From contig NZ_FCOE02000003.1 in assembly GCF_001544915.2 (NCBI RefSeq), positions 310,001-374,000 on the forward strand: a DNA stretch of 64,000 nt, read 5' to 3'. Position numbers and translations under genes: made by a program. Positions 1 to 64,000 of the stretch are shown here, piece by piece (positions within the stretch are counted from its first letter, which is position 1; the number at the start of each line of letters is the position of its first letter). The DNA comes from Caballeronia pedi (GTDB lineage Bacteria; Pseudomonadota; Gammaproteobacteria; Burkholderiales; Burkholderiaceae). Under the pieces are notes generated by a model that ran no database searches, was not told the origin of the DNA, and saw only the letters and a list, made by a program, of their open reading frames with translations.

Positions 1-165
1 AAATCGAACTTCCAAGGTGATGCTGGCTTGCAGGCCTTGGAATCAAATGTCGTCCGTGAGCTGGAAGCATTGACGGCAGACTGGGCAAAGGTTCAGATGC
101 TCGAGCGCGTGAAAGACGGCGACAAGGTTCAGCCTATCAACCCTTTCGCGCGTTCTGCACGGTAA
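1..165 (+). CDS. C-terminal fragment of a hypothetical protein (paralog of 57793..58296)
   Basis: The first 54 codons are open and end at TAA 163-165; the start lies before the window. The peptide closely matches the C-terminus of the complete protein at 57793..58296: both contain GDxGLQAxE, a VVRxLEAxxADW segment, LERVKD and the ending KVQPINPFA. The function is unknown. As in the second copy, a GC-rich hairpin with the sequence ACGACGGGCCAAG follows the stop, so the duplication includes downstream sequence. The assignment as real coding sequence rests on this paralogy. Confidence 0.8.
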   Translation, partial: KSNFQGDAGLQALESNVVRELEALTADWAKVQMLERVKDGDKVQPINPFARSAR

Positions 166-196
166 CATGTCGCACTTTGCAAGAGCTTTGAAAAAT

Positions 197-216
197 GCCC
201 GCCGCGGACGACGGGC
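197..216 (-). terminator. GC hairpin followed by a T run on the minus strand
   Basis: GCCCG at 197-201 pairs with CGGGC at 212-216. The stem is extended by further G-C and G-T pairs. On the minus strand it is followed by ATTTTT, giving the form of an intrinsic terminator for leftward transcription. It lies 32 bp after the stop of the rightward fragment, so it may act in both directions. A near copy lies after the paralogous gene at 58325..58342. Confidence 0.5.
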
Positions 217-457
217 CAAGAGAGGGCACGTCCCTCACTAGGGGCGCATGGTCAATATAGAGGTATCTCGGTGCACGACTCAAGCGACAAATTGAAATGG
301 AGCTTTTCGAAGTCGAGCCGATAGTGGGCGCAGGTCAAACGCAGACCGTCGCCGTTGCATTTGTCATCGCGCTTTGCACGGTCGAGGTGCTCGCGTCCGA
401 TTAAGCGCCGGTCCGCTCGGCCGGAGTTTCCGACCGTTCTGCTGACCTCGCAACGCC

Positions 458-736
458 CTACCCGCCGCGCTTTTTAAACAGCATCTCGTGCATCCACCCG
501 TCATTCGTCGCAACAAGCACTGCCTTATCCGCGGCGGTCGGAGCAAGGGCGGTCACTAAGTTCGGGAACTGCGCTTGAAGAGACGAACCCTTCGTCCACG
601 CCGGCACGCCGTCTACTTCGTAGGTGTAGTTCACCTGCGATATTTTTGCACCAAACATATCTGCGGGCTCTGTGAAGTTTTCGACTTCCCTGACCTTATA
701 TTTGCCGCCGCAGAAACCGTCCCAGTTGCCTAAAGC
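458..736 (-). pseudogene. Hypothetical protein, probably 5'-truncated
   Basis: From 736 to 458 the minus strand reads a protein-like sequence that includes GNWDGFCGGKYKV, then FTEPADMFGAKISQVNYTY, and ends NDGWMHEMLFKKRGG. The only ATG is at 658, but the protein-like reading continues 26 codons upstream until an in-frame TAG at 737-739. No ribosome-binding site is visible before 658. The simplest view is a gene that has lost its N-terminus; a 66-residue protein from 658 is the alternative. No family was recognised. Confidence 0.4.
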
Positions 737-739
737 CTA

Positions 740-1165
740 ATCGTTGCCGCTCCGACCGATTCCTTACGGCCGGTGAGCCCCTTTTTCGCCGTGACCGATG
801 TCCGACAGCACGAGAGAAAAGTTGGCGGCTGTCTATGCAAAGGCGAAGGCTGCAGTCTCAGACCAGACAGCGCCGCTTGTGAAGGGCCTAGAGTTTGAAC
901 ACGTCGTCATCACGCATGATGCCCGTACCTCTCGGCAAAACTGATACGTGGCGCTGACGCACGCGAGTCGTTCCGTGAAAGTGCTATCGCCGAAGGCGCG
1001 CTTCACCATCTGAGTTGTCAAAGAGACTTCTTCTTGGGTTACGGATAAGGCGTTGTAATCGGAAAGAAGCTCTTTTCTCTTCTGTAGCGTAAGAGATTTA
1101 AATGTGACCGGTTCCTGGCGGAGATGGCATCCCCTGCATTTGCGTACCCGAAGAGTAATGGGCCG
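740..1165. other. Gap without a supported gene
   Basis: No convincing gene was found here. A 48-codon plus-strand frame (798-944) has protein-like composition but no ribosome-binding site and no recognised family. Confidence 0.5.
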
Positions 1166-2074
1166 TTAGTCCAATCGGCCCTGTTCGCCCAGTTCCACGA
1201 GCGTGTCGACCACATGACGTACCTTGGGCCGCAAATGCGCCACCTTCGGCCAAACGGCATGCACGTCAATGAGTTCGCTTGAGATGTCGTCAAGCACTGA
1301 GCGCAGCGCCCCTGTTTCCAAGTGCGGCCGGAGCAGCGACATCGGCATCTGGCAGAGCCCCATGCCAGCAAGTGCCGCCTCTATGATAGAGTCGCCATCG
1401 CTTATTTGATGGGTTCCTGGGGGCGAGATACGCTTTGCCTCCCCACCGATGTGTACTCGCCATGAAAGGGGTTGCCCTCGTCGATACCCGACGATGCAAG
1501 AGTGCTTATCGATGTCCTCAAGCTGGACTGGCGTCCCATGCTGTGCGAGATAGTCGGGCGATGCCGCAATGACCATGCGTTGGCTGGAAAGTCGACGTGC
1601 GACGAGGCCGCTTGAACTTTGGAGTTCGCCGAAACGGACAACAAGGTCGACGCCTTCCTCAATCGGGTCGATGAGGTGGTCCGAAAACGTCATCGTGAAC
1701 TGCAGGTCGGGATTCTTCCGCGCGATGTCGAGCAGGATTGGAACGAGTATGCGGCGCCCGAATGCTGCCGGCATGTCGATGCGTAGCCGACCGACAGGAC
1801 GATGAAGTTCCGGTCCGAGCGCGGTTTCTGCCGTTGAAATTTCGTCGAGCGCGGAGGCGCACGCGGCGAAGTAGGCCTCACCATCGGCAGTGAGGGAAAT
1901 GCTCCGGGTTGTGCGATGGAACAGCTGAGCGCCCAGGCGCTCCTCCAGCTTCGCTATCGCTTTTCCTACAGCGGATTTTGTCAGCCCAAGTTGCTCGGCA
2001 GCGTCCGTGAAACTGCGCGAACGTGCCGCCGTGACGAAGATAACAATCCCACTGAAACTGTCGACCTGCGCCAT
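1166..2074 (-). CDS. LysR-type transcriptional regulator
   Basis: This 302-residue protein has the usual LysR length. An N-terminal winged helix-turn-helix spans about residues 5-64, with the family pattern SFTDAAEQLGLTKSAVGKAI followed by LEERLGAQLFHRTTR. An effector-binding domain covers about residues 90-295. It resembles the CrgA/DmlR branch, which often controls oxidoreductase and aromatic genes. An AGGG lies about 8 bases before the ATG. It is the last gene of a minus-strand series behind the IolG-like dehydrogenase, with a 98-bp gap. It is one of two LysR candidates to bind the repeated operator described at 7191, 8399, 22673 and 25062. The ligand cannot be read from sequence. Confidence 0.93.
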   Translation of the reverse strand: MAQVDSFSGIVIFVTAARSRSFTDAAEQLGLTKSAVGKAIAKLEERLGAQLFHRTTRSISLTADGEAYFAACASALDEISTAETALGPELHRPVGRLRIDMPAAFGRRILVPILLDIARKNPDLQFTMTFSDHLIDPIEEGVDLVVRFGELQSSSGLVARRLSSQRMVIAASPDYLAQHGTPVQLEDIDKHSCIVGYRRGQPLSWRVHIGGEAKRISPPGTHQISDGDSIIEAALAGMGLCQMPMSLLRPHLETGALRSVLDDISSELIDVHAVWPKVAHLRPKVRHVVDTLVELGEQGRLD

Positions 2075-2172
2075 GACCAGCCCTATTGAAGAGTTTTATT
2101 CCTCGTATAAGGCAGCAAGCCGGTCATTGTCAACCCGGTGCGGCCGAAAGGCCAAGTGAAGCGGCCGGATTG

Positions 2173-3165
2173 TCAGATTTTAACTGCGCAACCGGAATTG
2201 GCTGCCTCGATAGCCGCGTTCGCAATGCGCAGTGCGCGGATACCGTCCCTGGGCGTTGCCGGCATTGGTGCGTTCTGCTCGAGCGCCGTCAGGAAACGGT
2301 CGAGCTCGACTCTGTATGAGTCAGCGTGTCGCTCGAGGAAAAAGTTGAGGAGCGGCTCGCGCGCCTCCGTCCTTTCGCTCGTCCAGCGACGCAGGCTCGA
2401 TGGGCGATGATTCTCGTTCAGTAGCATGCCCTTCGAACCGAAGACTTCAACACGCTGGTCGAAGCCGTACACAGCCTGACGCGAACCGTTGATATGGCAC
2501 TGCTTGCCCGACGCCGTACGAAGCAACACCATCACGCTGTCGTAATCCGGAAGCTCTTCAAGGCCCGGGTCGACCAGACGGTTACCCATTGCCATCACCT
2601 CGACTGGGTCCTCGCCGAGCATCCAGCGAGCCGTATCGAAATCGTGGATGGTCATGTCGCGGAAGATGCCGCCGGAGTGGCGAAGATATTCGCGCGGAGC
2701 AAGACCCGGGTCGCGGCTGGTGATGATGACCTGACGGACATCACCGACTTCGCCTTCATCGATAGCCTGCTTCAGGCGCATTGCGTCCGGGTCAAATCGA
2801 CGGTTGAAGGCGAGCATGACCCGACCATCGAGGCGCTCAATTTCCTCGACAGCCGCCAGTGCGCGGTTGATATCGAGGTCGATGGGCTTTTCGCAAAGCA
2901 CGGGCTTGCCCAGCCGGACGGCCTGCAATGTCAGGTCGATATGGGTGTCGGTGGGGGTCCCCACAATGACGGCATCGACGTCCTCGCGGTCAACGACGGA
3001 CTTGCAATCGAGCGAAGCATCGCAACCGAGGTCAGCCGCAAGCGCCTCGACACCATCCTTGTACGGGTCTGCAACGACGACAAGCTTCGCTCGACGGTCG
3101 GCAGCAACGTTAGCGGCGTGGATTTTTCCGATGCGGCCTGCACCGAGAACGGCAATTCGTAGCAT
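2173..3165 (-). CDS. Gfo/Idh/MocA oxidoreductase, inositol 2-dehydrogenase-like
   Basis: The protein is about 330 residues. The N-terminal Rossmann fold has GAGRIG at residues 8-13. The family motif CEKPIDLD lies near residue 92, followed by FNRRFDP and GGIFRDMTIHDFD. The last segment is characteristic of myo-inositol 2-dehydrogenases (IolG), including the active-site Asp and His. It probably oxidises a ring hydroxyl of a cyclitol or sugar with NAD(P). The start is ATG 3165, with GGAGAC 6 bases upstream; an in-frame TTG at 3177 overlaps that site and is less likely. It lies downstream of the hydroxyquinol ring-cleavage genes on the same strand, which suggests a cyclitol or sugar route joined to that operon. 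The exact substrate is unknown. Confidence 0.9.
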   Translation of the reverse strand: MLRIAVLGAGRIGKIHAANVAADRRAKLVVVADPYKDGVEALAADLGCDASLDCKSVVDREDVDAVIVGTPTDTHIDLTLQAVRLGKPVLCEKPIDLDINRALAAVEEIERLDGRVMLAFNRRFDPDAMRLKQAIDEGEVGDVRQVIITSRDPGLAPREYLRHSGGIFRDMTIHDFDTARWMLGEDPVEVMAMGNRLVDPGLEELPDYDSVMVLLRTASGKQCHINGSRQAVYGFDQRVEVFGSKGMLLNENHRPSSLRRWTSERTEAREPLLNFFLERHADSYRVELDRFLTALEQNAPMPATPRDGIRALRIANAAIEAANSGCAVKI

Positions 3166-3230
3166 TTGAGTCTCCAATTATTCGTCGACGCATCAACGTG
3201 CTCCGACTGTTCAAACTTGCTTTAAGAAGC

Positions 3231-3527
3231 CTAGGACGTCCGTCGTCGACTTGTATTTGCCCGTGTCTTCACCGGTGCCGGTGCTCCCAACCAATTCTCG
3301 TGTGGGTCAGAACCAGCGCCGTCAGCGAGTTGTCTGCTTAGACGAAGGATGTCGTCGAGGCCGAAGTCCTGGACATCGGGAAGCCGGTCGCCGCGCGCCG
3401 CGGCCACCGCTGTTGCAATGCGCAACGCGTTGGAGCGCTCACGCATCAACAATTCCAGCGCTTCAACGAGAAACGCTCGCTCTTTGGGCGACACATTAGA
3501 AGCAAGAAAGCGGTCATGGGCCGACAT
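3231..3527 (-). CDS. Hypothetical protein, 98 residues
   Basis: The start is ATG 3527, with AGAGGA about 7 bases upstream. The reading frame continues 31 codons upstream without a ribosome-binding site, and that extension is arginine- and proline-rich, so I exclude it. The protein is helical and charged (SPKERAFLVEALELLMRERS), without signal peptide or membrane segment, and ends in a basic tail. It sits between the SDR and the IolG-like gene on the same strand, and its start lies 54 bp past the SDR stop. No family was recognised. Confidence 0.7.
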   Translation of the reverse strand: MSAHDRFLASNVSPKERAFLVEALELLMRERSNALRIATAVAAARGDRLPDVQDFGLDDILRLSRQLADGAGSDPHENWLGAPAPVKTRANTSRRRTS

Positions 3528-3580
3528 ACGCTTGTCCTCTGGGCAGTTCGTACGAGAAGGCCGTTCGCTATCCGGCCCGT

Positions 3581-4384
3581 TCAAATAAGGCTGCGGATAC
3601 TGCCGCCGTCGACGCCCCACACTGCAGAAGTGACGAAAGACGCGAGGTCGGAGGCCATGAACACAATCACGTTGGCCACTTCATCAGGCTGCCCCAGACG
3701 ATTGAGCGGCAAGTGGCGCAAGGACAGTTCATGCTCGACCGCATCCTTGGGCGCCATGCCGTGGAACTTGCCCATGGTGTCAGCGAAGCCGCCTTCCTTC
3801 GTCCAGAACGGCGTCCAGACCGGTCCGGGTGCGACGGCGTTCACGCGAATCTTCGGCGCCTCGGCTCGGGCAAGGCCTTTCGTGAGTGCGAGCACGGCAG
3901 CCTTGGACGCCGAGTAGTCAATCGGCACCGGCTCCGGCTGACGAGCCAAGTCCGACGCGTTGTTGATGATGACCGCCTTTTCACGGTTTCGCAGCACTGG
4001 CAGCAGGTAGCGACACGTCCGCACGTAGCTCATGAAGTTGAGATTCATCGTGAAATCCCATTCTTCATCCGAGAGTTCGTCGAATGTGCGGACCTTCCCG
4101 GCGCCGACATTGTTGACGAGCACGTCGACCTGACCGTTGTAGGACTTCAGAGCGGTATCGATACCGCCTTTCACTCCCTCTGCGGTCGACAAATCCGCCT
4201 GTGCAATCGTCACGTTCGTGCCGAGCGCTCGGAGTTCGGCCTCGGCTTCTTTCAGTGCATTGCCGTCGATGTCGATAAGGCAAATCCGTGCGCCTTCTCG
4301 CGCAAACCCGAGTGCCGTAGCTCGGCCGATGCCCTGTGCAGCCCCCGTGATGAGCACAATCTTCCCGTCAAGTCCTGTCTGCAT
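3581..4384 (-). CDS. Short-chain dehydrogenase/reductase (SDR)
   Basis: This is a 267-residue classical SDR. The NAD(P)-binding motif TGAAQGIG is at residues 13-20, NNVG is at 91-94 and the catalytic YxxxK is Y157/K161. The Asp-rich segment after the second strand (LIDID, 36-40) favours NAD. It ends with the usual C-terminal VDGG. Ribosome-binding site GGAGAC precedes the ATG by 4 bases. It belongs to the minus-strand catabolic operon and probably oxidises or reduces a hydroxyl in the route feeding hydroxyquinol. The substrate is not predictable from sequence. Confidence 0.93.
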   Translation of the reverse strand: MQTGLDGKIVLITGAAQGIGRATALGFAREGARICLIDIDGNALKEAEAELRALGTNVTIAQADLSTAEGVKGGIDTALKSYNGQVDVLVNNVGAGKVRTFDELSDEEWDFTMNLNFMSYVRTCRYLLPVLRNREKAVIINNASDLARQPEPVPIDYSASKAAVLALTKGLARAEAPKIRVNAVAPGPVWTPFWTKEGGFADTMGKFHGMAPKDAVEHELSLRHLPLNRLGQPDEVANVIVFMASDLASFVTSAVWGVDGGSIRSLI

Positions 4385-4529
4385 GATGTCTCCGTTCTGA
4401 TGTTATGTGTCGGTGCGAACGCTGGAAGTTGAGAGCGTCGCTATCCGGTTTAGCCCTTCTTCGAGGACGAACGCTCCCCGCTCCTGGCCTTCGGCGAGGA
4501 GCACTTTTAGCAGCAATGAAGCAACGGTC

Positions 4530-4814
4530 TTAGCGGTTGTCTACCCGCTTGATGAACGGCCTGATGTCGACCGAAGCCCAGATTCCTGCTTTATTGAATG
4601 GGTCGGTATCGACAAACTTCTGGATTTCTTCGATGCCATCGGCCTCATAGAGGAAGAAGCTGCCAATCATCGTTTGTCCATCCGACTGCGTCAGCGGGCC
4701 GGAAATCAGCGTCTTTACCGGCGCCGTCTGCAGATACGCCTTGTGAGCATCGTAGTTTTCAAGGCGACGCTCGACCATGTTCGGATGGTCGAGGCAATAG
4801 ACGGTGAAATGCAT
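4530..4814 (-). CDS. YciI-like protein
   Basis: This 94-residue protein has the YCII-related ferredoxin-like fold: MHFTVYCLDHPN start, a conserved central AHKAYL, a GPL turn, GSFFLYEAD, then FVDTDPFNKAGIW and a basic end. The family includes muconolactone-isomerase-like and dehalogenase-like members found in aromatic operons. The gene lies 26 bp after the maleylacetate reductase stop on the same strand. It may help a lactone or chlorinated intermediate through the pathway, but no catalytic role can be assigned. Confidence 0.88.
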   Translation of the reverse strand: MHFTVYCLDHPNMVERRLENYDAHKAYLQTAPVKTLISGPLTQSDGQTMIGSFFLYEADGIEEIQKFVDTDPFNKAGIWASVDIRPFIKRVDNR

Positions 4815-4840
4815 GTTGTCTCCTTGCTTCGGTTCTTGGG

Positions 4841-5917
4841 TCAGGCCGATTCCGCACGCGGTGCGACGCCGTCAAACGCATTCTGCAAAAGCTCGAGAAG
4901 CGCGTCGTGCTCAATCGGACGCGGATTCCAATACGGGTTTGAGCTGGCGATGTCTGCGGCCTTCGATACGTCCTCAGCCGACATGCCGACGTTTTTGAGC
5001 GCGAGCGGTGCGCCGCAGCGTTTGGCGAGTTCGTAGATACCCGTCGCGGCGTCATCCGAGCCCAGCGCGCGCGCAATGCGTTTCATTGCCTCAGGCGCAG
5101 CTTGCCGGTTGTACGCGAGCGCGTGCGGCAGGACGATGGTGTGCGTCGGCGCATGAGGCAGATTGAAGCTGCCGCCGAGCGTATGACACAACTTGTGATG
5201 AAGTGCCATGCCTACGCTGCCCAATACTGTTCCGCAGAGCCAAGCACCATATTGCGCGTCGGCGCGAGCCTCAACGTCTTGCGAGTCGGCGACGATTGCC
5301 GGCAGCGCGCGGGCAAGAGCGGCGATTCCTTCTTCTGCCATCAGGCTGGTCACGGGGTTGGCATCGCGGGAATACAAAGCTTCCGCCGCATGTGCGATTG
5401 CGTTGATTCCACTCGTGACCGACAGGGCGACCGGGAGCGACATCGTCAGGTCGGCATCGTAAATCACGGTCTTCGGTAGAACCCTCAGGTCTGTACCGGT
5501 TTTCTTCAATCCTCCGTCGGTGATGCCATAGATGGGCGTCATCTCGCTGCCGGCGTAGGTCGTCGGCACCGCAAGAATTGGCAGGTCGGACTCCAACGCG
5601 ATTGCCTTGCCAAGCCCAATGGTCGAGCCGCCACCAACTGCGATTGCGCAATCTGCCTTCAGTTCGCGCGCCAGCGCGCGAGCTTCCTTTGCCAACTCGA
5701 GCGGCACGTGCATGACCGCCCGGTCGAATACTCCAGCGGCCCGTGCACCTAGACGAGCCGCCACGGCTTCGCCAGTTTCTTTTTGTTCCGGGCTACACAA
5801 AATGAGCGCCCGCTCTGATTTCAGCTCCAGCACCTCACGTTCAAGGTGCTGCAAGCTGCCCGGTCCGAACACGACTCGACCGGCCCGTGCTTGATAAACA
5901 AACTCACGCTTTTGCAT
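4841..5917 (-). CDS. Maleylacetate reductase (iron-containing ADH family)
   Basis: The 358-residue protein fits the maleylacetate reductase branch of group III alcohol dehydrogenases. The nucleotide-binding GGGST is at residues 95-99, followed by GLGKAIAL. The motif PTTYAGSEMTPIYG and the histidines in GMALHHKLCHTLGG are typical of the family. It reduces maleylacetate, the hydroxyquinol ring-cleavage product, to 3-oxoadipate with NAD(P)H. The neighbouring intradiol dioxygenase supports this. The start overlaps the end of the Dabb gene by 14 bp, so the two are probably translationally coupled. 3-Oxoadipate would be finished by genes outside the window. Confidence 0.93.
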   Translation of the reverse strand: MQKREFVYQARAGRVVFGPGSLQHLEREVLELKSERALILCSPEQKETGEAVAARLGARAAGVFDRAVMHVPLELAKEARALARELKADCAIAVGGGSTIGLGKAIALESDLPILAVPTTYAGSEMTPIYGITDGGLKKTGTDLRVLPKTVIYDADLTMSLPVALSVTSGINAIAHAAEALYSRDANPVTSLMAEEGIAALARALPAIVADSQDVEARADAQYGAWLCGTVLGSVGMALHHKLCHTLGGSFNLPHAPTHTIVLPHALAYNRQAAPEAMKRIARALGSDDAATGIYELAKRCGAPLALKNVGMSAEDVSKAADIASSNPYWNPRPIEHDALLELLQNAFDGVAPRAESA

Positions 5918-6254
5918 GAAGAAACTCCGCTGTACTCTCGCCGCTCAGGCCTGCGCCTGCTTGGTAATCAACTTGGAATCGCGCGGTACGCAAATCGCCG
6001 AGTTCATTGCGCACGCGCAGATGCTCGGGATGAGACGCATATGCTTCTAACGCTTCTTGGGAATCGAACTCGGTGACGAGAACAGCATCGCAGGCGTAAT
6101 CGACTCGGCTATGGTCAAGGCCGACTTCGAGGTGAAGCATTCCTGGGATGCGACCGCGCAAACCTTCAAATTTGGTTTTGACCAGATTTGACGCGGCGAG
6201 CCGTTCCGCCTGCGTGTCACCAGCAACACGCCACATGACGATGTGCCGAATCAT
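5904..6254 (-). CDS. Dabb (stress-responsive A/B barrel) domain protein
   Basis: This 116-residue protein begins MIRHIVMWRV, the usual first strand of Dabb barrels. It continues with GLRGRIPGMLHLEVGLDHSR, a VTEFDSQEALEAYASHPEH segment and a final VDY strand. Dabb proteins are small dimeric barrels often encoded in aromatic and polyketide clusters. Here it is coupled to both neighbours: its ATG overlaps the dioxygenase stop by 4 bp and its end overlaps maleylacetate reductase. A C-terminal extension after VDYQAG is less conserved-looking. The exact reaction is unknown. Confidence 0.9.
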   Translation of the reverse strand: MIRHIVMWRVAGDTQAERLAASNLVKTKFEGLRGRIPGMLHLEVGLDHSRVDYACDAVLVTEFDSQEALEAYASHPEHLRVRNELGDLRTARFQVDYQAGAGLSGESTAEFLHAKA

Positions 6255-7132
6255 GCATGCACCTCCGAAGGGTTGAGCACGAAGTCATAATCGAGCGAGT
6301 ACCACGGAACATCAATCTGCCGCCCGTCGGGGGCCAGGCCAGGCTCATGACGCTTCCACTCTGATATCAGCGACGAGCGCACTCCGAACACGACGTCCGA
6401 ATCGAGATACTGGTCACCGTCCCGGAACACGTGAGTGATGAGCGTCTCGTAGCCGGGCGCTTCAATCATGAAATGCAGATGCGCAGGGCGCCAAGGATGG
6501 CGGCCGACCGCCGACAGCATGCGGCCGACAGGCCCGTCATGAGGAATGGGATACGCCTCAGCCAGAATCGAACGAAAATTGAAAAATCCTTCCGCGTCCG
6601 TTCTCAATCTGCCTCGCGCGCTATGGACGACGTTGCCAGCCTCATCCTGGTTCTGCACGTCATAGAAGCCATCTTCGTCCGATTGCCAAACATCGAGAAG
6701 CGCGTTTCCAATGGCTTCACCACTTGCGCCACGCACCTGGCCGCTAACATAACAGGGGGCGCCTTTCGCTCCGTTCGAGATGTCGTCGCCGTTACTGTAG
6801 AGCGGAGCGCCCTCGACGAAGAAAGGTCCGAAGACCGTCGCTTCCGTGCAGTTCGCAGGCTTGCGATTGTTTTGGGACATGACGAGCATCGAGAGTCCCA
6901 ACGTATCGGACAGTAGGATGAACTCCTGCCTCTTGTCATCGGTGATATGACCGACTTCTGTCAGAAATTTGATTGCTTTGAACCACTCGTCCTCGGTGAG
7001 CTGGACGTCGCGGGCAAAGGCATGGAGATGTTGAACCAGACTCGTCATGACGGTCCTCAGTCTTCCGCTTTTGCAGTCGGCGAATGAGGCGATAACGGCT
7101 TGGGTAATGGTGTCTTCGTTGATGTTGCGCAT
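6251..7132 (-). CDS. Hydroxyquinol 1,2-dioxygenase (intradiol)
   Basis: The 293-residue protein has the N-terminal helical dimerisation domain of intradiol dioxygenases (about residues 1-110) and a catalytic beta sandwich. Likely Fe(III) ligands are Y157, Y194, H218 and H220 (GFYDVQ, AEAYPIP, RPAHLHF). The length and the N-terminus fit hydroxyquinol rather than catechol dioxygenases. It would cleave 1,2,4-benzenetriol to maleylacetate, matching the maleylacetate reductase two genes downstream. It is the first gene of the minus-strand operon. The composite operator at 7191..7241 lies 59-109 bp upstream, and a divergent LysR gene starts at 7422. Confidence 0.93.
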   Translation of the reverse strand: MRNINEDTITQAVIASFADCKSGRLRTVMTSLVQHLHAFARDVQLTEDEWFKAIKFLTEVGHITDDKRQEFILLSDTLGLSMLVMSQNNRKPANCTEATVFGPFFVEGAPLYSNGDDISNGAKGAPCYVSGQVRGASGEAIGNALLDVWQSDEDGFYDVQNQDEAGNVVHSARGRLRTDAEGFFNFRSILAEAYPIPHDGPVGRMLSAVGRHPWRPAHLHFMIEAPGYETLITHVFRDGDQYLDSDVVFGVRSSLISEWKRHEPGLAPDGRQIDVPWYSLDYDFVLNPSEVHA

Positions 7133-7190
7133 CGTGCGTGTCTCCGTTGTGCGCTCAGGCGTATGAAGACGAAAGGTAAAGCGTCACCCG

Positions 7191-7241
7191 CGTAAATAAA
7201 ATGCTCCCAAGTGAAATGACATTTCCTCTCGCCGGAAGAAT
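7191..7241 (-). promoter_or_regulatory. Composite operator, copy C (dioxygenase promoter)
   Basis: The dyad ACATTTCC (7219-7226), 7-nt spacer, GGAAGAAT (7234-7241) lies exactly 13 nt from a second box (7191-7205) whose complement ends in the conserved ATGC. The 13-nt spacer ends GAAATG next to the dyad, as in copy A. The TTCC-N7-GGAA form equals T-N11-A, the LysR recognition geometry. It lies between the dioxygenase operon and the divergent LysR gene. Copies at 8399, 22673 and 25062 have the same layout. Confidence 0.6.
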
Positions 7242-7421
7242 AGGCGCGTCGCGTGTCTGACGCTCCTCGTGCCCGCGCTTCACTCCGTGAATTGTAGAAA
7301 TTGACTCTACAAATTGGCGATTTCGCGTCGGTTTATCTATTCAAGTCCGTGGGGCATATTGGCCCGCAACGGGTGGAAGAATACTGTTCGATTCTTCCGC
7401 CGGCACCAGACGAGAGATACG

Positions 7422-8345
7422 ATGGACCGCTGGACGCAATTGCAACTGTTTGTGCTCACCGCCGACCTAGGTAGCTTGTCGAAAGCTGCTGAGCAGCTTG
7501 ACATGTCTAATGCCGCAGCCAGCAGAACCTTAAGCTCGTTGGAGGAACATCTCGGAGCCCGGTTGATTGAACGCACGACACGGCGCATGTGGCTTACCGA
7601 TGCGGGCCGCGAATACCATCGTCGATGCACGGCCGTTATATCTGAGCTCGCTGAAGCTGACTCAATCGCGTCCGAAGAGGCCGTCAGCCCAAGAGGCGTT
7701 CTGCGAGTCACCAGCTCCGTGTCGTTCGCGATGATGCACATCGCGCCGGCGCTTCCCGAATTCCTCAAGCGATATCCGAATCTGTCGGTGCAAATCGTCG
7801 CGGCGAACCAGTATCAAAACTTCATCGAAGCCGGGATAGACATCGCCATTCGCACGAAGGAACACGAAGGAGACTCAGGCATTACCATCCGGCGGCTCGC
7901 CGAGACGCGACGGATATTGGCAGCGTCACCCGCCTATCTGGCCGAACACGGTCGCCCTCAGAGCCCCGAGGACCTCGAGCAACACAAGATGCTCGTCTAC
8001 AACTTGGCCGTCGACCCGTATCTGCTCCATCTGCGTCGCAGAGAGGAAGAACGCAATATAGCCATCACCAGTGCCTTGGATTCAAACGAAGGCCAAGTCA
8101 TCGTCGCGGCAGGTCGTGCGGGACTTGGCATCGTTGTTCAGCCTCTCTACATCATTCACGACGACATCGTGTCAGGGCGTCTCGTCCCAGTGCTCGAGGA
8201 TTGGCAGCTACCACGTCTGACCATCAACTTGGCTTATCAGAGCCGGCGTTACCAGCCGGCAAAAATTAGAGTTTTCACTGACTTCCTTATTGAGCGCGTG
8301 AAAAGCCTCAATCTCGAGGAACGCTGGATGACCTTTGCAACATGA
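7422..8345 (+). CDS. LysR-type transcriptional regulator
   Basis: The start is taken at ATG 7422 (MDRWTQLQLFV), where the LysR homology begins; upstream codons lack family similarity. The 307-residue protein has an N-terminal helix-turn-helix (about 5-62, SLSKAAEQLDMSNAAASRTL) and an effector domain with the CrgA-like SYL-type segment AASPAYLAEHGRP. It is divergent from the hydroxyquinol dioxygenase operon, with operator copy C in the shared region. That is the classic arrangement for a LysR activator of an intradiol pathway. It is the leading candidate to bind all four operator copies. Confidence 0.93.
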   Translation: MDRWTQLQLFVLTADLGSLSKAAEQLDMSNAAASRTLSSLEEHLGARLIERTTRRMWLTDAGREYHRRCTAVISELAEADSIASEEAVSPRGVLRVTSSVSFAMMHIAPALPEFLKRYPNLSVQIVAANQYQNFIEAGIDIAIRTKEHEGDSGITIRRLAETRRILAASPAYLAEHGRPQSPEDLEQHKMLVYNLAVDPYLLHLRRREEERNIAITSALDSNEGQVIVAAGRAGLGIVVQPLYIIHDDIVSGRLVPVLEDWQLPRLTINLAYQSRRYQPAKIRVFTDFLIERVKSLNLEERWMTFAT

Positions 8346-8398
8346 AGGAGGCACATCGCTTGAGGCTTCGGTGAATTGCCGCCGACTCATGTTCGACG

Positions 8399-8449
8399 AT
8401 ATTTCCGCCCAGCGAAAATATGATTTCGGCCCCAAGCATGTTTCTCGGC
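8399..8449 (+). promoter_or_regulatory. Composite operator, copy D (dehydrogenase/importer promoter)
   Basis: ATATTTCC (8399-8406), 7-nt spacer, GAAAATAT (8414-8421) form the dyad. A 13-nt spacer beginning GATTTC follows, then AGCATGTTTCTCGGC (8435-8449). This matches the downstream box of copies A and B at 10 of 15 positions. The element points toward the rightward gene at 8686, so its orientation relative to transcription is the same as in the other three copies. Confidence 0.55.
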
Positions 8450-8523
8450 GCAAACCGGCCATACCCTATAAGCACAAAATCCCACTCAGGGAACCGGCGC
8501 CAATGATGCCCCAGGAGACACCG

Positions 8524-8586
8524 ATGAATCATTCGCACTTCCTCGCCTCGCAATCGAGCGCTTCCTTTGTACCCGCCGGCTCCTAG
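8524..8586 (+). CDS. Possible 20-residue peptide
   Basis: ATG 8524 is preceded by AGGAGACACCG, a strong and well-spaced ribosome-binding site. The frame encodes MNHSHFLASQSSASFVPAGS and stops at TAG 8584-8586. It lies between operator copy D and the zinc dehydrogenase. It could be a short leader peptide, or the retained 5' end of a lost gene. Composition alone does not prove translation. Confidence 0.3.
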   Translation: MNHSHFLASQSSASFVPAGS

Positions 8587-8685
8587 TCAGTCGGCGCGGT
8601 AGGCACATTCACAACGCTTTCCATGTGCGGTAGACCTTTCGGTCTCTTCCGCCTAGGGCCTTGTTGTCTTCAATTTGAGGAAAAG

Positions 8686-9756
8686 ATGAAAGCCGTTCGT
8701 TTCCATGGCAAGCACGACCTTCGTATTGACGACGTAGAAGAACCCGGCGAGCTCGCACGTGACCAAGTGCTTGTCCGTCCGACCTTTTGTGGCATTTGTG
8801 GCACGGACCTGCACGAGTACGACCACGGTCCTACTTGGACGTCCGCAGATTCGAACCCCTATAGCGGCGCCGCGCTTCCGCAGATTCTCGGACACGAATT
8901 CTCCGGCGAAGTACTGGCGGTCGGAAGCGCCGTAACGAGCGTTTCACCGGGTGACCGTGTGTCCATCCAGCCTCAGATTGGTCCGCGCGAGGATTATTTC
9001 GGGCGTCGTAACCTGCCTTTCCTCGGCCCCAACGCCTCCGTCGTCGGTCTGAGTTGGCCCTGGGGTGGGATGGCTGAGAAGGCCATCGTCCAAGAGTCGA
9101 ACGCAATTGCGTTACCTCCGGATATCACGGACCAGCAAGGTGCGCTGGTCGAACCTGCAGCGGTAGGCGTGCACGCAGTCGACCGTGCGGGTATCAAGGC
9201 CGGGGACAGCATCCTGATTACGGGTGCCGGGACGATTGGCGCCATGGTGGCCCTCGCTGCGCGAGCGTCTGGCGTGACGAACATCTTTGTGAGCGAGCCC
9301 AATGCAAATCGTCGCGAGCGACTCGAGCGCATGGACATTGGGGTAACTGTTCTCGACCCTTTGTCTACTGATATCGCCGCGCATATTCGCAGCGTGACTC
9401 TCGAAGGCGTCGGTGTGGATGCGGCCATCGAATGCTCGGGCAATGGCCGAGCGTTCGATACCTGCATCGATTCGGTCCGTGCGCAAGGCGTCGTTGTCCA
9501 AGTCGGCCTGATGTCAGGAAGGGTTGAAGCCGACCCGTTCCGCTGGACGGTTAAGGACCTGACCATCAGGGGCTCGCTGAACTATCCACTCACCATCTGG
9601 CCGCGCATCTTCTCAATGATGCGCAGCGGACTATTCCCCGTCGAAAAGGTCGTCGATGCAGAAGTCGGCATGTACGACGTGAAGGAGCAAGGATTCGACG
9701 CGCTGCTGGCTCCTGGCAGCGCGAAGCTGAAGATTCTGGTCAGCGTGAATACATGA
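8686..9756 (+). CDS. Zinc-dependent medium-chain dehydrogenase, butanediol/sorbitol-type
   Basis: The start is ATG 8686 (MKAVRF), with GAGGAAAAG upstream. The 356-residue MDR protein has the catalytic zinc region FCGICGTDLHEY (Cys about 37) and GHEFSGE (His about 70). The Rossmann motif is GAGTIGAMVAL near residue 180. It is closest in pattern to 2,3-butanediol, sorbitol and threonine dehydrogenases. The loop that normally carries four structural-zinc cysteines (about residues 95-120) has none, so the structural zinc site appears lost. It is followed by the importer genes and probably oxidises the imported polyol or sugar. Confidence 0.9.
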   Translation: MKAVRFHGKHDLRIDDVEEPGELARDQVLVRPTFCGICGTDLHEYDHGPTWTSADSNPYSGAALPQILGHEFSGEVLAVGSAVTSVSPGDRVSIQPQIGPREDYFGRRNLPFLGPNASVVGLSWPWGGMAEKAIVQESNAIALPPDITDQQGALVEPAAVGVHAVDRAGIKAGDSILITGAGTIGAMVALAARASGVTNIFVSEPNANRRERLERMDIGVTVLDPLSTDIAAHIRSVTLEGVGVDAAIECSGNGRAFDTCIDSVRAQGVVVQVGLMSGRVEADPFRWTVKDLTIRGSLNYPLTIWPRIFSMMRSGLFPVEKVVDAEVGMYDVKEQGFDALLAPGSAKLKILVSVNT

Positions 9757-9813
9757 CGGACGCGCAAGCGTCTACAGCGAGCAAACACAAGACATATTCC
9801 ATAGGAGACAGAC

Positions 9814-10782
9814 GTGAAAGTGTTCATTGCAACAATGGCAGCATTTGCAACGGTGGCGGTGTCATCGAACTCGATGGCTGCCTCAACCATGACCATCCCC
9901 GTGATTGTGAAGAATACGAGCGTGCCGTTCTGGCAGGCGGTCTTTGCAGGGGCATGCACTGCCGGGAAGAAGTATGGCGCGACGGTGCCCAGACTCGGCG
10001 CCAGTAGCGAAGCCGACATGTCCGGCCAAATCGGGATTTTTGAGAACGCCGTCTCTGGCAAACCGGCGGCAGTGGTCATCACCCCGGTTTCCGCCGAAGC
10101 ACTTGGCCCGGCTATCGATGAAGCCGCGACCAAGATTCCGGTGGTCGTCGCGGACACGCCGTCCAACTCAAAGCAGGTCGCCGCTACGGTGATGACGGAC
10201 AACGTCGCTGCAGGTCGGCTTGGTGCGGATACCCTCGCCCAAGAGATACAAAAGAAATACGGCAAAGCCGAGGGCCAAGTTGCGATTCTGCAGTTTCTTC
10301 CAGGCGTCAAATCTGTTCAGGACCGTGTAGACGGATTCAAAGAGCAGGTCGCCAAGAAGTACCCCGGTCTGAAGGTGGTCACAACCCGCATCGGTGACGG
10401 CTCCGTCACCGGGTCACTTAATACGACTCTCGACGTGCTTTCGACCTTTCCTCAACTTCGGGGAATCTTCGGGGATACCTTCTACAGCGGCCTCGGCGTA
10501 GGTCAAGGCATCGCAGAAACAAAGGCAAAAGACCGCGTAATGGGGGTCACCGTCGACTCGACCGATGAACTCGTCAAGCTCGTTCGAAGCGGCGACATGA
10601 AAGCAATGATTGTTCAAGACCCGTTTCAAATGGGCTACCTGTCTATCGAAACGGCTGTCAAGAAGGTGAAGGGCGAGAAGGTCAACACCTTCGTCGACAC
10701 GGGAGTACATGTCATCCGCAGTGCCGACCTCGACACGCCCGATGGCAAGCGCCTGCTCAATCCAGACCTCAGCTGCCGTTGA
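9814..10782 (+). CDS. Ribose-family ABC importer substrate-binding protein
   Basis: The start is GTG 9814, preceded by AGGAGACAGAC. The 322-residue protein has a signal peptide (about residues 1-23, ending SMAA) and the two-lobed periplasmic-binding fold of the RbsB family: PVIVKNTSVPFWQAVFAG, a DNVAAGRLGADTLA segment and the hinge GVTVDSTDELVKL. It would capture a sugar, cyclitol or related small molecule in the periplasm. The cognate ATPase and permease follow in the same direction. Confidence 0.93.
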   Translation: MKVFIATMAAFATVAVSSNSMAASTMTIPVIVKNTSVPFWQAVFAGACTAGKKYGATVPRLGASSEADMSGQIGIFENAVSGKPAAVVITPVSAEALGPAIDEAATKIPVVVADTPSNSKQVAATVMTDNVAAGRLGADTLAQEIQKKYGKAEGQVAILQFLPGVKSVQDRVDGFKEQVAKKYPGLKVVTTRIGDGSVTGSLNTTLDVLSTFPQLRGIFGDTFYSGLGVGQGIAETKAKDRVMGVTVDSTDELVKLVRSGDMKAMIVQDPFQMGYLSIETAVKKVKGEKVNTFVDTGVHVIRSADLDTPDGKRLLNPDLSCR

Positions 10783-10812
10783 GGCATGTCAGCGAACACA
10801 GGGAGAGGCAAC

Positions 10813-12304
10813 ATGAACGAACCTCTGTTCACGCTACGCGGGTTGACTAAGGTCTATCCAGGCACCACGGCGCGAAATCGATAGACCTCGAGCTCCGCAA
10901 AGGCGAAGTCCATGCAATCGTAGGAGAGAACGGAGCCGGGAAATCGACACTCATCAAGATACTCACTGGCGCGTGCAGAAGACGACCGGCTCGCTCGTCT
11001 GGGAAGGCACGCCGGTCGAGTTCGCAGGCCCGCTAGACGCGCTGAAGCTTGGCATCGCGGCCATCCATCAAGAGGTCGTTCTTTGTCCCCATTTGAGCGT
11101 TGCGGCAAACCTCTACCTCGGCCATGAGGAAACCAACTTTGGCATGATGCGCCGCCGAAAGATGCTCTCCGACGGCCGTGCGTTGCTCAAGCGTGTCGGC
11201 TTCGACATCGATGCTTCAAGACGCCTCGGAGATTTGACAATCGGCCAGCAGCAACTCGTGGCTACCGCACGAGCTGCCTCAGGTGACACACGACTCATCA
11301 TCTTCGACGAGCCGACGGCCTACCTCACACGAAGTGAGACTGACCAACTCTTCAAGCTCATCCGGGAGCTCAATGCGCGTGGCGTCACGATTGTGTATAT
11401 CAGCCACCGGATGGAAGAGATTCTTGAACTGGCCGACCGCGCCAGCGTCATGCGGGACGGAAGCCTCATCTCGACGCATCAGGTCAAAGGCGTTGACGCG
11501 GAGCCGTTGACGTCTCGGTTAGTCAAGGACATGGTCGCTCGCGAGGTCGCGGATGTCCATTTCAAAGCCGAAGTGCCCATCGGCGAAGAACTCATCCGAG
11601 TTGAAGGACTGTCTGGCGAAGGTTTCGAGGACATATCGCTGACCGTTCGACGCGGAGAAATCGTCGGCCTCTATGGGCTCATTGGTTCCGGACGCAGCGA
11701 ATTCGTAGAAACGCTCTTCGGCCGCCGGAGGCGAACCGCAGGCTCGGTCACCTGGTGCGGAGAGCCTCTTCGCGTTCGGTCGGAGCGGGATGCCGTCAAG
11801 GCCGGTATCGCGCTCCTGCCCGAAAGCCGCCGGGACCAAGGGCTCTGTCTCAATCTGCCGGTTCGCCTGAATCTCAACCTGGCCAGCTACCCGGCGATTT
11901 CGCTTGGAGGCATCTTGCGTCGTGGCGATGAACGCAAGAATGCTAACGCCCAAGTCAAGGCGCTCTCGATTCGTACGTCTGGCATCGAAGCAAACGCCTC
12001 GTCTCTTTCCGGGGGAAACCAACAAAAAATTGTCCTCGGGAAGTGGCTGATTCCGGGCGCGGACCTTTTCATCGTGGATGAGCCGACCGTTGGAGTCGAT
12101 GTCGGCGCGAAGAGCGAAATCTACAAGCTCTTCGCAAAACTGCTGGAGGAAGGCGCCGGAATTATTTTGATTTCGTCGTATCTACCCGAGGTTTATGACC
12201 TCGCCGACAAGTTGCACGTCTTTCGCAAGGGGAGACTCGCGGCCAGCGATGCTCCGAGTGCCACGTCCCACGAAGCCATTCTCGCTGCCGCAATCGGCGC
12301 TTGA
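10813..12304 (+). pseudogene. Ribose-type ABC importer ATPase, broken by two frameshifts
   Basis: The gene starts at ATG 10813 after GGGAGAGGCAAC ([20 protein letters not shown]). The frame ends at TAG about 10881. Homology resumes one frame over from about 10874 ([20 protein letters not shown], containing the first Walker A), then moves again near 10971 to the long frame that reads [16 protein letters not shown] and runs to 12304. Both breaks fit single missing bases about 100 bp apart. The rest of both nucleotide-binding domains is intact, including two ABC signatures (LTIGQQQL, LSGGNQQK) and VDEPTVGVD. Read literally, no full-length ATPase can be made. Sequencing or assembly error is possible, because neighbours are intact. 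Confidence 0.8.
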
Positions 12305-12345
12305 TGCTTTCGTATCTGAACGTCTAGATTCAATCGAGGATGAAA

Positions 12346-13314
12346 ATGTCGACCCTTCAAACCCCCGCGACCATGTCCCGGCTCGGTCGAATGACCTGGC
12401 TGCTCGACCTCACGCTGTTCCTTGTTCTCATTCTTCTGTGGGTCGCGTTGTCGGTCGCAACGCCGAACTTTCTCACTGAGGAGAACATCACGAACCTGAT
12501 GCGGCAAGTCTCGTTCTGGGCCATCATCGCCATCGGACAGACATTCGTGATGATTACCGCTGGTATCGACCTTTCCGTCGGCGCCGTCGTCGGTCTTTCG
12601 TCTGTCGTGGTCTCGATGCTGATTAAGAGCGGCATGCCCATCAGCGCCGCAATTTTGTTGACTCTGCTAATTGGAGTCGTGATTGGTGCGTTCCACGGAT
12701 TTTGCACCACCAAACTCGGCCTCCCGCCTTTCATCACGACACTGGCAACGCTCACGTCCCTGCGTGGATTCACGCTTCTAATCACCCGGGGCGAGCCAGT
12801 GGCGGGATTGCCGATGGCCTTCACCTCGTTCGCGCGTGGTTCATTCCTTGGGGTGCCGACCTTGTTCTGGACCGTGCTGGTTGTTGCTGTTCCGGGGTAC
12901 TTCCTTCTGCATCGTTCCAAGTGGGGGCGCTATCTTTTCGCCGTCGGCTCAAATAAGGAGGCCGTTCGACTCTCCGGTGTCAACGTCACGCTCGTTATCT
13001 ACGTGGCCTATATCGTTTCGGCGGTCTGCGCGGCGCTTGTCGGCATCCTGGTCGCGAGCCGACTCAGCATTGGGATGGCGACCACCGGCGAAGGATGGGA
13101 ATTGCAGTCCATCGCTTCGGCGGTCATTGGTGGCGCAAGTCTCTTCGGCTCAGTCGGCAATATTCAAGGCCCGATTATCGGCGCAGCCCTCCTGACCACG
13201 CTCTCGCAGGGCGCCAACCTTCTGAACATCGACCCGTTCTGGCAACGAATCGTCACTGGAATGCTGATTATCGCCATCGTATTCCTCGACCAGATGCGCC
13301 GAAAAGGCCGCTAG
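12346..13314 (+). CDS. Ribose-type ABC importer permease
   Basis: This is an RbsC-like permease of about 322 residues with eight or more hydrophobic segments. It carries the conserved ITAGIDLSVGAVVGL motif near residue 65 and AVIGGASLFGSVGNIQGP near 265. GAGG lies directly before ATG 12340 and 6 bases before ATG 12346; the spacing favours 12346 (MSTLQTP). It completes the importer with the binding protein and the frameshifted ATPase. If that ATPase is truly inactive, this permease would need a partner from another system, such as the intact ATPase at 20760. Confidence 0.92.
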   Translation: MSTLQTPATMSRLGRMTWLLDLTLFLVLILLWVALSVATPNFLTEENITNLMRQVSFWAIIAIGQTFVMITAGIDLSVGAVVGLSSVVVSMLIKSGMPISAAILLTLLIGVVIGAFHGFCTTKLGLPPFITTLATLTSLRGFTLLITRGEPVAGLPMAFTSFARGSFLGVPTLFWTVLVVAVPGYFLLHRSKWGRYLFAVGSNKEAVRLSGVNVTLVIYVAYIVSAVCAALVGILVASRLSIGMATTGEGWELQSIASAVIGGASLFGSVGNIQGPIIGAALLTTLSQGANLLNIDPFWQRIVTGMLIIAIVFLDQMRRKGR

Positions 13315-13387
13315 AACCTCACGGCGGGCACCAACGGCGTCCGCCCACCTCGACGCAAACAGCTAAACCTATGTTTCGGAGAACAAG

Positions 13388-14107
13388 ATGAACCGACTGG
13401 AAGGGAAAGTCGCCCTCGTCACGGGTGGAGCGCAAGGAATCGGCCTCGCCGTGGCACAAGCCTTTGCTCGAGAAGGTGCCAAGGTAATTGCAGGCGATGT
13501 CAAACCAGGAACTGAGACTGACGGAATCGAGCATGTGAAGCTCGATGTGTCGTCGAATGAGGATTGGGCTCGTGTGGTCGAGGGCATTCTCACGAAGCAC
13601 GGACGAATAGACGTGCTCGTCAACAACGCGGGCATCGTGGCGTGCTACGAGCCTGTCCACGGAACCGACAGAGAAAGTTGGGACCGTGTCCTTGGCGTGA
13701 ATCTCACCGGTAGCTTCTTGGGTATGCAAGCCGTGCTGCCGTCAATGCGGGCCGTTAAGCGCGGTTCGATTATCAATTTCGCTTCCATTTGGGGAAACGT
13801 GGGCGTACCTGGCGCCGCAGCGTATAACGCAGCCAAGGGCGGCGTACGGAATATGACGAAGAATGCGGCGGTCACGTACGCAATGGAGAACATCCGCGTG
13901 AACTCCGTCCATCCCGGACTCATCCGGACGCCGCTGGTTGAGGCGCAGTCGGATGACATGAATGCTGGAATCATCAAGAGCACGCCGATGGGTCGGATGG
14001 GCACGCCAGAAGAGGTTGCCGCCGGATGCGTATTCCTCGCAAGCGACGAATCGTCGTTCGTTACCGGAAGTGAACTTGTCATCGACGGCGGGTATCTCGC
14101 GCAATAG
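13388..14107 (+). CDS. Short-chain dehydrogenase/reductase (SDR)
   Basis: The 239-residue classical SDR has TGGAQGIG at residues 12-19, NNAG near 79-82, the catalytic YNAAK at 146-150 and the final VIDGG. The Asp in AGDVKP suggests NAD preference. GGAG lies 9 bases before the ATG. It is the last gene of the rightward dehydrogenase/importer group and probably acts on the imported substrate with the zinc dehydrogenase at 8686. Confidence 0.92.
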   Translation: MNRLEGKVALVTGGAQGIGLAVAQAFAREGAKVIAGDVKPGTETDGIEHVKLDVSSNEDWARVVEGILTKHGRIDVLVNNAGIVACYEPVHGTDRESWDRVLGVNLTGSFLGMQAVLPSMRAVKRGSIINFASIWGNVGVPGAAAYNAAKGGVRNMTKNAAVTYAMENIRVNSVHPGLIRTPLVEAQSDDMNAGIIKSTPMGRMGTPEEVAAGCVFLASDESSFVTGSELVIDGGYLAQ

Positions 14108-14324
14108 GCGTCACCGCCACTGCATCGCCATCAAGTCGCCGAGAAGCAAATAGTCGCGCGAGGACGAGCGACTTGCGGGGCGTGATACTTACTGAATTCG
14201 ATACTTTACTGCCAGCAACCGCACATTGACCTCTCTGGGCAGATTTGCCCCCAAGACGTGTTCAGACGCTCACACGATGGCCAGTCTGAACTAAAATTCC
14301 GCGTTCGTTCATCAAATTGAAGGC

Positions 14325-14344
14325 GGCCGCCCAAAAGAGCGGCC
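14325..14344 (+). terminator. Possible weak terminator
   Basis: GGCCGC (14325-14330) and GCGGCC (14339-14344) enclose an 8-nt A-rich loop and are followed by CTTT. The U tract is short. It could end transcription from the SDR before the ATPase/HNH insert. No other feature was seen between 14108 and 14375. Confidence 0.35.
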
Positions 14345-14375
14345 CTTTCACAAAATATTAACGAGGACGTGGCCG

Positions 14376-16988
14376 GTGACAATCATTCAAGAAATTCACG
14401 CTTGGTCGAAGGACCTTCCCGCGTGGCAGCAAGACGCAATAGCCCGACTGTATGTAAATCGCGAACTCTTGCCTCAAGACCTTGACGACTTGTTCGCGCT
14501 CGCCAAGAGCGAGGCTGGCATCCCGGACGAAGACAAGCGGGAACCAAAGAAACTAGAGGACGCAGAAGTCGCACCTCCCGCCAATCCCACCCGCCTTGTT
14601 CAGATTCTAGCCGTGCGGGAGTTGGAGAACGTAAATGCACTTGTTCCCGGCGGAAGGCTACCGATAGCCGAAGAAGGTATAACAGCGATTTACGGTGAGA
14701 ACGGGGCTGGGAAGTCTGGTTATTCTCGTGTCTTCAAACACGCGTGTCGGGCGCGTGACCGTCGCGAACCTATCTTGCCTGACGCGCGGCAAGACCCTAA
14801 AGCGGCCGGTCCGGCTCGCGCCACATTCGAAAGCGTCGTCGATGGCACGCCGATAAACTATGTGTGGCAGCATAAGGCTGAACCTCCGGAGCCGCTCGCC
14901 GACATTTCAATCTTCGACACTCATTGCGCTCAGGCATACATCGATAATCACGGCGATTTTGCGTACGTTCCTTACGGCCTAGATATCTTGGAAGGATTGG
15001 TCGGTGTCTGCAACAAGCTGAAGGCTCGAGCGACTCAAGAGAAGACTGTCAGCGCCGCGAGCGACGCTGGATATGCTGCACTGGTCAAAGAACAGACAGC
15101 TGTTGCAAAAGCGCTCAACGCAATCCCCGGAACCACCACACGGGAAGATATCGAGAGGCTGGCGACGCTCTCGCCTGAAGAAGCTGAACGCCGAACGCTG
15201 TTGGTCAAGACGCTCTCTGAGGCGGAACCAAAGGTGAAAGCAAGAGCGCTTCGCCAGAAATCCTTGCGCCTGAAGAGCCTGAAAGAGCGAATCGACTCGG
15301 CTGTGGATGTGCTCTCTAATCAGAAGCTGGCCGAACTGCGCGAGCTCATCGACAAGTCCAACACTGCGAAGAAGACTGCAGAGTTGGCTGCGCAAGCGTT
15401 CAAAGACTCGCCGGGGCTGCTTCCGGGTACAGGTGATGAAGAATGGAAGGCCTTGTTTGAAGCGGCGCGAGCGTTCGCTACCCTCTCCCACGAGGGCCAC
15501 ACCTTTCTAGCGTTGCCAGACGATTCCCAGTGCCCTCTGTGCCAAAACCCGCTTGGAAAAGACGGGGTGCAGCGGCTGGCTGAGTTTGAAGCCTTCGTGC
15601 AGGGTAAGGTGGAGCAGGCAGCCAAAACCGCTCGAACGGCTGCAGTAAACGCCTTCAATGTGGTGAAAGGCGCGACAGTCAAGATAGCTTTAGATGACGC
15701 CCTGACACAAGAGCTCGCCGAACTCGACGCGGCACTACTGTCCGCGTGCACGGCTATGGAAATGGGCCTCGTTTCTCGTCAGACTGAGGTGGTTCAGGCA
15801 GCCGGAGGAAAGCTTGATTGGGATACGGTTGCTGTTTTACCTGATGACCCACGCGCCAAACTTACTGAGACCGTGGGAACATTGGAGACCCAAGCAAAAG
15901 CGCTTGAGGCCACTGCCGATGAGAAAGCCCGGGCGGCGATGGCAGCGGAACGCCTCGAGTTCGATGCCCGTTTCAGTTTGAATGAGGTGAAGAAAGCAGT
16001 GCTCGAAGCCATTACGAAGCACGAACACTGCGCGAAGCTGCAGAAATGCATTGACGGAATGGATGCGCGGGGCATCTCTCGAAAATCGACAGAACTGTCT
16101 CGGACACTGGCGAGCAAGGAACTGGCAGATGCGCTGAACGAAGAACTCAGACGACTGAAGTGCCATGACCTCCAAGTGGTCATGAAGCCAGAATCGCCGG
16201 CCGGACGAACCCAATTTAAGCTCACCCTTCAGTTGCCCGGCGGTGGAACACCGGCCGCGATTCTCAGCGAAGGCGAACAACGCGCAATAGCTATCGCTTC
16301 CTTTCTTGCGGAAATCAAGCTTGGCAAAGGGCGGGGAGGCGTGGTTTTTGACGACCCAGTGTCATCGCTGGACCACCGTCGGCGCTGGGAGGTCGCGGAG
16401 CGGCTTGCGGCCGAATCCCTGGTTCGCCAGGTCATTGTGTTCACACACGACATCTACTTCCTTTGTATCCTTGAGCAGAAAGCGCAGGAACTCGGTGCGA
16501 AACTCACCACCAATTACATTCGTCGAACTGCCGCTGGCTTTGGTGCTCATTCCGATGAACTGCCGTTTGACGTACTCGGAACGAAGGGACGGATTGGCCG
16601 CCTTAAGCAGATGCTGCAGGCTGTGCAGAAAGCACACAAGGACGGCGAGGAAGATACTCAGCGCGCGCTGACTGCAAGGACCTACGGACGCCTGCGTCTC
16701 GCCTGGGAGCGAGGTGTAGAGGAGGTTCTCTTCAACGGCGCGATACAGCGCTTTGGAGAAGGCGTGTCAACGCAGCGCTTGAAGGAAGTCACCGTCTCGG
16801 ATGACGACTATCGCGCGATAGATGCCGGCATGACGAAAAGCTCAAAGTTCGAACATGATGCAGCGATGGGTGTCGGGCGATTACCGGTTCCGCATCCAGA
16901 CGAACTCAGCATGGATATTGAGAATTTTGAGAGTTGGAGGTCTGCGATTCTTAAGCGAAACAATGACGTTCGAGCTGCGAGGGCTTGA
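14376..16988 (+). CDS. Rad50/AAA_13-like ATPase with CxxC hook, candidate defence protein
   Basis: The start is GTG 14376, with GAGGA about 9 bases upstream. The 870-residue protein has Walker A GENGAGKS (107-114). A long coiled-coil-like middle follows, interrupted by CPLC (C386, C389), like a zinc hook. The C-terminal half has the ABC signature LSEGEQ (630-635), Walker B VVFDDP (656-661), D-loop SSLD and a TH switch. This is the layout of AAA_13 proteins such as PrrC and RloC and of PtuA-type defence ATPases. No anticodon-nuclease triad could be identified. It is followed 150 bp later by an HNH-type gene, and the pair interrupts the catabolic cluster. A nucleic-acid-sensing ATPase role is inferred. 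Confidence 0.85.
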   Translation: MTIIQEIHAWSKDLPAWQQDAIARLYVNRELLPQDLDDLFALAKSEAGIPDEDKREPKKLEDAEVAPPANPTRLVQILAVRELENVNALVPGGRLPIAEEGITAIYGENGAGKSGYSRVFKHACRARDRREPILPDARQDPKAAGPARATFESVVDGTPINYVWQHKAEPPEPLADISIFDTHCAQAYIDNHGDFAYVPYGLDILEGLVGVCNKLKARATQEKTVSAASDAGYAALVKEQTAVAKALNAIPGTTTREDIERLATLSPEEAERRTLLVKTLSEAEPKVKARALRQKSLRLKSLKERIDSAVDVLSNQKLAELRELIDKSNTAKKTAELAAQAFKDSPGLLPGTGDEEWKALFEAARAFATLSHEGHTFLALPDDSQCPLCQNPLGKDGVQRLAEFEAFVQGKVEQAAKTARTAAVNAFNVVKGATVKIALDDALTQELAELDAALLSACTAMEMGLVSRQTEVVQAAGGKLDWDTVAVLPDDPRAKLTETVGTLETQAKALEATADEKARAAMAAERLEFDARFSLNEVKKAVLEAITKHEHCAKLQKCIDGMDARGISRKSTELSRTLASKELADALNEELRRLKCHDLQVVMKPESPAGRTQFKLTLQLPGGGTPAAILSEGEQRAIAIASFLAEIKLGKGRGGVVFDDPVSSLDHRRRWEVAERLAAESLVRQVIVFTHDIYFLCILEQKAQELGAKLTTNYIRRTAAGFGAHSDELPFDVLGTKGRIGRLKQMLQAVQKAHKDGEEDTQRALTARTYGRLRLAWERGVEEVLFNGAIQRFGEGVSTQRLKEVTVSDDDYRAIDAGMTKSSKFEHDAAMGVGRLPVPHPDELSMDIENFESWRSAILKRNNDVRAARA

Positions 16989-17138
16989 CGTTATCTAGAC
17001 TGGAAAAGCTCTCGGCCAACGTTCATGATGTTCGTTGGTCGCGTCTTTGAAGATATCTATTTTGCGAGCCCGATTGTCAAACTGAGCAGACGGCGCTCGA
17101 CCTCGCTAGATTGAGACCAAAGTGGTTCTGAAAGCAAC

Positions 17139-18647
17139 ATGGAAACAAACCCAAGAGACGACTTCAGTAAGCCGGTGAAGCAGATGCTCGCGGAGCGTGT
17201 CAACTTCCATTGCTCGGTCTGCGACGCGCCGACTTTGGGGCCAAAGACCGGGACGTCGGATAAAAGGTTCTCGGTTGGTAAGGCTGCTCACATCAAGGCT
17301 GCTGCAAAAAAAGGCCCGCGCTACGACGAACTTCAGACGCCGGCCGAGCGCAAATCAATCGAGAATGGTATGTGGGCCTGCGCGACCTGCGCTGACATTA
17401 TCGACCGCGACCCCGACGCTTACTCAGTAGCAGACTTACTCAAAATTAAAGTGGACGCAGAGTGGGTTGCAAGCATAAGAGCAGGTAGACCCCCCGGTAG
17501 CGAGTTGTCTGCCCTAACGAACTTCACCGCAATCAAACGCGCTGTGGACACATTTTGTCGTCGAGAGTCGGCGCGTCAGGAACACATCGACCCTCGTTTC
17601 AAAGTGGGTGTGCGGATGGGAGTGTCCGGTCCCGTGTATGAAGTTACGGCAAAGCAGAAGGTGGAAGCTCAACTCATAGTCACTGCCGAGGATAAAGAGC
17701 GGAAAGCGCGAGGGTTACGCGATTTTTTTGACTATGGCGGCAGCGTGGTATTCGATGGCCCAGACCTTCGGATTGAGGGCTCACCGCTCTTTAGAACGGA
17801 CGATGTCTCTGCGGCTCGCTGGCAGCTGTCGTCGACCCCACGCCCGCTTACGCTGACAGTTGTGCTTGGGGAGAAGTCAAGCTCGCCAATGTACATCGAA
17901 TTCGCGGGCAACGGCTCCCAAGGTAACAAAGGTGCGAGAGTTCAAGGTACAGCATTTGGCGGCATGCTACTGGCAACCTTGACTGCCGATTTCTCGGGCG
18001 CTTTGACAAACTTTACTTTTCACATCGATACGCAGCAATGGACCAGCAAGCCGGTTCGCCAGCTGCCGTATTTCGCTCGTCTACAGCAGATTGTTCAGCT
18101 GCTCGAGAGTTCCACTCAAGTCCGAATCCTATGCACACAGAATGGCCTGGAATCAGAATTCGGCACGGGCTCATTCGATGGTCGAGACGCACTTTGGCCG
18201 CTGCGTGCGCTGTTCGATGAAATCGCGGTGATGCGCCGACTTGATGAGTTCTTCGAGTTGAACCTTGCACTGCCAGCCGACATCAGCGACATAATGCTTC
18301 TGCAATGCGACATGACATGGTTGCTTGATTTAATTGACTTGGAAACTTCCGGAGCAACCGAAGTCAACTTTTTCGCGACGCCATCTGACAAGTCCATGCC
18401 ACTGAACGCCATCCTCGAGAATCAACCGTTTGAGGGAATGACGCTCAACCACCGTATCGATTTGGAAATATATGGCTGTACGTACGGTCCTTTCAACTTG
18501 GAGATTTCGTGCCCGGCAGTGGGCATACATGTAGTGGGGCCGACGAACGTCGAACCGGGGATGTCCGTAGAGCTTGTCATGCGACCCGCCGATGGTAACC
18601 ATTGGTCGCCCCGCCTAGTCGATAAGCCTTCTGGGCCTACGACGTAA
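17139..18647 (+). CDS. HNH-type nuclease domain protein, partner of the ATPase
   Basis: The 502-residue protein has a zinc-type HNH module at the N-terminus: C25 and C28 (HCSVCDAP), GKAAHIKAA with H51, then ENGMWACATCADIID with C81 and C84. The spacing fits the HNH family common in defence loci, where NGxWLCxxC is typical. The remaining 400 residues are mostly beta-strand-like and belong to no family I recognise; they may sense the trigger or bind the ATPase. The order ATPase then HNH recalls Septu (PtuA/PtuB), but the ATPase hook and the long C-terminal half differ. Confidence 0.8.
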   Translation: METNPRDDFSKPVKQMLAERVNFHCSVCDAPTLGPKTGTSDKRFSVGKAAHIKAAAKKGPRYDELQTPAERKSIENGMWACATCADIIDRDPDAYSVADLLKIKVDAEWVASIRAGRPPGSELSALTNFTAIKRAVDTFCRRESARQEHIDPRFKVGVRMGVSGPVYEVTAKQKVEAQLIVTAEDKERKARGLRDFFDYGGSVVFDGPDLRIEGSPLFRTDDVSAARWQLSSTPRPLTLTVVLGEKSSSPMYIEFAGNGSQGNKGARVQGTAFGGMLLATLTADFSGALTNFTFHIDTQQWTSKPVRQLPYFARLQQIVQLLESSTQVRILCTQNGLESEFGTGSFDGRDALWPLRALFDEIAVMRRLDEFFELNLALPADISDIMLLQCDMTWLLDLIDLETSGATEVNFFATPSDKSMPLNAILENQPFEGMTLNHRIDLEIYGCTYGPFNLEISCPAVGIHVVGPTNVEPGMSVELVMRPADGNHWSPRLVDKPSGPTT

Positions 18648-18761
18648 GAGCATGTCAATCTCACTCCTGGCGGAGCCGCATAGAGTTTTGCCCGCAACGT
18701 CGCTCTATTGAAGCAGCCCGACGCGGAAAACAGCGCGTCGGCTTCGCAGTAGCAAGTCTTT

Positions 18762-19742
18762 TCAGGCCGCCGTGGCTGCCTTTCTCCGAGCAAATCGTTC
18801 GAGCGGCGAAGCCAAGACCGCGCCCAGACGTCCGTCAAGCAAGACCACTATGAGAAGCAGCAGTCCGTTCACGAGAAGAATCTGAGTAGACGTTGCGTTC
18901 AGTAATCCCAGGCCGTTGTTCAGGATGGTGAGAATCAGGACGCCCATCGCGACACCGAGTGGCGAACCGATACCGCCGCCCAGCGCAACCCCACCGACGA
19001 TGGCCGCCGAGGCCGCCTGGAGCAGGATGTTGCTGCCCATCGTCGCGGAGGCGGTCGCCAGGCTCAGCGAGAGCAAGCCTCCGCCGAGCGCCGACAAGCC
19101 TCCAGAGATGACAAAACCGACAGTCAGTGCCTTACCGACCCTAGCACCGCTCTGAATCGCCGCCTTTCTATGACCGCCGGATGCGTAGATGTCACGACCG
19201 AGCGTGGTAAAGCGGAGGAACACAGAAACCACGACAAAGCAGGCGATTGTGATGAGACTTCGCGGCGAGAAGATGCCTGCCACGCTTTGGTCGAGAAAGT
19301 CGCTGACGTCGAGGTTGCCGTAGCTCAAGACTCGACCGCCTGCGAGCCAGTATCCGACGCCGGTCAGGAACATCATCGAGCCAACAGTCGTCACCAGTGA
19401 GGAAACGCCGAGCCATGGCAACAAGGCTGCGTTTGCAACGCCGACCACCACCCCGAAGATAACCGCGTAAAGAATACCGAGCAAAGCACTATCGCCGCCG
19501 AACTTCACGGTGATGAGGCCCGCGACCGTCGAGATTGCCGCTACGCTCAGGTCGAATTCGCCAGCGACCATCGTGACCGAAAGACCGAGGGCGATGATTC
19601 CGAGGAACGCAAACGCCTGGAAAATCGCGTACAGGTTGGCCTGCGAGAAGTAGTGATTGACGCTGAGGCCGAAGATTACCGGCATGCCGACGAGCAAGAC
19701 GAGCCGAATTGCCAGATTGAGAAGTCGTTGAGATTGGTCCAT
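18762..19742 (-). CDS. Ribose-type ABC importer permease 2
   Basis: The start is ATG 19742 (MDQSQRLL), with AGGAGAC upstream; the open frame further upstream reads an unrelated arginine-rich shadow of the previous gene. The 326-residue RbsC-like protein has the conserved VAGEFDLSVAAISTVAGL motif (here with Glu-Phe) and AIVGGVALGGGIGSPLGV near the end. It follows permease 1 by 14 bp, so this importer has a heterodimeric membrane part. The gene is the last of the ATPase-permease-permease operon. Confidence 0.92.
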   Translation of the reverse strand: MDQSQRLLNLAIRLVLLVGMPVIFGLSVNHYFSQANLYAIFQAFAFLGIIALGLSVTMVAGEFDLSVAAISTVAGLITVKFGGDSALLGILYAVIFGVVVGVANAALLPWLGVSSLVTTVGSMMFLTGVGYWLAGGRVLSYGNLDVSDFLDQSVAGIFSPRSLITIACFVVVSVFLRFTTLGRDIYASGGHRKAAIQSGARVGKALTVGFVISGGLSALGGGLLSLSLATASATMGSNILLQAASAAIVGGVALGGGIGSPLGVAMGVLILTILNNGLGLLNATSTQILLVNGLLLLIVVLLDGRLGAVLASPLERFARRKAATAA

Positions 19743-19756
19743 TTCCGAGTCTCCTG

Positions 19757-20767
19757 TTATTTCCGTCCCGGACCGAGCCGGGCGAGCAACGCGCCGAACA
19801 CCACTGCTGCGAGAACCACGATGCCTTTTGCGACCAGTTGGTACTCGTAGCTCACGCCGCTGACCAACAGGATGTTGCTGATGACCGCGAGGAAGATGGC
19901 GCCAGTGACTGCATCCGATATCTGTCCACGACCGCCGCGAATCGAAATGCCACCGACCAGCACAGCAGCAATCGCGTTGAAGTCGAGGTCGATGCCATAC
20001 GTCAAATTGCCTTGGGCCGACGACGAGGCAATCAATGAGCCGGCGAGTGCAGCTGCTGCGCCAGCGAATGCGTAACAAACGAGTATCGCGGCCATCGTCC
20101 GAAGTCCGGCAATGCGCGCAACTTCGGCTCGCATTCCGAGCAAGCGGATTTCACGCCCAATGCGCGACTTCTGGAGAATGAAGCTCGCGATTGCAGCAAA
20201 AACGACCAGCACCAGGATTTGAGTCGGCAGCCAGCCAAAAAGCTTGCCTTGACCAAGCCAGGTGGCGTCGCCTTTGCCGATGACCGTCAGGCCGCCGGTG
20301 TAGATGACACCTGCGCCGATGATGATTGACGAGGTGGCAATCGTCGTGATGATGGGGTTCGCTTTCCCTAGAGCGATGATTCCGCCTTGAACGGCACCCA
20401 TCAGCAGGCCGCTCAACACGACGAGCAGCAGCGTCGCTCCCAAGCCCAAGTGAATGAGCGCGGCGAACATGACGGTCGAGACCGCCGCCGTCGCACCCAT
20501 CGACAGCATGAACAGATTGCCGCTGAGGGTGACGAGCGCCATACCGATAGCGCCGATACCAACTGCCGCTACCGAATACATCAGCGACTGCAGGTTTCCG
20601 AACTCCGTAAAGTGCGGCACGATGGCCGCAGCGACGACGATGAGCACGAGCGTCGCGATTCGAATCGACGCGGCATGAATGCTCGTCGTTCCTAAGAGTG
20701 CCGACGCCCACCGCCGCAACGCGGTCGGCGAGACTTGTGGAGTGGGCTCCAAAGCGGTCTTATGCAT
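19757..20767 (-). CDS. Ribose-type ABC importer permease 1
   Basis: The start is ATG 20767 (MHKTALEPT), directly after CGGAGGTGGGTA. Its first 8 bases overlap the ATPase stop (ATGCATAA), showing translational coupling. The 336-residue permease has about eight to ten hydrophobic segments, with VTLSGNLFMLSMGATAAVST in place of the usual GIDLSVG loop and AAVLVGGISIRGGRGQ near the end. The missing Asp in the cytoplasmic-loop motif is a divergence from RbsC. It pairs with permease 2. Confidence 0.92.
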   Translation of the reverse strand: MHKTALEPTPQVSPTALRRWASALLGTTSIHAASIRIATLVLIVVAAAIVPHFTEFGNLQSLMYSVAAVGIGAIGMALVTLSGNLFMLSMGATAAVSTVMFAALIHLGLGATLLLVVLSGLLMGAVQGGIIALGKANPIITTIATSSIIIGAGVIYTGGLTVIGKGDATWLGQGKLFGWLPTQILVLVVFAAIASFILQKSRIGREIRLLGMRAEVARIAGLRTMAAILVCYAFAGAAAALAGSLIASSSAQGNLTYGIDLDFNAIAAVLVGGISIRGGRGQISDAVTGAIFLAVISNILLVSGVSYEYQLVAKGIVVLAAVVFGALLARLGPGRK

Positions 20768-22343
20768 TACCCACCTCCGCAGGTTGGTTTCGGAAAGAGA
20801 CATGTCCGTGAGACGCGTCGCTGTCGCCCGCGACGATGTCGTGGAGCAGCGTGTCACCATCTATTTCGAATCGAGGTTTATGGCGGACCGTCCGACCACG
20901 GAAGACGGTGAGAACGGTGTCCGCGAGTTCCAGAATTTCCTCGAGGTCTGTCGAGTAGAAGACAATCGCCAAGCCGTCGTCCGCCATCTTGCGAAGCGTC
21001 GAATAAATTTCCGCGCGGGCGCCGATGTCAACGCCTCGGGTGGGCTCGTTCAACAGCAACAGGCGAGGTGCGAGCGCAACTGCTTTAGCCAGCGACACCT
21101 TTTGCTGATTGCCACCGCTGAGCGTCGAAACTTCGTGAGGAAGCCGCTTCGGGTCGATGGCGAACATCGACGCGAGACGTCGAGCCTCGTCCTGCTCGCC
21201 GGCACGTCGCATGATTCCAGCCTTGCTGAACTTCGCCATCACGGAAGCCGTGATGTTGATAGCAATCGGCGCATCCAGAAACACGCCTTTATCCGCACGG
21301 TCCTCGGCGACGTACGCGATGCCTGCCTTCAGGGAACTGCGGATGCTGTCGAGCTTTATGGGCTGTCCATCAACCTTGACTGAGCTGGAGATGTCGCCGC
21401 GCAGTCCGGCGAGCGCCTCGACAAGGACTTCGGCTCCAGAACCAAGCTGGCCGACCACCGCGAGAATCTCGCCGGGCGCTACATCGACCGACAGGTCTTT
21501 GACGTTATCTGCAACCGTCAGGTCAGACACCGACAGTCGCGGCGCGACATCAGCGCGACTCTCGGGTGGTTTGACCTTGCTATGCACAAGTTCGCGCCCA
21601 ATCATCGCTTTGACCACTTCAGCGGTCGTCATGTCGGAGGTCCGTTGCGTTAGGACGTGCTGGCCGTTGCGGAAAACCGTGACCCGGTCCGTCAGCGCAA
21701 AGACCTCATCGAGCCGGTGGCTCACAAATATCATCGCGGTGCCTTGGTCGCGCAGCTTGCGCGCGACGTCAAAGACTCGAACAATCTCCGCATCCGACAG
21801 AGTGGCAGTCGGCTCGTCGAGCAGGAGCACCTTCGCATGCCGCGACATGCCGCGTGCGATTTCTACGAGCTGGCATTCGGCGAGGCTCAGCCGGGACGCC
21901 GGCGCATCGAGCTTGACGTGTGACAATCCGACCGAATCGAGATGCTCGCGGACAGAGTCACGATACTGACTGCGTCGATAGATTTCGCTCTGGTCCGCGC
22001 CACCGAGAAGAATGTTGTCGAGCACCGAGAGCGTCGGGACAATTGCGAGCTCTTGGTGAACGATGGAGATAAGTCGGGGGTCCGTGCGACTTCCGAGTTT
22101 CAGATTGTGGCCGTCGACGGTGATTTCGCCGTCGTCAGGCTGAACGAGGCCGCCGAGAATCTTGATGAACGTGCTTTTGCCTGCCCCGTTCTCTCCGCAC
22201 AGCGCATGAATCTCACCGGGAGCCAGTTCGAGGCTGACCCCTGTCAGCGCTTTGACGCCGCCATAATGTTTTGTGAGATTGCGAGCGCAGAGCAGACTCT
22301 GAGCAGCTACCGGCTCGGCGCCGGAATTCGCGTCTTGCAGCAT
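20760..22343 (-). CDS. Ribose-type ABC importer ATPase (two nucleotide-binding domains)
   Basis: The 527-residue RbsA/MglA-type protein has Walker [10 protein letters not shown] near residue 52 in domain 1, with LSLAECQLVEIARG and VLLLDEPTATL. Domain 2 (about 270-510) has the usual degenerate Walker A (GQLGSGAEV), LSGGNQQKVSLAKA and LLNEPTRGVD. It is intact, unlike the ATPase at 10813. It powers import with the two permeases downstream and probably the binding protein at 24021. A 466-bp region lies upstream, containing operator copy A. The start is supported by GGAAGACA before the ATG. Confidence 0.93.
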   Translation of the reverse strand: MLQDANSGAEPVAAQSLLCARNLTKHYGGVKALTGVSLELAPGEIHALCGENGAGKSTFIKILGGLVQPDDGEITVDGHNLKLGSRTDPRLISIVHQELAIVPTLSVLDNILLGGADQSEIYRRSQYRDSVREHLDSVGLSHVKLDAPASRLSLAECQLVEIARGMSRHAKVLLLDEPTATLSDAEIVRVFDVARKLRDQGTAMIFVSHRLDEVFALTDRVTVFRNGQHVLTQRTSDMTTAEVVKAMIGRELVHSKVKPPESRADVAPRLSVSDLTVADNVKDLSVDVAPGEILAVVGQLGSGAEVLVEALAGLRGDISSSVKVDGQPIKLDSIRSSLKAGIAYVAEDRADKGVFLDAPIAINITASVMAKFSKAGIMRRAGEQDEARRLASMFAIDPKRLPHEVSTLSGGNQQKVSLAKAVALAPRLLLLNEPTRGVDIGARAEIYSTLRKMADDGLAIVFYSTDLEEILELADTVLTVFRGRTVRHKPRFEIDGDTLLHDIVAGDSDASHGHVSFRNQPAEVGNA

Positions 22344-22809
22344 TGTCTTCCTCCAAACGCGGAGACTCTTCGGTCCTCCGCTGTCAAGGGCTGATGCCTG
22401 TCACAGTCACCCACCTCCTGCGCGTACCTAGCCGTGTGTGGGTGACGGCATACATCTCGAATAACGATGTCCTGCGACGATGCTGGGCAGTTTGTTTGCC
22501 ACGGCTCCGAACAAGCCGAAAGAGGCTGCGGCATCAGCGACGCTGCTGCTGGTTGTCTTTGAGGAGAGGATTTGCAGGGAATCGCTGCGTGCGCAGGAAT
22601 GCGCGTCGTCTCCAGCAGAAACTCGCGTCAGCGGCTTCGTTATCGTTGAGTCACAGGTTATTAGTTCGCCTGGGAAAGAAAAATGCGCTGCGGCGAAATG
22701 ATATTTCCGGCAGAAGGAAATATCCGCGCAAACCATGGTCCACAAAAAAACGCGCGGAGGCGGAGCGTGATGCTCGACCAACCGCGCGTAACCTGAGCCT
22801 GTTGCTCTC
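22344..22809. other. Long regulatory gap upstream of the importer ATPase
   Basis: No gene is supported in this 466-bp stretch. It holds operator copy A at 22673-22723, about 330-380 bp before the ATPase ATG. This is farther than the other copies are from their genes. A long leader or an undetected small gene or RNA could lie between. Confidence 0.5.
22673..22723 (-). promoter_or_regulatory. Composite operator, copy A (importer ATPase operon)
   Basis: This is the best copy. ATATTTCC (22701-22708), 7-nt spacer and GGAAATAT (22716-22723) form a perfect 8-bp dyad. GGAAAGAAAAATGCG (22673-22687) lies 13 nt away and is identical at all 15 bases to copy B at 25062. The spacer ends CGAAATG. Relative to leftward transcription the dyad is upstream of the second box, as in the other copies. 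Confidence 0.7.
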
Positions 22810-23931
22810 TTAGAGAGTGATGCGCTGTCCCTGTGTTGACGACCGAATCGCCGCGTCGACGATGCGTTGGATTTCCCATGCCTCACGGAAATCCGGAAAC
22901 GTGGGTGTGCCGTGCTCGATAGCTGCGATGAACTCCGCCATCTCGATGGTCTTCAAATCATTGAATCCCAGCTGGTGCCCGCCGGCGACGGTGAAATTCT
23001 CGTAGGGAGGATGAACCGGGCCCGCTTCGATACGAGTGAACCCCGACGTCCGAGGGTCGCCCCCAGCCTTGAAGTACTGGAGCTCATTGAAGCGCTCCTG
23101 TGAAAAGCACAGGGCGCCCTTCGTTCCGTAGACTTCGAACTCGAGCTGCATCTTGCGGCCGGTCGCCGCCCAATTCGCTTCGATAGACCCTGAGCATCCC
23201 CGCTCAAACGTCACCATCAGGCGGGCGATGTCGTCGACTTTGACTTCACGCCGCTCGGACGAGCCGGGTGCCACCGGGCGCGTTTTATTGACGGTCTCGA
23301 GCTGCGCATTGACCTGGGTGACGGTCCCGAGGAGGAATCGAGACATGCCGACGATATGGTTACCAATTTCAGCCAACGCGCCAGCCCCGTTCTGAGGGTC
23401 AACTCGCCATCCATACGGAATCTCCGGGTCGGCCAGGTAGTCTTCAGCGTGGACGCCTCGAAAGCTCGTGATTTCGCCAAGCTCACCAGATGCAATCATC
23501 TCCCGCGCCAGCTTGAGTACGGGGTTTTTGATGTAGTTGTAGCCAACCTGCGTAACGACCTTCGCGGCCTCAGCCGCTTTCATCATTTCGAACGCGTCGG
23601 CGGCCGACGGAGCAATCGGCTTTTCGCAATGTACGTGCTTGCCGGCGGCGATGGCCGCGAGAGCCATTTCCCGATGTAGGCTGCATGGCGTCGTGATTGA
23701 GACAACCTGAACGCTCGGGTCGTCCAGCAACGTGCGCCAGTCAGCCGTCGCTCGTTCGAATCCGAAGTGCTCAGCCGCTTGCTGGGCATCTGCCTCATTC
23801 ACGTCGGCTACTGCCACCATTCGCGGCCTCAGCGAATTCGGAAAGGCGTTTGGCACGGCACGATACGCCAGCGCGTGCGCCTTTCCCATGAAACCCGTGC
23901 CAATCACAGCTACGCCAATCTCTCGTCTCAT
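22810..23931 (-). CDS. Gfo/Idh/MocA oxidoreductase
   Basis: This 373-residue NAD(P)-dependent oxidoreductase has GTGFMGKAH near residues 11-19, the family CEKPIAPS motif near 105, and GNHIVGM (catalytic-type His) near 200. The C-terminal half is the usual alpha/beta domain. Ribosome-binding site GGAGAC lies 4 bases before ATG. It follows the binding-protein gene on the same strand, separated by a hairpin, and precedes the importer ATPase operon. It probably oxidises the imported sugar, sugar acid or cyclitol. Confidence 0.92.
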   Translation of the reverse strand: MRREIGVAVIGTGFMGKAHALAYRAVPNAFPNSLRPRMVAVADVNEADAQQAAEHFGFERATADWRTLLDDPSVQVVSITTPCSLHREMALAAIAAGKHVHCEKPIAPSAADAFEMMKAAEAAKVVTQVGYNYIKNPVLKLAREMIASGELGEITSFRGVHAEDYLADPEIPYGWRVDPQNGAGALAEIGNHIVGMSRFLLGTVTQVNAQLETVNKTRPVAPGSSERREVKVDDIARLMVTFERGCSGSIEANWAATGRKMQLEFEVYGTKGALCFSQERFNELQYFKAGGDPRTSGFTRIEAGPVHPPYENFTVAGGHQLGFNDLKTIEMAEFIAAIEHGTPTFPDFREAWEIQRIVDAAIRSSTQGQRITL

Positions 23932-23956
23932 CGTTGTCTCCGTTCATAAAACGAAA

Positions 23957-23974
23957 GCGACCCCGAAGGGTCGC
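23957..23974 (-). terminator. UUCG-loop hairpin between binding-protein and dehydrogenase genes
   Basis: On the minus strand GCGACCC, loop TTCG and GGGTCGC are followed by TTTCGTTTT. This intrinsic-terminator form sits 47 bp after the binding-protein stop and 26 bp before the next start. It probably ends part of the transcripts, giving more binding protein than dehydrogenase. Confidence 0.7.
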
Positions 23975-24020
23975 GAAAAACGTCCCGCCTCCCGTGCGAC
24001 GGTCAACCCTGCAGCGCGCG

Positions 24021-24986
24021 TTACTTCTTCTGCGAATAGCAGACGTTGAGCGTCGCCTTGGTCGCAGCAGGATTCGGTAGATACTGGATGGCTTGGGGTG
24101 CCTTGCCCGCTGCGAGGTCTTTGGCCGCCCGCGCAGCGTAAGCACCGTCGTCAAACGGGGACTGCTCGACCGTAGCGTATGCCTTTCCGGCGGAGATGGC
24201 CTCCACCGCACCGGAGTCGCAGCCGTGACCTACGATTACGAGCTTCGACGGGTCGAGTCCGAGGCGCTGTGCGGCAGTCACGACACCGCGAAGTTGTGAA
24301 TCGTTCTCCGTGTAGACGCCTTTCACATCCTTGAATTGTGTGAAGAGCGCCGACGCTGCTGCTTCGGCCTTCACAGCATCCCAGTCAGCCGGTTGCGAAC
24401 CGACGACTTCGATTCCAGGTGCATTCTTCTTGAGGGCGTCGACGAAGCCTTGATAGCGCTGAACTTGAGGCGGCGTACCCATCGGTCCGTTGATGACGAT
24501 GACTTTGCCTTTGTCGCCATACCCCTTTTCCTTGAAGCCCTGAATCATGGTCTTCGCGGCGACTTCGCCATTGCTGATGTCGTTGGGGCCCGTGAAGACC
24601 TTCCAGTACTTGGAATACTTCTGGTCGGGCATCGAGTTCGAGATGACGAGCGGAATCTTGGCTTGGTCAATCTTGCGAATCGACGGGACCATGGCGCTCG
24701 AGTCCACAGGGATGAGAACAATGACATCGGGCTTCTGGGCAAGCGTCTGGTCGACCACAGTGGCTTGTTCGTTTGCGTCGTAGTTGCTTACCTTCACGTC
24801 GAGCTTGAGGCCCTGAGCGGTCGCTTCCTTTTCGAAGCCTTTCGCGTAGAGCGCCCAGTATTCAACGCTCTGCGTCGGCATGAGCAACGCAACACGGGGC
24901 TGGTCGGCCGCCTGGGCGCTGGTACCGAGCGCGCTCGCGATGGCTGCGAGAGCGAAACAAGAGATGATGGATTTGCGGAAATTCAT
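24021..24986 (-). CDS. Ribose-family ABC importer substrate-binding protein 2
   Basis: The start is ATG 24986 (MNFRKSIIS), with GGAGAC 6 bases upstream. The 321-residue protein has a clear signal peptide ending SAQAAD (about residue 27). Family features include PRVALLMPTQSVEYWALYAKG, a DQTLAQKPDVIVLIPVDSSA segment, NGPMGTPPQVQRYQGF and a terminal cysteine-containing segment. It should feed the permease pair at 18762 and 19757. Operator copy B lies 76-126 bp upstream. Confidence 0.93.
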   Translation of the reverse strand: MNFRKSIISCFALAAIASALGTSAQAADQPRVALLMPTQSVEYWALYAKGFEKEATAQGLKLDVKVSNYDANEQATVVDQTLAQKPDVIVLIPVDSSAMVPSIRKIDQAKIPLVISNSMPDQKYSKYWKVFTGPNDISNGEVAAKTMIQGFKEKGYGDKGKVIVINGPMGTPPQVQRYQGFVDALKKNAPGIEVVGSQPADWDAVKAEAAASALFTQFKDVKGVYTENDSQLRGVVTAAQRLGLDPSKLVIVGHGCDSGAVEAISAGKAYATVEQSPFDDGAYAARAAKDLAAGKAPQAIQYLPNPAATKATLNVCYSQKK

Positions 24987-25061
24987 GCTGTGTCTCCAAT
25001 AGGCCCACGTGGCGGAGCCGGGTTTTGATGTTTTGGTGGAGGCACAGTAAGGCTTGATATC

Positions 25062-25112
25062 GGAAAGAAAAATGCGACAGAACGAAAAGTTATTTCCTTT
25101 CACTGGAAAAAT
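25062..25112 (-). promoter_or_regulatory. Composite operator, copy B (binding-protein promoter)
   Basis: TTATTTCC (25090-25097), 7-nt spacer and GGAAAAAT (25105-25112) form the dyad. The box GGAAAGAAAAATGCG (25062-25076) is identical to copy A, at the same 13-nt distance. It lies in the divergent region between the binding protein (leftward) and the isomerase-like gene (rightward, 25344), so it may control both. Confidence 0.7.
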
Positions 25113-25343
25113 GGTGATGGCATCAGAGTGATTGCCGCCAGACGCATAAAGAATCGAGCGATGAGCCTGACGCGGCGCCCCCGAGCTGCCAACAAACGCC
25201 GGACATTCGCGATTGTGTACTTTTACTCTACGGAAAGACGATTCGAGGGCTGTTTATCCGCTGTGACTTCTACGCGATAGTTCAGGACATCGATTCCCCG
25301 CGACCGGCATTACATCGCCGTCGCCACTTTCAAGAGGTCTCAC

Positions 25344-26201
25344 ATGTCCAAGTCCAAAGTCGAACTCGTCGCCGCCTACTTCACGCTCTCGGGCGACGTC
25401 TACCCGTTCGGTCCTACCGAAATCAGCCCGTTCAGCTTCAAAGACCGAGTCGAAGCAGCGGCGAAGGCCGGTTGGGACGGCATCGGCCTGATTCACTCGG
25501 ACATTTACGCCACCGCCGACAAGATTGGCTTCCCGGAAATGCGCCGCATCCTCGAAGCCAACGGAATGAAGCACGTCGAGTTCGAGTTCTTGGTCGACTG
25601 GTATCAAACCGGCGAGCGTCGCCGCACCTCCGATAGCCAGCGCTATTACTACCTGAAGGCCGCGGAAGAACTCCGTGCGCGTATCGTGAAGGTCGGTCCC
25701 GGCATCGGCGACGACACCGCGAACGTGCCGCTCATGGTCGAAGAGTTTGGCAAGTTGGCTGAAGACGCTGAGAAGCGCGGCACGCAGGTCATGCTGGAAA
25801 TCATGCCGTTCAGCAACGTCCGCACGATTGAAACGGGCAAGGCCATCGTCGAAGGTGCGAACAAGGCCAATGCGGGTCTGCTGCTCGACATTTGGCACCT
25901 GAGCCGCGGCAACATTGACTTCAAGGAAATCGCCACCATCAAGCCCGAGTTCATCAAGGGGATTGAGCTCGATGACGCAGACCGCTATGCCATCGAACCT
26001 CTTTGGATGGACACCTGCCACAAGCGTCGCCTGCCAGGCGAAGGCGTTCTTGACGTCAAGGGCTTCATCAAAGCGATTCAAGCCACCGGTTGGCAAGGCC
26101 CGTGGGGCGTTGAAATCCTGTCCGAAGTCGAGCGCAAACTCCCGCTCGAAGAACTGGCCGCGCGCGCGTACAACGCAACAATTAGCCAGTTCGACAACTA
26201 A
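25344..26201 (+). CDS. Sugar-phosphate isomerase/epimerase or inosose-dehydratase-like TIM barrel
   Basis: The 285-residue protein belongs to the xylose-isomerase-like TIM-barrel superfamily (AP endonuclease family 2). Likely metal ligands are the Glu in VMLEIMPF, the Asp and His in LLLDIWHL, and the late Glu in WGVEILSE. AAGAGG lies about 9 bases before ATG. The family includes epimerases, isomerases and inosose dehydratase (IolE), and the sequence alone does not separate these. Its place beside the importer and Gfo/Idh dehydrogenases suggests action on the keto product of one of them. Confidence 0.87.
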   Translation: MSKSKVELVAAYFTLSGDVYPFGPTEISPFSFKDRVEAAAKAGWDGIGLIHSDIYATADKIGFPEMRRILEANGMKHVEFEFLVDWYQTGERRRTSDSQRYYYLKAAEELRARIVKVGPGIGDDTANVPLMVEEFGKLAEDAEKRGTQVMLEIMPFSNVRTIETGKAIVEGANKANAGLLLDIWHLSRGNIDFKEIATIKPEFIKGIELDDADRYAIEPLWMDTCHKRRLPGEGVLDVKGFIKAIQATGWQGPWGVEILSEVERKLPLEELAARAYNATISQFDN

Positions 26202-26224
26202 TCAGCTTCGTACAGACTGAATGT

Positions 26225-26256
26225 AAGCGGCCGCAGCCACGCTCCTGCGGCCGCTT
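26225..26256 (+). terminator. Rho-independent terminator
   Basis: A perfect 12-bp stem, AAGCGGCCGCAG (26225-26236) with CTGCGGCCGCTT (26245-26256), encloses an 8-nt loop and runs into TTTTGT. It lies 24 bp after the isomerase-like stop. Confidence 0.9.
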
Positions 26257-26354
26257 TTGTATCAAGCCTTCGGTCGGTTGCGTACGTGCGAGCGCCGCTG
26301 TTAAGACAATCTACTCGGATGCTCCACGTTATGACACAACACAAGGACATTCAA

Positions 26355-26654
26355 ATGGTGTCACTCTATGTTCGCTTCAAACTGTTTCCATCGACCAAAG
26401 ACGAGTTCGTCCAGCACCTCGCCGAACTAATGAAGACTATGGCGAAGGAATCAGCCTTGGTCAGCGCCGTGCTCAGCGAAGACCCGTCTGCACCTGACGA
26501 GCTGGTGCTGTTCGAAGTATGGAACGGCTCACAGGGGGAGTGGCTGCGGGAACAGCCTCAGAAGCCGTATCGAGCTGTTTATGACGAAGCTACGCGGGAC
26601 CTTATTGCCGACAAGGAGGTTCGATTCCTGACCCCGGTCGTGATTCAAAACTAG
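26355..26654 (+). CDS. Antibiotic-biosynthesis-monooxygenase (ABM) domain protein
   Basis: The start is ATG 26355 (MVSLYVRFKL), with AAGGA 8 bases upstream; upstream in-frame ATGs at 26286 and 26331 lack such a site. The 99-residue protein has the ferredoxin-like ABM fold: first strand SLYVRFKL, LAELMKTMAKESALVSAVLSE, then LFEVWNGSQGEW and a TPVV end. Such proteins are small heme- or flavin-free monooxygenases or isomerases for quinol-type substrates. A role with hydroxyquinol chemistry is possible but not shown. Confidence 0.82.
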   Translation: MVSLYVRFKLFPSTKDEFVQHLAELMKTMAKESALVSAVLSEDPSAPDELVLFEVWNGSQGEWLREQPQKPYRAVYDEATRDLIADKEVRFLTPVVIQN

Positions 26655-26754
26655 CCCCTCTCCAATGTGTGTGCACTACGAGCGCACGTCGAACTTGTCA
26701 CCGCATGTCCGTAAGCAGCTCAACACCTCGTCCTCAAGTCGTGGTGTACGTTCG

Positions 26755-27540
26755 CTAAAAATGCGATGTCATTGGGAAGACGTTCTTTGCGACAATTTCG
26801 CGTCCAACGCTGTATGCACGAAAGTCCTCGGTCGCTTGGTAGACTTCAATCGATGAAGTGCTCTTAGCCAAAGCGCGGGCTCTGTCGCGCAAGCCCTGAG
26901 GAGCGCGGCAACCGAGGATGATTTCGCGAACCGCTCCGTCTGGAAAGTTAAGTAGCACACTCGACTTTCGAAAGAGCAAGCGATATTCGGCCTCATAGGT
27001 CCATGCGAAAGATTTATGGAAGATGGCCTTGTGAGCGAAGATGTCGGCCTGTTCCTTGAACGGATGGTAGATGGGCACAGTCACGGCGTAGTGAACCTTT
27101 CCGTGACTTGTCACCTCATTCCATGAGGTGAGAGCTGTCTCATCAAAGCCGACGCAAAATCCGGTGTGATTCCGTGCGTAGTGCGCCCAGAGAAGCTCGT
27201 TATCCCAGTGCTCAGTGAAGCAAACCACGCCAAATGACGCAAGTAAGTCCCCACGGATTGTTTGCTCGATGGCCCACTGCGCGCCATTCAGGCCGCCGCG
27301 CCATGATTGAAACTCCGCCTCTGTCGCCCAAGGCTTCCAAGCCATGAAATGCGCTCTGTGCGTTTCCTCGTCAGCCTGCAGGTCCAGGACGACTTTGAAC
27401 TCGAATGGGTCATTGAAGGAGTGTGGGCAGGCGACCCACAACTGTCCGTTATCGACAATACCGTCAAAGCGGTCCGTCTTCCTAGCGTCCGGCTCTGATA
27501 AAAATTTGTACAGCAAGTTCGCCCTCGTTCTCGTCGTCAT
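26755..27540 (-). CDS. DUF2971 protein
   Basis: The 261-residue protein has the DUF2971 signature: an N-terminal LYKFLS segment, LWVACPHSFNDPFEFK, then VVCFTEHWDNELLWAHYARNHTGFCVGFDE and a C-terminal EYRLLF segment. The biochemical role is unknown; members often lie in mobile or defence-related regions. The IS21 element starts 20 bp upstream of the ATG and separates the gene from its former promoter. The remaining leader shows no clear ribosome-binding site, so expression may now depend on the element. Confidence 0.88.
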   Translation of the reverse strand: MTTRTRANLLYKFLSEPDARKTDRFDGIVDNGQLWVACPHSFNDPFEFKVVLDLQADEETHRAHFMAWKPWATEAEFQSWRGGLNGAQWAIEQTIRGDLLASFGVVCFTEHWDNELLWAHYARNHTGFCVGFDETALTSWNEVTSHGKVHYAVTVPIYHPFKEQADIFAHKAIFHKSFAWTYEAEYRLLFRKSSVLLNFPDGAVREIILGCRAPQGLRDRARALAKSTSSIEVYQATEDFRAYSVGREIVAKNVFPMTSHF

Positions 27541-27553
27541 GGTGACGCTGGAA

Positions 27554-27559
27554 TATCGG
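27554..27559 (+). repeat. Target-site duplication, left copy
   Basis: TATCGG directly precedes the left TG end of the element. The same six bases follow the right end at 29510-29515. Confidence 0.85.
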
Positions 27560-27633
27560 TGTCAACGCCGACTGAAACCTGACCCACATTCGAAGGTTTC
27601 GCCGAAGTAAATCTGACCCACCTGGGTCCATTA

Positions 27634-29429
<1,796 letters not shown>

Positions 29430-29509
29430 CGGCGGCAAAAGCCGCCATCGTCTCCCAGGTGGGTCAGTTGTATGTCGGCGACAGGGTCAGTTTTACATCG
29501 GCGCTAACA

Positions 29510-29515
29510 TATCGG
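29510..29515 (+). repeat. Target-site duplication, right copy
   Basis: TATCGG directly follows the right CA end of the element and matches 27554-27559. Confidence 0.85.
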
Positions 29516-29591
29516 CATCGCGACTCGAATCTTGAGCCCTGGAACCTCGAGCCGTGTGGACTTTTAGGCCCACGCGCGCATGAGCAGAAAG

Positions 29592-30818
29592 TCAGAACTT
29601 GTGACGCATTCCGACTCGCAAGGATGCCTGTTTGCTGGTTGTCGACGGGGTAAGCCCAGTGATTTGTGCAACGGCATTCTGTCCGAGTGAGTCCGTCCCG
29701 CTCGCCTTCTCAAAAACGGCCACCGTATAAACGTCGGTTCTCTTCGAAAGGAAGTAGTCAAGGCCTGCGCTGAACAGGTTGTAGTTCGTCCCACCTCTTC
29801 CGCCTGCCCCGCCGTTGCGCGTGTAATCGTAGGCGAGCCCCCCGACAAGCGCAGGTGAGAACTGGTACTTGCCGTTGACCTCAACGTTGTTGAAAGCTGC
29901 CGTCCCTCGATAGCCGAGCGTGTTCGGTCCGGACGCTGACCCCATGTCCTCGAACCTAGTGTTCGAATAAGCTATGTTGACGTTCGCAGCACCGAACGCT
30001 AGACCCGCCGCAACGCCAGCGATTTCCAGTTTGTGTGCCGAAGCGTAACCCGCAAACACGGGGTTGCTCTCCGGTGCGGTTGCGCTTCCAAAGCTGCCTA
30101 GGTTGTTGGTGGTCGTAGGTCCCGCATTGGGGTTGGCTCCGAAAAAGGAAGTGTTCGGATTGCGGATGTTCAAGTAACCGGCCCCAACCGAAAATGGACC
30201 AGCGGTGTAGCCCGCTCCTGCGCCCCAAATCCAGTTGTTGGAGAACGACCCGGCCGTACCTCCAAGGTTCATCATCGCTTCGACAGTCAGGCCATGATAG
30301 TTGGCGCTGCGGAACTTGATGGAGTTGTTGATTCGCCGCGAGTTGAGTGCGTTATCGAGGTCACTTGGATGGGAAGCCATGTAGCCGCCCCACTGAGGCG
30401 CGGCGAGAAACGGCCCAAAGAAGTCGACCACCGGGTCGTATTGCCGGCCAATGGTCACCGTGCCGACCGAATGGGTCATGCCTACATAGGCTTGCCGTCC
30501 GAACTCCGCTCCGCCCTGATTGAGCGCACCGTTATTGCTGTAGAAGCCGCTTTCCAATACAAACAGAGCTTTTAGTCCACCGCCTAAGTCCTCGGCGCCG
30601 CGCAGACCCCAGCGGCTGCCTTGAAGGCCCGCTGACCCGCCCTCAATCATCGCGAACTGCCGGCCACCAACGAGGCCGGATGGGGTTCTGGCGGACTGAA
30701 CGTTGTTCGTGTAATTCAGTCCGCTATCGATAATTCCGTAGAGGGTCACATTGCTCTGTGCGATGGCTGCAGTGGGAAGCGCGGTAAGTACTGCTAATCG
30801 CAACATTGACTTTTTCAT
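29592..30818 (-). CDS. Outer-membrane porin, Burkholderia general-diffusion type
   Basis: The 408-residue protein has a signal peptide (MKKSMLRLAVLTALPTAAIA) and begins mature as QSNVTLYGIIDSGLNYTNN. It has the family segments GSRWGLRGAEDLGGGLKA, RQAYVGM and TIGRQYDPV. It ends in GMRHKF, with the C-terminal Phe needed for beta-barrel insertion. GGTGGAGATG gives a good ribosome-binding site. It sits downstream of the MFS permease gene on the same strand and may bring the same carboxylate across the outer membrane. Confidence 0.95.
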   Translation of the reverse strand: MKKSMLRLAVLTALPTAAIAQSNVTLYGIIDSGLNYTNNVQSARTPSGLVGGRQFAMIEGGSAGLQGSRWGLRGAEDLGGGLKALFVLESGFYSNNGALNQGGAEFGRQAYVGMTHSVGTVTIGRQYDPVVDFFGPFLAAPQWGGYMASHPSDLDNALNSRRINNSIKFRSANYHGLTVEAMMNLGGTAGSFSNNWIWGAGAGYTAGPFSVGAGYLNIRNPNTSFFGANPNAGPTTTNNLGSFGSATAPESNPVFAGYASAHKLEIAGVAAGLAFGAANVNIAYSNTRFEDMGSASGPNTLGYRGTAAFNNVEVNGKYQFSPALVGGLAYDYTRNGGAGGRGGTNYNLFSAGLDYFLSKRTDVYTVAVFEKASGTDSLGQNAVAQITGLTPSTTSKQASLRVGMRHKF

Positions 30819-30887
30819 GCGTACATCTCCACCTTGTCAGGCTATGGTTGTATGACTCTTGACCTAGAAGTCTTCAAAAACACGACT

Positions 30888-32210
30888 TCAGTGACGTTGA
30901 TTGGCCATTTCCCCCGGATGAGCAGGTGTTTGGTCCGTGAATCGAATGAACAGTGTCATGAAGAACGAGGCCACCAGTAGACCAGAGAGGAACAGCAGGC
31001 CATTGGTCGCGCTGTGCCCTGACCCTTTGATGTACCCGATAGCGAACGGGCCGACGAACCCGCCGAGGTTGCCGAGGGAATTGATGACCGCGATGGACAC
31101 AGCCGCCGTAGAGCGCGTCAGGAACAGCGTAGGAAGCGCCCAGAACGGTGACTTGAATGCGTACAGGCCGGCAAGACTGAGGCTAATCATCGAAATCGAG
31201 ACGTAGGGATTGGTCGTGAGTCCCGCTCCGAGCAGGGCTGCGGCGGCCACAGCTAACGGAATGGCCGAGTGAAGGCGGCGCTCATTGTGTCGGTCAGAGT
31301 TTCTCGACCAGAAAATCATGACGATGGTCGCGAAAAGATACGGCACCATCGCAATGAGCCCAACCTGCGTGTGACTGAGCGTACTTGAGAACCCCTTGAT
31401 AATCTGAGGCATCCAGTAGCCGACGCCTAAGCTCCCGCATTGATAGACGAAATAGATGAACGAGAGGTAGAGCACCTTCGGGTTCGTCATTGCCTTGAGC
31501 GAACCAAAGTGGCGCGCGTTGGGGCGGGCCTTCGCATCCTTCGAGAGTTCGTTTAGCAACCAGTCACGCTCTTCAGGCTTGAGCCACCTTGCATCGGACG
31601 GCTTGTTGGTCAGCCACGTGAAGCACATGACTCCGCCGATGAGCGCCGGCGCGCCTTCGAGCACAAGCATCCAGCGCCAACCGCTCCAGCCGAACCAATG
31701 CACGTTGTCCATAATCCACGTGCTCAAGGGTGCGCCGATGATGTACGAGACGGGAATCGCGGCCGTGAAAAGTGCGACGGTAGTGGCGAGCTCTTTCGCT
31801 CGGAACCAGTACGTCAGGTAGACGATGATGCCTGGGAAGAAACCGGCTTCGGACACGCCCAGCAGGAACCGAAGAATGTAGAGTTGCGTCGCGTTCTGCA
31901 CGAAAGCAGAGACGACCGCGACTATGCCCCATGTGACCAGAATCCGAGCAATCCAGACTCGCGCGCCGTATTTGTTCAAGAGTACGTTGCTCGGTACTTC
32001 AAAGAGGAAGTAGCCGATGAAGAAGATGCCCGACACGAAGCCGAATGCTTCGCTCGAGAGCGCAAGTTCCTTGTTCATCTGCAGCGCTGCGTAGCCGATA
32101 TTCGCGCGGTCGAGATACGAGATGATGTACAGGATGAAGACGAACGGAATGATGCGCCAAGTTATCTTGCGAACAAGGGCGCGCTCGTCGATTGCAGTGT
32201 TTGTTTGCAT
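30888..32210 (-). CDS. MFS transporter, anion:cation symporter (ACS) family
   Basis: The 440-residue protein has about 12 membrane segments. The first ends in IISYLDRANIGYAALQM, the ACS signature with the Arg that binds organic anions, followed by GYFLFEVPSNVLLNKYGARVW. The family carries tartrate, phthalate, glucarate and similar carboxylates with protons. It lies between the lactonase and porin genes on the same strand, next to aconitase on the other side, pointing to use of an organic acid. Confidence 0.94.
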   Translation of the reverse strand: MQTNTAIDERALVRKITWRIIPFVFILYIISYLDRANIGYAALQMNKELALSSEAFGFVSGIFFIGYFLFEVPSNVLLNKYGARVWIARILVTWGIVAVVSAFVQNATQLYILRFLLGVSEAGFFPGIIVYLTYWFRAKELATTVALFTAAIPVSYIIGAPLSTWIMDNVHWFGWSGWRWMLVLEGAPALIGGVMCFTWLTNKPSDARWLKPEERDWLLNELSKDAKARPNARHFGSLKAMTNPKVLYLSFIYFVYQCGSLGVGYWMPQIIKGFSSTLSHTQVGLIAMVPYLFATIVMIFWSRNSDRHNERRLHSAIPLAVAAAALLGAGLTTNPYVSISMISLSLAGLYAFKSPFWALPTLFLTRSTAAVSIAVINSLGNLGGFVGPFAIGYIKGSGHSATNGLLFLSGLLVASFFMTLFIRFTDQTPAHPGEMANQRH

Positions 32211-32259
32211 GTCTCACTCACCGGCGGCGGGCCGCCGGTCTCCTTCAATGGCAAATGTC

Positions 32260-33492
32260 TTAGGCCTGTTGCGTGGAAAACACCATGCAGACCGGACTGC
32301 CGGATTCCACCGAAAAGCCTGTCGGCTTGAGGCGTCCTGTTGCGGCATCGATAGCGAACGCGACAATCGTGTCGCTCTCCTCGTTCAGCGCGTACATGAA
32401 GCGACCGTCGGGCGAACTGGTGATGTAGCGCGGCGTGCGGCCGTTCGTCTGCGTCGATTCAACGAACGTCAGAAGCCCAGTGCTTTGGTCGATGGCAAAC
32501 GTCGCAATGCTGTCGTATCCGCGATTGGACGCGTACACGAAACGCCCGGCCCGGTCGACTTCAATCTCGGACGCTCGGCTGTTACCAGTGAAGGTCGCCG
32601 GCAGAGTGGAAAGAATCTGCAGAGGATGCAGCGCGCCCTTGCCCGACTCATATCGGTAGGTGGTGACCGTCGAATCAAGTTCGTTGACCACGTACGCGTA
32701 TTGCGCCTTCTGGTGAAACGCGATGTGGCGCGGGCCGGACGTCTCGCGCGACACGACAAAGGCGGGGTTTGCAGGCGTGAGCTGTCCATCACGGAAGCGG
32801 AACGAGAAGACGCGGTCCAAGCCCTTATCGGGGACGATGACGAAGTCGCCTGTCGGGTCGAAAGGATTGAAGTGAGGCTTGGATTGCTTCTGCTCCACAC
32901 GATGCGGACCGATAGGACCCTCGAGCTTGACCAACTGGGAAAGCGGCTTCAACGAACCATCTTCTGCAATCGGCAAAACTGCAAGGCTCGCGCCAATGTG
33001 GTTCGACACGACGATGAAGCGACCAGAGGGGTCAATCGCGAGGTACACCGGGTTCTTGCCCTCCGTGCTTTGCCGATTGAGAAAGGTCAGCTCTCCGGTA
33101 GCCCTGTTGACCTTGAAAGCGCTGATGTCGCTCATGTCGCCGTGCACCGTGTACAGGTGCTCGCCGTCCTTGCTCAGCGCAAGGAATGAGGGATTGACCA
33201 AGTCTTTGACCAACTGCACGAAAACGAGGGAGCCGGTTTCCGTGTCGACGCGATAGACGCTGATGCCGTCTCCGCGTGCATTGCGCTCGCGAGTCGTTCG
33301 GGAGCCAACGTAAGCAAACATGGGTGTCTTTCCGTTCATTGGGGTTTGGCGGGTGGTCTGCGCGCTGACCCGCGTGGGCGTCACCGCTCCTGCTCCTAGA
33401 ACCGCAGCTAATCCCAGGGAAGCCATACCCTGTAAGGCTTTCCGGCGGCCAGCAATCGATTCGGGCATGAACTCAACGCGCTTATTCCTCAC
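32260..33492 (-). CDS. Tat-exported beta-propeller lactonase
   Basis: The start is taken at GTG 33492 (MRNKRVEFMPES), preceded by AAGGAGATAGCA; the open frame upstream has no site. The N-terminus has GRRKALQ followed by a hydrophobic stretch and VSAQ, a twin-arginine signal. The rest is a seven-bladed propeller of the 6-phosphogluconolactonase/muconate-cyclase-like family: repeated blades with DPSGRFIVVSNH, a DRAGRFVYASNRG segment and SPDGRFMYALNE. It probably opens a lactone in the periplasm so that the acid can enter through the MFS permease. Confidence 0.9.
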   Translation of the reverse strand: MRNKRVEFMPESIAGRRKALQGMASLGLAAVLGAGAVTPTRVSAQTTRQTPMNGKTPMFAYVGSRTTRERNARGDGISVYRVDTETGSLVFVQLVKDLVNPSFLALSKDGEHLYTVHGDMSDISAFKVNRATGELTFLNRQSTEGKNPVYLAIDPSGRFIVVSNHIGASLAVLPIAEDGSLKPLSQLVKLEGPIGPHRVEQKQSKPHFNPFDPTGDFVIVPDKGLDRVFSFRFRDGQLTPANPAFVVSRETSGPRHIAFHQKAQYAYVVNELDSTVTTYRYESGKGALHPLQILSTLPATFTGNSRASEIEVDRAGRFVYASNRGYDSIATFAIDQSTGLLTFVESTQTNGRTPRYITSSPDGRFMYALNEESDTIVAFAIDAATGRLKPTGFSVESGSPVCMVFSTQQA

Positions 33493-33531
33493 TGCTATCT
33501 CCTTTTTTATGCATCTCGGGTTTGCACTGTA

Positions 33532-33557
33532 TTGCATTTTCACCTGTGAAAGTGCAA
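33532..33557. promoter_or_regulatory. 26-bp dyad between lactonase and aconitase genes
   Basis: TTGCA-n-TTTCAC (33532-33543) and GTGAAA-n-TGCAA (33546-33557) form an inverted repeat around CT, with one mismatched pair per arm. It ends 10 bp before the aconitase ATG and lies about 40 bp before the lactonase GTG. This is a likely operator for the divergent genes; the GntR protein encoded at 36229 is the obvious candidate binder. Confidence 0.65.
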
Positions 33558-33567
33558 AAATTCAGTC

Positions 33568-36192
33568 ATGGAAAACACTAACCTCCCCCCCGAAGCCTGG
33601 TTGCTCTGCAACGACCAACGCTATCGATATGTCGATTTGCCGGCACTGTTCGGCGACCGGCTGACCCAGCTGCCCGTGGTTCTCAGACTGCTGTTGGAGA
33701 ACGTCGTACGAAACACTGATGGCGATGAGCGCGAGGCGGCGGTCGAAGGAGTACTGGGATGGGTGGAGCGCGCAACGAGCGAGACGGAAATCGCGTTTCA
33801 GCCGAATCGCGTGCTGATGCACGACACGACGAGCACCCCGGCGTTGGTCGACATCGCTGGGATGCGCGACGCGCTGGCGGAGGCCGGTGCTGACCCTTCG
33901 TGCCTCAATCCCGTGCTACCCGTCGACTCGTCGGTAGACCATTCCCTCGCCGTCGAATACTTCGCCGAGTCGGATGCGGCGCCACGAAACCTGCAGCTGG
34001 AACTGAAGCGCAATGCAGAGCGCTATCGCTTCCTGCGTTGGGCGTCGAAGGCGTTGACCGGCGTGCGGATTCATCCGCCGGGGACAGGAATCATGCACAC
34101 CATCAACCTGGAGCAACTCGCCACAGTGGTGACGACGGTCGAGCGCGACGGTGAGCAGTGGGCGGTTCCAGATACTCTGATTGGCACCGACAGCCACACC
34201 CCGATGATTAACGGAATCGGCGTGCTTGGATGGGGTGTCGGCGGGCTCGAAGCCCAGACCGTCATGTTTGGGATGCCCGTGATGCAGCGCATCCCGGACG
34301 TAATCGGCGTGCGCCTGACCGGTGCGTTGAAGCCCGGCGTGCTGGCAACAGACTTGGCGCTGACGGTCACGCAGCGCTTGCGGGCAATCGGCGTGTCCGG
34401 CGAGTTCGTCGAATTCTTCGGCCCCGGCGTCTCCACGCTCTCCGCTGGCGACAAGGCGGTCGTTGCAAACATGGCGCCGGAGTATGGCGCTTCGACTGGA
34501 TTCTTTCCTGTCGACCAAGCCACGCTGGACTATCTGCGTGCGACCAACCGCAGCGAGAAGGCAATCCAGCTTGTTGAGGCTTTCACGCGCAAAGCTGGAC
34601 TATGGTTCGACCCAGAGAACACACCGCGCTTCACGCGCACTATCGACATTGACCTCGCCAGCATCGGGATGCACATCGCTGGACCGCGTCGCCCGCAGGA
34701 CTTGCTCTGCTATTCGCAAACCGGAGAGGCACTCGCGAAGTTGAACTTCCAGCCAGAGCAAACTCATGCGGGCATGCCAAGGCATCCCGTCGCGATTGCT
34801 GCCATTACCAGTTGCACTAACACATCCGACCCCGCACTCCTCATCGCGGCGGGGCTGCTTGCCCGCAAGGCCCGCGCGCTTGGGCTTACTGTGCCGGCTT
34901 GGATAAAAACGTCGCTCGGGCCGGGCTCGCCTGCGGCAGCGGCTTATCTAGAACGCGCGAACCTCATAGATGACCTTTCGGCAGTCGGATTCGATATCGT
35001 GGGGTACGGTTGCACGACCTGTATCGGCAACTCCGGGCCGCTGACGGCAGAGATTCGCGAGGCAGCTGCGAACAAAAGCGTCTATCCGGTGGCAATGTTG
35101 TCAGGGAATCGCAATTTTCCCGGCCGCATCCACCCGGACCTTGACCTGGGCTTCATCATGTCGCCCCCTCTCGTCATTGCGTTTGCATTGGCAGGGAACG
35201 CGGAGCTGGACCTTAGCTCTGAGCCGCTTCAGAACACACCGGACGGCAAACCCGTGTATCTCCGCGACATTTGGCCTCCACGTGACGAAGTGGCCGCTCT
35301 GGTCGAGGCGGCGGCGGACCCGCAGGACTATCCGCGCGCGTTTGCGATTGCAAGCAAGAATCCAGTTTGGCACGACCTGGAAGCGCCAGACAGCGCACGC
35401 TTCCCTTGGAACCCGGCCTCGACAGCACTGCGCCGGCCGCCGTTTGCCTCCGCTTCGCAAGGAAGCCAGCTTGGCAGCTACAGCGCTTATCCGCTGCTGG
35501 TTCTGGGCGACGATGTCACGACAGACCACATCTCGCCAGCGAGTGCCATTCCAAAGGACAGCTACGTCGCTGATTTCCTTGTTGAGCGCGGCGATGACCG
35601 GAACGACCTGAATGTCTTCGCCTCGAGGCGAGGCAACTGGGAGGTGATGGTGCGCGCGGCGTTCTATAACAAGACGCTCGTGAACAAGCTACAGCCTGAA
35701 GCGCCCGTCGCGCATACGCTGCACGTGCCCAGCGGCAGCATCATGCCAATTTTTGAGGCGGCTCAGCGGTATCAGGATGAAGGTGACTCTGTCGTGCTGG
35801 TGGCCGGTGAGCGATACGGCACCGGCTCCTCGCGTGATTGGGCCGCAAAGGGTCAGCGTCTTCTCGGAATCCGTGCGGTACTGGCTGTCAGCTTCGAGCG
35901 AATCCATCGTTCGAACCTGATTGGCATGGGGATTCTGCCACTCCGAATGGCGGGCGGCGCAACCCCCGACACGCTCGCGCTTCGCCCCGGTGATAAGCTC
36001 GAAATTGACGCACCCGCTGACGCTGTGTCGCCGCGCTGCAAGATTCCTGTGAAAATCGTGCGCGCGGATGGTTCCACCGAACAGGTCGAGGCCAATGCTG
36101 CGGTCGAAACTCAGCTCGAATGTCGACTATTGCGCTCGGGCGGGGTCATCCCACTGATTTTGAAGCAACAATTGGAGACGCAGGAGGCATAA
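33568..36192 (+). CDS. acnA: Aconitate hydratase A
   Basis: The 874-residue protein is a full-length AcnA/IRP-type aconitase. Cluster cysteines are in AAITSCTNTSDP and GYGCTTCIGNSGPL. Substrate-binding segments include GTDSHTPMINGIGVLGWGVG and GERYGTGSSRDWAAKGQRLL, with the swivel domain at the C-terminus. It interconverts citrate, cis-aconitate and isocitrate, or a related tricarboxylate such as a methyl-substituted one. It is probably an accessory copy serving the local carboxylate cluster rather than the housekeeping enzyme; that is inferred from context. The ribosome-binding site is weak. Confidence 0.93.
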   Translation: MENTNLPPEAWLLCNDQRYRYVDLPALFGDRLTQLPVVLRLLLENVVRNTDGDEREAAVEGVLGWVERATSETEIAFQPNRVLMHDTTSTPALVDIAGMRDALAEAGADPSCLNPVLPVDSSVDHSLAVEYFAESDAAPRNLQLELKRNAERYRFLRWASKALTGVRIHPPGTGIMHTINLEQLATVVTTVERDGEQWAVPDTLIGTDSHTPMINGIGVLGWGVGGLEAQTVMFGMPVMQRIPDVIGVRLTGALKPGVLATDLALTVTQRLRAIGVSGEFVEFFGPGVSTLSAGDKAVVANMAPEYGASTGFFPVDQATLDYLRATNRSEKAIQLVEAFTRKAGLWFDPENTPRFTRTIDIDLASIGMHIAGPRRPQDLLCYSQTGEALAKLNFQPEQTHAGMPRHPVAIAAITSCTNTSDPALLIAAGLLARKARALGLTVPAWIKTSLGPGSPAAAAYLERANLIDDLSAVGFDIVGYGCTTCIGNSGPLTAEIREAAANKSVYPVAMLSGNRNFPGRIHPDLDLGFIMSPPLVIAFALAGNAELDLSSEPLQNTPDGKPVYLRDIWPPRDEVAALVEAAADPQDYPRAFAIASKNPVWHDLEAPDSARFPWNPASTALRRPPFASASQGSQLGSYSAYPLLVLGDDVTTDHISPASAIPKDSYVADFLVERGDDRNDLNVFASRRGNWEVMVRAAFYNKTLVNKLQPEAPVAHTLHVPSGSIMPIFEAAQRYQDEGDSVVLVAGERYGTGSSRDWAAKGQRLLGIRAVLAVSFERIHRSNLIGMGILPLRMAGGATPDTLALRPGDKLEIDAPADAVSPRCKIPVKIVRADGSTEQVEANAAVETQLECRLLRSGGVIPLILKQQLETQEA

Positions 36193-36228
36193 CGCCCGCC
36201 GCTGCGTCTACGCAGAAGGCATACCGCA

Positions 36229-37122
36229 ATGATGGAAAAGACGATTGCGACTCGGATTGTTGAGCTCATCAAGAATGAACGCTTGACGGAAGGGGCTCGT
36301 CTGCCCGCGCAGATGCTCGCGGACCGGTTTCGCGTGTCGCGGTCCCCTGTCAACGAAGCGTTGGCGTTGCTGCATGAGAAAGGCATCGTTAGCCGCGAGA
36401 AGAATCGCGGCTTCTTTGTCGCAAAGCCGGTTGTTGAATCGCTTTCCGATGTCGTCGATGAGCTCGGGCTCGCCGAAACTGACGTAATCACCAGCGTCTA
36501 TTTTCAGATTGCCGAGGACCGGCTCAAGGGCGCTTTGCCAGACGAATTCTCTGAGCAATTGATTCGAAACCGGTACGGCCTGACGAGCGCGCAACTCACG
36601 GCGGTTTTGACACGAATTTCTCAGGAGGGTTGGGCTGAACGCAAGCCGGGCTATGGTTGGCAATTTTCCACCATGCTGACAACGCCGGACAGCCTGTTGA
36701 AGTCGTATCGGTTGCGGCTTGCTTTGGAGCCTGCCGCACTGCTCGAGCCAGGTTATCGGCTTGACCACAAGGTTTTAGTGCACTGCCGTGAGGTGGAGAA
36801 GCATCTGCTCGCGGGTGGTATCGAGACCGACACGGCCGACCAACTGCATGACCGAGGTGTCCGATTCCACGAGTCGCTCGTCGAGGCATCGGGCAACGGC
36901 TTCTTCATCGACACGATTAAGCGAGTGAACCGCGTGCGACGCTTGCTTTCATATCGCTCAATGAAACATCGCGAACGTTATGTCGAGCACGCTAAACAGC
37001 ATCTGCATTTGCTCGAGTTGCTTGAGCACGAGAAGAACGACGAAGCGTCGGAAGCGATGCGGGAACACCTCCTTCATACGCTCGACTCGTTGTCGCGCAT
37101 CAGCGAAATTCTGGAACCATAA
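36229..37122 (+). CDS. GntR-family regulator (FCD type)
   Basis: The 297-residue protein has an N-terminal GntR winged helix (about 1-66, LADRFRVSRSPVNEALALL). A second winged-helix-like segment (about 85-148, RNRYGLTSAQLTAVLTRISQ) precedes a helical FCD effector domain (about 155-290) with the usual metal-binding His/Asp pattern (FHESLVEASGN and a late REHLL). The added middle segment is longer than in standard FadR-type proteins. It follows acnA by 36 bp and is the likely regulator of the carboxylate cluster through the dyad at 33532. Confidence 0.92.
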   Translation: MMEKTIATRIVELIKNERLTEGARLPAQMLADRFRVSRSPVNEALALLHEKGIVSREKNRGFFVAKPVVESLSDVVDELGLAETDVITSVYFQIAEDRLKGALPDEFSEQLIRNRYGLTSAQLTAVLTRISQEGWAERKPGYGWQFSTMLTTPDSLLKSYRLRLALEPAALLEPGYRLDHKVLVHCREVEKHLLAGGIETDTADQLHDRGVRFHESLVEASGNGFFIDTIKRVNRVRRLLSYRSMKHRERYVEHAKQHLHLLELLEHEKNDEASEAMREHLLHTLDSLSRISEILEP

Positions 37123-37162
37123 GACCGCATCGACGAGAGCGGTTACTCAACTGGGAACCGTA

Positions 37163-37897
37163 ATGACTGTGGACCGCTCTGTAATCGACGCGTTTACACC
37201 GACGGGGAAGCTCCGCGCCTCTATCAACCTGGGCAACCCGATTCTTGCAAACAAGGATGCTGAGGCCGTTCAACCGCATGGGGTGTCGGTCGACTTGGCG
37301 TACGCGTTCGCCAAACACCTATCGGTCGAGCTGGAACTGGTTGTCTTCGACGCGGCCGGGAAGTCGGTTCAGGCGGTCAGCGAGGAGCGCGCCGACTTCG
37401 GCTTCTTTGCCATCGACCCGCTTCGTGGCGAGACCATCGCATTCACGGCACCTTACGTCTTGATTGAAGGTTATTACCTTGTCCGTGATGATTCGCCCAT
37501 CACAACGAACGCGGACATAGACCAGCCGCACAATCGGGTGGCTGTCGGCAAGGGCAGTGCCTACGACCTCTTTCTGACTCGCGAGCTCAAATCAGCACAA
37601 ATCGTACGCTCCCCGACTTCGCCGACGGTGGTCCAGACGTATCTCGAGCAAGGGCTCGAAGTCGCTGCCGGCGTGAAGCAGCAGTTGGAATCTGATGCTC
37701 GGAAGACGTTAGGCCTGCGCCTGCTGAACGAGCGGTTCATGGTCATCCAGCAGGCGATGGGCGTGCCGAAGAGCCGTGGGCTTGCGGCTGCCGAAACGCT
37801 TCGAGCGTTCGTAGAGGAGGAGAAGCGCTCTGGATTCGTCGCGGATGCGCTTGAACGGCATGGAATCAAGGGGGCGTCAGTTGCACCTCTGATTTAG
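37163..37897 (+). CDS. Solute-binding-protein-like protein without signal peptide
   Basis: The start is ATG 37163 (MTVDRSVIDAF), preceded by GGGAAC. The 244-residue protein has the type-2 periplasmic-binding fold of amino-acid/polar binding proteins: FTPTGKLRASINLGN, GVSVDLAYAFAKHL, ADFGFFAIDPLRGETIAFTAPY and VAVGKGSAYDLFL. No signal sequence is present and the upstream open frame is the shadow of GntR, so the protein is probably cytoplasmic. It may be a ligand sensor or enzyme rather than an importer subunit. It follows GntR by 40 bp. Confidence 0.87.
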   Translation: MTVDRSVIDAFTPTGKLRASINLGNPILANKDAEAVQPHGVSVDLAYAFAKHLSVELELVVFDAAGKSVQAVSEERADFGFFAIDPLRGETIAFTAPYVLIEGYYLVRDDSPITTNADIDQPHNRVAVGKGSAYDLFLTRELKSAQIVRSPTSPTVVQTYLEQGLEVAAGVKQQLESDARKTLGLRLLNERFMVIQQAMGVPKSRGLAAAETLRAFVEEEKRSGFVADALERHGIKGASVAPLI

Positions 37898-37998
37898 CGG
37901 CTCAGGGATAAATATGTAAGACAATAATCGCATCTCGTGGAACGGCTTACGTGCCATCTGCTCCCAGTCGTAGCGTCGGGAGCGGCTACGGTAGAAAA

Positions 37999-38020
37999 GA
38001 CCCGCCGCAAGCGACGGGTC
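37999..38020 (-). terminator. Leftward intrinsic terminator
   Basis: GACCCG (37999-38004) pairs with CGGGTC (38015-38020), extended by an inner CGC/GCG with one mismatch. On the minus strand TTTT follows. It lies 145 bp beyond the stop of the small gene at 38165 and resembles the hairpin at 58325 beyond its paralog. Confidence 0.65.
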
Positions 38021-38164
38021 AACCGAGAAGGCCCGTTCTTGCCTAACGCACAGATAGTCTATGGTCGATGAGGTAAACCACTCAAACAAAACGGCGAAAT
38101 GCTATGTTTCGAAGAGCGGACCACTTGGAAGGGCGAAACAAAGGCGCTCAACGTTGCTGGTTTG

Positions 38165-38383
38165 TTAGTGCATCGATTTGCGAGCAATCAGTGCGTCGAG
38201 CGCGTCTCGGCCTGCCTGCAATTCGTTGATGGCAGCCGTGAGGCGTACCAGTGCCAAAGTCCGACTGGCTTCATCTGTCGACTTATCGAAGTGCTCCTCG
38301 ACGGTTTTGGACGCAGCTTGAACTTCTCTCGACGCTTCAGCGATGCGAGCGACGGCCACCGCCTCGTCTCCCTTGTTCCCCAT
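38165..38383 (-). CDS. Small helical hypothetical protein, family b copy 1
   Basis: This 72-residue, all-helical protein begins MGNKGDEAVAVARIAEASREV. It ends LVRLTAAINELQAGRDALDALIARKS. It is clearly paralogous to the products of 47514..47735 and 58517..58750: all share a VARVAEASR-type first helix, a variable centre with an EEHF or EQHF segment, and LxRLTAAINELQ-ARDALDALLA. It has no signal or membrane segment. Three copies in 20 kb show a locally expanded family. The function is unknown; helix pairs of this size could be small structural or regulatory proteins. Confidence 0.8.
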   Translation of the reverse strand: MGNKGDEAVAVARIAEASREVQAASKTVEEHFDKSTDEASRTLALVRLTAAINELQAGRDALDALIARKSMH

Positions 38384-38588
38384 CGGATTTGCTAAATTTT
38401 TGCTCTCGCGTGTGATGCGCGCGGCCTCCTGTCGGGCGTTGCGCTTGACGCCTCAATACCGTGCTGGAATTTCAGCGCACGTAGCGGAGCTACATCAACG
38501 GATGGGTCAGCAACGTCAGGCTGCGAAGGGTCGTAACTGGCATTTGGTCAGAAAGGCAGATTCGAGTTAGGAATCTAGGCTGTTGCTC

Positions 38589-39254
38589 TTAAATGCCGAG
38601 GCTCAGTTGCGTCTGAGTTGGCACCGAGGCTCGACGCCATAGCCACGCGTCGAATTCCCGTCGCGGAAGCGCAAGAAGGTCGGCCGCGCAGCAGAAGGTT
38701 TTACGCAAGAAGTAGTAGTCGTCATTCTTGACCCCAGCCACTTTCGCAAACGTGCGGACGTGCCGGTCGACTGCAATGGAGTCGATTCCTACCAAGCAAG
38801 CCATGTAGTCGACGGTCTTCGGGCCGATGCCGTTCACCGACTGGATAGATTCGCAGAATTGCTCTGCCATGAGGCCGCGACGCAAGTCGTTCACATCCTC
38901 AATTCCGCCGGCCTCCAAAAACGAAACGAGCGCTTCGAACCGGTTCACCTTCTCATGATGGCGCCAATTCAGGAATGAACCAATTTCTCCCGCCCGAATC
39001 AGCGAGATGAGCGAAGAGACCGACTTCAGGTCTGGATATGTCCGAAGGATAGCCTGCACTCGGGGACGAACAACAGTCGCGTAATTGAGCCCCGCTTGTA
39101 GTACAGAATCTGCCAACACGGCGCCTAGATGTTCACACGTAGCACGCAGCGGTCGTCCTTCGTAAAATGCGCCTTCGCCCCTTGCGTGGTCGGCGATTCG
39201 ACGCGCAGCAAACAGGACCTCGAGTGCGGCGCCCTCTTCTCGAGACTTCTTCAT
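38589..39254 (-). CDS. HhH-GPD DNA glycosylase-like protein in the QueC/NDT operon
   Basis: The 221-residue protein has a helix-hairpin-helix near residues 138-150 (SVNGIGPKTVDY). Lys146 and Asp163 (AVDRHVR) stand where endonuclease III and OGG enzymes have their lyase Lys and catalytic Asp. No iron-sulfur cysteine set follows. It could remove a modified or damaged base from DNA or act on a nucleoside. Its ATG overlaps the QueC-like stop by 4 bp, so it is the last gene of a tightly coupled operon. HhH/OGG-like proteins also accompany QueC-like proteins in type IV CBASS, from memory. Confidence 0.85.
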   Translation of the reverse strand: MKKSREEGAALEVLFAARRIADHARGEGAFYEGRPLRATCEHLGAVLADSVLQAGLNYATVVRPRVQAILRTYPDLKSVSSLISLIRAGEIGSFLNWRHHEKVNRFEALVSFLEAGGIEDVNDLRRGLMAEQFCESIQSVNGIGPKTVDYMACLVGIDSIAVDRHVRTFAKVAGVKNDDYYFLRKTFCCAADLLALPRREFDAWLWRRASVPTQTQLSLGI

Positions 39255-39871
39255 ACTAGCTTCGCCTCCCTCAAGGCTTTAAGGCGCTCCACGCAATTTG
39301 GACACGCCCCGCAGGGAAACTGCGAAGCCGCTTGGCAAGAATAGGTCCGCCCCAAAGGCACGCCAAGCTCGACCGCAGCGCGTGCGACATCGGCTTTTGA
39401 TGAATAGCGAAATGGCGAGTGAAAGCGAACAGGCCCAATGTTCGATGTCAGGCCGTCAAGGTCATTCATGAAAGCTGCGGTGCAGTCGATTTCTTTCGCG
39501 TGATTGCTGTTGATGAAACCGGTATAGACATCAAGGATGCCAACGGTCTGGGCACGCGCCGCTGCGGCAGCAAAGAACAGCATTGTTCGATACGGTATGT
39601 ACAAATCATCGTCTTTGACCTCTTCAGTCCACAGGTCTGCTTCGCGAATCAGCCGCGAGTGCGAGCCTTTGAAGATGTCAGAAATGTTGAAGCGCTCAGG
39701 GCGAATCATGTCGGAAGGGAGAACCTCATTCACACGGTTCCATTCCATCTCGACGCAGTGTTGCCCGTAGTCGAAAAAAATTGGTACCACCGCGATGCCG
39801 CTTGATGCTAGCTGATAACCAACGGTCGTTGAATCTAAACCGCCGGAGGCTAGGAGAAGCACTTTTTTCAC
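39251..39871 (-). CDS. QueC-like 7-cyano-7-deazaguanine synthase family protein
   Basis: The 206-residue protein has the ATP-pyrophosphatase loop SGGLDSTT (residues 9-16), FFDYGQ, and the QueC zinc site C179, C187, C190, C193 (CGACPNC). QueC turns 7-carboxy-7-deazaguanine into preQ0 through an amide. No QueD, QueE or other preQ0 genes are near, so a housekeeping role is unlikely. It overlaps the PfkB-NDT gene by 4 bp at its start and the HhH gene by 4 bp at its end. QueC homologs are known in type IV CBASS (Cap9) and Qat (QatC). Here the partners differ. Confidence 0.9.
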   Translation of the reverse strand: MKKVLLLASGGLDSTTVGYQLASSGIAVVPIFFDYGQHCVEMEWNRVNEVLPSDMIRPERFNISDIFKGSHSRLIREADLWTEEVKDDDLYIPYRTMLFFAAAAARAQTVGILDVYTGFINSNHAKEIDCTAAFMNDLDGLTSNIGPVRFHSPFRYSSKADVARAAVELGVPLGRTYSCQAASQFPCGACPNCVERLKALREAKLV

Positions 39872-41202
39872 CGCGGTTTGCCCCTTAATTTGGCAACAAC
39901 ATTAAAAATCCCGTTGAGACATGCATCAAGGTCTGCGGAGTATACCGAACTTCCGACCATGACCATCGTATTCTCGTTTTCCCTTCGTGGGTCATAAGTC
40001 ACGACAGGCTTCCCCATCTGAATCGCCATACCAATCTCGACGAGCGTGCCAGGGTCACGCCCCAGAGGGACTGCGAAGACCGCATCGCAATCTTCGAGCA
40101 GGCGGAGGTCTTTATGGTAGGTGTGGTGCAAGTCTCCTGCTGTGGCCGGTCGCTGCAGTTCACCGTTTTCATGTACCGGGCGTCGAACGCGGAAGTTGTG
40201 GTACGAGAGGCTTTTGGCTGCGGCGTCCAACTCCGGCTTGTCTACATATGAGAAGTCGGGACCTGCAAGATAGATGGAGTACCGAGGTCTGTCATGCCAA
40301 GGAAGCGACGTTCCCCCAAGCGACTGCAGTGCTGACAGCCCTAGTAAAAAACAACGCTGCACATCCCGCCGAAAATCATCGGGGAATGTCGTCTGCGAAT
40401 ATATCGTTGCGGCCTGGCAGCCGCGCCACGCCGCTGCTGACCAACCGAGATTGGCTGCAAGCCCCACCAGAACGGCTGAATAGACGTCCCCTACGCCGAC
40501 AGAATTGACCGTCTGCCCTAACGTTGCGGGTATCTCCTCGACCGTATCACGGAGAATGTCGAACAGTCGGCTGCCCCCTCTATTCTCCTTCAGCAGCAGA
40601 ATCTTCGGCAGCAACGTTTTCGCAGCACTCACCAGTCCACTGACGTCATCCTTGCCGAGGCGTTCGAATAGGGCTGATGAGGTCGAGATGATGACCGCAA
40701 CGGTGCGCCCGCGAAAAGCGTCGAGGGAGGAGACGTCATCAAGGTCGTATGCGATGTCGAATGCAAAGGAAGCATCGGGCGCGAACGATGCAGCAAGCGT
40801 ATGCATGTCAAACCGGCCCGGAAACACCAGAACTTGTCGATAGGCCTCAAGCCCTTGTACCGGCTCTTGAAGCAACAGTTGCTTTCTGTCGCGCATCAAA
40901 TCTTCGTAACCCTGATGCCCGACTTCTGTTGCGTCTTGAATGATTACGACATTTGGTGCGCCGATGACATCGCCAAGCCAGATAAACTCTTTACACGAAC
41001 AACTCTCGAGATAGCTCTTCGCCTCATCTACAAGGTAGCGGGGACAAAAAGCCGCAACCGAGTATTCGATGTTTGCGGCCCAAAGCCCTCGTGCTGCGTG
41101 AGCAACGCCACCTAAGCGAAGTTTGCACATTAAACCGCTTTGAGGCAGCGTGAAATCAACAACCAGTTCGCCTACAACCAGCAGCGTCTCTGTAGCAGCC
41201 AT
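39868..41202 (-). CDS. PfkB-type kinase fused to nucleoside 2-deoxyribosyltransferase
   Basis: The 444-residue protein joins two enzymes. Residues 1-295 are a ribokinase/PfkB-like domain: GELVVDF at 11-17, GGVAHAA at 31-37, and the catalytic-loop motif VGVGD with Asp239. Residues 305-444 are a nucleoside 2-deoxyribosyltransferase: YLAGPDF 311-317, DCDAVFAV near 373, DPGTLVEIG with the nucleophile-type Glu389, then GKPVVTY. Together they could exchange the base of a (deoxy)nucleoside and phosphorylate the product, or the reverse. Two bases separate it from the upstream gene and it overlaps the QueC-like gene by 4 bp. Linkage to QueC suggests a 7-deazaguanine nucleoside as substrate; this is inference. 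Confidence 0.88.
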   Translation of the reverse strand: MAATETLLVVGELVVDFTLPQSGLMCKLRLGGVAHAARGLWAANIEYSVAAFCPRYLVDEAKSYLESCSCKEFIWLGDVIGAPNVVIIQDATEVGHQGYEDLMRDRKQLLLQEPVQGLEAYRQVLVFPGRFDMHTLAASFAPDASFAFDIAYDLDDVSSLDAFRGRTVAVIISTSSALFERLGKDDVSGLVSAAKTLLPKILLLKENRGGSRLFDILRDTVEEIPATLGQTVNSVGVGDVYSAVLVGLAANLGWSAAAWRGCQAATIYSQTTFPDDFRRDVQRCFLLGLSALQSLGGTSLPWHDRPRYSIYLAGPDFSYVDKPELDAAAKSLSYHNFRVRRPVHENGELQRPATAGDLHHTYHKDLRLLEDCDAVFAVPLGRDPGTLVEIGMAIQMGKPVVTYDPRRENENTMVMVGSSVYSADLDACLNGIFNVVAKLRGKPR

Positions 41203-41204
41203 GG

Positions 41205-41591
41205 TTATTGCGGCACAAAGTCGGCTTCGATGGTCGGCACCGGTTTCGCCGCCGATTGTCTAGCTACTCCAACATAAGTGACACCAGCAGCCAGACACGC
41301 TGCGAGGTAGTTAAACGCGGTCGGAAGCGCGCCCACTGTTAACCCGTTGACGTCGACCGCAAAAACGCGTGGCGGGTGAAATGCGATGCTGAGCTGAGTA
41401 CCGATGGCCGGTACCGCCGTGAACTGCGAATAGAAGGCACACTGGGCGACGTCTTCAAGCACGCAGCTAAACGCCTGTTTGCACTTGTCAACGCCGCTTG
41501 TGCCACCCGTCGTGCCGATTCCTTCACCTTCTGCATTCTTGGATTTCGAGCCAGGATAATCCGAAAGCGAACCCGAGCCGGAGCTGCCCAT
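41205..41591 (-). CDS. Small protein with Gly/Ser N-terminal tail, first gene of the QueC/NDT operon
   Basis: The 128-residue protein starts MGSSGSGSLSDYPGSKS; removal of Met would expose an N-terminal Gly on a flexible tail of about 35 residues. A compact domain follows (about 38-128), with PAIGTQLSIAF, VFAVDVNGLTVGALP and a final VGV strand. The pattern loosely recalls HIRAN-like barrels, but I cannot assign it. GAGGGA lies before the ATG. QatB and the type IV CBASS nucleotidyltransferase, which partner QueC homologs, also have Gly-rich N-termini (recalled, not checked). A conjugation substrate is therefore a reasonable hypothesis. Confidence 0.75.
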   Translation of the reverse strand: MGSSGSGSLSDYPGSKSKNAEGEGIGTTGGTSGVDKCKQAFSCVLEDVAQCAFYSQFTAVPAIGTQLSIAFHPPRVFAVDVNGLTVGALPTAFNYLAACLAAGVTYVGVARQSAAKPVPTIEADFVPQ

Positions 41592-41912
41592 ACGTCCCTC
41601 GTCTTGTTATTGAAGAAACTATTTCGCAGTGCGGAAACTCTTCTGTTTGGACTAAATTGTACAAGAGAGTACTGCTCGGTGGCCACGGACAAACGATGTC
41701 TCGCGCAATCGTGCGAACAGGGGAAATGGGCGACGCTTTAAATTGCATGAAGCCTCCCCCTTCGCGTCGGCCAGCGGCTCGTCTAATACCAGGTTCCCTC
41801 CTGCATCATCCGGTCCGACAGCAAGGCAAACTGTCGCTGAGGACGAGTCTAGAACAATAGGCGCGTAGTCGCACAGTTGGAAGGAACGTGTCGGTTCGCA
41901 CCGACGTTCGCC
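41592..41912. other. Gap holding the QueC-operon promoter region
   Basis: No gene is supported in this stretch of about 320 bp. It is more AT-rich near 41600-41680, just upstream of the leftward operon, which fits a promoter, although no clear -35/-10 pair could be fixed. Confidence 0.4.
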
Positions 41913-42257
41913 TCAACGTTCGACGCGTACTTGCTTTGCATCGCCGTGCACGCGCAAGACATCGCCCCGAGGCGTTCTTTTACGGGGAATGTCGTCGAAC
42001 GTCGGAACACGGCGCTCTGTGCCTTGTGGTGGTGGCACAGGCACCGCTACCGACTTCATCGCCACGTGTGGCTTGGCGCGCCCGATTGCGGGCTTCAAAG
42101 GCGCCACACGTTTGTTACTCGATTTGTGCTCGCGGCCAACGCTTGACGACGTCGAGCCATGAGCCTCGGGTGGATTCCAGACCTCGACGTAGTGCTGGCC
42201 GGCCGACGCCGTAGCGGCTGTCGTCAAGAATGCACTAACAACGATGGCCTTTAGCAA
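41913..42257 (-). CDS. Small secreted hypothetical protein, family c copy 1
   Basis: The start is TTG 42257, with AGGAGA upstream. The 114-residue product has a signal peptide (LKAIVVSAFLTTAATASA) and matures as GQHYVEVWNPPEA. Conserved with the copy at 55516..55860 are HYVE-W-PPEA, REHKS, MKSVA-P, RVPTFDDIPR-RTP-GDVLRVHG and the basic end. Both copies have exactly 114 residues and a TTG start followed by CTA. The protein is basic and Pro-rich after the first 20 residues. It is probably periplasmic; no function is known. Confidence 0.8.
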   Translation of the reverse strand: MLKAIVVSAFLTTAATASAGQHYVEVWNPPEAHGSTSSSVGREHKSSNKRVAPLKPAIGRAKPHVAMKSVAVPVPPPQGTERRVPTFDDIPRKRTPRGDVLRVHGDAKQVRVER

Positions 42258-42694
42258 ACGACTTCTCCTAAGTTTGCGCGCAGCCTAAGCGTGCTGAGCG
42301 AGCGCCGTATTCTGCCACGCGCAAGAGTCGCCCTCGTAACGCGCGCTAGACCGCGGAATCCGAAGGCGTATCTGCGAGACGCCATCTGACGCCCCTTATC
42401 CCGTCGAACGAAAAATGTCTAGGTGGGCGAGCTTCTTAGCCCGCCTAGCCTTGGCGCGCTCGGGGCATGCGCGTTAGTATTCGGGCGCAGCCGCTCACGA
42501 GCACAGGCAGCTGCGCGGATGGAAGCGCATCTCCGAGGCGATGGCATTGAGGCAAGTGAGGCATGGTTGCAGAACGAGAGCGGAGGAGGAAGACTTGTTG
42601 CCTACTTGCAGCAACGTGCAAAAATGGGAGCCACCAGCGCAAGGCAAAGAATGGTGTACGGGTTTGCGGCAGCGAAAGGGAGGCGAGAGAAGCA
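42258..42694. other. Gap without a firmly supported gene
   Basis: A rightward frame (ATG about 42520 to 42755) encodes a basic helical peptide with EAHLRGDGIEASEAWLQNE, but it overlaps the end of the kinase gene by 61 bp and has no clear ribosome-binding site. Nothing else was recognised. Confidence 0.4.
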
Positions 42695-43210
42695 TCAACG
42701 CGCTGCGCGCAAGAAGATGATGTCGGCGTTCATTCTAGGCTTGTGCTCACCGTGATATGAAAAAACCTCGCGGTCCAGCGCCGACCAATATTGAACGGTA
42801 TCGGGCTCAGGTTCGAACCCGGTCTCGGCATCGATAAAATCAAGGTCGCTAGGGAGACCGATTGGCGAGTTCTTCTGCACGTAGATGCTCAAAGCGGCTT
42901 TGCGACGCACGCATTCGAGCACTGCATTCATGCAAACGCCAGATATTACAACAACTGTCGATACGGAAAGCTCGGCACGTAGCTTCGACTCGAGCGTCGA
43001 CCTGTGCAGAGCGTTGACAAAGTGTCCCCTCTCCTTATCTATGTAGGAATCAAGGTCCACCATTGAGTAACCAACCACTTTGGCGACCTTGGCAGCCAAG
43101 GTGGTCTTCCCTGCGCCGGGACAACCGTCGAACGAGACAATGCCTTTCGGTATCTCTCGAATTGCGTCCACGAGTTCGCCTAGCTCTCGAATCTCGATTC
43201 GGCTTTTCAT
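42695..43210 (-). CDS. Small P-loop kinase-like protein
   Basis: The 171-residue protein has Walker A GCPGAGKTT (residues 29-37). DLDSYIDKERGHFV, like the DD segment of nucleoside and shikimate kinases, follows, then a hydrophobic strand VVVISGVC like a Walker B region. The size fits an uridine/adenylylsulfate kinase-like phosphotransferase. The substrate is unknown. It is followed on the same strand by nothing closely coupled. A second, unrelated P-loop kinase lies at 56539. Confidence 0.82.
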   Translation of the reverse strand: MKSRIEIRELGELVDAIREIPKGIVSFDGCPGAGKTTLAAKVAKVVGYSMVDLDSYIDKERGHFVNALHRSTLESKLRAELSVSTVVVISGVCMNAVLECVRRKAALSIYVQKNSPIGLPSDLDFIDAETGFEPEPDTVQYWSALDREVFSYHGEHKPRMNADIIFLRAAR

Positions 43211-43257
43211 TTATGCATTGGAGATGGTATCACCGCCTGAATGGGACAAGCGCGTGC

Positions 43258-44118
43258 TCAATGTGGCAGTGGGCCGTTGTGCACGCGAGCGTGACTCACA
43301 GGATAGAGCGCGTTGTGCCAATCGTCATTCTCAAACTCTCCTACCGGCTGACCAGTGCTTGCTTCGACGTAGTCGATGACCGCGCACAAGCGGTCCGCAT
43401 AGTTTTGGCAGACGCCCTGATTGAAGAATGGAAGCACAGAAATGCGCGTCGCTTGCATCTGCCCAGAGAGTTGGGCGAACTGAGACGCCCCGCGCATATA
43501 TTCCGATTCGAGCACGTCCTCGACCGCCATGCCGATGTTAGCACTTACGCTCGGTGCATAAGCTGCAATCCAACGCTGAAGTTGCTGCTGGAAGACCTCA
43601 TGTGTCTTACCAATCCAGTCAGCATAGGGCTGTTGCACGGGATAACTCGCGGGAGAAGTCGCCAAGATGTTCAAATGTTGTGCCTCTTGGGCGAAATGTG
43701 TCTTGACGAAATCTCGGTAAGACCGAAGCGCCGGCACCGGCTGAGCCTCGGTGGAGCTTCGATATATGTCAAACAGGATTCCGCGAATATGACGGCTTAG
43801 GGCGTAATTTAACTTACGAAGTCCAGTTTGCTCGCGCTTCTTCGCCTCCGTTTGTTGGCGTATTTCCAAAATGCGGTCGTATGCCACGATGAGCAGCAGA
43901 GAAGTCAGCAGCCCCGAACCGAAATTCTGCAAGAGTCCGGACCACCAAGCGTCAACATATTTCGACAGCACGATGAGGACCAACGCAACGACCGCAATGA
44001 CCAAGCACGCGGCGAGACGAGATTTTAGCGGATTGAATCGTTCCATTCGGGGACGGACAAGGTCGAGTTGCGTGACGGCCGACACGGCCGCGCTAAAAAG
44101 AGATGGTCGCAAATGCAT
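43258..44118 (-). CDS. Two-TM protein with soluble C-terminal domain
   Basis: The best start is uncertain: ATG 44118 (MHLRPSLFS) or ATG 44046 (MERFNPLKSRL), neither with a strong ribosome-binding site. Two membrane helices (LAACLVIAVVALVLIVLSKY and a second, LLTSLLLIVAYDRI) lie near the N-terminus. About 200 helical, soluble residues follow. This layout is common for membrane effectors and sensors, but no family was recognised. It lies 80 bp after the SH3-domain gene on the same strand, and the two probably form a pair. Confidence 0.7.
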   Translation of the reverse strand: MHLRPSLFSAAVSAVTQLDLVRPRMERFNPLKSRLAACLVIAVVALVLIVLSKYVDAWWSGLLQNFGSGLLTSLLLIVAYDRILEIRQQTEAKKREQTGLRKLNYALSRHIRGILFDIYRSSTEAQPVPALRSYRDFVKTHFAQEAQHLNILATSPASYPVQQPYADWIGKTHEVFQQQLQRWIAAYAPSVSANIGMAVEDVLESEYMRGASQFAQLSGQMQATRISVLPFFNQGVCQNYADRLCAVIDYVEASTGQPVGEFENDDWHNALYPVSHARVHNGPLPH

Positions 44119-44197
44119 CAGCGACGCCGGTGGCGATGGCAGGCGTCCCAACGGTGAGTTCTGGCGATTTGAATTTGGAGCCAGTGGGTTCGACTGC

Positions 44198-45292
44198 TCA
44201 CCGAGCGAAGGCGGACGTATATCGCAGCAGCACCCAGCCGCTTTTGAGTTCACCCGTGTCGGCGTCGAGATACTCAATATCGAGCCATGCGCCGTCTTTC
44301 TTCATACTTCGTACGACCTTCCCAAAGCGCAGGACATCGATGACCGGCGACCTGACCTTCGGATTTTGATGAACCGTAAGCTTGGTGGCAGTCGTGAAGC
44401 GCAGATACGGCCGCTCGGCGGCAGAAAAGAGGTCTAGGCCACGAGCGTTGACTTCCTTCTTGGCTTCGCGCGGCGAAAGATGCAATATCCCTTCTCCGAA
44501 ATCAACGAGCTTCGGATAGACGTAATTCTGGACACATGCCTCTAGAAGCTGAAGGACGAACCAGAGCAGAACGCCTCGGGCGAGGAGCCCCGCGCCCGCG
44601 AAACTGCTAAGCGTCGCCCATAACTCAGACGACGTCGCAGAATTGCGCACTGCGTCGTTGAACGCTTCAACCTCCTCTTTCTCGTTGGCCGACGCTGTTT
44701 GAAAAGACTCAAGCTGCGCCTCCGTGTCAGCCGGCACCGCAGGGTCCGCTATCTGGCTATCGAGGAAGCCAGATACCTGCTCAAGTAATCTTGACAGGTC
44801 GTTCGTCGGGGTCGCGCGGGCGAGCGCCGAGAAGTGCTTCTCGAGGACTGACGCTTGGCTATGCGCATGCTCCATCCAGCGGCTCGCGCTTGAAGCGACG
44901 TCGTCGAGCGAAGATTGCCGACGACCGAGAGCCATCTGCCAACGAGATACATCTTGTGCGAGCTTCTCCAATGGCGATTCGAATCGCTTGATTGAGGCGG
45001 CCAGTTGCTCAAACTTCGAGATATGCGTTTCGAGAAGACCCTGGAACTTCGGAATGTGCGGCTCAAGAAAAACGTCCAGTGACTGCACCTTCGCGTCCCA
45101 AGCGGTCATCGACTCGCGAATCCGGTCGAAAGCAGTGTGGTGTCGCTGCAGATTGGTCAGGAGCGCCTCTTGGAGCGCTAGGCTGGTGCCAAAAGCTTCG
45201 TCAATCGGAGTTTTGCGGCTTTCGGCGCTGCCGAACACCTTGCCTACTTCTGATTGAACTCGGTCCAGTGCGTTTGGATTCGACTTCGACAT
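44198..45292 (-). CDS. Coiled-coil membrane protein with bacterial SH3 domain
   Basis: The 364-residue protein has a long helical N-terminal region (about 1-220) rich in heptad-like patterns. One hydrophobic segment follows near residue 240 (GLLARGVLLWFVLQLLEA). The C-terminal SH3-like domain has the family form TVHQNPKVRSPVIDVLRFGKV and DGAWLDIEY, then SGWVLLRY. In known proteins such domains bind peptides or walls. Together with the next gene it may form a membrane complex. No family name can be given. Confidence 0.82.
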   Translation of the reverse strand: MSKSNPNALDRVQSEVGKVFGSAESRKTPIDEAFGTSLALQEALLTNLQRHHTAFDRIRESMTAWDAKVQSLDVFLEPHIPKFQGLLETHISKFEQLAASIKRFESPLEKLAQDVSRWQMALGRRQSSLDDVASSASRWMEHAHSQASVLEKHFSALARATPTNDLSRLLEQVSGFLDSQIADPAVPADTEAQLESFQTASANEKEEVEAFNDAVRNSATSSELWATLSSFAGAGLLARGVLLWFVLQLLEACVQNYVYPKLVDFGEGILHLSPREAKKEVNARGLDLFSAAERPYLRFTTATKLTVHQNPKVRSPVIDVLRFGKVVRSMKKDGAWLDIEYLDADTGELKSGWVLLRYTSAFAR

Positions 45293-45344
45293 TGCCGGCC
45301 GCTCCTCTTATCCCCACCCGTCATGTGGGGATTCGTACTCTCTG

Positions 45345-45762
45345 TTGTTGGATTGCGTCTTCGACACAGAAGTCATCGAGTCCGCTCCGTGTCATTTTAG
45401 TCGAGGCGCGCAATCTGCATCTTCTGCCTACTGCTGTTTCAATATCTCCGTCTCACCCTGGTCTGAATTCGAGGTGGAGCTTCACGAGGTCTGGTTGAAT
45501 CCGGGCTATCGTGGCTATCGTCTTGGTTCGATGCTGAGCGAATGCGTGGCCGACTTGGCGGCCTTCACTGCGGGAGTTGGAGGAAAGAGCGAGCGCGGCT
45601 AACCTCAGTCAGGCCCTTGGCCTTGCGGTAACCGGCGACGTGTACTCGACTTCAGGTGAAGCGTTCGTCGAGAGCACGGCGCAGGCGCTTATCTATGCCG
45701 TGGACGAGCACGAATGGTCCGCTCTCAAACTCGGCGACGTGGTTTTTGCCCCGTATTGGTAA
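45345..45762 (+). pseudogene. GNAT-like acetyltransferase remnant, frameshifted
   Basis: One frame reads VELHEVWLNPGYRGYRLGSM and then LSECVADLAAF, the acetyl-CoA-binding form of GNAT enzymes, then stops at 45600. A second frame, from about 45570 to TAA 45760-45762, continues plausibly (LEERASAANLSQALGL, then VDEHEWSALKLGDVVFAPYW). The join suggests one lost or gained base near 45565. The 5' part has no clear start. It is probably a dead gene of an acetyltransferase. Confidence 0.5.
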
Positions 45763-45831
45763 GTGTCCTACGGCAGCCAAGTATCAACGACGCCACACCC
45801 CACAAGCCTTCAATCGTTTCTCGAGTTCCTC

Positions 45832-47394
45832 TTATTCCCATCCGTAGGCGGCACGGTCGTACAGACACGCGAGCTTACGGAACGCAGTGGAATAAGGCGA
45901 ATTGCTGAATTTGTCAGCGTGCTCGACCAGAAAGTCATGAATCAGTTGGTAGTCGTCCCGCGTCCACTTGGCAAACGGAAGATACTGCGCAACGATTTCA
46001 GGTGGGCGCCGCTGAATCATCTCCCAGACTGACTGGTCCTTGTAGTTCCGCCGAAAGCCTTTAAGGAGCCCCTTCGGCCGAAACGCTTCCGGCTTCAATT
46101 TCACGTACTTGTCGACTTCGAAGGCGGACGCCTCGTACTCCTGCGCCGACGTGATACCCGCTGCACGAAGAAGGAAGAATACCGGCAGATACGTCAAGCC
46201 CTTCGATAGTTGCGGCATCGCCTCGGCGAGCACACGCGCGGCGTCGTAGCCTTTGTCCTTGAAAACAAGGTCCTGGAACAAGTTCAGTGGCACAATCGCC
46301 TTGTAGCCAACGTCTGCCAAGCGATTGCGCTCTTCTTCAGCACGCTCGGCGGCCACGCCAACGCCCACAACGAACTCGATATCCTGGCGACCGTTGACCT
46401 GGTCGACGTCCACGACGCAGAGCTTGCCTTGCGGGTCGCTCGTCTTTACCAGTTCATAGAGCTGCTCTTTGCAATAGCGAAGGACACGCGCGGGAATTTT
46501 GCGCTTGGTCGAGTCGATAGCCTCGTATACGCCGGTGAATGACGCAGCTTTCACGAGCGTGATGGGAATCTGGACTGTCTCGAGAGCAATAACGGTCTGC
46601 GCCACGGAGTCGGGTTCGCCTTCATGCGCGCGTTGAACGAAAATCAGATTGTTGTTCAGCTGCTGCAACTTTTCCTGACCGATGCAGGCACAAATCGCCT
46701 TCAGCAACGAGATGATGTTCCTGTCGCTCAACGAATAGCCCATGAACACGACCGGATGTTCGACGAAAATCGTGATGAGCTTGGCGGCGAGGTATGCGTT
46801 GCGCTCGTTGAAGTCCTTATAGTCGGGCTCGGTCAGCACCAGGCTGCGCGGCGTGTTCACGCAGCCGTGAATTTTGTAGATTTCGCCGATGGACTGCGGG
46901 TTCGAAAACAGCAATTCATCCTGCCCGACATATACACGGTAGTCGGGAAACAGGCTTTGCAGGAATGTATCCCAGTTGGTCGTGATGATGCCGTCCACGT
47001 TCAACCGGCTGAGCGCGGCAATCTCGTCACCGTACTTGTGCTGGCTCAGGTCGGGCAATCCCGCGCTCTTCAAGTAGTCGCAAATCTCAACCCGCAGCGG
47101 GCCGGTGCGCTCACCGATGTTCTTTCCGTGTTTTTCGCGGCTCGCGGCATACGCCTCATGGGTCCACCAGACTTCGTGAAAATCCTCCGCCATCAGGGCG
47201 GCCACCTTCGGCAGGTCGCCGTTTGCTGATGATAGGTAGTACTCGTAGGGCTTGATGTGCTCGCAAAAGCGACGAAGCAGGCCTTCCCAATCCTCGAGGT
47301 TCAGATACCGACGGGACAATCCTGAGCCTGCAAACAGGAAGGGGCCGGAGTTGTGAGCCTGGAGGTGCTTCGCGAGAATCTCGGAGATATTCAT
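45832..47394 (-). CDS. SIR2-domain protein, candidate NAD-depleting defence effector
   Basis: The 520-residue protein has a SIR2-like N-terminal domain (about 1-290): GSGLS at 23-27, TTNWD at 138-142, H176 in KIHG, and GYSLSD at 219-224. These correspond to the NAD-binding and catalytic motifs of defence SIR2 proteins such as DSR1, ThsA and SIR2-HerA. The C-terminal 230 residues, with no recognised domain, may sense the trigger. No HerA, Ago or Thoeris partner is adjacent, so it would be a stand-alone system. It lies in the accessory island. Confidence 0.85.
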   Translation of the reverse strand: MNISEILAKHLQAHNSGPFLFAGSGLSRRYLNLEDWEGLLRRFCEHIKPYEYYLSSANGDLPKVAALMAEDFHEVWWTHEAYAASREKHGKNIGERTGPLRVEICDYLKSAGLPDLSQHKYGDEIAALSRLNVDGIITTNWDTFLQSLFPDYRVYVGQDELLFSNPQSIGEIYKIHGCVNTPRSLVLTEPDYKDFNERNAYLAAKLITIFVEHPVVFMGYSLSDRNIISLLKAICACIGQEKLQQLNNNLIFVQRAHEGEPDSVAQTVIALETVQIPITLVKAASFTGVYEAIDSTKRKIPARVLRYCKEQLYELVKTSDPQGKLCVVDVDQVNGRQDIEFVVGVGVAAERAEEERNRLADVGYKAIVPLNLFQDLVFKDKGYDAARVLAEAMPQLSKGLTYLPVFFLLRAAGITSAQEYEASAFEVDKYVKLKPEAFRPKGLLKGFRRNYKDQSVWEMIQRRPPEIVAQYLPFAKWTRDDYQLIHDFLVEHADKFSNSPYSTAFRKLACLYDRAAYGWE

Positions 47395-47513
47395 TGACTG
47401 GAGGGCTTGAGCGAGCGGAAATGCCCTGTGATTTTAGATTGCCCACAGGCCGCGCAGATGCGTCCGTCGCGCAAATGGAACATCTGCAGCCAACGACTCA
47501 ATCTGCACGCTAT

Positions 47514-47735
47514 TCAGGACCTACGAGCCAGAAGGGCGTCGAGCGCATCACGCGCTGACTGCAGTTCGTTGATTGCGGCAGTGAGACGGGCCATTTGCAA
47601 AGTAGGCGTCGCTTGGTAGGTCGACTCGTGGAAGTGCTGCTCGATTGCTTTTGATGCGGACTGCAGTTCTCGCGATGCATCGGCCACACGTGCGACAGCT
47701 GCCGCTTCGTCGCTCTTTTGCTCAGACTTTCCCAT
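47514..47735 (-). CDS. Small helical hypothetical protein, family b copy 2
   Basis: The 73-residue protein begins MGKSEQKSDEAAAVARVADA and ends RLTAAINELQSARDALDAL with a short basic tail. It is paralogous to the proteins at 38165 and 58517. It lies upstream of the SIR2 gene on the same strand, 120 bp apart. Its function is unknown. Confidence 0.8.
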   Translation of the reverse strand: MGKSEQKSDEAAAVARVADASRELQSASKAIEQHFHESTYQATPTLQMARLTAAINELQSARDALDALLARRS

Positions 47736-47794
47736 CTATTCTTGCCAATTTGGTATTGCGAGACGCCCCGAGCTGCATTCGCACGCAACGTGGC

Positions 47795-48529
47795 CTACTC
47801 GGCCGACGGAAGCGCAACTGCCTCTGGAATGTATGCCTCAGGAATTGCTTGAGCCTCGGCAAAGTCCCAGTTCAGGCCAGTCCGAACTACCGGCGCCCAC
47901 TTACGCCAGCTGAAGAAACTGCTGGGATGCCGGACGAACAAGAGTTGCACGGACCGTCCGGTCGCCGTATGGACCAATCCTGTGCGCGCGCAGAATCGAC
48001 CGACTTTCGTCGGATGCCGTGCCACGCTGCAACGAAGTTCGCGGCCGCCTGCAGTCAGTCGAAGCGCGCCCACCGACTCCACACCGAAGACGAGACATTG
48101 CTCAACACCCAAGACGTCAAACAAGTCCAGAGCCGCGCCCCAACCGCTCTGATATTGCGACTGCATGGGCCGCTCGTCGACCGACTCCATCACATCTAGC
48201 ACAAGGTTTTGATAGGCAACGGTCGACCAAAGCCGCTGCTTCTGGTCGTCGCTCGGATTGCGCCGTTGAAATATCGCGCGCTCGACATTGCGGACGTAGC
48301 GAGATGGTCTCTGGAACTTCAGCGCATGGTTCGCGTGGGTTTCACGCAGACCGGACGTCCGCGCATATCGGTCCTGGAATTTCTCGCGCTCGGCCCAGCA
48401 ATATACGCTCTCGCCCAGAATCATCGTCTTAACAGCGGAACGTGAATAGTCGCGACCGACCCACGGCCACCACCTCACTTCCTTGTTGACTTCGAACAGG
48501 TGGTCAAACGACAAATCGAGGTGTTCCAT
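47795..48529 (-). CDS. Uracil-DNA-glycosylase-like fold protein
   Basis: The 244-residue protein (ATG 48529; a TTG 33 bases earlier is possible) has features of the UDG superfamily. TMILGESVYCW (GESVY 39-43) takes the place of the GQDPY or GEAPG motif, a central VAYQNLVLD and LGVEQCLVFGVESVGAL form core strands, and FVRHPSSFFSW (HPSS 201-204) takes the place of the HPSP loop. The family call is by motif pattern only. It follows the cREC gene by 10 bp. Role: possible base excision or nucleotide recognition within a conflict operon. Confidence 0.6.
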   Translation of the reverse strand: MEHLDLSFDHLFEVNKEVRWWPWVGRDYSRSAVKTMILGESVYCWAEREKFQDRYARTSGLRETHANHALKFQRPSRYVRNVERAIFQRRNPSDDQKQRLWSTVAYQNLVLDVMESVDERPMQSQYQSGWGAALDLFDVLGVEQCLVFGVESVGALRLTAGGRELRCSVARHPTKVGRFCARTGLVHTATGRSVQLLFVRHPSSFFSWRKWAPVVRTGLNWDFAEAQAIPEAYIPEAVALPSAE

Positions 48530-48539
48530 GCGGAATTGG

Positions 48540-48842
48540 CTATTGGTTTTGTTTGAGTACAAGGCGTTGGATGGCGAGTACGCCGGATTCCATTTTCGCC
48601 CGTGCCGAGCTGTTCGCAGAGTGTACGAAGATTTTGGGCGGTCGGAAACAACGAAGCGCGACAGCTTCCTCTATCCACAGGATGACATCGTAGCCCGTTC
48701 CGCGCGCATCGTCTCCGAGGTCATGGTCGAGGCTAAGTTCGTCGACGGTCCCTGTCTCAAGCAGCCTAATTGCCTCGTGCGGCCAATACACGCGCGTCCA
48801 ACCTTCCGGTGTGACGCGCTCGTCGTCCAGGAAGACCTTCAT
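48540..48842 (-). CDS. Cyclic-phosphate-processing receiver-like (cREC) protein
   Basis: The 100-residue protein begins MKVFLDDERVTPEGW, with the acidic pair of receiver folds, followed by LSLDHDLGDD and a YDVILWIEEAV helix. It ends near KIFVHSAN. This matches the cREC family, described as a receiver-related domain predicted to act on cyclic phosphates. Its ATG overlaps the zinc-ribbon gene stop by 4 bp, and the UDG-like gene starts 10 bp after it. It may be an enzyme rather than a phosphorelay part. Confidence 0.85.
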   Translation of the reverse strand: MKVFLDDERVTPEGWTRVYWPHEAIRLLETGTVDELSLDHDLGDDARGTGYDVILWIEEAVALRCFRPPKIFVHSANSSARAKMESGVLAIQRLVLKQNQ

Positions 48843-49282
48843 ACAGCGACACCCAGCTCCGACTCATCGAAAGCGTTCGATGTGCTCCGAGGCTCTGCGC
48901 AACCACGGCAGTAGACAGCCAGTTCACGCTCGTCAACAACTCGCGCTGAAACGAGCCACGGCTCCGAAGCGTCTTCAAATTGCGTCATGGCTATAAAGAC
49001 ATGCGGTGCCGTTCGGTCAACGGGGCGCAGGCAGAGCGAGCAAGGGACGGTCACGTCGGCTGCCGGATATGGCGAGGTCAGCGTCGAGGAAATGGCCGCT
49101 TCGGCGTAGTCGGCGCACTTCTGGCCGCAGAAATCTGTGAGCAAGTCGTCGTCTGAAACCACGACGACCGAACTCGACGGGCCTTCCGCCAGCGTTTGGC
49201 TGCGTTTCGACAGTGCGAAGTAGCCGCAGCCCAGTTCGTGGTCGCAGACGCCGCAATACCGACCTTCGTAAGAAGTTGCCAT
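48839..49282 (-). CDS. Cysteine-rich (zinc-ribbon-like) hypothetical protein
   Basis: The 147-residue protein has four Cys pairs: CGVC near residue 10, FCGQKC near 52, CSLC near 81 and CRGC near 125. Spacing suggests two zinc ribbons. The rest is beta-rich and acidic. It is the first gene of a compact three-gene unit with the cREC and UDG-like genes. The ATG follows GGAGATGAACG, a good ribosome-binding site. No family was recognised. Confidence 0.78.
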   Translation of the reverse strand: MATSYEGRYCGVCDHELGCGYFALSKRSQTLAEGPSSSVVVVSDDDLLTDFCGQKCADYAEAAISSTLTSPYPAADVTVPCSLCLRPVDRTAPHVFIAMTQFEDASEPWLVSARVVDERELAVYCRGCAEPRSTSNAFDESELGVAV

Positions 49283-49527
49283 CGTTCATCTCCTTGATGC
49301 CGCGACGCTTAGCGCTAGCTCGATTGAATGAGCGACAGTCTATTCACCGACTGAGACACGACGCGTCTCAGTTTGTCCGACAGTCAAATTGGAGGAGGCG
49401 TTGTTTCGGACAGGCGCACGCACCACGCAGCCCCGCCCAAGGCTCCTCATGCCCACCGGTTCATTCGGCGGGCACCTGCTTCTTTATAAAAAACGCTCGC
49501 GATAGCGGGTTTATCGACCGACGATGG

Positions 49528-49653
49528 TCAGGAGCAGTAGCCGCCCTTGTGATGCGAGCCGGTACCACCGTGAGGATGCTCGCCCTTAGGACAAGCGTGT
49601 GCGACATTGGCGATGCACAGCAAAGCGACGATGACAGCAGCGATTTTTTTCAT
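49528..49653 (-). CDS. Small secreted Cys/His/Gly-rich protein
   Basis: The start is ATG 49653 (MKKIAAVIVALLCIANVAHA), giving a clear signal peptide. The mature part is only about 21 residues: a Cys, several His and Gly, and a terminal CS. The two Cys could form a disulfide or, with the His, bind a metal. GAGAG lies upstream. It is similar in form to short exported YHYH-type or metal-binding peptides of Burkholderiaceae. No partner is evident. Confidence 0.7.
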   Translation of the reverse strand: MKKIAAVIVALLCIANVAHACPKGEHPHGGTGSHHKGGYCS

Positions 49654-49846
49654 GGACTCTCTCGATTGTCGTTCGTTGGCACATGTGTGCCGACGGCCAC
49701 ACTGTGACAATCGAGTTAACGGCGATGGAATGATTCGCTGAAGTGCACTGCCATCCCCGGCCTTGCCACCAGCACCTCAGCTTCAGCCGCCCGACGCCTC
49801 TGTTCAGTCCTCGCGCTTTGCCGACTCATTCTTCTGCGAAGGACGA

Positions 49847-50373
49847 TTATTCTTCAGCATCGTGTTCGTCATCGTCGGATTCAACGAACTCCAAGGAGTT
49901 TTCGACTATATGGATGCGGATTTCCTCTTCCTCATCTTCGATATCAATCTGGCTCGGCGGCAAGGCGACGGCTTTGATGTCAGGCGACTCGGCCTTCAGA
50001 ATTGCAGCGACAGCGTCATCTGCCGGCCAGCACCGTTGAGGGGCGAGGTCGACCGCCCAGAATTTGCTTCAAAGGCGTGGCCGATATCGAGCGCATACAT
50101 CCCGACGTGGTGCATCCGGCCGCACTCAGACGGCTGGCGAACCCACAGGGTCTTGATTCTGTACCCTTCCTTCCGGAGTTCCACAATCCGCGGACGAGAG
50201 TCGACGATGTCGAGGAATCGCACAGCCTCCAATGTGGTCACGCCACCGCGCACCTTCATCGCCTCGAGCAGGCGGGCGCGCTGATGCGCAGCAGTATTTT
50301 CAGGCCAGTTGGCGATGATGCTGCTGAACGACAAAAGGTCCAGCCGTACGGTTTGGTTGAACATTCGAAGCAA
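49847..50373 (-). pseudogene. Helix-turn-helix protein, apparently frameshifted
   Basis: From 50373 the frame encodes a winged-helix-type segment found in phage-related proteins: RARLLEAMKVRGGVTTLEAV, then RPRIVELRKEGYRIKTLWVR. After HAFEA (about 50064) the same frame becomes unlike protein, but the -1 frame continues KFWAVDLAPQRCW and ends in a very acidic tail (DIEDEEEEIRIHIVENSLEF) at TAA 49847-49849. The second part has no start of its own. One missing base would join them. No canonical slippery sequence is present, so mutation or sequence error is more likely than programmed shifting. Confidence 0.6.
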
Positions 50374-50501
50374 AGGTAGTGAAGACGAGGCCTATTGTTG
50401 GCGACGTACTTCAAAACCTACCTACCGAAATACCAAGAAAATCGGCGTGGATTTCATCCGGCCAAAATTAGGTCGCTTTTGTGGCCAATTTTGGCCGCCT
50501 C

Positions 50502-51344
50502 TCACTGCTCAGGGAAGTCGGGCTCTAACCCGATGTCGCGACGAAGCATATCCAAGTAGTCGGCGGCAACGACTTTGTCGGTCTCATCCGGGAGGCGCTT
50601 CGCGAGCGCCAGCATCGCCTCGAATATCTCGCTGGTCGATTGCGGCTGCGGGACCGAAGGAAGCTCCTTCGGTGAGATGCTCGCGCGCGCAACCAAAAGG
50701 TGCGCAACCTGCTCGCTCTCGGCAGTCTGACGCCGCTTGTCCTCAACGTAACGTTCGATAGCGGCTCGCTCATCGTCGGTCAAAATCTTCCGGACGGCAC
50801 GGGATTCGGTGTCCTCCCATACGCGAGCGGCGACCGTAGCAATAAACTTGTTGGGATAGGCTCCGCACATCTCATAAAGCGCGCGGGCAAGATGCAAGAC
50901 GAAAGTGCGCCGCTCTTCGAAGGCCGGGCGCCCGGCAGTGCGAGTCTTGACCGCAGAGGCCGCGTCGCGAAGATGTCTGAATTGACCGAAGAAACTCTTC
51001 TGCAAACCCGACGGCACCCAGAAGGACGTTTCAGCCTGCAAGGCGGTTTCGAAGGCGTCCGCGCGCTTCATCACCCCTTGAACTGCCGCGGCAGTGGGTA
51101 AGATTTCGGAGGGCTCGTCGTCCGCGCAAGCAACGAACGCCAGCGCCACTTGAGTAATCGCGCTGACCTTCAAGACCGTCCCCTTTCCGAAGACTGACCG
51201 CTTGAAGAAACTCCGCACGCTGGGCTCTGTCAGGAAGCTCTTGTACCAACCAGACTCGGCGCGTGCGGCCACATCCAAATCCAAGAAATGTCGCGCCTCG
51301 CCTAAGGTCGAGGTCAGGTACGTTTGCTTTTCTGAGACCGTCAT
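50502..51344 (-). CDS. Hypothetical protein, about 280 residues
   Basis: ATG 51344 (MTVSEKQTYLT) or 51359 (MQNKY) may be the start; neither has a strong ribosome-binding site. The protein is mainly helical and soluble, with no signal peptide or membrane segment. Charged stretches include ILTDDERAAIERYVEDKRRQ. The C-terminus is acidic and ends PDFPEQ. No family was recognised. It lies alone on the minus strand between the HTH gene and a LysR gene. Confidence 0.75.
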   Translation of the reverse strand: MTVSEKQTYLTSTLGEARHFLDLDVAARAESGWYKSFLTEPSVRSFFKRSVFGKGTVLKVSAITQVALAFVACADDEPSEILPTAAAVQGVMKRADAFETALQAETSFWVPSGLQKSFFGQFRHLRDAASAVKTRTAGRPAFEERRTFVLHLARALYEMCGAYPNKFIATVAARVWEDTESRAVRKILTDDERAAIERYVEDKRRQTAESEQVAHLLVARASISPKELPSVPQPQSTSEIFEAMLALAKRLPDETDKVVAADYLDMLRRDIGLEPDFPEQ

Positions 51345-51526
51345 GTATTTATTTTGCAACCCGTCAAGCGCGTGGCGTTGAGCTTATTGTATCTGTAAGT
51401 ACACCGCGTTTATCGCGGGGTGGCACGCACGCAGATAGACGACCCGGTGCGCCTCGTAAAGACATGGTGTCACCCGTGGTGGAGCGGAATCCCATCAGGC
51501 TGTACAGTTGCAATCAGTCTTAGCCG

Positions 51527-52429
51527 TTATGATTCTTCGCCAAAGCGCCCGGCACTTAACAGCGTCTCAACGAAGTTGGCGAAAGCCCTCGCTTTCGCGG
51601 TGACCATCCTGCCGGTGGGAAATACTGCGTAGGCGTCAACAGACGGCAGGGCCCATTCGTTTAGCACGCATATGACTGCACCGCTAGCCAACTCGGGCGT
51701 GAACATCCAATTGGAAGCAACGGTCATCCCCAAATTCGAAAGAACGGCCTCACGTATTCCCTCTGCTGCGCTTAACCTGGCTCGCCCTCGCATGCTGACA
51801 GATGCCTCTTCACTGCCGCGCGTGAAGGTCCAAGCCGTCGGCAGTTGGCTATAGATAATCGCGTCGTGTTGTTCAAGTTCAGTTGGCACTTGCGGTATCC
51901 CGGCCCGGTCGAAATAGGCTGGTGTGCCGAGCACGTGAAGGCGGCCACTCGCAAGCTTGCGAGCAACAACAGACGAATCAGGCAACGACGTCATGATTCG
52001 AAGAGAAAGGTCGATGCCCTCGGCGACGAGGTCGATTACTCGGTCATCCATCACCACATCTATGGACAGGTCCGGGTGCTGCTCAAGAAACTTCGGCAGA
52101 TGTGGAATGATGTGGATTCTCGAGAAGGTCGTCGTTGCTGACACACGAAGGCAACCGGACAGGCCCGCACCGGCGCCTCGGGCGGCGAGTTCGGCCTCGT
52201 TCGCTTCAACTAGAGCCGCTTGCGCGCGCTCATAAAAGCGCTGACCAGCCTCGGTAGGCGCGAGCCCGTGCGTGGAGCGAGTCAGCAGGCTCACTTTCAG
52301 CCAATTTTCGAGTTGCGACACGACCTTGGAGACCGCCGGTTGGCCGATGCTCAACTGCCGTGCTGCTGACGAAAAAGACCCCGTATCCACTACCCGGACG
52401 AAGGTTTCCATAGCGCGAAAACGGTCCAT
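51527..52429 (-). CDS. LysR-type transcriptional regulator
   Basis: ATG 52429 (MDRFRAMETFV) fits the family N-terminus; another ATG lies 12 bases earlier. About 300 residues: an N-terminal helix-turn-helix (SFSSAARQLSIGQPAVSKVV) and a CrgA-like effector domain with TSLPDSSVVARKLASG. It is divergent from the peroxiredoxin-like gene at 52546 and probably controls it. A palindrome lies 16 bp upstream of the start. Confidence 0.93.
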   Translation of the reverse strand: MDRFRAMETFVRVVDTGSFSSAARQLSIGQPAVSKVVSQLENWLKVSLLTRSTHGLAPTEAGQRFYERAQAALVEANEAELAARGAGAGLSGCLRVSATTTFSRIHIIPHLPKFLEQHPDLSIDVVMDDRVIDLVAEGIDLSLRIMTSLPDSSVVARKLASGRLHVLGTPAYFDRAGIPQVPTELEQHDAIIYSQLPTAWTFTRGSEEASVSMRGRARLSAAEGIREAVLSNLGMTVASNWMFTPELASGAVICVLNEWALPSVDAYAVFPTGRMVTAKARAFANFVETLLSAGRFGEES

Positions 52430-52444
52430 GTCATTCCCCACTAG

Positions 52445-52457
52445 AATAACCGTTATT
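52445..52457. promoter_or_regulatory. 13-bp palindrome in the LysR/peroxiredoxin intergenic region
   Basis: AATAAC-C-GTTATT is an inverted repeat with one central base. It lies between the divergent LysR and peroxiredoxin-like genes, close to the LysR start. It is a candidate autoregulatory operator, or part of the LysR promoter. Confidence 0.45.
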
Positions 52458-52545
52458 GTATTCGCCCAACTACCATTCCTGGATGTGAGGGCCTATCTTT
52501 TCCTTGCGCCTCGAAGAGAGGCATTCGCCTTCAGGAGAAAACTAG

Positions 52546-53223
52546 ATGAGTCTGCAAGCCAAGTTAGCTGCGTTTAAGAAGAACTTCGAAGCCGGCGGCC
52601 CCCCTTACAACGCGCCGGAATGGATTCACGAGCCGATGCACCGCGCGACGAACGAACTCATCGCTTCGGGCGCCGCGAACCGTGCAAAAAAAGTGGGGGA
52701 CGTCGCGCCGACATTCATTCTGCAAGACGCGGATGGCAACACAGTTTCGTCCACCGAGTTGCTCACGAAGGGAGCGCTGGTCATTAGCTTCTATCGTGGC
52801 GTGTGGTGCCCATACTGCAACATTGAGTTGCAGTCGCTGCAAGAAGCTCTTCCTACCATCCGTGAGCTCGGCGGCAACCTCGTTGCCATTTCGCCGCAGA
52901 CAGCACCGAACAGCCGTCGCTCAGCCCGTGAAAACAAGCTCGACTTTCCAATTCTTTCGGACCCAGGCAATGAAGTCGCGGCTGCGTTCGGACTGCGCTT
53001 CACATTGCCGGACTACCTTGTCGACCTCTACAAGAACGTGTTCAAGAATGACCTGCAGGTCGTGAATGGCGACCCCAGCTGGACCTTGCCGATGCCCGCG
53101 CGTTACGTCATCGGGAAAAACGGCGATGTAGTCTACGCGGATGTGAACCCCGACTATACGACGCGCCCAGACCCCGAGGAACTCTTGCCCGCTCTGCGTA
53201 AGCTCGCCGACGCTAGCAAGTAA
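52546..53223 (+). CDS. Peroxiredoxin-like (AhpC/TSA) protein
   Basis: The 225-residue thioredoxin-fold protein has SFYRGVWCPYC with C88 and C91. APTFILQDADGN precedes it, PILSDPGNEVAAAFGLRFTLP follows, and the C-terminal PARYVIGKNGDVVYADV is typical of peroxiredoxin-like, CxxC-bearing family members. It probably reduces peroxides or organic hydroperoxides in the cytoplasm. AGGAGAAAACTAG gives a strong ribosome-binding site. The divergent LysR is a likely redox-linked regulator. Confidence 0.93.
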   Translation: MSLQAKLAAFKKNFEAGGPPYNAPEWIHEPMHRATNELIASGAANRAKKVGDVAPTFILQDADGNTVSSTELLTKGALVISFYRGVWCPYCNIELQSLQEALPTIRELGGNLVAISPQTAPNSRRSARENKLDFPILSDPGNEVAAAFGLRFTLPDYLVDLYKNVFKNDLQVVNGDPSWTLPMPARYVIGKNGDVVYADVNPDYTTRPDPEELLPALRKLADASK

Positions 53224-53429
53224 GGGCGTGGAGTCACTGCGGTGCGCATCTGGTCCGCGTCCTTCAGCGGTCCAGATGCTGAGTATCGAGCCATGTTCTA
53301 AGCCTTCTAGCCCGCACTATCGACTGCATCAGATTGGTGTCGTCCCCATCGCAACGTACCGTGCGTTGTGACGTGAGCCATGAGTAGACTATGGGTGCGG
53401 CAAAAGCGTTCGTCAGGCGGTCGCTTGCT

Positions 53430-53690
53430 TCAGTGTTTCGGTTCGCTCTTTGTTATCGCCCCTGAGTGCGGGTCGACATGCAGCTCATAGATTCGCCCGC
53501 CTTTCATCGCTTCGCCCTCCCAGTGTCCGTCGTCCGCTTTCAAATAGGCGTTGGCGTATCCTTGCTGCGACAGCTTCTGTAGGGCGTGCTCCTTCGACAT
53601 CCAATCGGAGCCTGGCGTGTCGGCGGAAGCTGCCGATGCACCGGCAAGTGCGACTGCGGCAACAAATACACGTAGTTTCGTTACGGTCAT
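53430..53690 (-). CDS. Secreted PepSY-domain protein
   Basis: The 86-residue protein has a signal peptide (VTKLRVFVAAVALAGASAASA) and one PepSY repeat: MSKEHALQKLSQQGYANAYL, a GHWEGEAMKGGRIYELHVD segment and GAITKSE. Such proteins act in the periplasm and may inhibit proteases or sense divalent metals. GGGAGGCGTT directly precedes ATG. It lies alone between the peroxiredoxin and a small unknown gene. Confidence 0.88.
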   Translation of the reverse strand: MTVTKLRVFVAAVALAGASAASADTPGSDWMSKEHALQKLSQQGYANAYLKADDGHWEGEAMKGGRIYELHVDPHSGAITKSEPKH

Positions 53691-53842
53691 AACGCCTCCC
53701 TGCGTCGAAAACCACCGGTGCGCAAAATTTGGTCCTCAAGCCGATTGTGGGTTGACACGGCGCTCAGCCGGCTTTACTGTGCCGGCTGCCGTGGTTCCGG
53801 TTGTTCCCGGCGCACGTTTTGGTCAGTCGAACGGAGGCAGGC

Positions 53843-54103
53843 ATGCAGACTTCTTGGTCGCGCGAGAAGTACGCGCTGAACGTGCGCGTGCAGGGTTTGG
53901 AGAGCAAAGTCATTGAGCCCGCGTGTCGCACCATGGCCGGGTTCCTGGCAGTCGTCACGATTTCTCTGTCATCAGCCGCTACCCCGGCCTTCCCACGCTT
54001 GATGCTAGGCGACGACGGAGGCATTGCGTTTGACAGCGAATCGGACGCCTTGGCTGCAGGTATCGCAGCTGCGAACCGAATGGTCGACGACCTCGCGGGG
54101 TGA
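53843..54103 (+). CDS. Hypothetical protein, 86 residues
   Basis: The start is ATG 53843 (MQTSWSREKYAL), preceded by GGAGGCAGGC. The protein has two conserved-looking parts: a first strand region (YALNVRVQGLESKV) and a final LMLGDDGGIAFDSESDALAAG helix. No signal or membrane segment was seen. Small proteins of this form are frequent in Burkholderiaceae genomes. No function is known. Confidence 0.75.
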   Translation: MQTSWSREKYALNVRVQGLESKVIEPACRTMAGFLAVVTISLSSAATPAFPRLMLGDDGGIAFDSESDALAAGIAAANRMVDDLAG

Positions 54104-54176
54104 CCGGCAGTCGGCGCCACAAAGAAGCTCGGTCGGGCGTGGTCGCCCCGAGTGAGGCGCAGTGCGATTGGGCGAG

Positions 54177-54536
54177 TTACCGGTCGTTCTCTTGGCCCGA
54201 TTGGGATTTATCCTCAGCCTCTTTTGGAGACTTCGCGTGTCGCGTCGCTTTGCACAAGCGCGACGTCGCGGTCCGCGCGAGATTACCTAACTCGACACGC
54301 ATGTACCAAGGCCACCAAGCCAAGTGGTAGAACCAGAGAAACCCGCTGCGGACGCCTGTCTGCCAACGCGGAGGCACCCGGTCGCTAGGGAAGCTCTTCA
54401 AGTCGCGATGCCCGAGGCAGACCGCTCCGGCGATAATCCAGAGTAGCGCCAAGACAAGCGTCGGCAGAGACAACAGGCAGGCTGTGCCAAGCACAATTGC
54501 CGGCAGGCAGATTTCGACGCCCGAGCGCGACTTCAT
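54177..54536 (-). CDS. Small membrane protein
   Basis: ATG 54536 (MKSRSGVEICLP) is chosen; an ATG 3 bases earlier and a much longer upstream frame are less likely. Two hydrophobic stretches (ICLPAIVLGTACLLSLPTLV and a second, LALLWIIAGAVCLG) form a hairpin or two helices. A Trp-rich segment (FLWFYHLAWWPWYM) and a basic, soluble end follow. It is convergent with the small gene at 53843. No family was recognised. Confidence 0.6.
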   Translation of the reverse strand: MKSRSGVEICLPAIVLGTACLLSLPTLVLALLWIIAGAVCLGHRDLKSFPSDRVPPRWQTGVRSGFLWFYHLAWWPWYMRVELGNLARTATSRLCKATRHAKSPKEAEDKSQSGQENDR

Positions 54537-54664
54537 CATGGAGCCCGCCAGTACCTGAGACGCGTTTACGCTATACCATTCGAGCTTAAATCGCTGACGC
54601 CGCTGCCGGAAATTCCCGGCGCCGAGTGAGTATTTGCCTGCGAAAAAATTCGACGCTGAATCCG

Positions 54665-55120
54665 ATGAAACGTAGAGCAACGGTCATTTGCGAGCGTGAC
54701 GGACGGGTGCTTCTGGTCGCACGCGCCCGCGGTCGGTGGGCGTTTCCCGGCGGTCGTGCGAAGACCGGCGAGGACCTCGCAGACGCCGCCGTCCGCGAAT
54801 TAAAGGAAGAGACGGGCCTAGAGGCAGTGCAGGTCCGCTACGCTTTTCAGTTCCGCGGATTCCAGACTCGACACATCGTTTTCTTGGTGGACGTCGACCC
54901 TGAAGCCCAGCCGGTGCCAGCGAACGAAATCGCGCGATGCAAGTGGCCGCGATTGGAAGCGCTGCGTGGCATCGAGGCGAGCGTTCCGACAAGGGGGATT
55001 GCCGAGATTTTCTTGAAGCACGTACGGGACAGACTTGGCGTCACGCTCAAGGACTCCATCGATGCGATGGCCCTGCCGGGAACCCAAACGGAAACTGGAG
55101 GCGACGGTGAAGGACGATGA
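54665..55120 (+). CDS. NUDIX hydrolase
   Basis: The start is ATG 54665 (MKRRATVICERDG). The 151-residue protein has a full Nudix box: GGRAKTGEDLADAAVRELKE followed by ETGL, with the catalytic Glu pair. It begins and ends with typical strands (RVLLVARARGRWAFPGG). It hydrolyses a nucleoside diphosphate linked to another moiety. The substrate is unknown. A small gene starts within its last 14 bases, so the two may be coupled. Confidence 0.93.
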   Translation: MKRRATVICERDGRVLLVARARGRWAFPGGRAKTGEDLADAAVRELKEETGLEAVQVRYAFQFRGFQTRHIVFLVDVDPEAQPVPANEIARCKWPRLEALRGIEASVPTRGIAEIFLKHVRDRLGVTLKDSIDAMALPGTQTETGGDGEGR

Positions 55121-55250
55121 GCAGACGCGAGCGTTGCTCGCGATACTGAAGCTCGGCGAGGCTGAAATCAGAGAGGGTCGGTTCAGCGACGTCGACGAGT
55201 TCTTGTCTGAGCTTGAGCAAGACAGCGACCGAGGGGAAGACGCTCGCTGA
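55107..55250 (+). CDS. Small acidic protein overlapping the Nudix gene
   Basis: GTG 55107 is preceded by GGAGGCGAC. The 47-residue product contains LLAILKLGEAEIREGRFSDVDEFLSELEQD. The segment resembles the C-terminal part of ParD-like antitoxins, which also have a helix and a short acidic end, but no toxin gene follows. The 14-bp overlap with the Nudix gene and the good ribosome-binding site support translation. An antitoxin role is only a possibility. Confidence 0.6.
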   Translation: MKDDEQTRALLAILKLGEAEIREGRFSDVDEFLSELEQDSDRGEDAR

Positions 55251-55515
55251 CCGATTTCAGACCGAACCGCAGAATACGATGATGACTGTTGCCGAACTCA
55301 TTTATGCATCGCGTGCCGCAGACCCAGCCAGTTGTGTGCTGTCTTGGGCGAATATGCAGACAGCGATGTAACTTAGTTGCTCTATCGCCTCGTCGCATCA
55401 GCGCATCAAAGACAAGCCCAACCGGCCTGGCGTGCGCATGTCCCGGACACAGCCGCCGCCTGACTAACTGGGCGGAATTCCTTTCTCATACGCGTTCGCA
55501 AACATCGAACTGGCG

Positions 55516-55860
55516 TCAACGTTGGACATGCACCTGCGTCATGGCGCCGTGCACGCGCAAGACATCTCCTTGAGGGGTCCTTCTACGAGGGATGTCATCG
55601 AACGTCGGAACGCGGTGTCCGGTAGCGGCCGATGCCGGCAACGGTGCCGCCACCGACTTCATTTTGCCGCGCTGTTTCCCCCGCATCGACATTCGCTTCG
55701 CAGTCGTCTGGCGCTTTTTTGGCGACTTGTGCTCGCGCGCAGTGTTCAGCGATACCGAGCCACGAGCCTCGGGTGGGTCCCACAGTTCGACGTAATGCTG
55801 TCCGGCGAACGCCGTTCCAACTGTCGTCAAGAGCGCGCTGAAAATGAAGCTCCTTAGCAA
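55516..55860 (-). CDS. Small secreted hypothetical protein, family c copy 2
   Basis: The start is TTG 55860 (MLRSFIFSALLTTVGTAFA), with GGGAG upstream, aligned with the TTG start of the paralog at 41913..42257. The 114-residue product matures as GQHYVELWDPPEA and shares RVPTFDDIPRRRTPQGDVL and a basic end with it. The open frame upstream of TTG is not part of the homology. It is probably periplasmic; function unknown. Both copies lie in the island 13 kb apart. Confidence 0.8.
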   Translation of the reverse strand: MLRSFIFSALLTTVGTAFAGQHYVELWDPPEARGSVSLNTAREHKSPKKRQTTAKRMSMRGKQRGKMKSVAAPLPASAATGHRVPTFDDIPRRRTPQGDVLRVHGAMTQVHVQR

Positions 55861-56200
55861 ACGTTTTCTCCCAGGCTTCGTCCCACACCGAATCGTTGAC
55901 CGCGGGCAGTATTTTGCCACGCGCCCGTGTCTGTTTCGAAATGCGCGAAGGTGCAGGGATTACGCAATGGGTACCGCTCTGCCTCCAAGAAAAGCTGCTT
56001 ACAAAGTACGACCTGTCGAATCTCAAACTTGCCTTCAGAAAGCAGTCCGGACCGAAAAGAAACCCAGTACATCAAGCCCTGTCCGCTCGGAATCCATTCT
56101 TGTTTGGACGAAATCCGTACGCGACGCCCGCATCCTTCCGTGAAGTAATTTTTATTGCTAGTTGCTACGAGGACGGCAGGCAGTGTCAAAATGACCGGAG
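55861..56200. other. Gap without a supported gene
   Basis: This 340-bp stretch holds the upstream region of the leftward secreted-protein gene and no convincing gene or structured element that I can identify. Confidence 0.4.
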
Positions 56201-56458
56201 ATGATTTCTCTTCTTTTGCCCAACGGCAGGAAGGTCTGTGTGCTAACTGCTGAAGGCGCCGATGACGCCGAAATCATCATTCGCCCTTGCGACGGCGGCG
56301 GTTGGCGGGTCGAATTCCCACGTCGCGGTGGGATGGACGTGACGGTGGTAAGCAGCCAGCAAGAAGCTCTTGCACTCGCCCTGCGGCAATGTCCCGAAGC
56401 CCAAATCCGTGTCCTTCCCGGCGATGAATCGGTCGACACCAACCACGATGACCTGTGA
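56201..56458 (+). CDS. Hypothetical protein, up to 85 residues
   Basis: ATG 56201 begins MISLLLPNGRKV, but GGAG directly abuts it. A GTG at 56240, with AGGAAGG about 6 bases upstream, gives a better-spaced start (73 residues). The protein is strand-rich (AEIIIRPCDGGGWRVEFPRR) with an acidic end. No family was recognised. Confidence 0.55.
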   Translation: MISLLLPNGRKVCVLTAEGADDAEIIIRPCDGGGWRVEFPRRGGMDVTVVSSQQEALALALRQCPEAQIRVLPGDESVDTNHDDL

Positions 56459-56538
56459 TTGCGACGTTAAGACCGGAAAATCGGACGAGAACGCTCTCCA
56501 TTATCAAAGTTTGGGAGCGGTTACTTCTGCGATGAAAC

Positions 56539-57120
56539 CTAACTCTCCCTCCCCCGCGAGCCCGCGGGCGTCGGCGCGTCGTTTGCCGCGCTCGAGACGG
56601 AATTCGCCAGTGCAATTGCGCGCTCCACCCGCTCCTCCACCGTCTCATCTCTTTCGAGGCGAATCACTCGGCATTTCCGGTCTGAAAGCCACGCATCGTG
56701 AAGAGCAAGGCTCCTGCACGTGATGTCGCCCTCATCATATCGAGCAGCCCAGTCAAGGAACTTGGGTTCACAGCGCCCGTATAGCGCGATGTCGCGTCTC
56801 TCAATTCGCTCCAACCGAAGCATGGTCGGGAGGGCAAGAAAAATCACAAGGTCAAAGCTGTCTTCGATGTCTCGCCCCCAGCTGCACAGAGAACCAGACA
56901 CCACGGCCTCGAAGGCAGAAGTCATGCTTTTCTTGAGCATTGAGGCCCGTTCGGCTGCGCTTCTCTTCATCGAGAACGGTGGGACTGTAGGCATCCAGTA
57001 AAAATCGTCCGCATCGAAGAAAGCGGAGCCGAGCCTCGCTGCAAGCGCCCTGCCAAGCGTCGTGGTGCCAGACCCGGACGCCCCCACGATGTTGATGTAC
57101 TGGTAGGGTATCTCGCCCAT
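56539..57120 (-). CDS. P-loop kinase-like protein with a GTTT Walker loop
   Basis: The 193-residue protein has GASGSGTTT at residues 13-21. The usual Walker Lys is replaced by Thr, as in a known branch of adenylate-kinase-like proteins, which I recall as having GASGSGTTTLG. FFDADDFYWMPTVPPF is a substrate segment, and DLVIFLALPTMLRLERIERRD resembles the lid region of nucleotide kinases. The substrate is unknown. It differs from the kinase at 42695, which keeps the Lys. Confidence 0.83.
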   Translation of the reverse strand: MGEIPYQYINIVGASGSGTTTLGRALAARLGSAFFDADDFYWMPTVPPFSMKRSAAERASMLKKSMTSAFEAVVSGSLCSWGRDIEDSFDLVIFLALPTMLRLERIERRDIALYGRCEPKFLDWAARYDEGDITCRSLALHDAWLSDRKCRVIRLERDETVEERVERAIALANSVSSAANDAPTPAGSRGRES

Positions 57121-57369
57121 CTTTTCGATGATTTATCTTGTCGAGTGCCAACTGCCCTTCCGCCAGCCGCCGTATTGCTTCTGCCATGAAACAGGACTCT
57201 ACGCGATGCGGGGGACCTTTATAGTCTTTTTTCGCGAACTTAGGGCAACAGGTCAAGCGCCGGCAGTGTCCAACTTCAATGGTTGCAAGACATGTCGGCA
57301 GTTCGGTCCGCCTTCATATAAGTCGACTCGCTATCTGGTTGCATGGGTGACTTTGATGAAATCTGAGAT

Positions 57370-57705
57370 GTGGGGCCGAACGGCGGTTCTTCGAGCGGAT
57401 TGCCGAGAAAGCTGGCGGAGCTTTTGGAGGTCCTGGTCGCAGATGTACCGGATGATGTTGAAGTGGTCTCAAGGGAGCTTGGGCTCAGGGATGAGATGCG
57501 CGAACAGCTCAGGCGAGCGCTCGACCGGATGGTCTACGCGGGGTGCCACCGAAGTATAATTTACAATATGCTTTCGATTCTGCTCGCAGTTGCGGCGGTT
57601 GACATCGGAGTTGTTGCGCGCGCGAGCCTGCAGTGCGGATGCACGAACGGCGGGTCATCGGTCCGGGCGGTTACGCGCAAGGGGTGGTGTGAACACTGGA
57701 TATGA
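57370..57705 (+). pseudogene. Fragment of a hypothetical protein, family d copy 1
   Basis: The frame (GTG 57370 or earlier) contains LAELLEVLVADVPDDVEVVSRELGLRDEMREQLRRALDRMVYA in the first 60 codons; this aligns with LLLADAMTDIDVVARELHLG and following residues of the protein at 59144..59518. After about 57545 the similarity stops and the sequence looks unlike protein. The copy is probably truncated. Its function is unknown. Confidence 0.5.
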
Positions 57706-57792
57706 CGCCTCGCACGCGTCACCGAACACGAAAGACGAAGTTGGTAACATTGCGTTCCCGCTTCTTCGCAAATAACGAGGTAAACGCAGCGA

Positions 57793-58296
57793 ATGGATAT
57801 CTTCTATCACTCGCAAAGTTTCGAGCAGAACGTCAAGAACGGCGCTGTCGGATTGATTAGCTCCAGTAGCCCGAAGATTGTTGAGCTGTCACACCGCTTG
57901 CCGAAGCGGGTATGGGTCGTCAAAACGCCCAGAGGGATGAAAGGCTCGATACAACTTGTCGCTTCGCTGCTAATCAGTGAAGAGCCAAGCGTTGCCGTGC
58001 AAACCGACCAACCAAACGTCATCTACTACGACGTCTTCTCCCCTTATTCCGTCATCTTCACAGATTCGGGAACGCCCGAGCGCATTCGAGAGGTCTCCGA
58101 GCACTTCCAATACCGTTGGCGTACCGCGTTCAACGCGAACTTTCGAGGAGACTCTGGATTGCAGGCAATGGAAGCAGATGTCGTGCGGGGGCTGGAGGCT
58201 ATGGTCGCAGATTGGGGCAAGATTCAATTGCTCGAGCGCGTTAAGGACCGGGAAAAGGTGCAACCTATCAATCCTTTTGCGCCGCAGTCCCGTTGA
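57793..58296 (+). CDS. Hypothetical protein, 167 residues, family a complete copy
   Basis: ATG 57793 (MDIFYHSQSFEQNVKN) follows GAGGTAAACG about 10 bases upstream. The protein is soluble and mixed alpha/beta, with PKRVWVVKTPRGMKGSIQL and YYDVFSPYSVIFTDSGTPER. The C-terminal 54 residues are paralogous to the fragment at 1..165 (GLQAMEADVVRGLEAM, LERVKD, VQPINPFA). No family was recognised. The same downstream hairpin follows both copies. Confidence 0.8.
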   Translation: MDIFYHSQSFEQNVKNGAVGLISSSSPKIVELSHRLPKRVWVVKTPRGMKGSIQLVASLLISEEPSVAVQTDQPNVIYYDVFSPYSVIFTDSGTPERIREVSEHFQYRWRTAFNANFRGDSGLQAMEADVVRGLEAMVADWGKIQLLERVKDREKVQPINPFAPQSR

Positions 58297-58324
58297 ACGA
58301 CGCGGTTTGATTGTTGAAACGAAA

Positions 58325-58342
58325 CCCGTCGCGAACGACGGG
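58325..58342 (-). terminator. UUCG-loop hairpin, leftward terminator
   Basis: On the minus strand CCCGTCG, loop TTCG and CGACGGG are followed by TTTCGTTTC. It lies 175 bp past the stop of the leftward small gene at 58517 and 29 bp past the rightward gene at 57793. It is related in sequence to the hairpin at 197..216. Confidence 0.6.
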
Positions 58343-58516
58343 CCAAGATGAACGCGCCTATGTAAGACGCTTGCAAAGCATAGACGCTCTCGTCCGGTCG
58401 GCTCAAGCGGTACGGTGAAGCGATGTGTTTCGTAGATTGACGCGCCGCTAAAGCCGAAACACGCTCGTCGCAGCCATGGTCATCGGAGGCATCAAGCGTC
58501 GCTGACAAGCGAGGCC

Positions 58517-58750
58517 TCAATTGCTTCCCCGCGAGCGTGTGGTTGCAAGAAGCGCATCGAATTCATCTCGTGCTTTCTGAAGTTCGCTCATCGCTGCTGC
58601 AAGTCGCGCCAGTTGCAGCGTCGGTACCCCCGGCCCTCCTGCTTTGAAATTCTCTTCCAGCGCGCTTGACGCGGTTTGCACCGCTCTGGCTGCCTCCGCG
58701 ACACGTGCAACTGCCGAGGCCTCGTCTGCACTCCGCTTGACTTGTCCCAT
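58517..58750 (-). CDS. Small helical hypothetical protein, family b copy 3
   Basis: ATG 58750 (MGQVKRSADEASAVARVAEA) is chosen because it aligns with copies 1 and 2; GTG 58762 is an alternative. The 77-residue product ends LQLARLAAAMSELQKARDEFDALLA and a short basic tail. The centre reads SSALEENFKAGG. It is paralogous to 38165 and 47514. Unknown function. Confidence 0.8.
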   Translation of the reverse strand: MGQVKRSADEASAVARVAEAARAVQTASSALEENFKAGGPGVPTLQLARLAAAMSELQKARDEFDALLATTRSRGSN

Positions 58751-58762
58751 CGTCTTGTCCAC

Positions 58763-59143
58763 AAATTTCCGGACGACGCTGGATGCGCCGCCGTCAGGGA
58801 GATGCTACGCCTCGCCGGATGCGGAACGAAGTTGAAAGCAGCAAGAATAACGTGCGATGGTGACCCGCCGCACAGACAGGGTCGCCCCATGCCTCTGCTA
58901 GCGAAGGCAACGCTGAGACCAACTCAAGCTCCGCCTTCTGCCAGCAGTTGATTGACCGGGTCGAGACCCGGGATGCGATTCGAACTCCGACTCCGAGACC
59001 GTCCGACGGACCCCATTCTCGATATACCTCGAACTTCGTGCGCCGCGAAGCTGAGCCCACCCAATGCCTTTCGCACCACCGAGCAGAGGTTCGAGATTGG
59101 ACTGGACTGCCCGGCGGATAAACCGGCGTGCCTACAAGAACGT
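58763..59143. other. Gap without a firmly supported gene
   Basis: The plus-strand frame of the next gene is open through part of this region (from 58952), but its sequence before 59144 does not look like protein. Nothing else was recognised. Confidence 0.4.
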
Positions 59144-59518
59144 ATGAACCGATTCAACAACCACTCGATACCCGACCGGCGGAGCCCAGGCGAAGCGGCC
59201 GCGAGGGTCGGCCAGGTTTTCAACCTTCTGCTCGCCGACGCAATGACGGACATCGACGTCGTTGCACGCGAATTGCACTTGGGAGATGAGATGCGCGACC
59301 GACTTCAGCGGTCAAACGACCGCTTAATTTGTGCGCAGAGCATCGTGGAAGTCCTAGTCCGTGGATTGATTTCAGGTGCATCCCGCGACGGCGTTCGAGA
59401 CGAAGTCGACCCGATGGAGAGCGTCATGGCCGCGATGGAAACACTCGCTCTTGAATGGCCAACGGACTACGGTGCCGACGCCGTCGAATGGCTCGTGCTC
59501 GGCGAGCGCCGCTATTGA
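59144..59518 (+). CDS. Hypothetical protein, family d copy 2
   Basis: ATG 59144 (MNRFNNHSIPDRRSP) is the likely start, with only a weak AAGAAC upstream. The 124-residue, helical protein shares an internal 45-residue segment with the fragment at 57370 (DVVARELHLGDEMRDRLQRS). The second half, with MAAMETLALEWPTDYGAD, is not found in that fragment. No membrane or signal segment was seen. Unknown function. Confidence 0.65.
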   Translation: MNRFNNHSIPDRRSPGEAAARVGQVFNLLLADAMTDIDVVARELHLGDEMRDRLQRSNDRLICAQSIVEVLVRGLISGASRDGVRDEVDPMESVMAAMETLALEWPTDYGADAVEWLVLGERRY

Positions 59519-59712
59519 ATTGCGATTCCGAGCTTGAGGTCAACCGTGCCGCCTGCCTTCGAGAGATAAACCCTCTCCCCCCCCTCACTCGACGGCACTC
59601 CTCCGAAACCTGAGGTCTTGGCGTTGTTTTTGGGAGCCAAATGCTAGAAGTACCCTGTTTTAAGGCCGCTGCTGATTGCACATTGCAGTAACGGTTGCTA
59701 CGCTAGCCGACA

Positions 59713-59769
59713 GCTTAAGACGACGCATGTGTCGAGTGCCTCACACACCCGGGGTGCTTCGTCTTAAGC
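59713..59769. promoter_or_regulatory. Inverted repeat in the leader of the HU-like gene
   Basis: GCTTAAGACGA (59713-59723) and TCGTCTTAAGC (59759-59769) are perfect complements, 35 nt apart, ending 25 bp before the HU ATG. As RNA this would form an 11-bp hairpin with a large loop close to the ribosome-binding site. As DNA it could be a protein-binding dyad, possibly for the HU protein itself. Confidence 0.6.
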
Positions 59770-59794
59770 AGCGTTCAACTCTAGGAGAGCCTCA

Positions 59795-60268
59795 ATGGCA
59801 ACGAAGAAAACTGCTGCTTCGAAAACTGCCGCACCGGCCAAGAAGGCCGTGGTCGCAAAGAAGGTTGTGGCTGCAAAGAAAGCCGCCGCACCCAAGAAGG
59901 TCGCTGCGACCAAGACCGCTCCGGCGAAGAAGGTTGCTGCGGGCGCCACGCTCAAGCCGGTCAAAGACACCTTCACAAAGGCGTCGCTCGTCACTCATGT
60001 GGCTACGCAAGCCGGCGTCGAGCCGAAGCAGGCGAAGGCGGTGTTGGCAGCGCTCGAAGACACGATTCTGGGTTCTGTGAACAAAAAGGGCCTCGGCGAG
60101 TTCACGCTGTCCGGGCTGCTGAAAATCAACGTGCAGAAAGTGGAAGCAAAGAAGCGTCGCTTCGGCAAGGACCCGTTTACGGGTCAGGAGCGTTGGTTTG
60201 ATGCCAAGCCGGCGTCGGTGAAGTTGAAGGTTCGTGCGCTGAAGAAGTTGAAGGATGCTGCGGCGTAA
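59795..60268 (+). CDS. HU-family DNA-binding protein with histone-H1-like tail
   Basis: The 157-residue protein has an N-terminal tail (about 1-58) of Lys, Ala and Pro repeats such as AAPAKKAVVAKKVVAAKKAA. An HU/IHF-type domain follows (about 59-157): FTKASLVTHVATQAGVEPKQ, GLGEFTLSGLLKINVQ and RNPFTG-like KDPFTGQERW. The tail resembles eukaryotic H1 and is known in Burkholderiales HU-like proteins. AGGAGAG lies before the ATG. It is a nucleoid-compacting or DNA-bending protein. Confidence 0.93.
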   Translation: MATKKTAASKTAAPAKKAVVAKKVVAAKKAAAPKKVAATKTAPAKKVAAGATLKPVKDTFTKASLVTHVATQAGVEPKQAKAVLAALEDTILGSVNKKGLGEFTLSGLLKINVQKVEAKKRRFGKDPFTGQERWFDAKPASVKLKVRALKKLKDAAA

Positions 60269-60287
60269 TTGACAGCGTTGATGGAGG

Positions 60288-60308
60288 AAGCCCGCGGCGC
60301 GCGGGCTT
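60288..60308 (+). terminator. Rho-independent terminator of the HU-like gene
   Basis: AAGCCCGCG (60288-60296), loop GCG, CGCGGGCTT (60300-60308) form a 9-bp stem followed by TT. It lies 19 bp after the HU stop. Confidence 0.9.
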
Positions 60309-60497
60309 TTCAATTGTGTCGCGACGGGTATCTTCTTCTCACCTACCCGCCGTCGGGCCACTGAAACGGCCGAACCTTCATCCGGGACAGGACGCGTCCC
60401 GATTGAGCGGGCTCACCGCATCTCCTTCTTAACGAGTCTCCGATATTCACGCGCCTCCCGTTGACCCGGGGAAGCGCGTCAAGCAGATATCTCGATG

Positions 60498-63173
60498 TCA
60501 GTTGCTCAAGCCGTTTAGCGGTTCTTGATTGCCATGCGCTGGAGGCAGTTCAAGACTCGGACTAGAGTCGATGAGCGCGCCGCTGACAATGATTTCGTCG
60601 CCAGCTTCGTTCGAGGACTCCACAAGATTTGCAGGCAGCGCTTTTGACGGCTTGACGCCCAACTCACGGAGCATCTCCGCCTGTCGAATCACATTGCCCC
60701 GGCCTGACACCAGCTTGCCGTGCGCAGAGTCATATGCAGACTGAGCCTGTTTGAGACGGTTGCCGAAACTCTCAAAATCACCAACGAAGCCGCATAGCTT
60801 GTCGTAGAGTTCTGCACCTCGGCGGGCAATTTCTTGAGCGTTTCGGCTTTGGGCTTCCTGTCTCCAAAGATGCGCCACCGTACGAACGACGAACAGTAAG
60901 GTGGACGGACTCACCAACAGAACATTGCGGTTCAAGGCTTCCATGAAAATGTCTTTGTCGTTCGTGATAGCTAACATGAACGCCGGCTCGATAGGCACGA
61001 ACGCGAGGACGAAGTCCAGCGACTTGCCGTAGAGCGCGTGATACTGTTTTTCCGACAGAGACTTTATATGGCCCCGAATCGAATCGACATGCTGTCGGAG
61101 GCTGATGGAGCGCTGCTCTTCGGACTCGGCCGATGCATAGGCTTCGTAGGCGACCAACGACACCTTCGAATCGACCACGAGCTTGCGCTCTTCCGGCAAA
61201 AAAATCACGACGTCGGGTTGGGCACGGCTGCCGTCTTCCCGAGTCTGACTATCTTGCACAAGGTACTCATGCCCCTTACGCAAGCCAGACGATTCGAGAA
61301 CGCGCTCTAGAATCAGTTCACCCCAGTTGCCTTGTGTCTTCGACGAACCTTTGAGTGCCGAAGTCAGGTTCTTCGCGTCTTCGCTCAGGGCTTGATTCAG
61401 TGCGTGCAATTGCTTGACTTGCTCGGCGAGCGCAGTGCGGTCCTTGCCCTCCTGGACATAAACCTCTTCGACCTTACCTTGGAACTCCTTGAGTCGAATT
61501 TTCAGGGGTTCCAGCAACTGGTCGAGGTTCGACTTGTTTTGCTCTGTGAAGCGCTTGGACTTCTCTTCAAGAATCTCGCTCGCAAGGGTCTTGAACTGCG
61601 CGCTCAATTCCTCTTTCGCCCGGGTCAGCAAAAGGAGCTTCTCTTCAGCGTGCTTCTGCTCCGCTTCGGAGCTTGTACGGAGCTCAGTCAGCTCCTCGGA
61701 CAGTCGAGCAACCTCGGAGTCAGCGGTCCGTCGGGCGACAGTCTCACTCTCGTATTGCTTGCGTACCAGCGCGCACGCGTCCTTCTCGGCGGCGAGCTCG
61801 GCTGCAAGCTGGCCGTTCAAGCGACCGCTCACCTCCCTTAGCTCGCTAAACTGTTTGGAGGTCTCCGACAAACGAACCTCAGTCGTTTCGAGTTTCGCTA
61901 CAAGCGGCGTGATTTGTGCAGCCTGCTCTTCGAGCGTCGCGCGCCGTTCCCCTGCATCCTGCAGTTCTTGAAGCGCGACTTTGTATCGACTCTCGACATC
62001 ACGAAGCTGAGTCGTCGCCTTATCGAGACTGTTCGAGGTTGATTCAGCCAACTGACGGTGCTGAGCTTCGCTTGCCGAAACACGACGTAGCTCTTCTGCG
62101 GTCTTTCGGACTTCCTCCGTCAAGCTTCTATTCGCCGCTTCGAGGGTGGGAATGCGTCCCACTGCCTCTTCCAGGGTCGCCCGACGTTCATTCGCTTCTT
62201 GCAGTTCTTGAGTCGCGGACATCAATCGCACTTCCGCGTCACGGTACTGAATGGTGGTCGATTCAAGACTGACTGACGTTGACTCAGCCAGCTGACGTTG
62301 CTGCGCTTCGCTTGCGGACACCCGCCGAAGTTCCTCTTGAGTCTTGCTGAGCTGTTCGTTCAGGCTCGAGTTTGCAACCTCAAGTATCGGTATGCGCGCG
62401 GCCTGTTCTTCGAGGGTGGCGCGGCGCTCGTTCGCTTCGTGGAGCTCGCGAGATGCGGATTGCAGTCTTGATTCAACGTCCCGCTGCTGAGCGGTCAATC
62501 TATCCACACTCTGCGACGTCGAGTCTGCCAATTGCCGCTGCTGTGCTTCACTAGCGGCCACGCGTCGCAACTCTTCCGACGTCTTTGTAACCCGCTCTCT
62601 CAAGTCTGCTTGAGCGGCCTCTAGTCCAGGAATGCGTGCGGCTTGCTCTTCTAAAGTCGCAGTTCGCATGTTTGCTTCGCTAAGTGCGGTGTTGACGCGA
62701 GTCGCATCGCTGCTCAGCGTATGAATTTCGGTTTGAAGTTCGCTTACCTTGGTGTTGAGCGAGCTGACCAGTTGTCCTTTCTGGGCTTCGCTTGTAGCAA
62801 GGTTACGGAGTTCTTCGTCGCGCGCGTTTAGTCTTTGTTGCAAAGCCTGCACTTCCGACTCAAGGTTCGGAACGCGCAGCGACCGTTCGGTCAGCCTCGC
62901 CTGCTCATCGCGACTCCGGTCTAGCTCGGTGCGCGCATCGCCATATTGCTTGAGCGACTGCTCTTGCGCGTTCCTCAGTTCAGCAATTTCTTCGAACGCC
63001 GCTTTAAGCCGCTCGTCCTTTTGTGCACATTCGACTTGTGATGCCACATGGGCCTGAGCAATAGCGCTCTCAATTTGCAGTCGAACGCGTCCTCGCATTA
63101 CAAGCCAGACCATAACGGCGCCCAGCACCAAACCAACAACAAGAAACGCGCTGATAGCTATCGACGAATTCAA
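60498..63173 (-). CDS. rmuC: DNA recombination protein RmuC, enlarged
   Basis: The 891-residue protein has an N-terminal membrane anchor (about 5-26), a very long coiled coil and a C-terminal RmuC domain (about 540-830). That domain contains LKGSSKTQGNWGELILERVLESSGL, DVVIFLPEERKLVVDSKVSL and VAFVPIEPAF-type segments. RmuC limits DNA inversions and is thought to be nuclease-like. E. coli RmuC is about 475 residues; the excess here comes mostly from four tandem 80-residue repeats (61908..62867). It lies leftward, convergent to HU. Confidence 0.93.
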   Translation of the reverse strand: MNSSIAISAFLVVGLVLGAVMVWLVMRGRVRLQIESAIAQAHVASQVECAQKDERLKAAFEEIAELRNAQEQSLKQYGDARTELDRSRDEQARLTERSLRVPNLESEVQALQQRLNARDEELRNLATSEAQKGQLVSSLNTKVSELQTEIHTLSSDATRVNTALSEANMRTATLEEQAARIPGLEAAQADLRERVTKTSEELRRVAASEAQQRQLADSTSQSVDRLTAQQRDVESRLQSASRELHEANERRATLEEQAARIPILEVANSSLNEQLSKTQEELRRVSASEAQQRQLAESTSVSLESTTIQYRDAEVRLMSATQELQEANERRATLEEAVGRIPTLEAANRSLTEEVRKTAEELRRVSASEAQHRQLAESTSNSLDKATTQLRDVESRYKVALQELQDAGERRATLEEQAAQITPLVAKLETTEVRLSETSKQFSELREVSGRLNGQLAAELAAEKDACALVRKQYESETVARRTADSEVARLSEELTELRTSSEAEQKHAEEKLLLLTRAKEELSAQFKTLASEILEEKSKRFTEQNKSNLDQLLEPLKIRLKEFQGKVEEVYVQEGKDRTALAEQVKQLHALNQALSEDAKNLTSALKGSSKTQGNWGELILERVLESSGLRKGHEYLVQDSQTREDGSRAQPDVVIFLPEERKLVVDSKVSLVAYEAYASAESEEQRSISLRQHVDSIRGHIKSLSEKQYHALYGKSLDFVLAFVPIEPAFMLAITNDKDIFMEALNRNVLLVSPSTLLFVVRTVAHLWRQEAQSRNAQEIARRGAELYDKLCGFVGDFESFGNRLKQAQSAYDSAHGKLVSGRGNVIRQAEMLRELGVKPSKALPANLVESSNEAGDEIIVSGALIDSSPSLELPPAHGNQEPLNGLSN
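61908..62867 (-). repeat. Four tandem 240-bp repeats inside rmuC
   Basis: Residues 103-182, 183-262, 263-342 and 343-422 align without gaps as 80-residue units. Each has the form LE-A, EELRR(V/L), SEAQ-xQL, an S-x-S turn, and ANERRATLEEQAARIP at the end. The first unit is the most divergent; units 2-4 are very alike. All are predicted coiled coil. Confidence 0.93.
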
Positions 63174-63325
63174 TTTTGTCCCCGGACCTTGTAAGTTCTA
63201 AGTTTGATTAGTAAGAGCAAGTCCTGCCCCTCCAGTCGACCACGAGCTGGACGGTCACTTCGGCGTGTTGTCCACACACGTTTCAATCTCTCGCGATTTG
63301 AAGCACGCACGACATCAAACGGCAA

Positions 63326-64000
63326 TCAAGCGGCCTGCTCCCAGTAAAGGTGCAGGAATCGCTGCACGTCAGCGTTTGTGACGGGGTATCGCTCGAGCCA
63401 TGCGTCGACCTCCTTCTGTGTGGCAAGGGTAACGTTGTTGCGGCGCGCCTTTTCTCTGGCTGTCTCGTTGAAGAACTGGTTCGTCGCAGCCCATTTTGAG
63501 AAATGCACACCCGGGTGCCGAAGCCTATACTCCGCTTCAGCACACACCACGTCTTTGACGCCCTCGTCGTTCAGGCAGGCGTTGATGGCACCCGAGCTTT
63601 TGCATTGAATGAGGTCTCCGGCATTGCCGGTGAAAGCAACCACATCGACACCGCCGTCGCGGGCCGGTGTCCGGTACACGGTCCGGAAGCCCTTCTTCTG
63701 CCAGACCGCCGCGACATACGCTTCGAAATAGTCCCATTCCATGCGCAGGACATCGTCTAGCGTTACCGCGCGGTTGAAGGTCTCGTCGTTAGCGCCGTCC
63801 GGGATGATGTCCTGGATGTTCCAGTCCGAGGGCATCACGGTGCCTGAGCCGTCGAGCATGTCGTTCGCGAGCCTGCGCTTAGAGTTCAGCAATTCGTTCA
63901 AGCGAACTTCGAACGTCTTGAAATCCTCTGCGCTCACAATGGGCAGGTAGACGAAGACTTCCCGCTTCTGGCCGATGCGATACGCGCGGTCTGTCGCCTG
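63326..64000 (-). CDS. C-terminus of a SNF2-type helicase fused to an Mrr-like nuclease domain (partial)
   Basis: The frame is open to the window edge. The first visible residues, read from 64000, are QATDRAYRIGQKREVFVYLPI, helicase motif VI of SNF2 proteins. A linker and a PD-(D/E)xK nuclease domain follow: WQKKGFRTVYRTPARDGGVD then FTGNAGDLIQCKSSG, with the Asp and the QCK of the active site. The protein ends YWEQAA. The 5' part lies beyond the window. Such fusions are typical of defence or restriction-like systems. Confidence 0.85.
   Translation of the reverse strand, partial: QATDRAYRIGQKREVFVYLPIVSAEDFKTFEVRLNELLNSKRRLANDMLDGSGTVMPSDWNIQDIIPDGANDETFNRAVTLDDVLRMEWDYFEAYVAAVWQKKGFRTVYRTPARDGGVDVVAFTGNAGDLIQCKSSGAINACLNDEGVKDVVCAEAEYRLRHPGVHFSKWAATNQFFNETAREKARRNNVTLATQKEVDAWLERYPVTNADVQRFLHLYWEQAA

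Follow-up and report, generated by a model that had tools for sequence, protein, structure and literature searches.

The window, a stretch of 64,000 nucleotides of Caballeronia pedi DNA, contains four minus-strand open reading frames in the order small protein (SP), PfkB-NDT fusion, QueC-like enzyme, and HhH glycosylase. Their spacing is 2, −4, and −4 bp: SP and NDT are separated by a 2-bp gap, and a 4-bp overlap is present at NDT/QueC and again at QueC/glycosylase. These coordinates bear out the close one-directional packing described in the initial annotation. The features are as follows.

41205..41591, minus strand: small protein (SP), 128 aa, with the tail MGSSGSGSLSDYPG, a Gly/Ser-rich linker, and a conserved C-terminal domain; predicted base acceptor at Gly2 (alignment of 59 unique sequences)
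41550..41591, minus strand: SP codons 1–14, the conserved N-terminal tail MGSSGSGSLSDYPG (SP alignment)
39868..41202, minus strand: fusion of a PfkB-like kinase and a nucleoside 2-deoxyribosyltransferase (NDT), 444 aa, with kinase Asp239 and NDT Glu389 (PF05014, 5.1e-16; PF00294, 0.0038, below cut-off)
39251..39871, minus strand: QueC-like enzyme, 206 aa, GTG start, with the SGGLDS loop, YGQ(x)5E, a four-Cys zinc site, Asp129, and Glu127 (PF06508, E 1.5e-31)
38589..39254, minus strand: HhH-GPD glycosylase of the OGG type, 221 aa, with Lys146 and Asp163 (PADLOC OGG model PDLC00910, 4.9e-9)
45832..47394, minus strand: SIR2 defence protein, a neighbour outside the module (PADLOC PDC-S25, 2.8e-183)

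Promoter and terminator scans give a signal close to the shuffled expectation. The scan of 10 proteins from 36229 to 47394 gives no match to CD-NTase, TGT, KAP ATPase (QatA), or TatD (QatD), and their reported absence beside the operon holds over this range.

The gene order is kept in 52 related genome loci, with QueC at 52, the glycosylase at 52, NDT at 51, and SP at 48; three of the four loci missing SP are contig ends. The module co-occurs across dozens of bacteria and prophage-like contigs, and its subtype I form is found on 13 IMG/VR contigs. In searches of viral loci starting from SP, the next gene downstream is NDT in 14/15, and the fifteenth locus stops at SP. Starting from the glycosylase, QueC lies directly upstream in 13 of 15; these viral sets overlap, as 13/15 contigs on the SP side and 11/15 on the glycosylase side are already known from QueC. 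The 50,697 phage isolate records searched contain no match to PfkB-NDT, and the module is absent around one viral glycosylase relative (L296). The examination of homolog neighbourhoods called for in the initial annotation thus finds the same four genes elsewhere, and because they recur in the same order, their association is not due to chance.

SP starts with the consensus MGS[S/T]GSGx[F/L][S/T]DY, followed by a variable linker (59 unique sequences, with starts taken as those nearest to the alignment-expected start). G2, D11, and Y12 are kept in 59/59 and S6 in 58/59. The mean majority-residue frequency in these sequences is 0.845 for positions 2–14, compared to 0.46 for the linker at positions 15–31. 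The initial description of a Gly-tailed small protein is corrected in that this Gly/Ser-rich tail sits at the N-terminus. SP has no Pfam, PADLOC, or NCBIfam match, and its fold has no credible solved relative, the S-layer match having a per-domain E of 2.7 or worse. One subtype II SP has a PUA_4 match at 2.2e-4, which is under the cut-off. MGGS and MGTS tails are acceptors, shown or proposed, of QueC-family enzymes in type IV CBASS and Qat (PMC13279940), and the conserved N-terminal Gly motif of those partner proteins is present in SP as MGS[ST]GSG. Gly2 of SP is the predicted nucleobase acceptor once Met is removed. An acceptor role for the SP N-terminus was not part of the first proposal.

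The QueC-like enzyme has the SGGxDS loop and the four Cys in 63/63 relatives. The YPDC and VPxRN motifs of canonical QueC are replaced by E127-I-D129-C130 and R95-T96. Glu127 takes the place of the canonical base-stacking Tyr, and Thr96, preceded by Arg95, that of the VPxRN Asn. Since both replacements occur in 63/63, the base pocket is, as judged by alignment, different from that of Cap9, in which Tyr stacks on the base. Asp129 is also kept in 63/63 and aligns with the Cap9 position reading the guanine edge. The enzyme shares its fold family, ATP loop, and zinc site with canonical QueC (TIGR00364). In contrast, it scores 93.3 bits against TIGR00364, below the curated cut-off of 150.3, lacks the YPDC Tyr and VPxRN Asn, and is encoded in a genome that keeps a separate canonical queC-queE-queD cluster. 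The PADLOC QueC model for CBASS (PDLC00911) gives 84.4 bits for the window enzyme, 99.3 for subtype III, and 48.1 for the canonical QueC of the same genome, which is the sole control for the window score. In a PDB profile search, the window QueC group matches canonical QueC 2pg3 (8e-15) slightly ahead of Cap9 (1.1e-13). Each of the three QueC subtypes is well supported in the tree, and Cap9 is a long branch of unsure placement.

Canonical QueC and QueE are both undetectable in 18 of 49 host genomes, 14 of which are also without QueD, and 7-carboxy-7-deazaguanine (CDG) therefore has no known source there. QueE is present in 28/49 hosts. Because three hosts (G685, G688, and G697) have canonical QueC but no QueE match, some QueE genes may have escaped the search or be missing from the assemblies. 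A base identical to that of Cap9, namely CDG, would be a narrower form of protein conjugation, with the module in Q-less hosts either idle or supplied with CDG by an unknown way. This is possible but rather doubtful: the kept Asp129, the hosts with QueE, the queC-queE-queD cluster of the window's own genome, and the QueE that may have been missed are in its favour, whereas the 18 hosts carry complete or nearly complete modules and Tyr is replaced by Glu127. Following the searches of hosts for QueE, QueC, and QueD, CDG was set low as the general base. Of the initial idea of a distinct 7-deazaguanine-based system, support is found for a distinct QueC-based system whose logic is related to that of type IV CBASS and Qat and whose likely product is a protein conjugate; the 7-deazaguanine part is not supported in that form, given the 18/49 hosts and the change from Tyr to Glu. 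The conjugated base may be another guanine-type one. In a tentative and somewhat unlikely version, the operon would supply such a base through its glycosylase and NDT, together with the dGTPase nearby; the base would be joined to the glycine tip of a dedicated carrier protein, and PfkB-NDT would convert it into a protein-linked (deoxy)nucleotide that serves against phage.

Kinase Asp239 and NDT Glu389 are present in 61/62 relatives, and the remaining row is gapped there. This row probably comes from the short ORF of viral contig L071, in which the NDT frame is broken. Glycosylase Lys146 and Asp163 are kept in 59/59, with the genes of L015, L018 (and viral copy L066), and L035, which have no usual start codon, left out of the residue alignment. 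The active-site residues named at the outset, comprising the QueC Cys and PP-loop and these four positions, are near-invariant across relatives. The window glycosylase has no Pfam match over the cut-off. The PADLOC OGG model is uneven, with 4.9e-9 for the window, 7.7e-8 for the Marinobacter locus L012, 1.5e-4 for L046, and no match for L298 and L125. The OGG-like protein of type IV CBASS is called Cap11 in the initial annotation. PDLC00910 also matches HhH genes in four other genomes, three of them beside integrases (G668, G652, and G322) and another in G501; no QueC was recognised by eye near them in the printed ORFs. Descent from type IV CBASS via the OGG match is not claimed, as the model matches HhH genes elsewhere and misses or barely matches the relatives of the window gene.

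Glycosylases and NDTs are enzyme families that act on N-glycosidic bonds, and the NDT and PfkB families include salvage enzymes. Purine salvage, in which PfkB-NDT and the QueC-like enzyme would recycle or modify free nucleosides, has been suggested for the sister group Cluster 4, where QueC occurs with PfkB-NDT (Libby et al. 2026, PMC13329287). For the present module it is very improbable, as it accounts neither for the 128-aa SP, whose N-terminal tail is near-invariant, nor for the glycosylase or the occurrence in defence, prophage, and plasmid surroundings. As in Cluster 4, a PfkB-NDT fusion precedes the QueC-like enzyme (NDT over the cut-off, PfkB below it), and loci with the Cluster 4 motif have an SP homolog. 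In contrast, the window enzyme has the zinc motif CQ(x)6CxxCxxC and not CH(x)5CxxCxGCxK, falls in a clade separate from Cluster 4-type proteins, and is accompanied by another glycosylase and fourth gene.

The loci with the Cluster 4 zinc motif form subtype II, whose SP is homologous to that of subtype I (hhalign probability 97.7, E 1.3e-12). This homologous SP goes unmentioned in Libby et al. 2026 (PMC13329287). In the subtype II tails, position 3 is Gly in 13/14 and position 2 is occupied by a small residue in 14/14; the printed ORF lists of L131, L132, and L153 show no SP. OGG is often present, passing the Pfam cut-off in 7/7 candidates tested. A nitroreductase-like fourth gene was rejected as a general feature of subtype II, as only L117 passes Pfam, and L119, L133, L134, and L150 have no match at 1e-3. 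Subtype III, the TIR form, comprises QueC, an HhH lyase (OGG), PfkB, a TIR-fused Cap10-like TGT, and an MGGGSSG-tailed ThsB-like TIR protein. Among the loci scanned, the Cap10-like TGT is seen in this form, with L125 matching Cap10 model PDLC00913 at 1.8e-22.

Defence and phage genes are abundant on either side of the module. PADLOC models matched number 173 among 110 flank ORFs and 4 among 110 control ORFs; these counts are of models, many redundant, and not of genes. Several copies lie amid portal, capsid, and terminase genes, which could point to a prophage toxin-antitoxin or genome-competition cassette instead of host defence. However, the window copy lies amid the SIR2 defence gene and metabolic genes, plasmids, such as pENH92 of Cupriavidus necator (locus L004), also carry copies, and the four operon proteins match no toxin family, so that such a cassette is hardly to be expected. 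dGTPase is a recurrent neighbour, near 8/52 loci compared to 0/20 controls, and is near 0/13 viral loci. It would fit a sensor, in which the OGG and NDT, both of families acting on N-glycosidic bonds, cut an unusual base out of phage DNA or off dNMPs, QueC tags SP with it, and tagged SP triggers an effector. A sensor of this kind is improbable, as no constant effector is seen next to the module and no more than those 8/52 loci have dGTPase nearby. The probable anti-phage role given in the initial annotation is backed by the kept gene order, the invariant active sites, the Gly tail, and the defence-island and prophage setting.

Protein deazaguanylation was reported in 2025 (PMC11996544). In type IV CBASS, Cap9 joins the base to CD-NTase, and QatC is proposed to act on QatB (PMC13279940). 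The window module resembles type IV CBASS Cap9-Cap10-Cap11 (PMC13279940; PMC11996544) in having a QueC-like putative ligase, a candidate OGG-like glycosylase, and a partner with an N-terminal Met-Gly-Ser tail. In contrast, it has no CD-NTase or TGT match alongside, contains PfkB-NDT, has an unrelated small protein as predicted acceptor, and has Glu for the base-pocket Tyr. With qatABCD (QatB-QatC, PMC13279940) it shares a QueC-family protein and a tailed partner (Qat motif MGTS), but it has no KAP ATPase or TatD match alongside, its base pocket differs, and its QueC-like enzyme, with 206 aa compared to about 400, lacks the Qat N- and C-terminal extensions.

Taken with these systems, the module is probably an anti-phage one that works by N-terminal nucleobase-protein conjugation, with NDT in the place of TGT. 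We infer the chemistry, the identity of the base, the sequence of steps, and the outcome for phage as follows. Removal of the initiator Met would expose Gly2 of SP, which sits on a conserved and flexible tail. The QueC-like enzyme would activate a guanine-type base in an ATP-driven step and join it to the Gly2 amine, as Cap9 does on CD-NTase and QatC is proposed to do on QatB. NDT would act at the N-glycosidic position of the base by deoxyribose exchange or transfer, the place of TGT in type IV CBASS and the TIR form. The PfkB domain would phosphorylate the sugar, leaving SP with a nucleoside or nucleotide attached. In DNA, the same N-glycosidic bond may be made or broken by the OGG-type glycosylase, which would serve as a supplier, a sensor, or an effector.

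The module offers an alternative reading of the Cluster 4 QueC proteins, which are now filed as purine salvage. If conjugation holds, with another acceptor and, in Q-less hosts, another base, then making nucleobase-protein conjugates for immunity would be a general activity of the QueC family. The TGT and OGG of type IV CBASS would also gain a common logic, in which the tagged base is processed at the glycosidic position, by TGT in one case and by NDT and a kinase in the other.

The window's module consists of four minus-strand genes, separated by a 2-bp gap and then two 4-bp overlaps:

41205-41591, minus strand, small protein (SP), 128 aa; an ORF without Pfam or PADLOC match
39868-41202, minus strand, PfkB-NDT fusion, 444 aa; NDT PF05014 5.1e-16, PfkB 0.0038 (under the cut-off)
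39251-39871, minus strand, QueC-like enzyme, 206 aa; PF06508 1.5e-31, PADLOC PDLC00911 2.6e-24
38589-39254, minus strand, HhH glycosylase, 221 aa; PADLOC OGG PDLC00910 4.9e-9

The Pfam search of the window proteins gave no family above the cut-off for the glycosylase, and the PADLOC search matched no model to PfkB-NDT. Against NCBIfam TIGR00364 (canonical QueC), the QueC-like enzyme scores 93.3 bits, the cut-off being 150.3.

The four genes recur together. A genome-collection scan with four QueC-like queries of the window type (subtype I) gave 56 loci, of which 52 close relatives (L010-L061, 61 to 89% identical) were kept and 4 distant ones (L062-L065) set aside. The glycosylase is present in 52/52, NDT in 51 (including L011, L045, and L058, where the contig start cuts it), and SP in 48. 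SP is absent at the contig starts of the same three loci, two of which (L011 and L058) come from separate contigs of a single genome. The fourth locus without SP, L056 (7459-9277, Bradyrhizobium sacchari), has also lost NDT, and a truncated dGTPase reads into QueC. By record titles, the hosts are alpha-, beta-, and gammaproteobacteria and one deltaproteobacterial MAG. On viral contigs, 13 of 51 loci are subtype I, with SP in 13 (one partial), NDT in 13 (one broken frame), QueC in 13, and the glycosylase in 11; the two lacking it end at contig ends. The plasmid relatives L004-L006 each have all four genes. An SP-based viral search (13/15 loci on contigs already found with QueC) shows NDT directly downstream in 14/15, and the fifteenth, L284, ends at SP. 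A glycosylase-based viral search (11/15 on contigs already found) shows QueC directly upstream in 13/15. Of the other two, L293 has its contig start at the glycosylase. The second, L296, is a genuine exception, with no module genes in the preceding 5 kb; its lone glycosylase relative (4857-5531) lies amid phage-like genes, without SP, NDT, or QueC. Distant members are L298, with all four genes and the tail MGSTGTGRFGNYRIG, and L286, with SP and NDT before the contig end and the tail MGSSGSGKFGTYRIG. With the PfkB-NDT of the window as query, 3/300 genomes of the order match, and the full match is only in its own genome. The subtype II profile matches 18/398 genomes of the phylum at 1e-10, 6 of them near full length, not counting the window's own genome. 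This low and patchy occurrence is typical of defence genes.

Conservation was read from unique rows (SP 59 of 64, NDT 62 of 65, QueC 63 of 68, glycosylase 59 of 63), with rows lacking a start or containing stops left out and duplicates merged. QueC residues S9, G10, G11, D13, S14, Y35, Q37, E43, R95, and D129 and cysteines C179, C187, C190, and C193 are invariant (63/63). T96 and E127, also 63/63, occupy the canonical positions of the VPxRN Asn and the YPDC Tyr. NDT Glu389 and kinase Asp239 are found in 61/62 rows, the remaining row being gapped, and glycosylase Lys146 and Asp163 in 59/59. In comparison with the motif set of Cap9, the QueC-like enzyme of type IV CBASS (available text of Libby et al. 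2026, PMC13329287), the window QueC matches LxSGGxDS, YxQ(x)5E, DCxxxF, and PF(x)4K, but deviates at Tyr, at RN, and at two zinc-motif residues, E and D. According to the available text of PMC13279940, the base in Cap9 is stacked on by Tyr115 and its Watson-Crick edge is read by Asp117; QatC has Thr at both positions. Alignment with these positions indicates that subtype I retains the guanine-edge Asp and has lost the stacking Tyr.

The CBASS QueC model (PDLC00911) gives 84.4 bits for the window, 82.5 for its relative L012, 88.8 for L298, 99.3 for subtype III, 52.4 for subtype II (L007), and 48.1 for the canonical QueC of the same genome, the sole control. A PDB profile search tilts the opposite way, with canonical 2pg3 at 8e-15, Cap9 at 1.1e-13, and canonical 3bl5 at 1.2e-11. 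In a tree of 40 rows, the QueC of subtypes I, II, and III each form one clade (support 99/98, 100/98, and 100/100), and the position of Cap9 is not fixed.

Subtype I SP starts with MGS[ST]GSGx[FL][ST]DY[PS]G. With starts taken nearest to the alignment-expected start and residue 1 set as Met, Gly2, Asp11, and Tyr12 are conserved in 59/59 rows, Ser6 in 58, Ser3 and Gly7 in 57, and Gly5 in 54. The mean majority-residue frequency is 0.845 at positions 2-14, 0.46 at 15-31, and 0.62-0.63 in the rest; positions 2-14 and 87-99 share first place for conservation among stretches of 13 residues. Judged by its sequence, this Gly/Ser-rich tail, with core-like conservation on a variable linker, is what looks like an enzyme substrate. 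Type IV CBASS CD-NTases carry MGGS and QatB carries MGTS, and Gly2 to Asp abolishes defence in both (available text of PMC13279940).

Subtype II, the sister form with a Cluster 4-like QueC, was reached by plasmid searches (11 plasmid loci, L007-L009 and L117-L124). It comprises SP, PfkB-NDT, and the QueC-like enzyme, with OGG to one side or the other. Ogg-HhH is over the Pfam cut-off in 7/7 candidates tested, which came from some of the subtype II loci (L117, L118, L121, L133, L150, L151, and L152); OGG in L119 and L120 is by annotation. The zinc motif CH(x)5CxxCxGC, present in most aligned rows, is the one given for Cluster 4; the YGQ(x)6E of Cluster 4 is YGQ(x)5E here (PMC13329287, available text). 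That source reports PfkB-NDT in about 89% of Cluster 4 neighbourhoods and proposes purine salvage; its main text, as available, is without the words 'glycosylase' or 'small protein'. Profile comparison identifies subtype I SP and subtype II SP as homologues (probability 97.7, E 1.3e-12). Subtype II SP starts with MSG in 10/14 rows and with MSS, MGG, MCG, and MTG in one each; the second residue is small in 14/14, and a small second residue permits Met removal. Many subtype II loci have a gene of 220-240 aa 3' of QueC:

L007:7279-7959, nitroreductase by annotation
L117:5789-6478, nitroreductase by annotation; Pfam 1.9e-7
L119:5792-6466, no Pfam match
L133:3352-4044, no Pfam match
L134:3328-4014, no Pfam match
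L150:7702-8427, no Pfam match

On a Roseivivax plasmid (L120:6504-7043), the module has beside it a VUT family transporter with a queuosine-salvage annotation, which might supply the system with a deazaguanine.

Subtype III is a TIR form with TGT:

L125:3995-8357, rhizobial plasmid
L126:3953-8364, rhizobial plasmid
L135, rhizobial plasmid; the stretch examined covers only PfkB and TIR-TGT

L125 and L126 contain PfkB (no NDT domain detected), a TIR-TGT fusion (PADLOC CBASS TGT PDLC00913 1.8e-22; TIGR00432 1.1e-9), an HhH lyase (Ogg-HhH 9.7e-25, no PADLOC OGG match), QueC, and a small ThsB-like TIR protein starting MGGGSSGSWS; their TIR tails are near-identical and are taken as one case. Since TGT and a tailed protein are shared with type IV CBASS, and PfkB, QueC, and an HhH glycosylase with the window module, subtype III links the two and can be called a TIR-bearing relative of type IV CBASS.

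Apart from the module, the genome of the window carries queC, queE, and queD as a cluster of their own; queE was identified by a profile match under the cut-off and queD by inspection of its ORF. Host searches covered 49 of 51 distinct genomes, the hosts of L045 and L055 being left out. A canonical QueC beyond the module's own occurs in 31/49 hosts at 2e-54 or better; none was found in 18/49, where other matches are 1.1e-8 or weaker. A 13-row QueE profile, built from the QueE of the same hosts and liable to misses, finds 28 hosts at 4.6e-57 or better and nothing better than 9.9e-13 in 21, a clean gap. All 18 QueC-less hosts are among these 21; three hosts (G685, G688, and G697) have QueC but no QueE match. 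QueD (PTPS) is absent in 14 of the 18; 17 have TGT, which fits hosts that salvage Q. The module thus persists where 7-carboxy-7-deazaguanine (CDG) is without known source, as neither canonical QueC nor QueE was detected, nor QueD in most. Such hosts may acquire CDG by a route yet to be described, their modules may be idle, or these modules may use a different base. For subtype I, we rate a different guanine-type base as no less probable than CDG, in view of Glu127 and of OGG, TGT, and dGTPase, partners that all centre on guanine.

PADLOC at 1e-15 was applied to flanks (110 of 170 ORFs of 20 loci, picked at random) and controls (110 of 216 ORFs, from stretches about 68-121 kb off in the same 20 genomes). 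Flank ORFs matched 173 models versus 4 for control ORFs, counted as redundant models and not genes. Among the 25 of 84 flank Pfam families listed are phage portal, capsid, terminase, and integrase amid housekeeping genes; the 25 of 108 listed for controls look housekeeping. Relatives of dGTPase flank 8/52 genome loci, 0/13 viral loci, 0/20 controls, and 3/11 subtype II plasmid loci. A SIR2 protein lies 4 kb upstream of the window module (PADLOC PDC-S25 2.8e-183). Three proteins lie between them (42695-45292): one is P-loop kinase-like (SKI 2.8e-6), one has no Pfam match and by eye looks membrane-bound, and one has an SH3_3-like end. At the window edge (63326-63937), a protein matches the Mrr-like C-terminus of ZorD (PADLOC 1.4e-22). 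Six loci in Rhodobacterales-type records (L039, L040, L044, L046, L050, and L051) share one set of phage-like neighbours around their module copies, likely a cargo site.

Among titles listed in the open literature, only PMC13329287, PMC13279940, and PMC11996544 (protein deazaguanylation) bear on the module; their available text has no account of SP with PfkB-NDT, and earlier mention elsewhere is possible. In the proposed mechanism, Met removal would expose SP Gly2, as the sequence suggests, and the QueC-like enzyme would join a base to Gly2 using ATP, in line with Cap9 homology and the tail. NDT may then act at the glycosidic position and PfkB phosphorylate, judging from their families and from the place of NDT, which corresponds to that of TGT in the other systems. 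DNA or the tagged base would be candidate substrates of the glycosylase. The outcome, considering the setting, would be anti-phage, as the initial annotation proposed.
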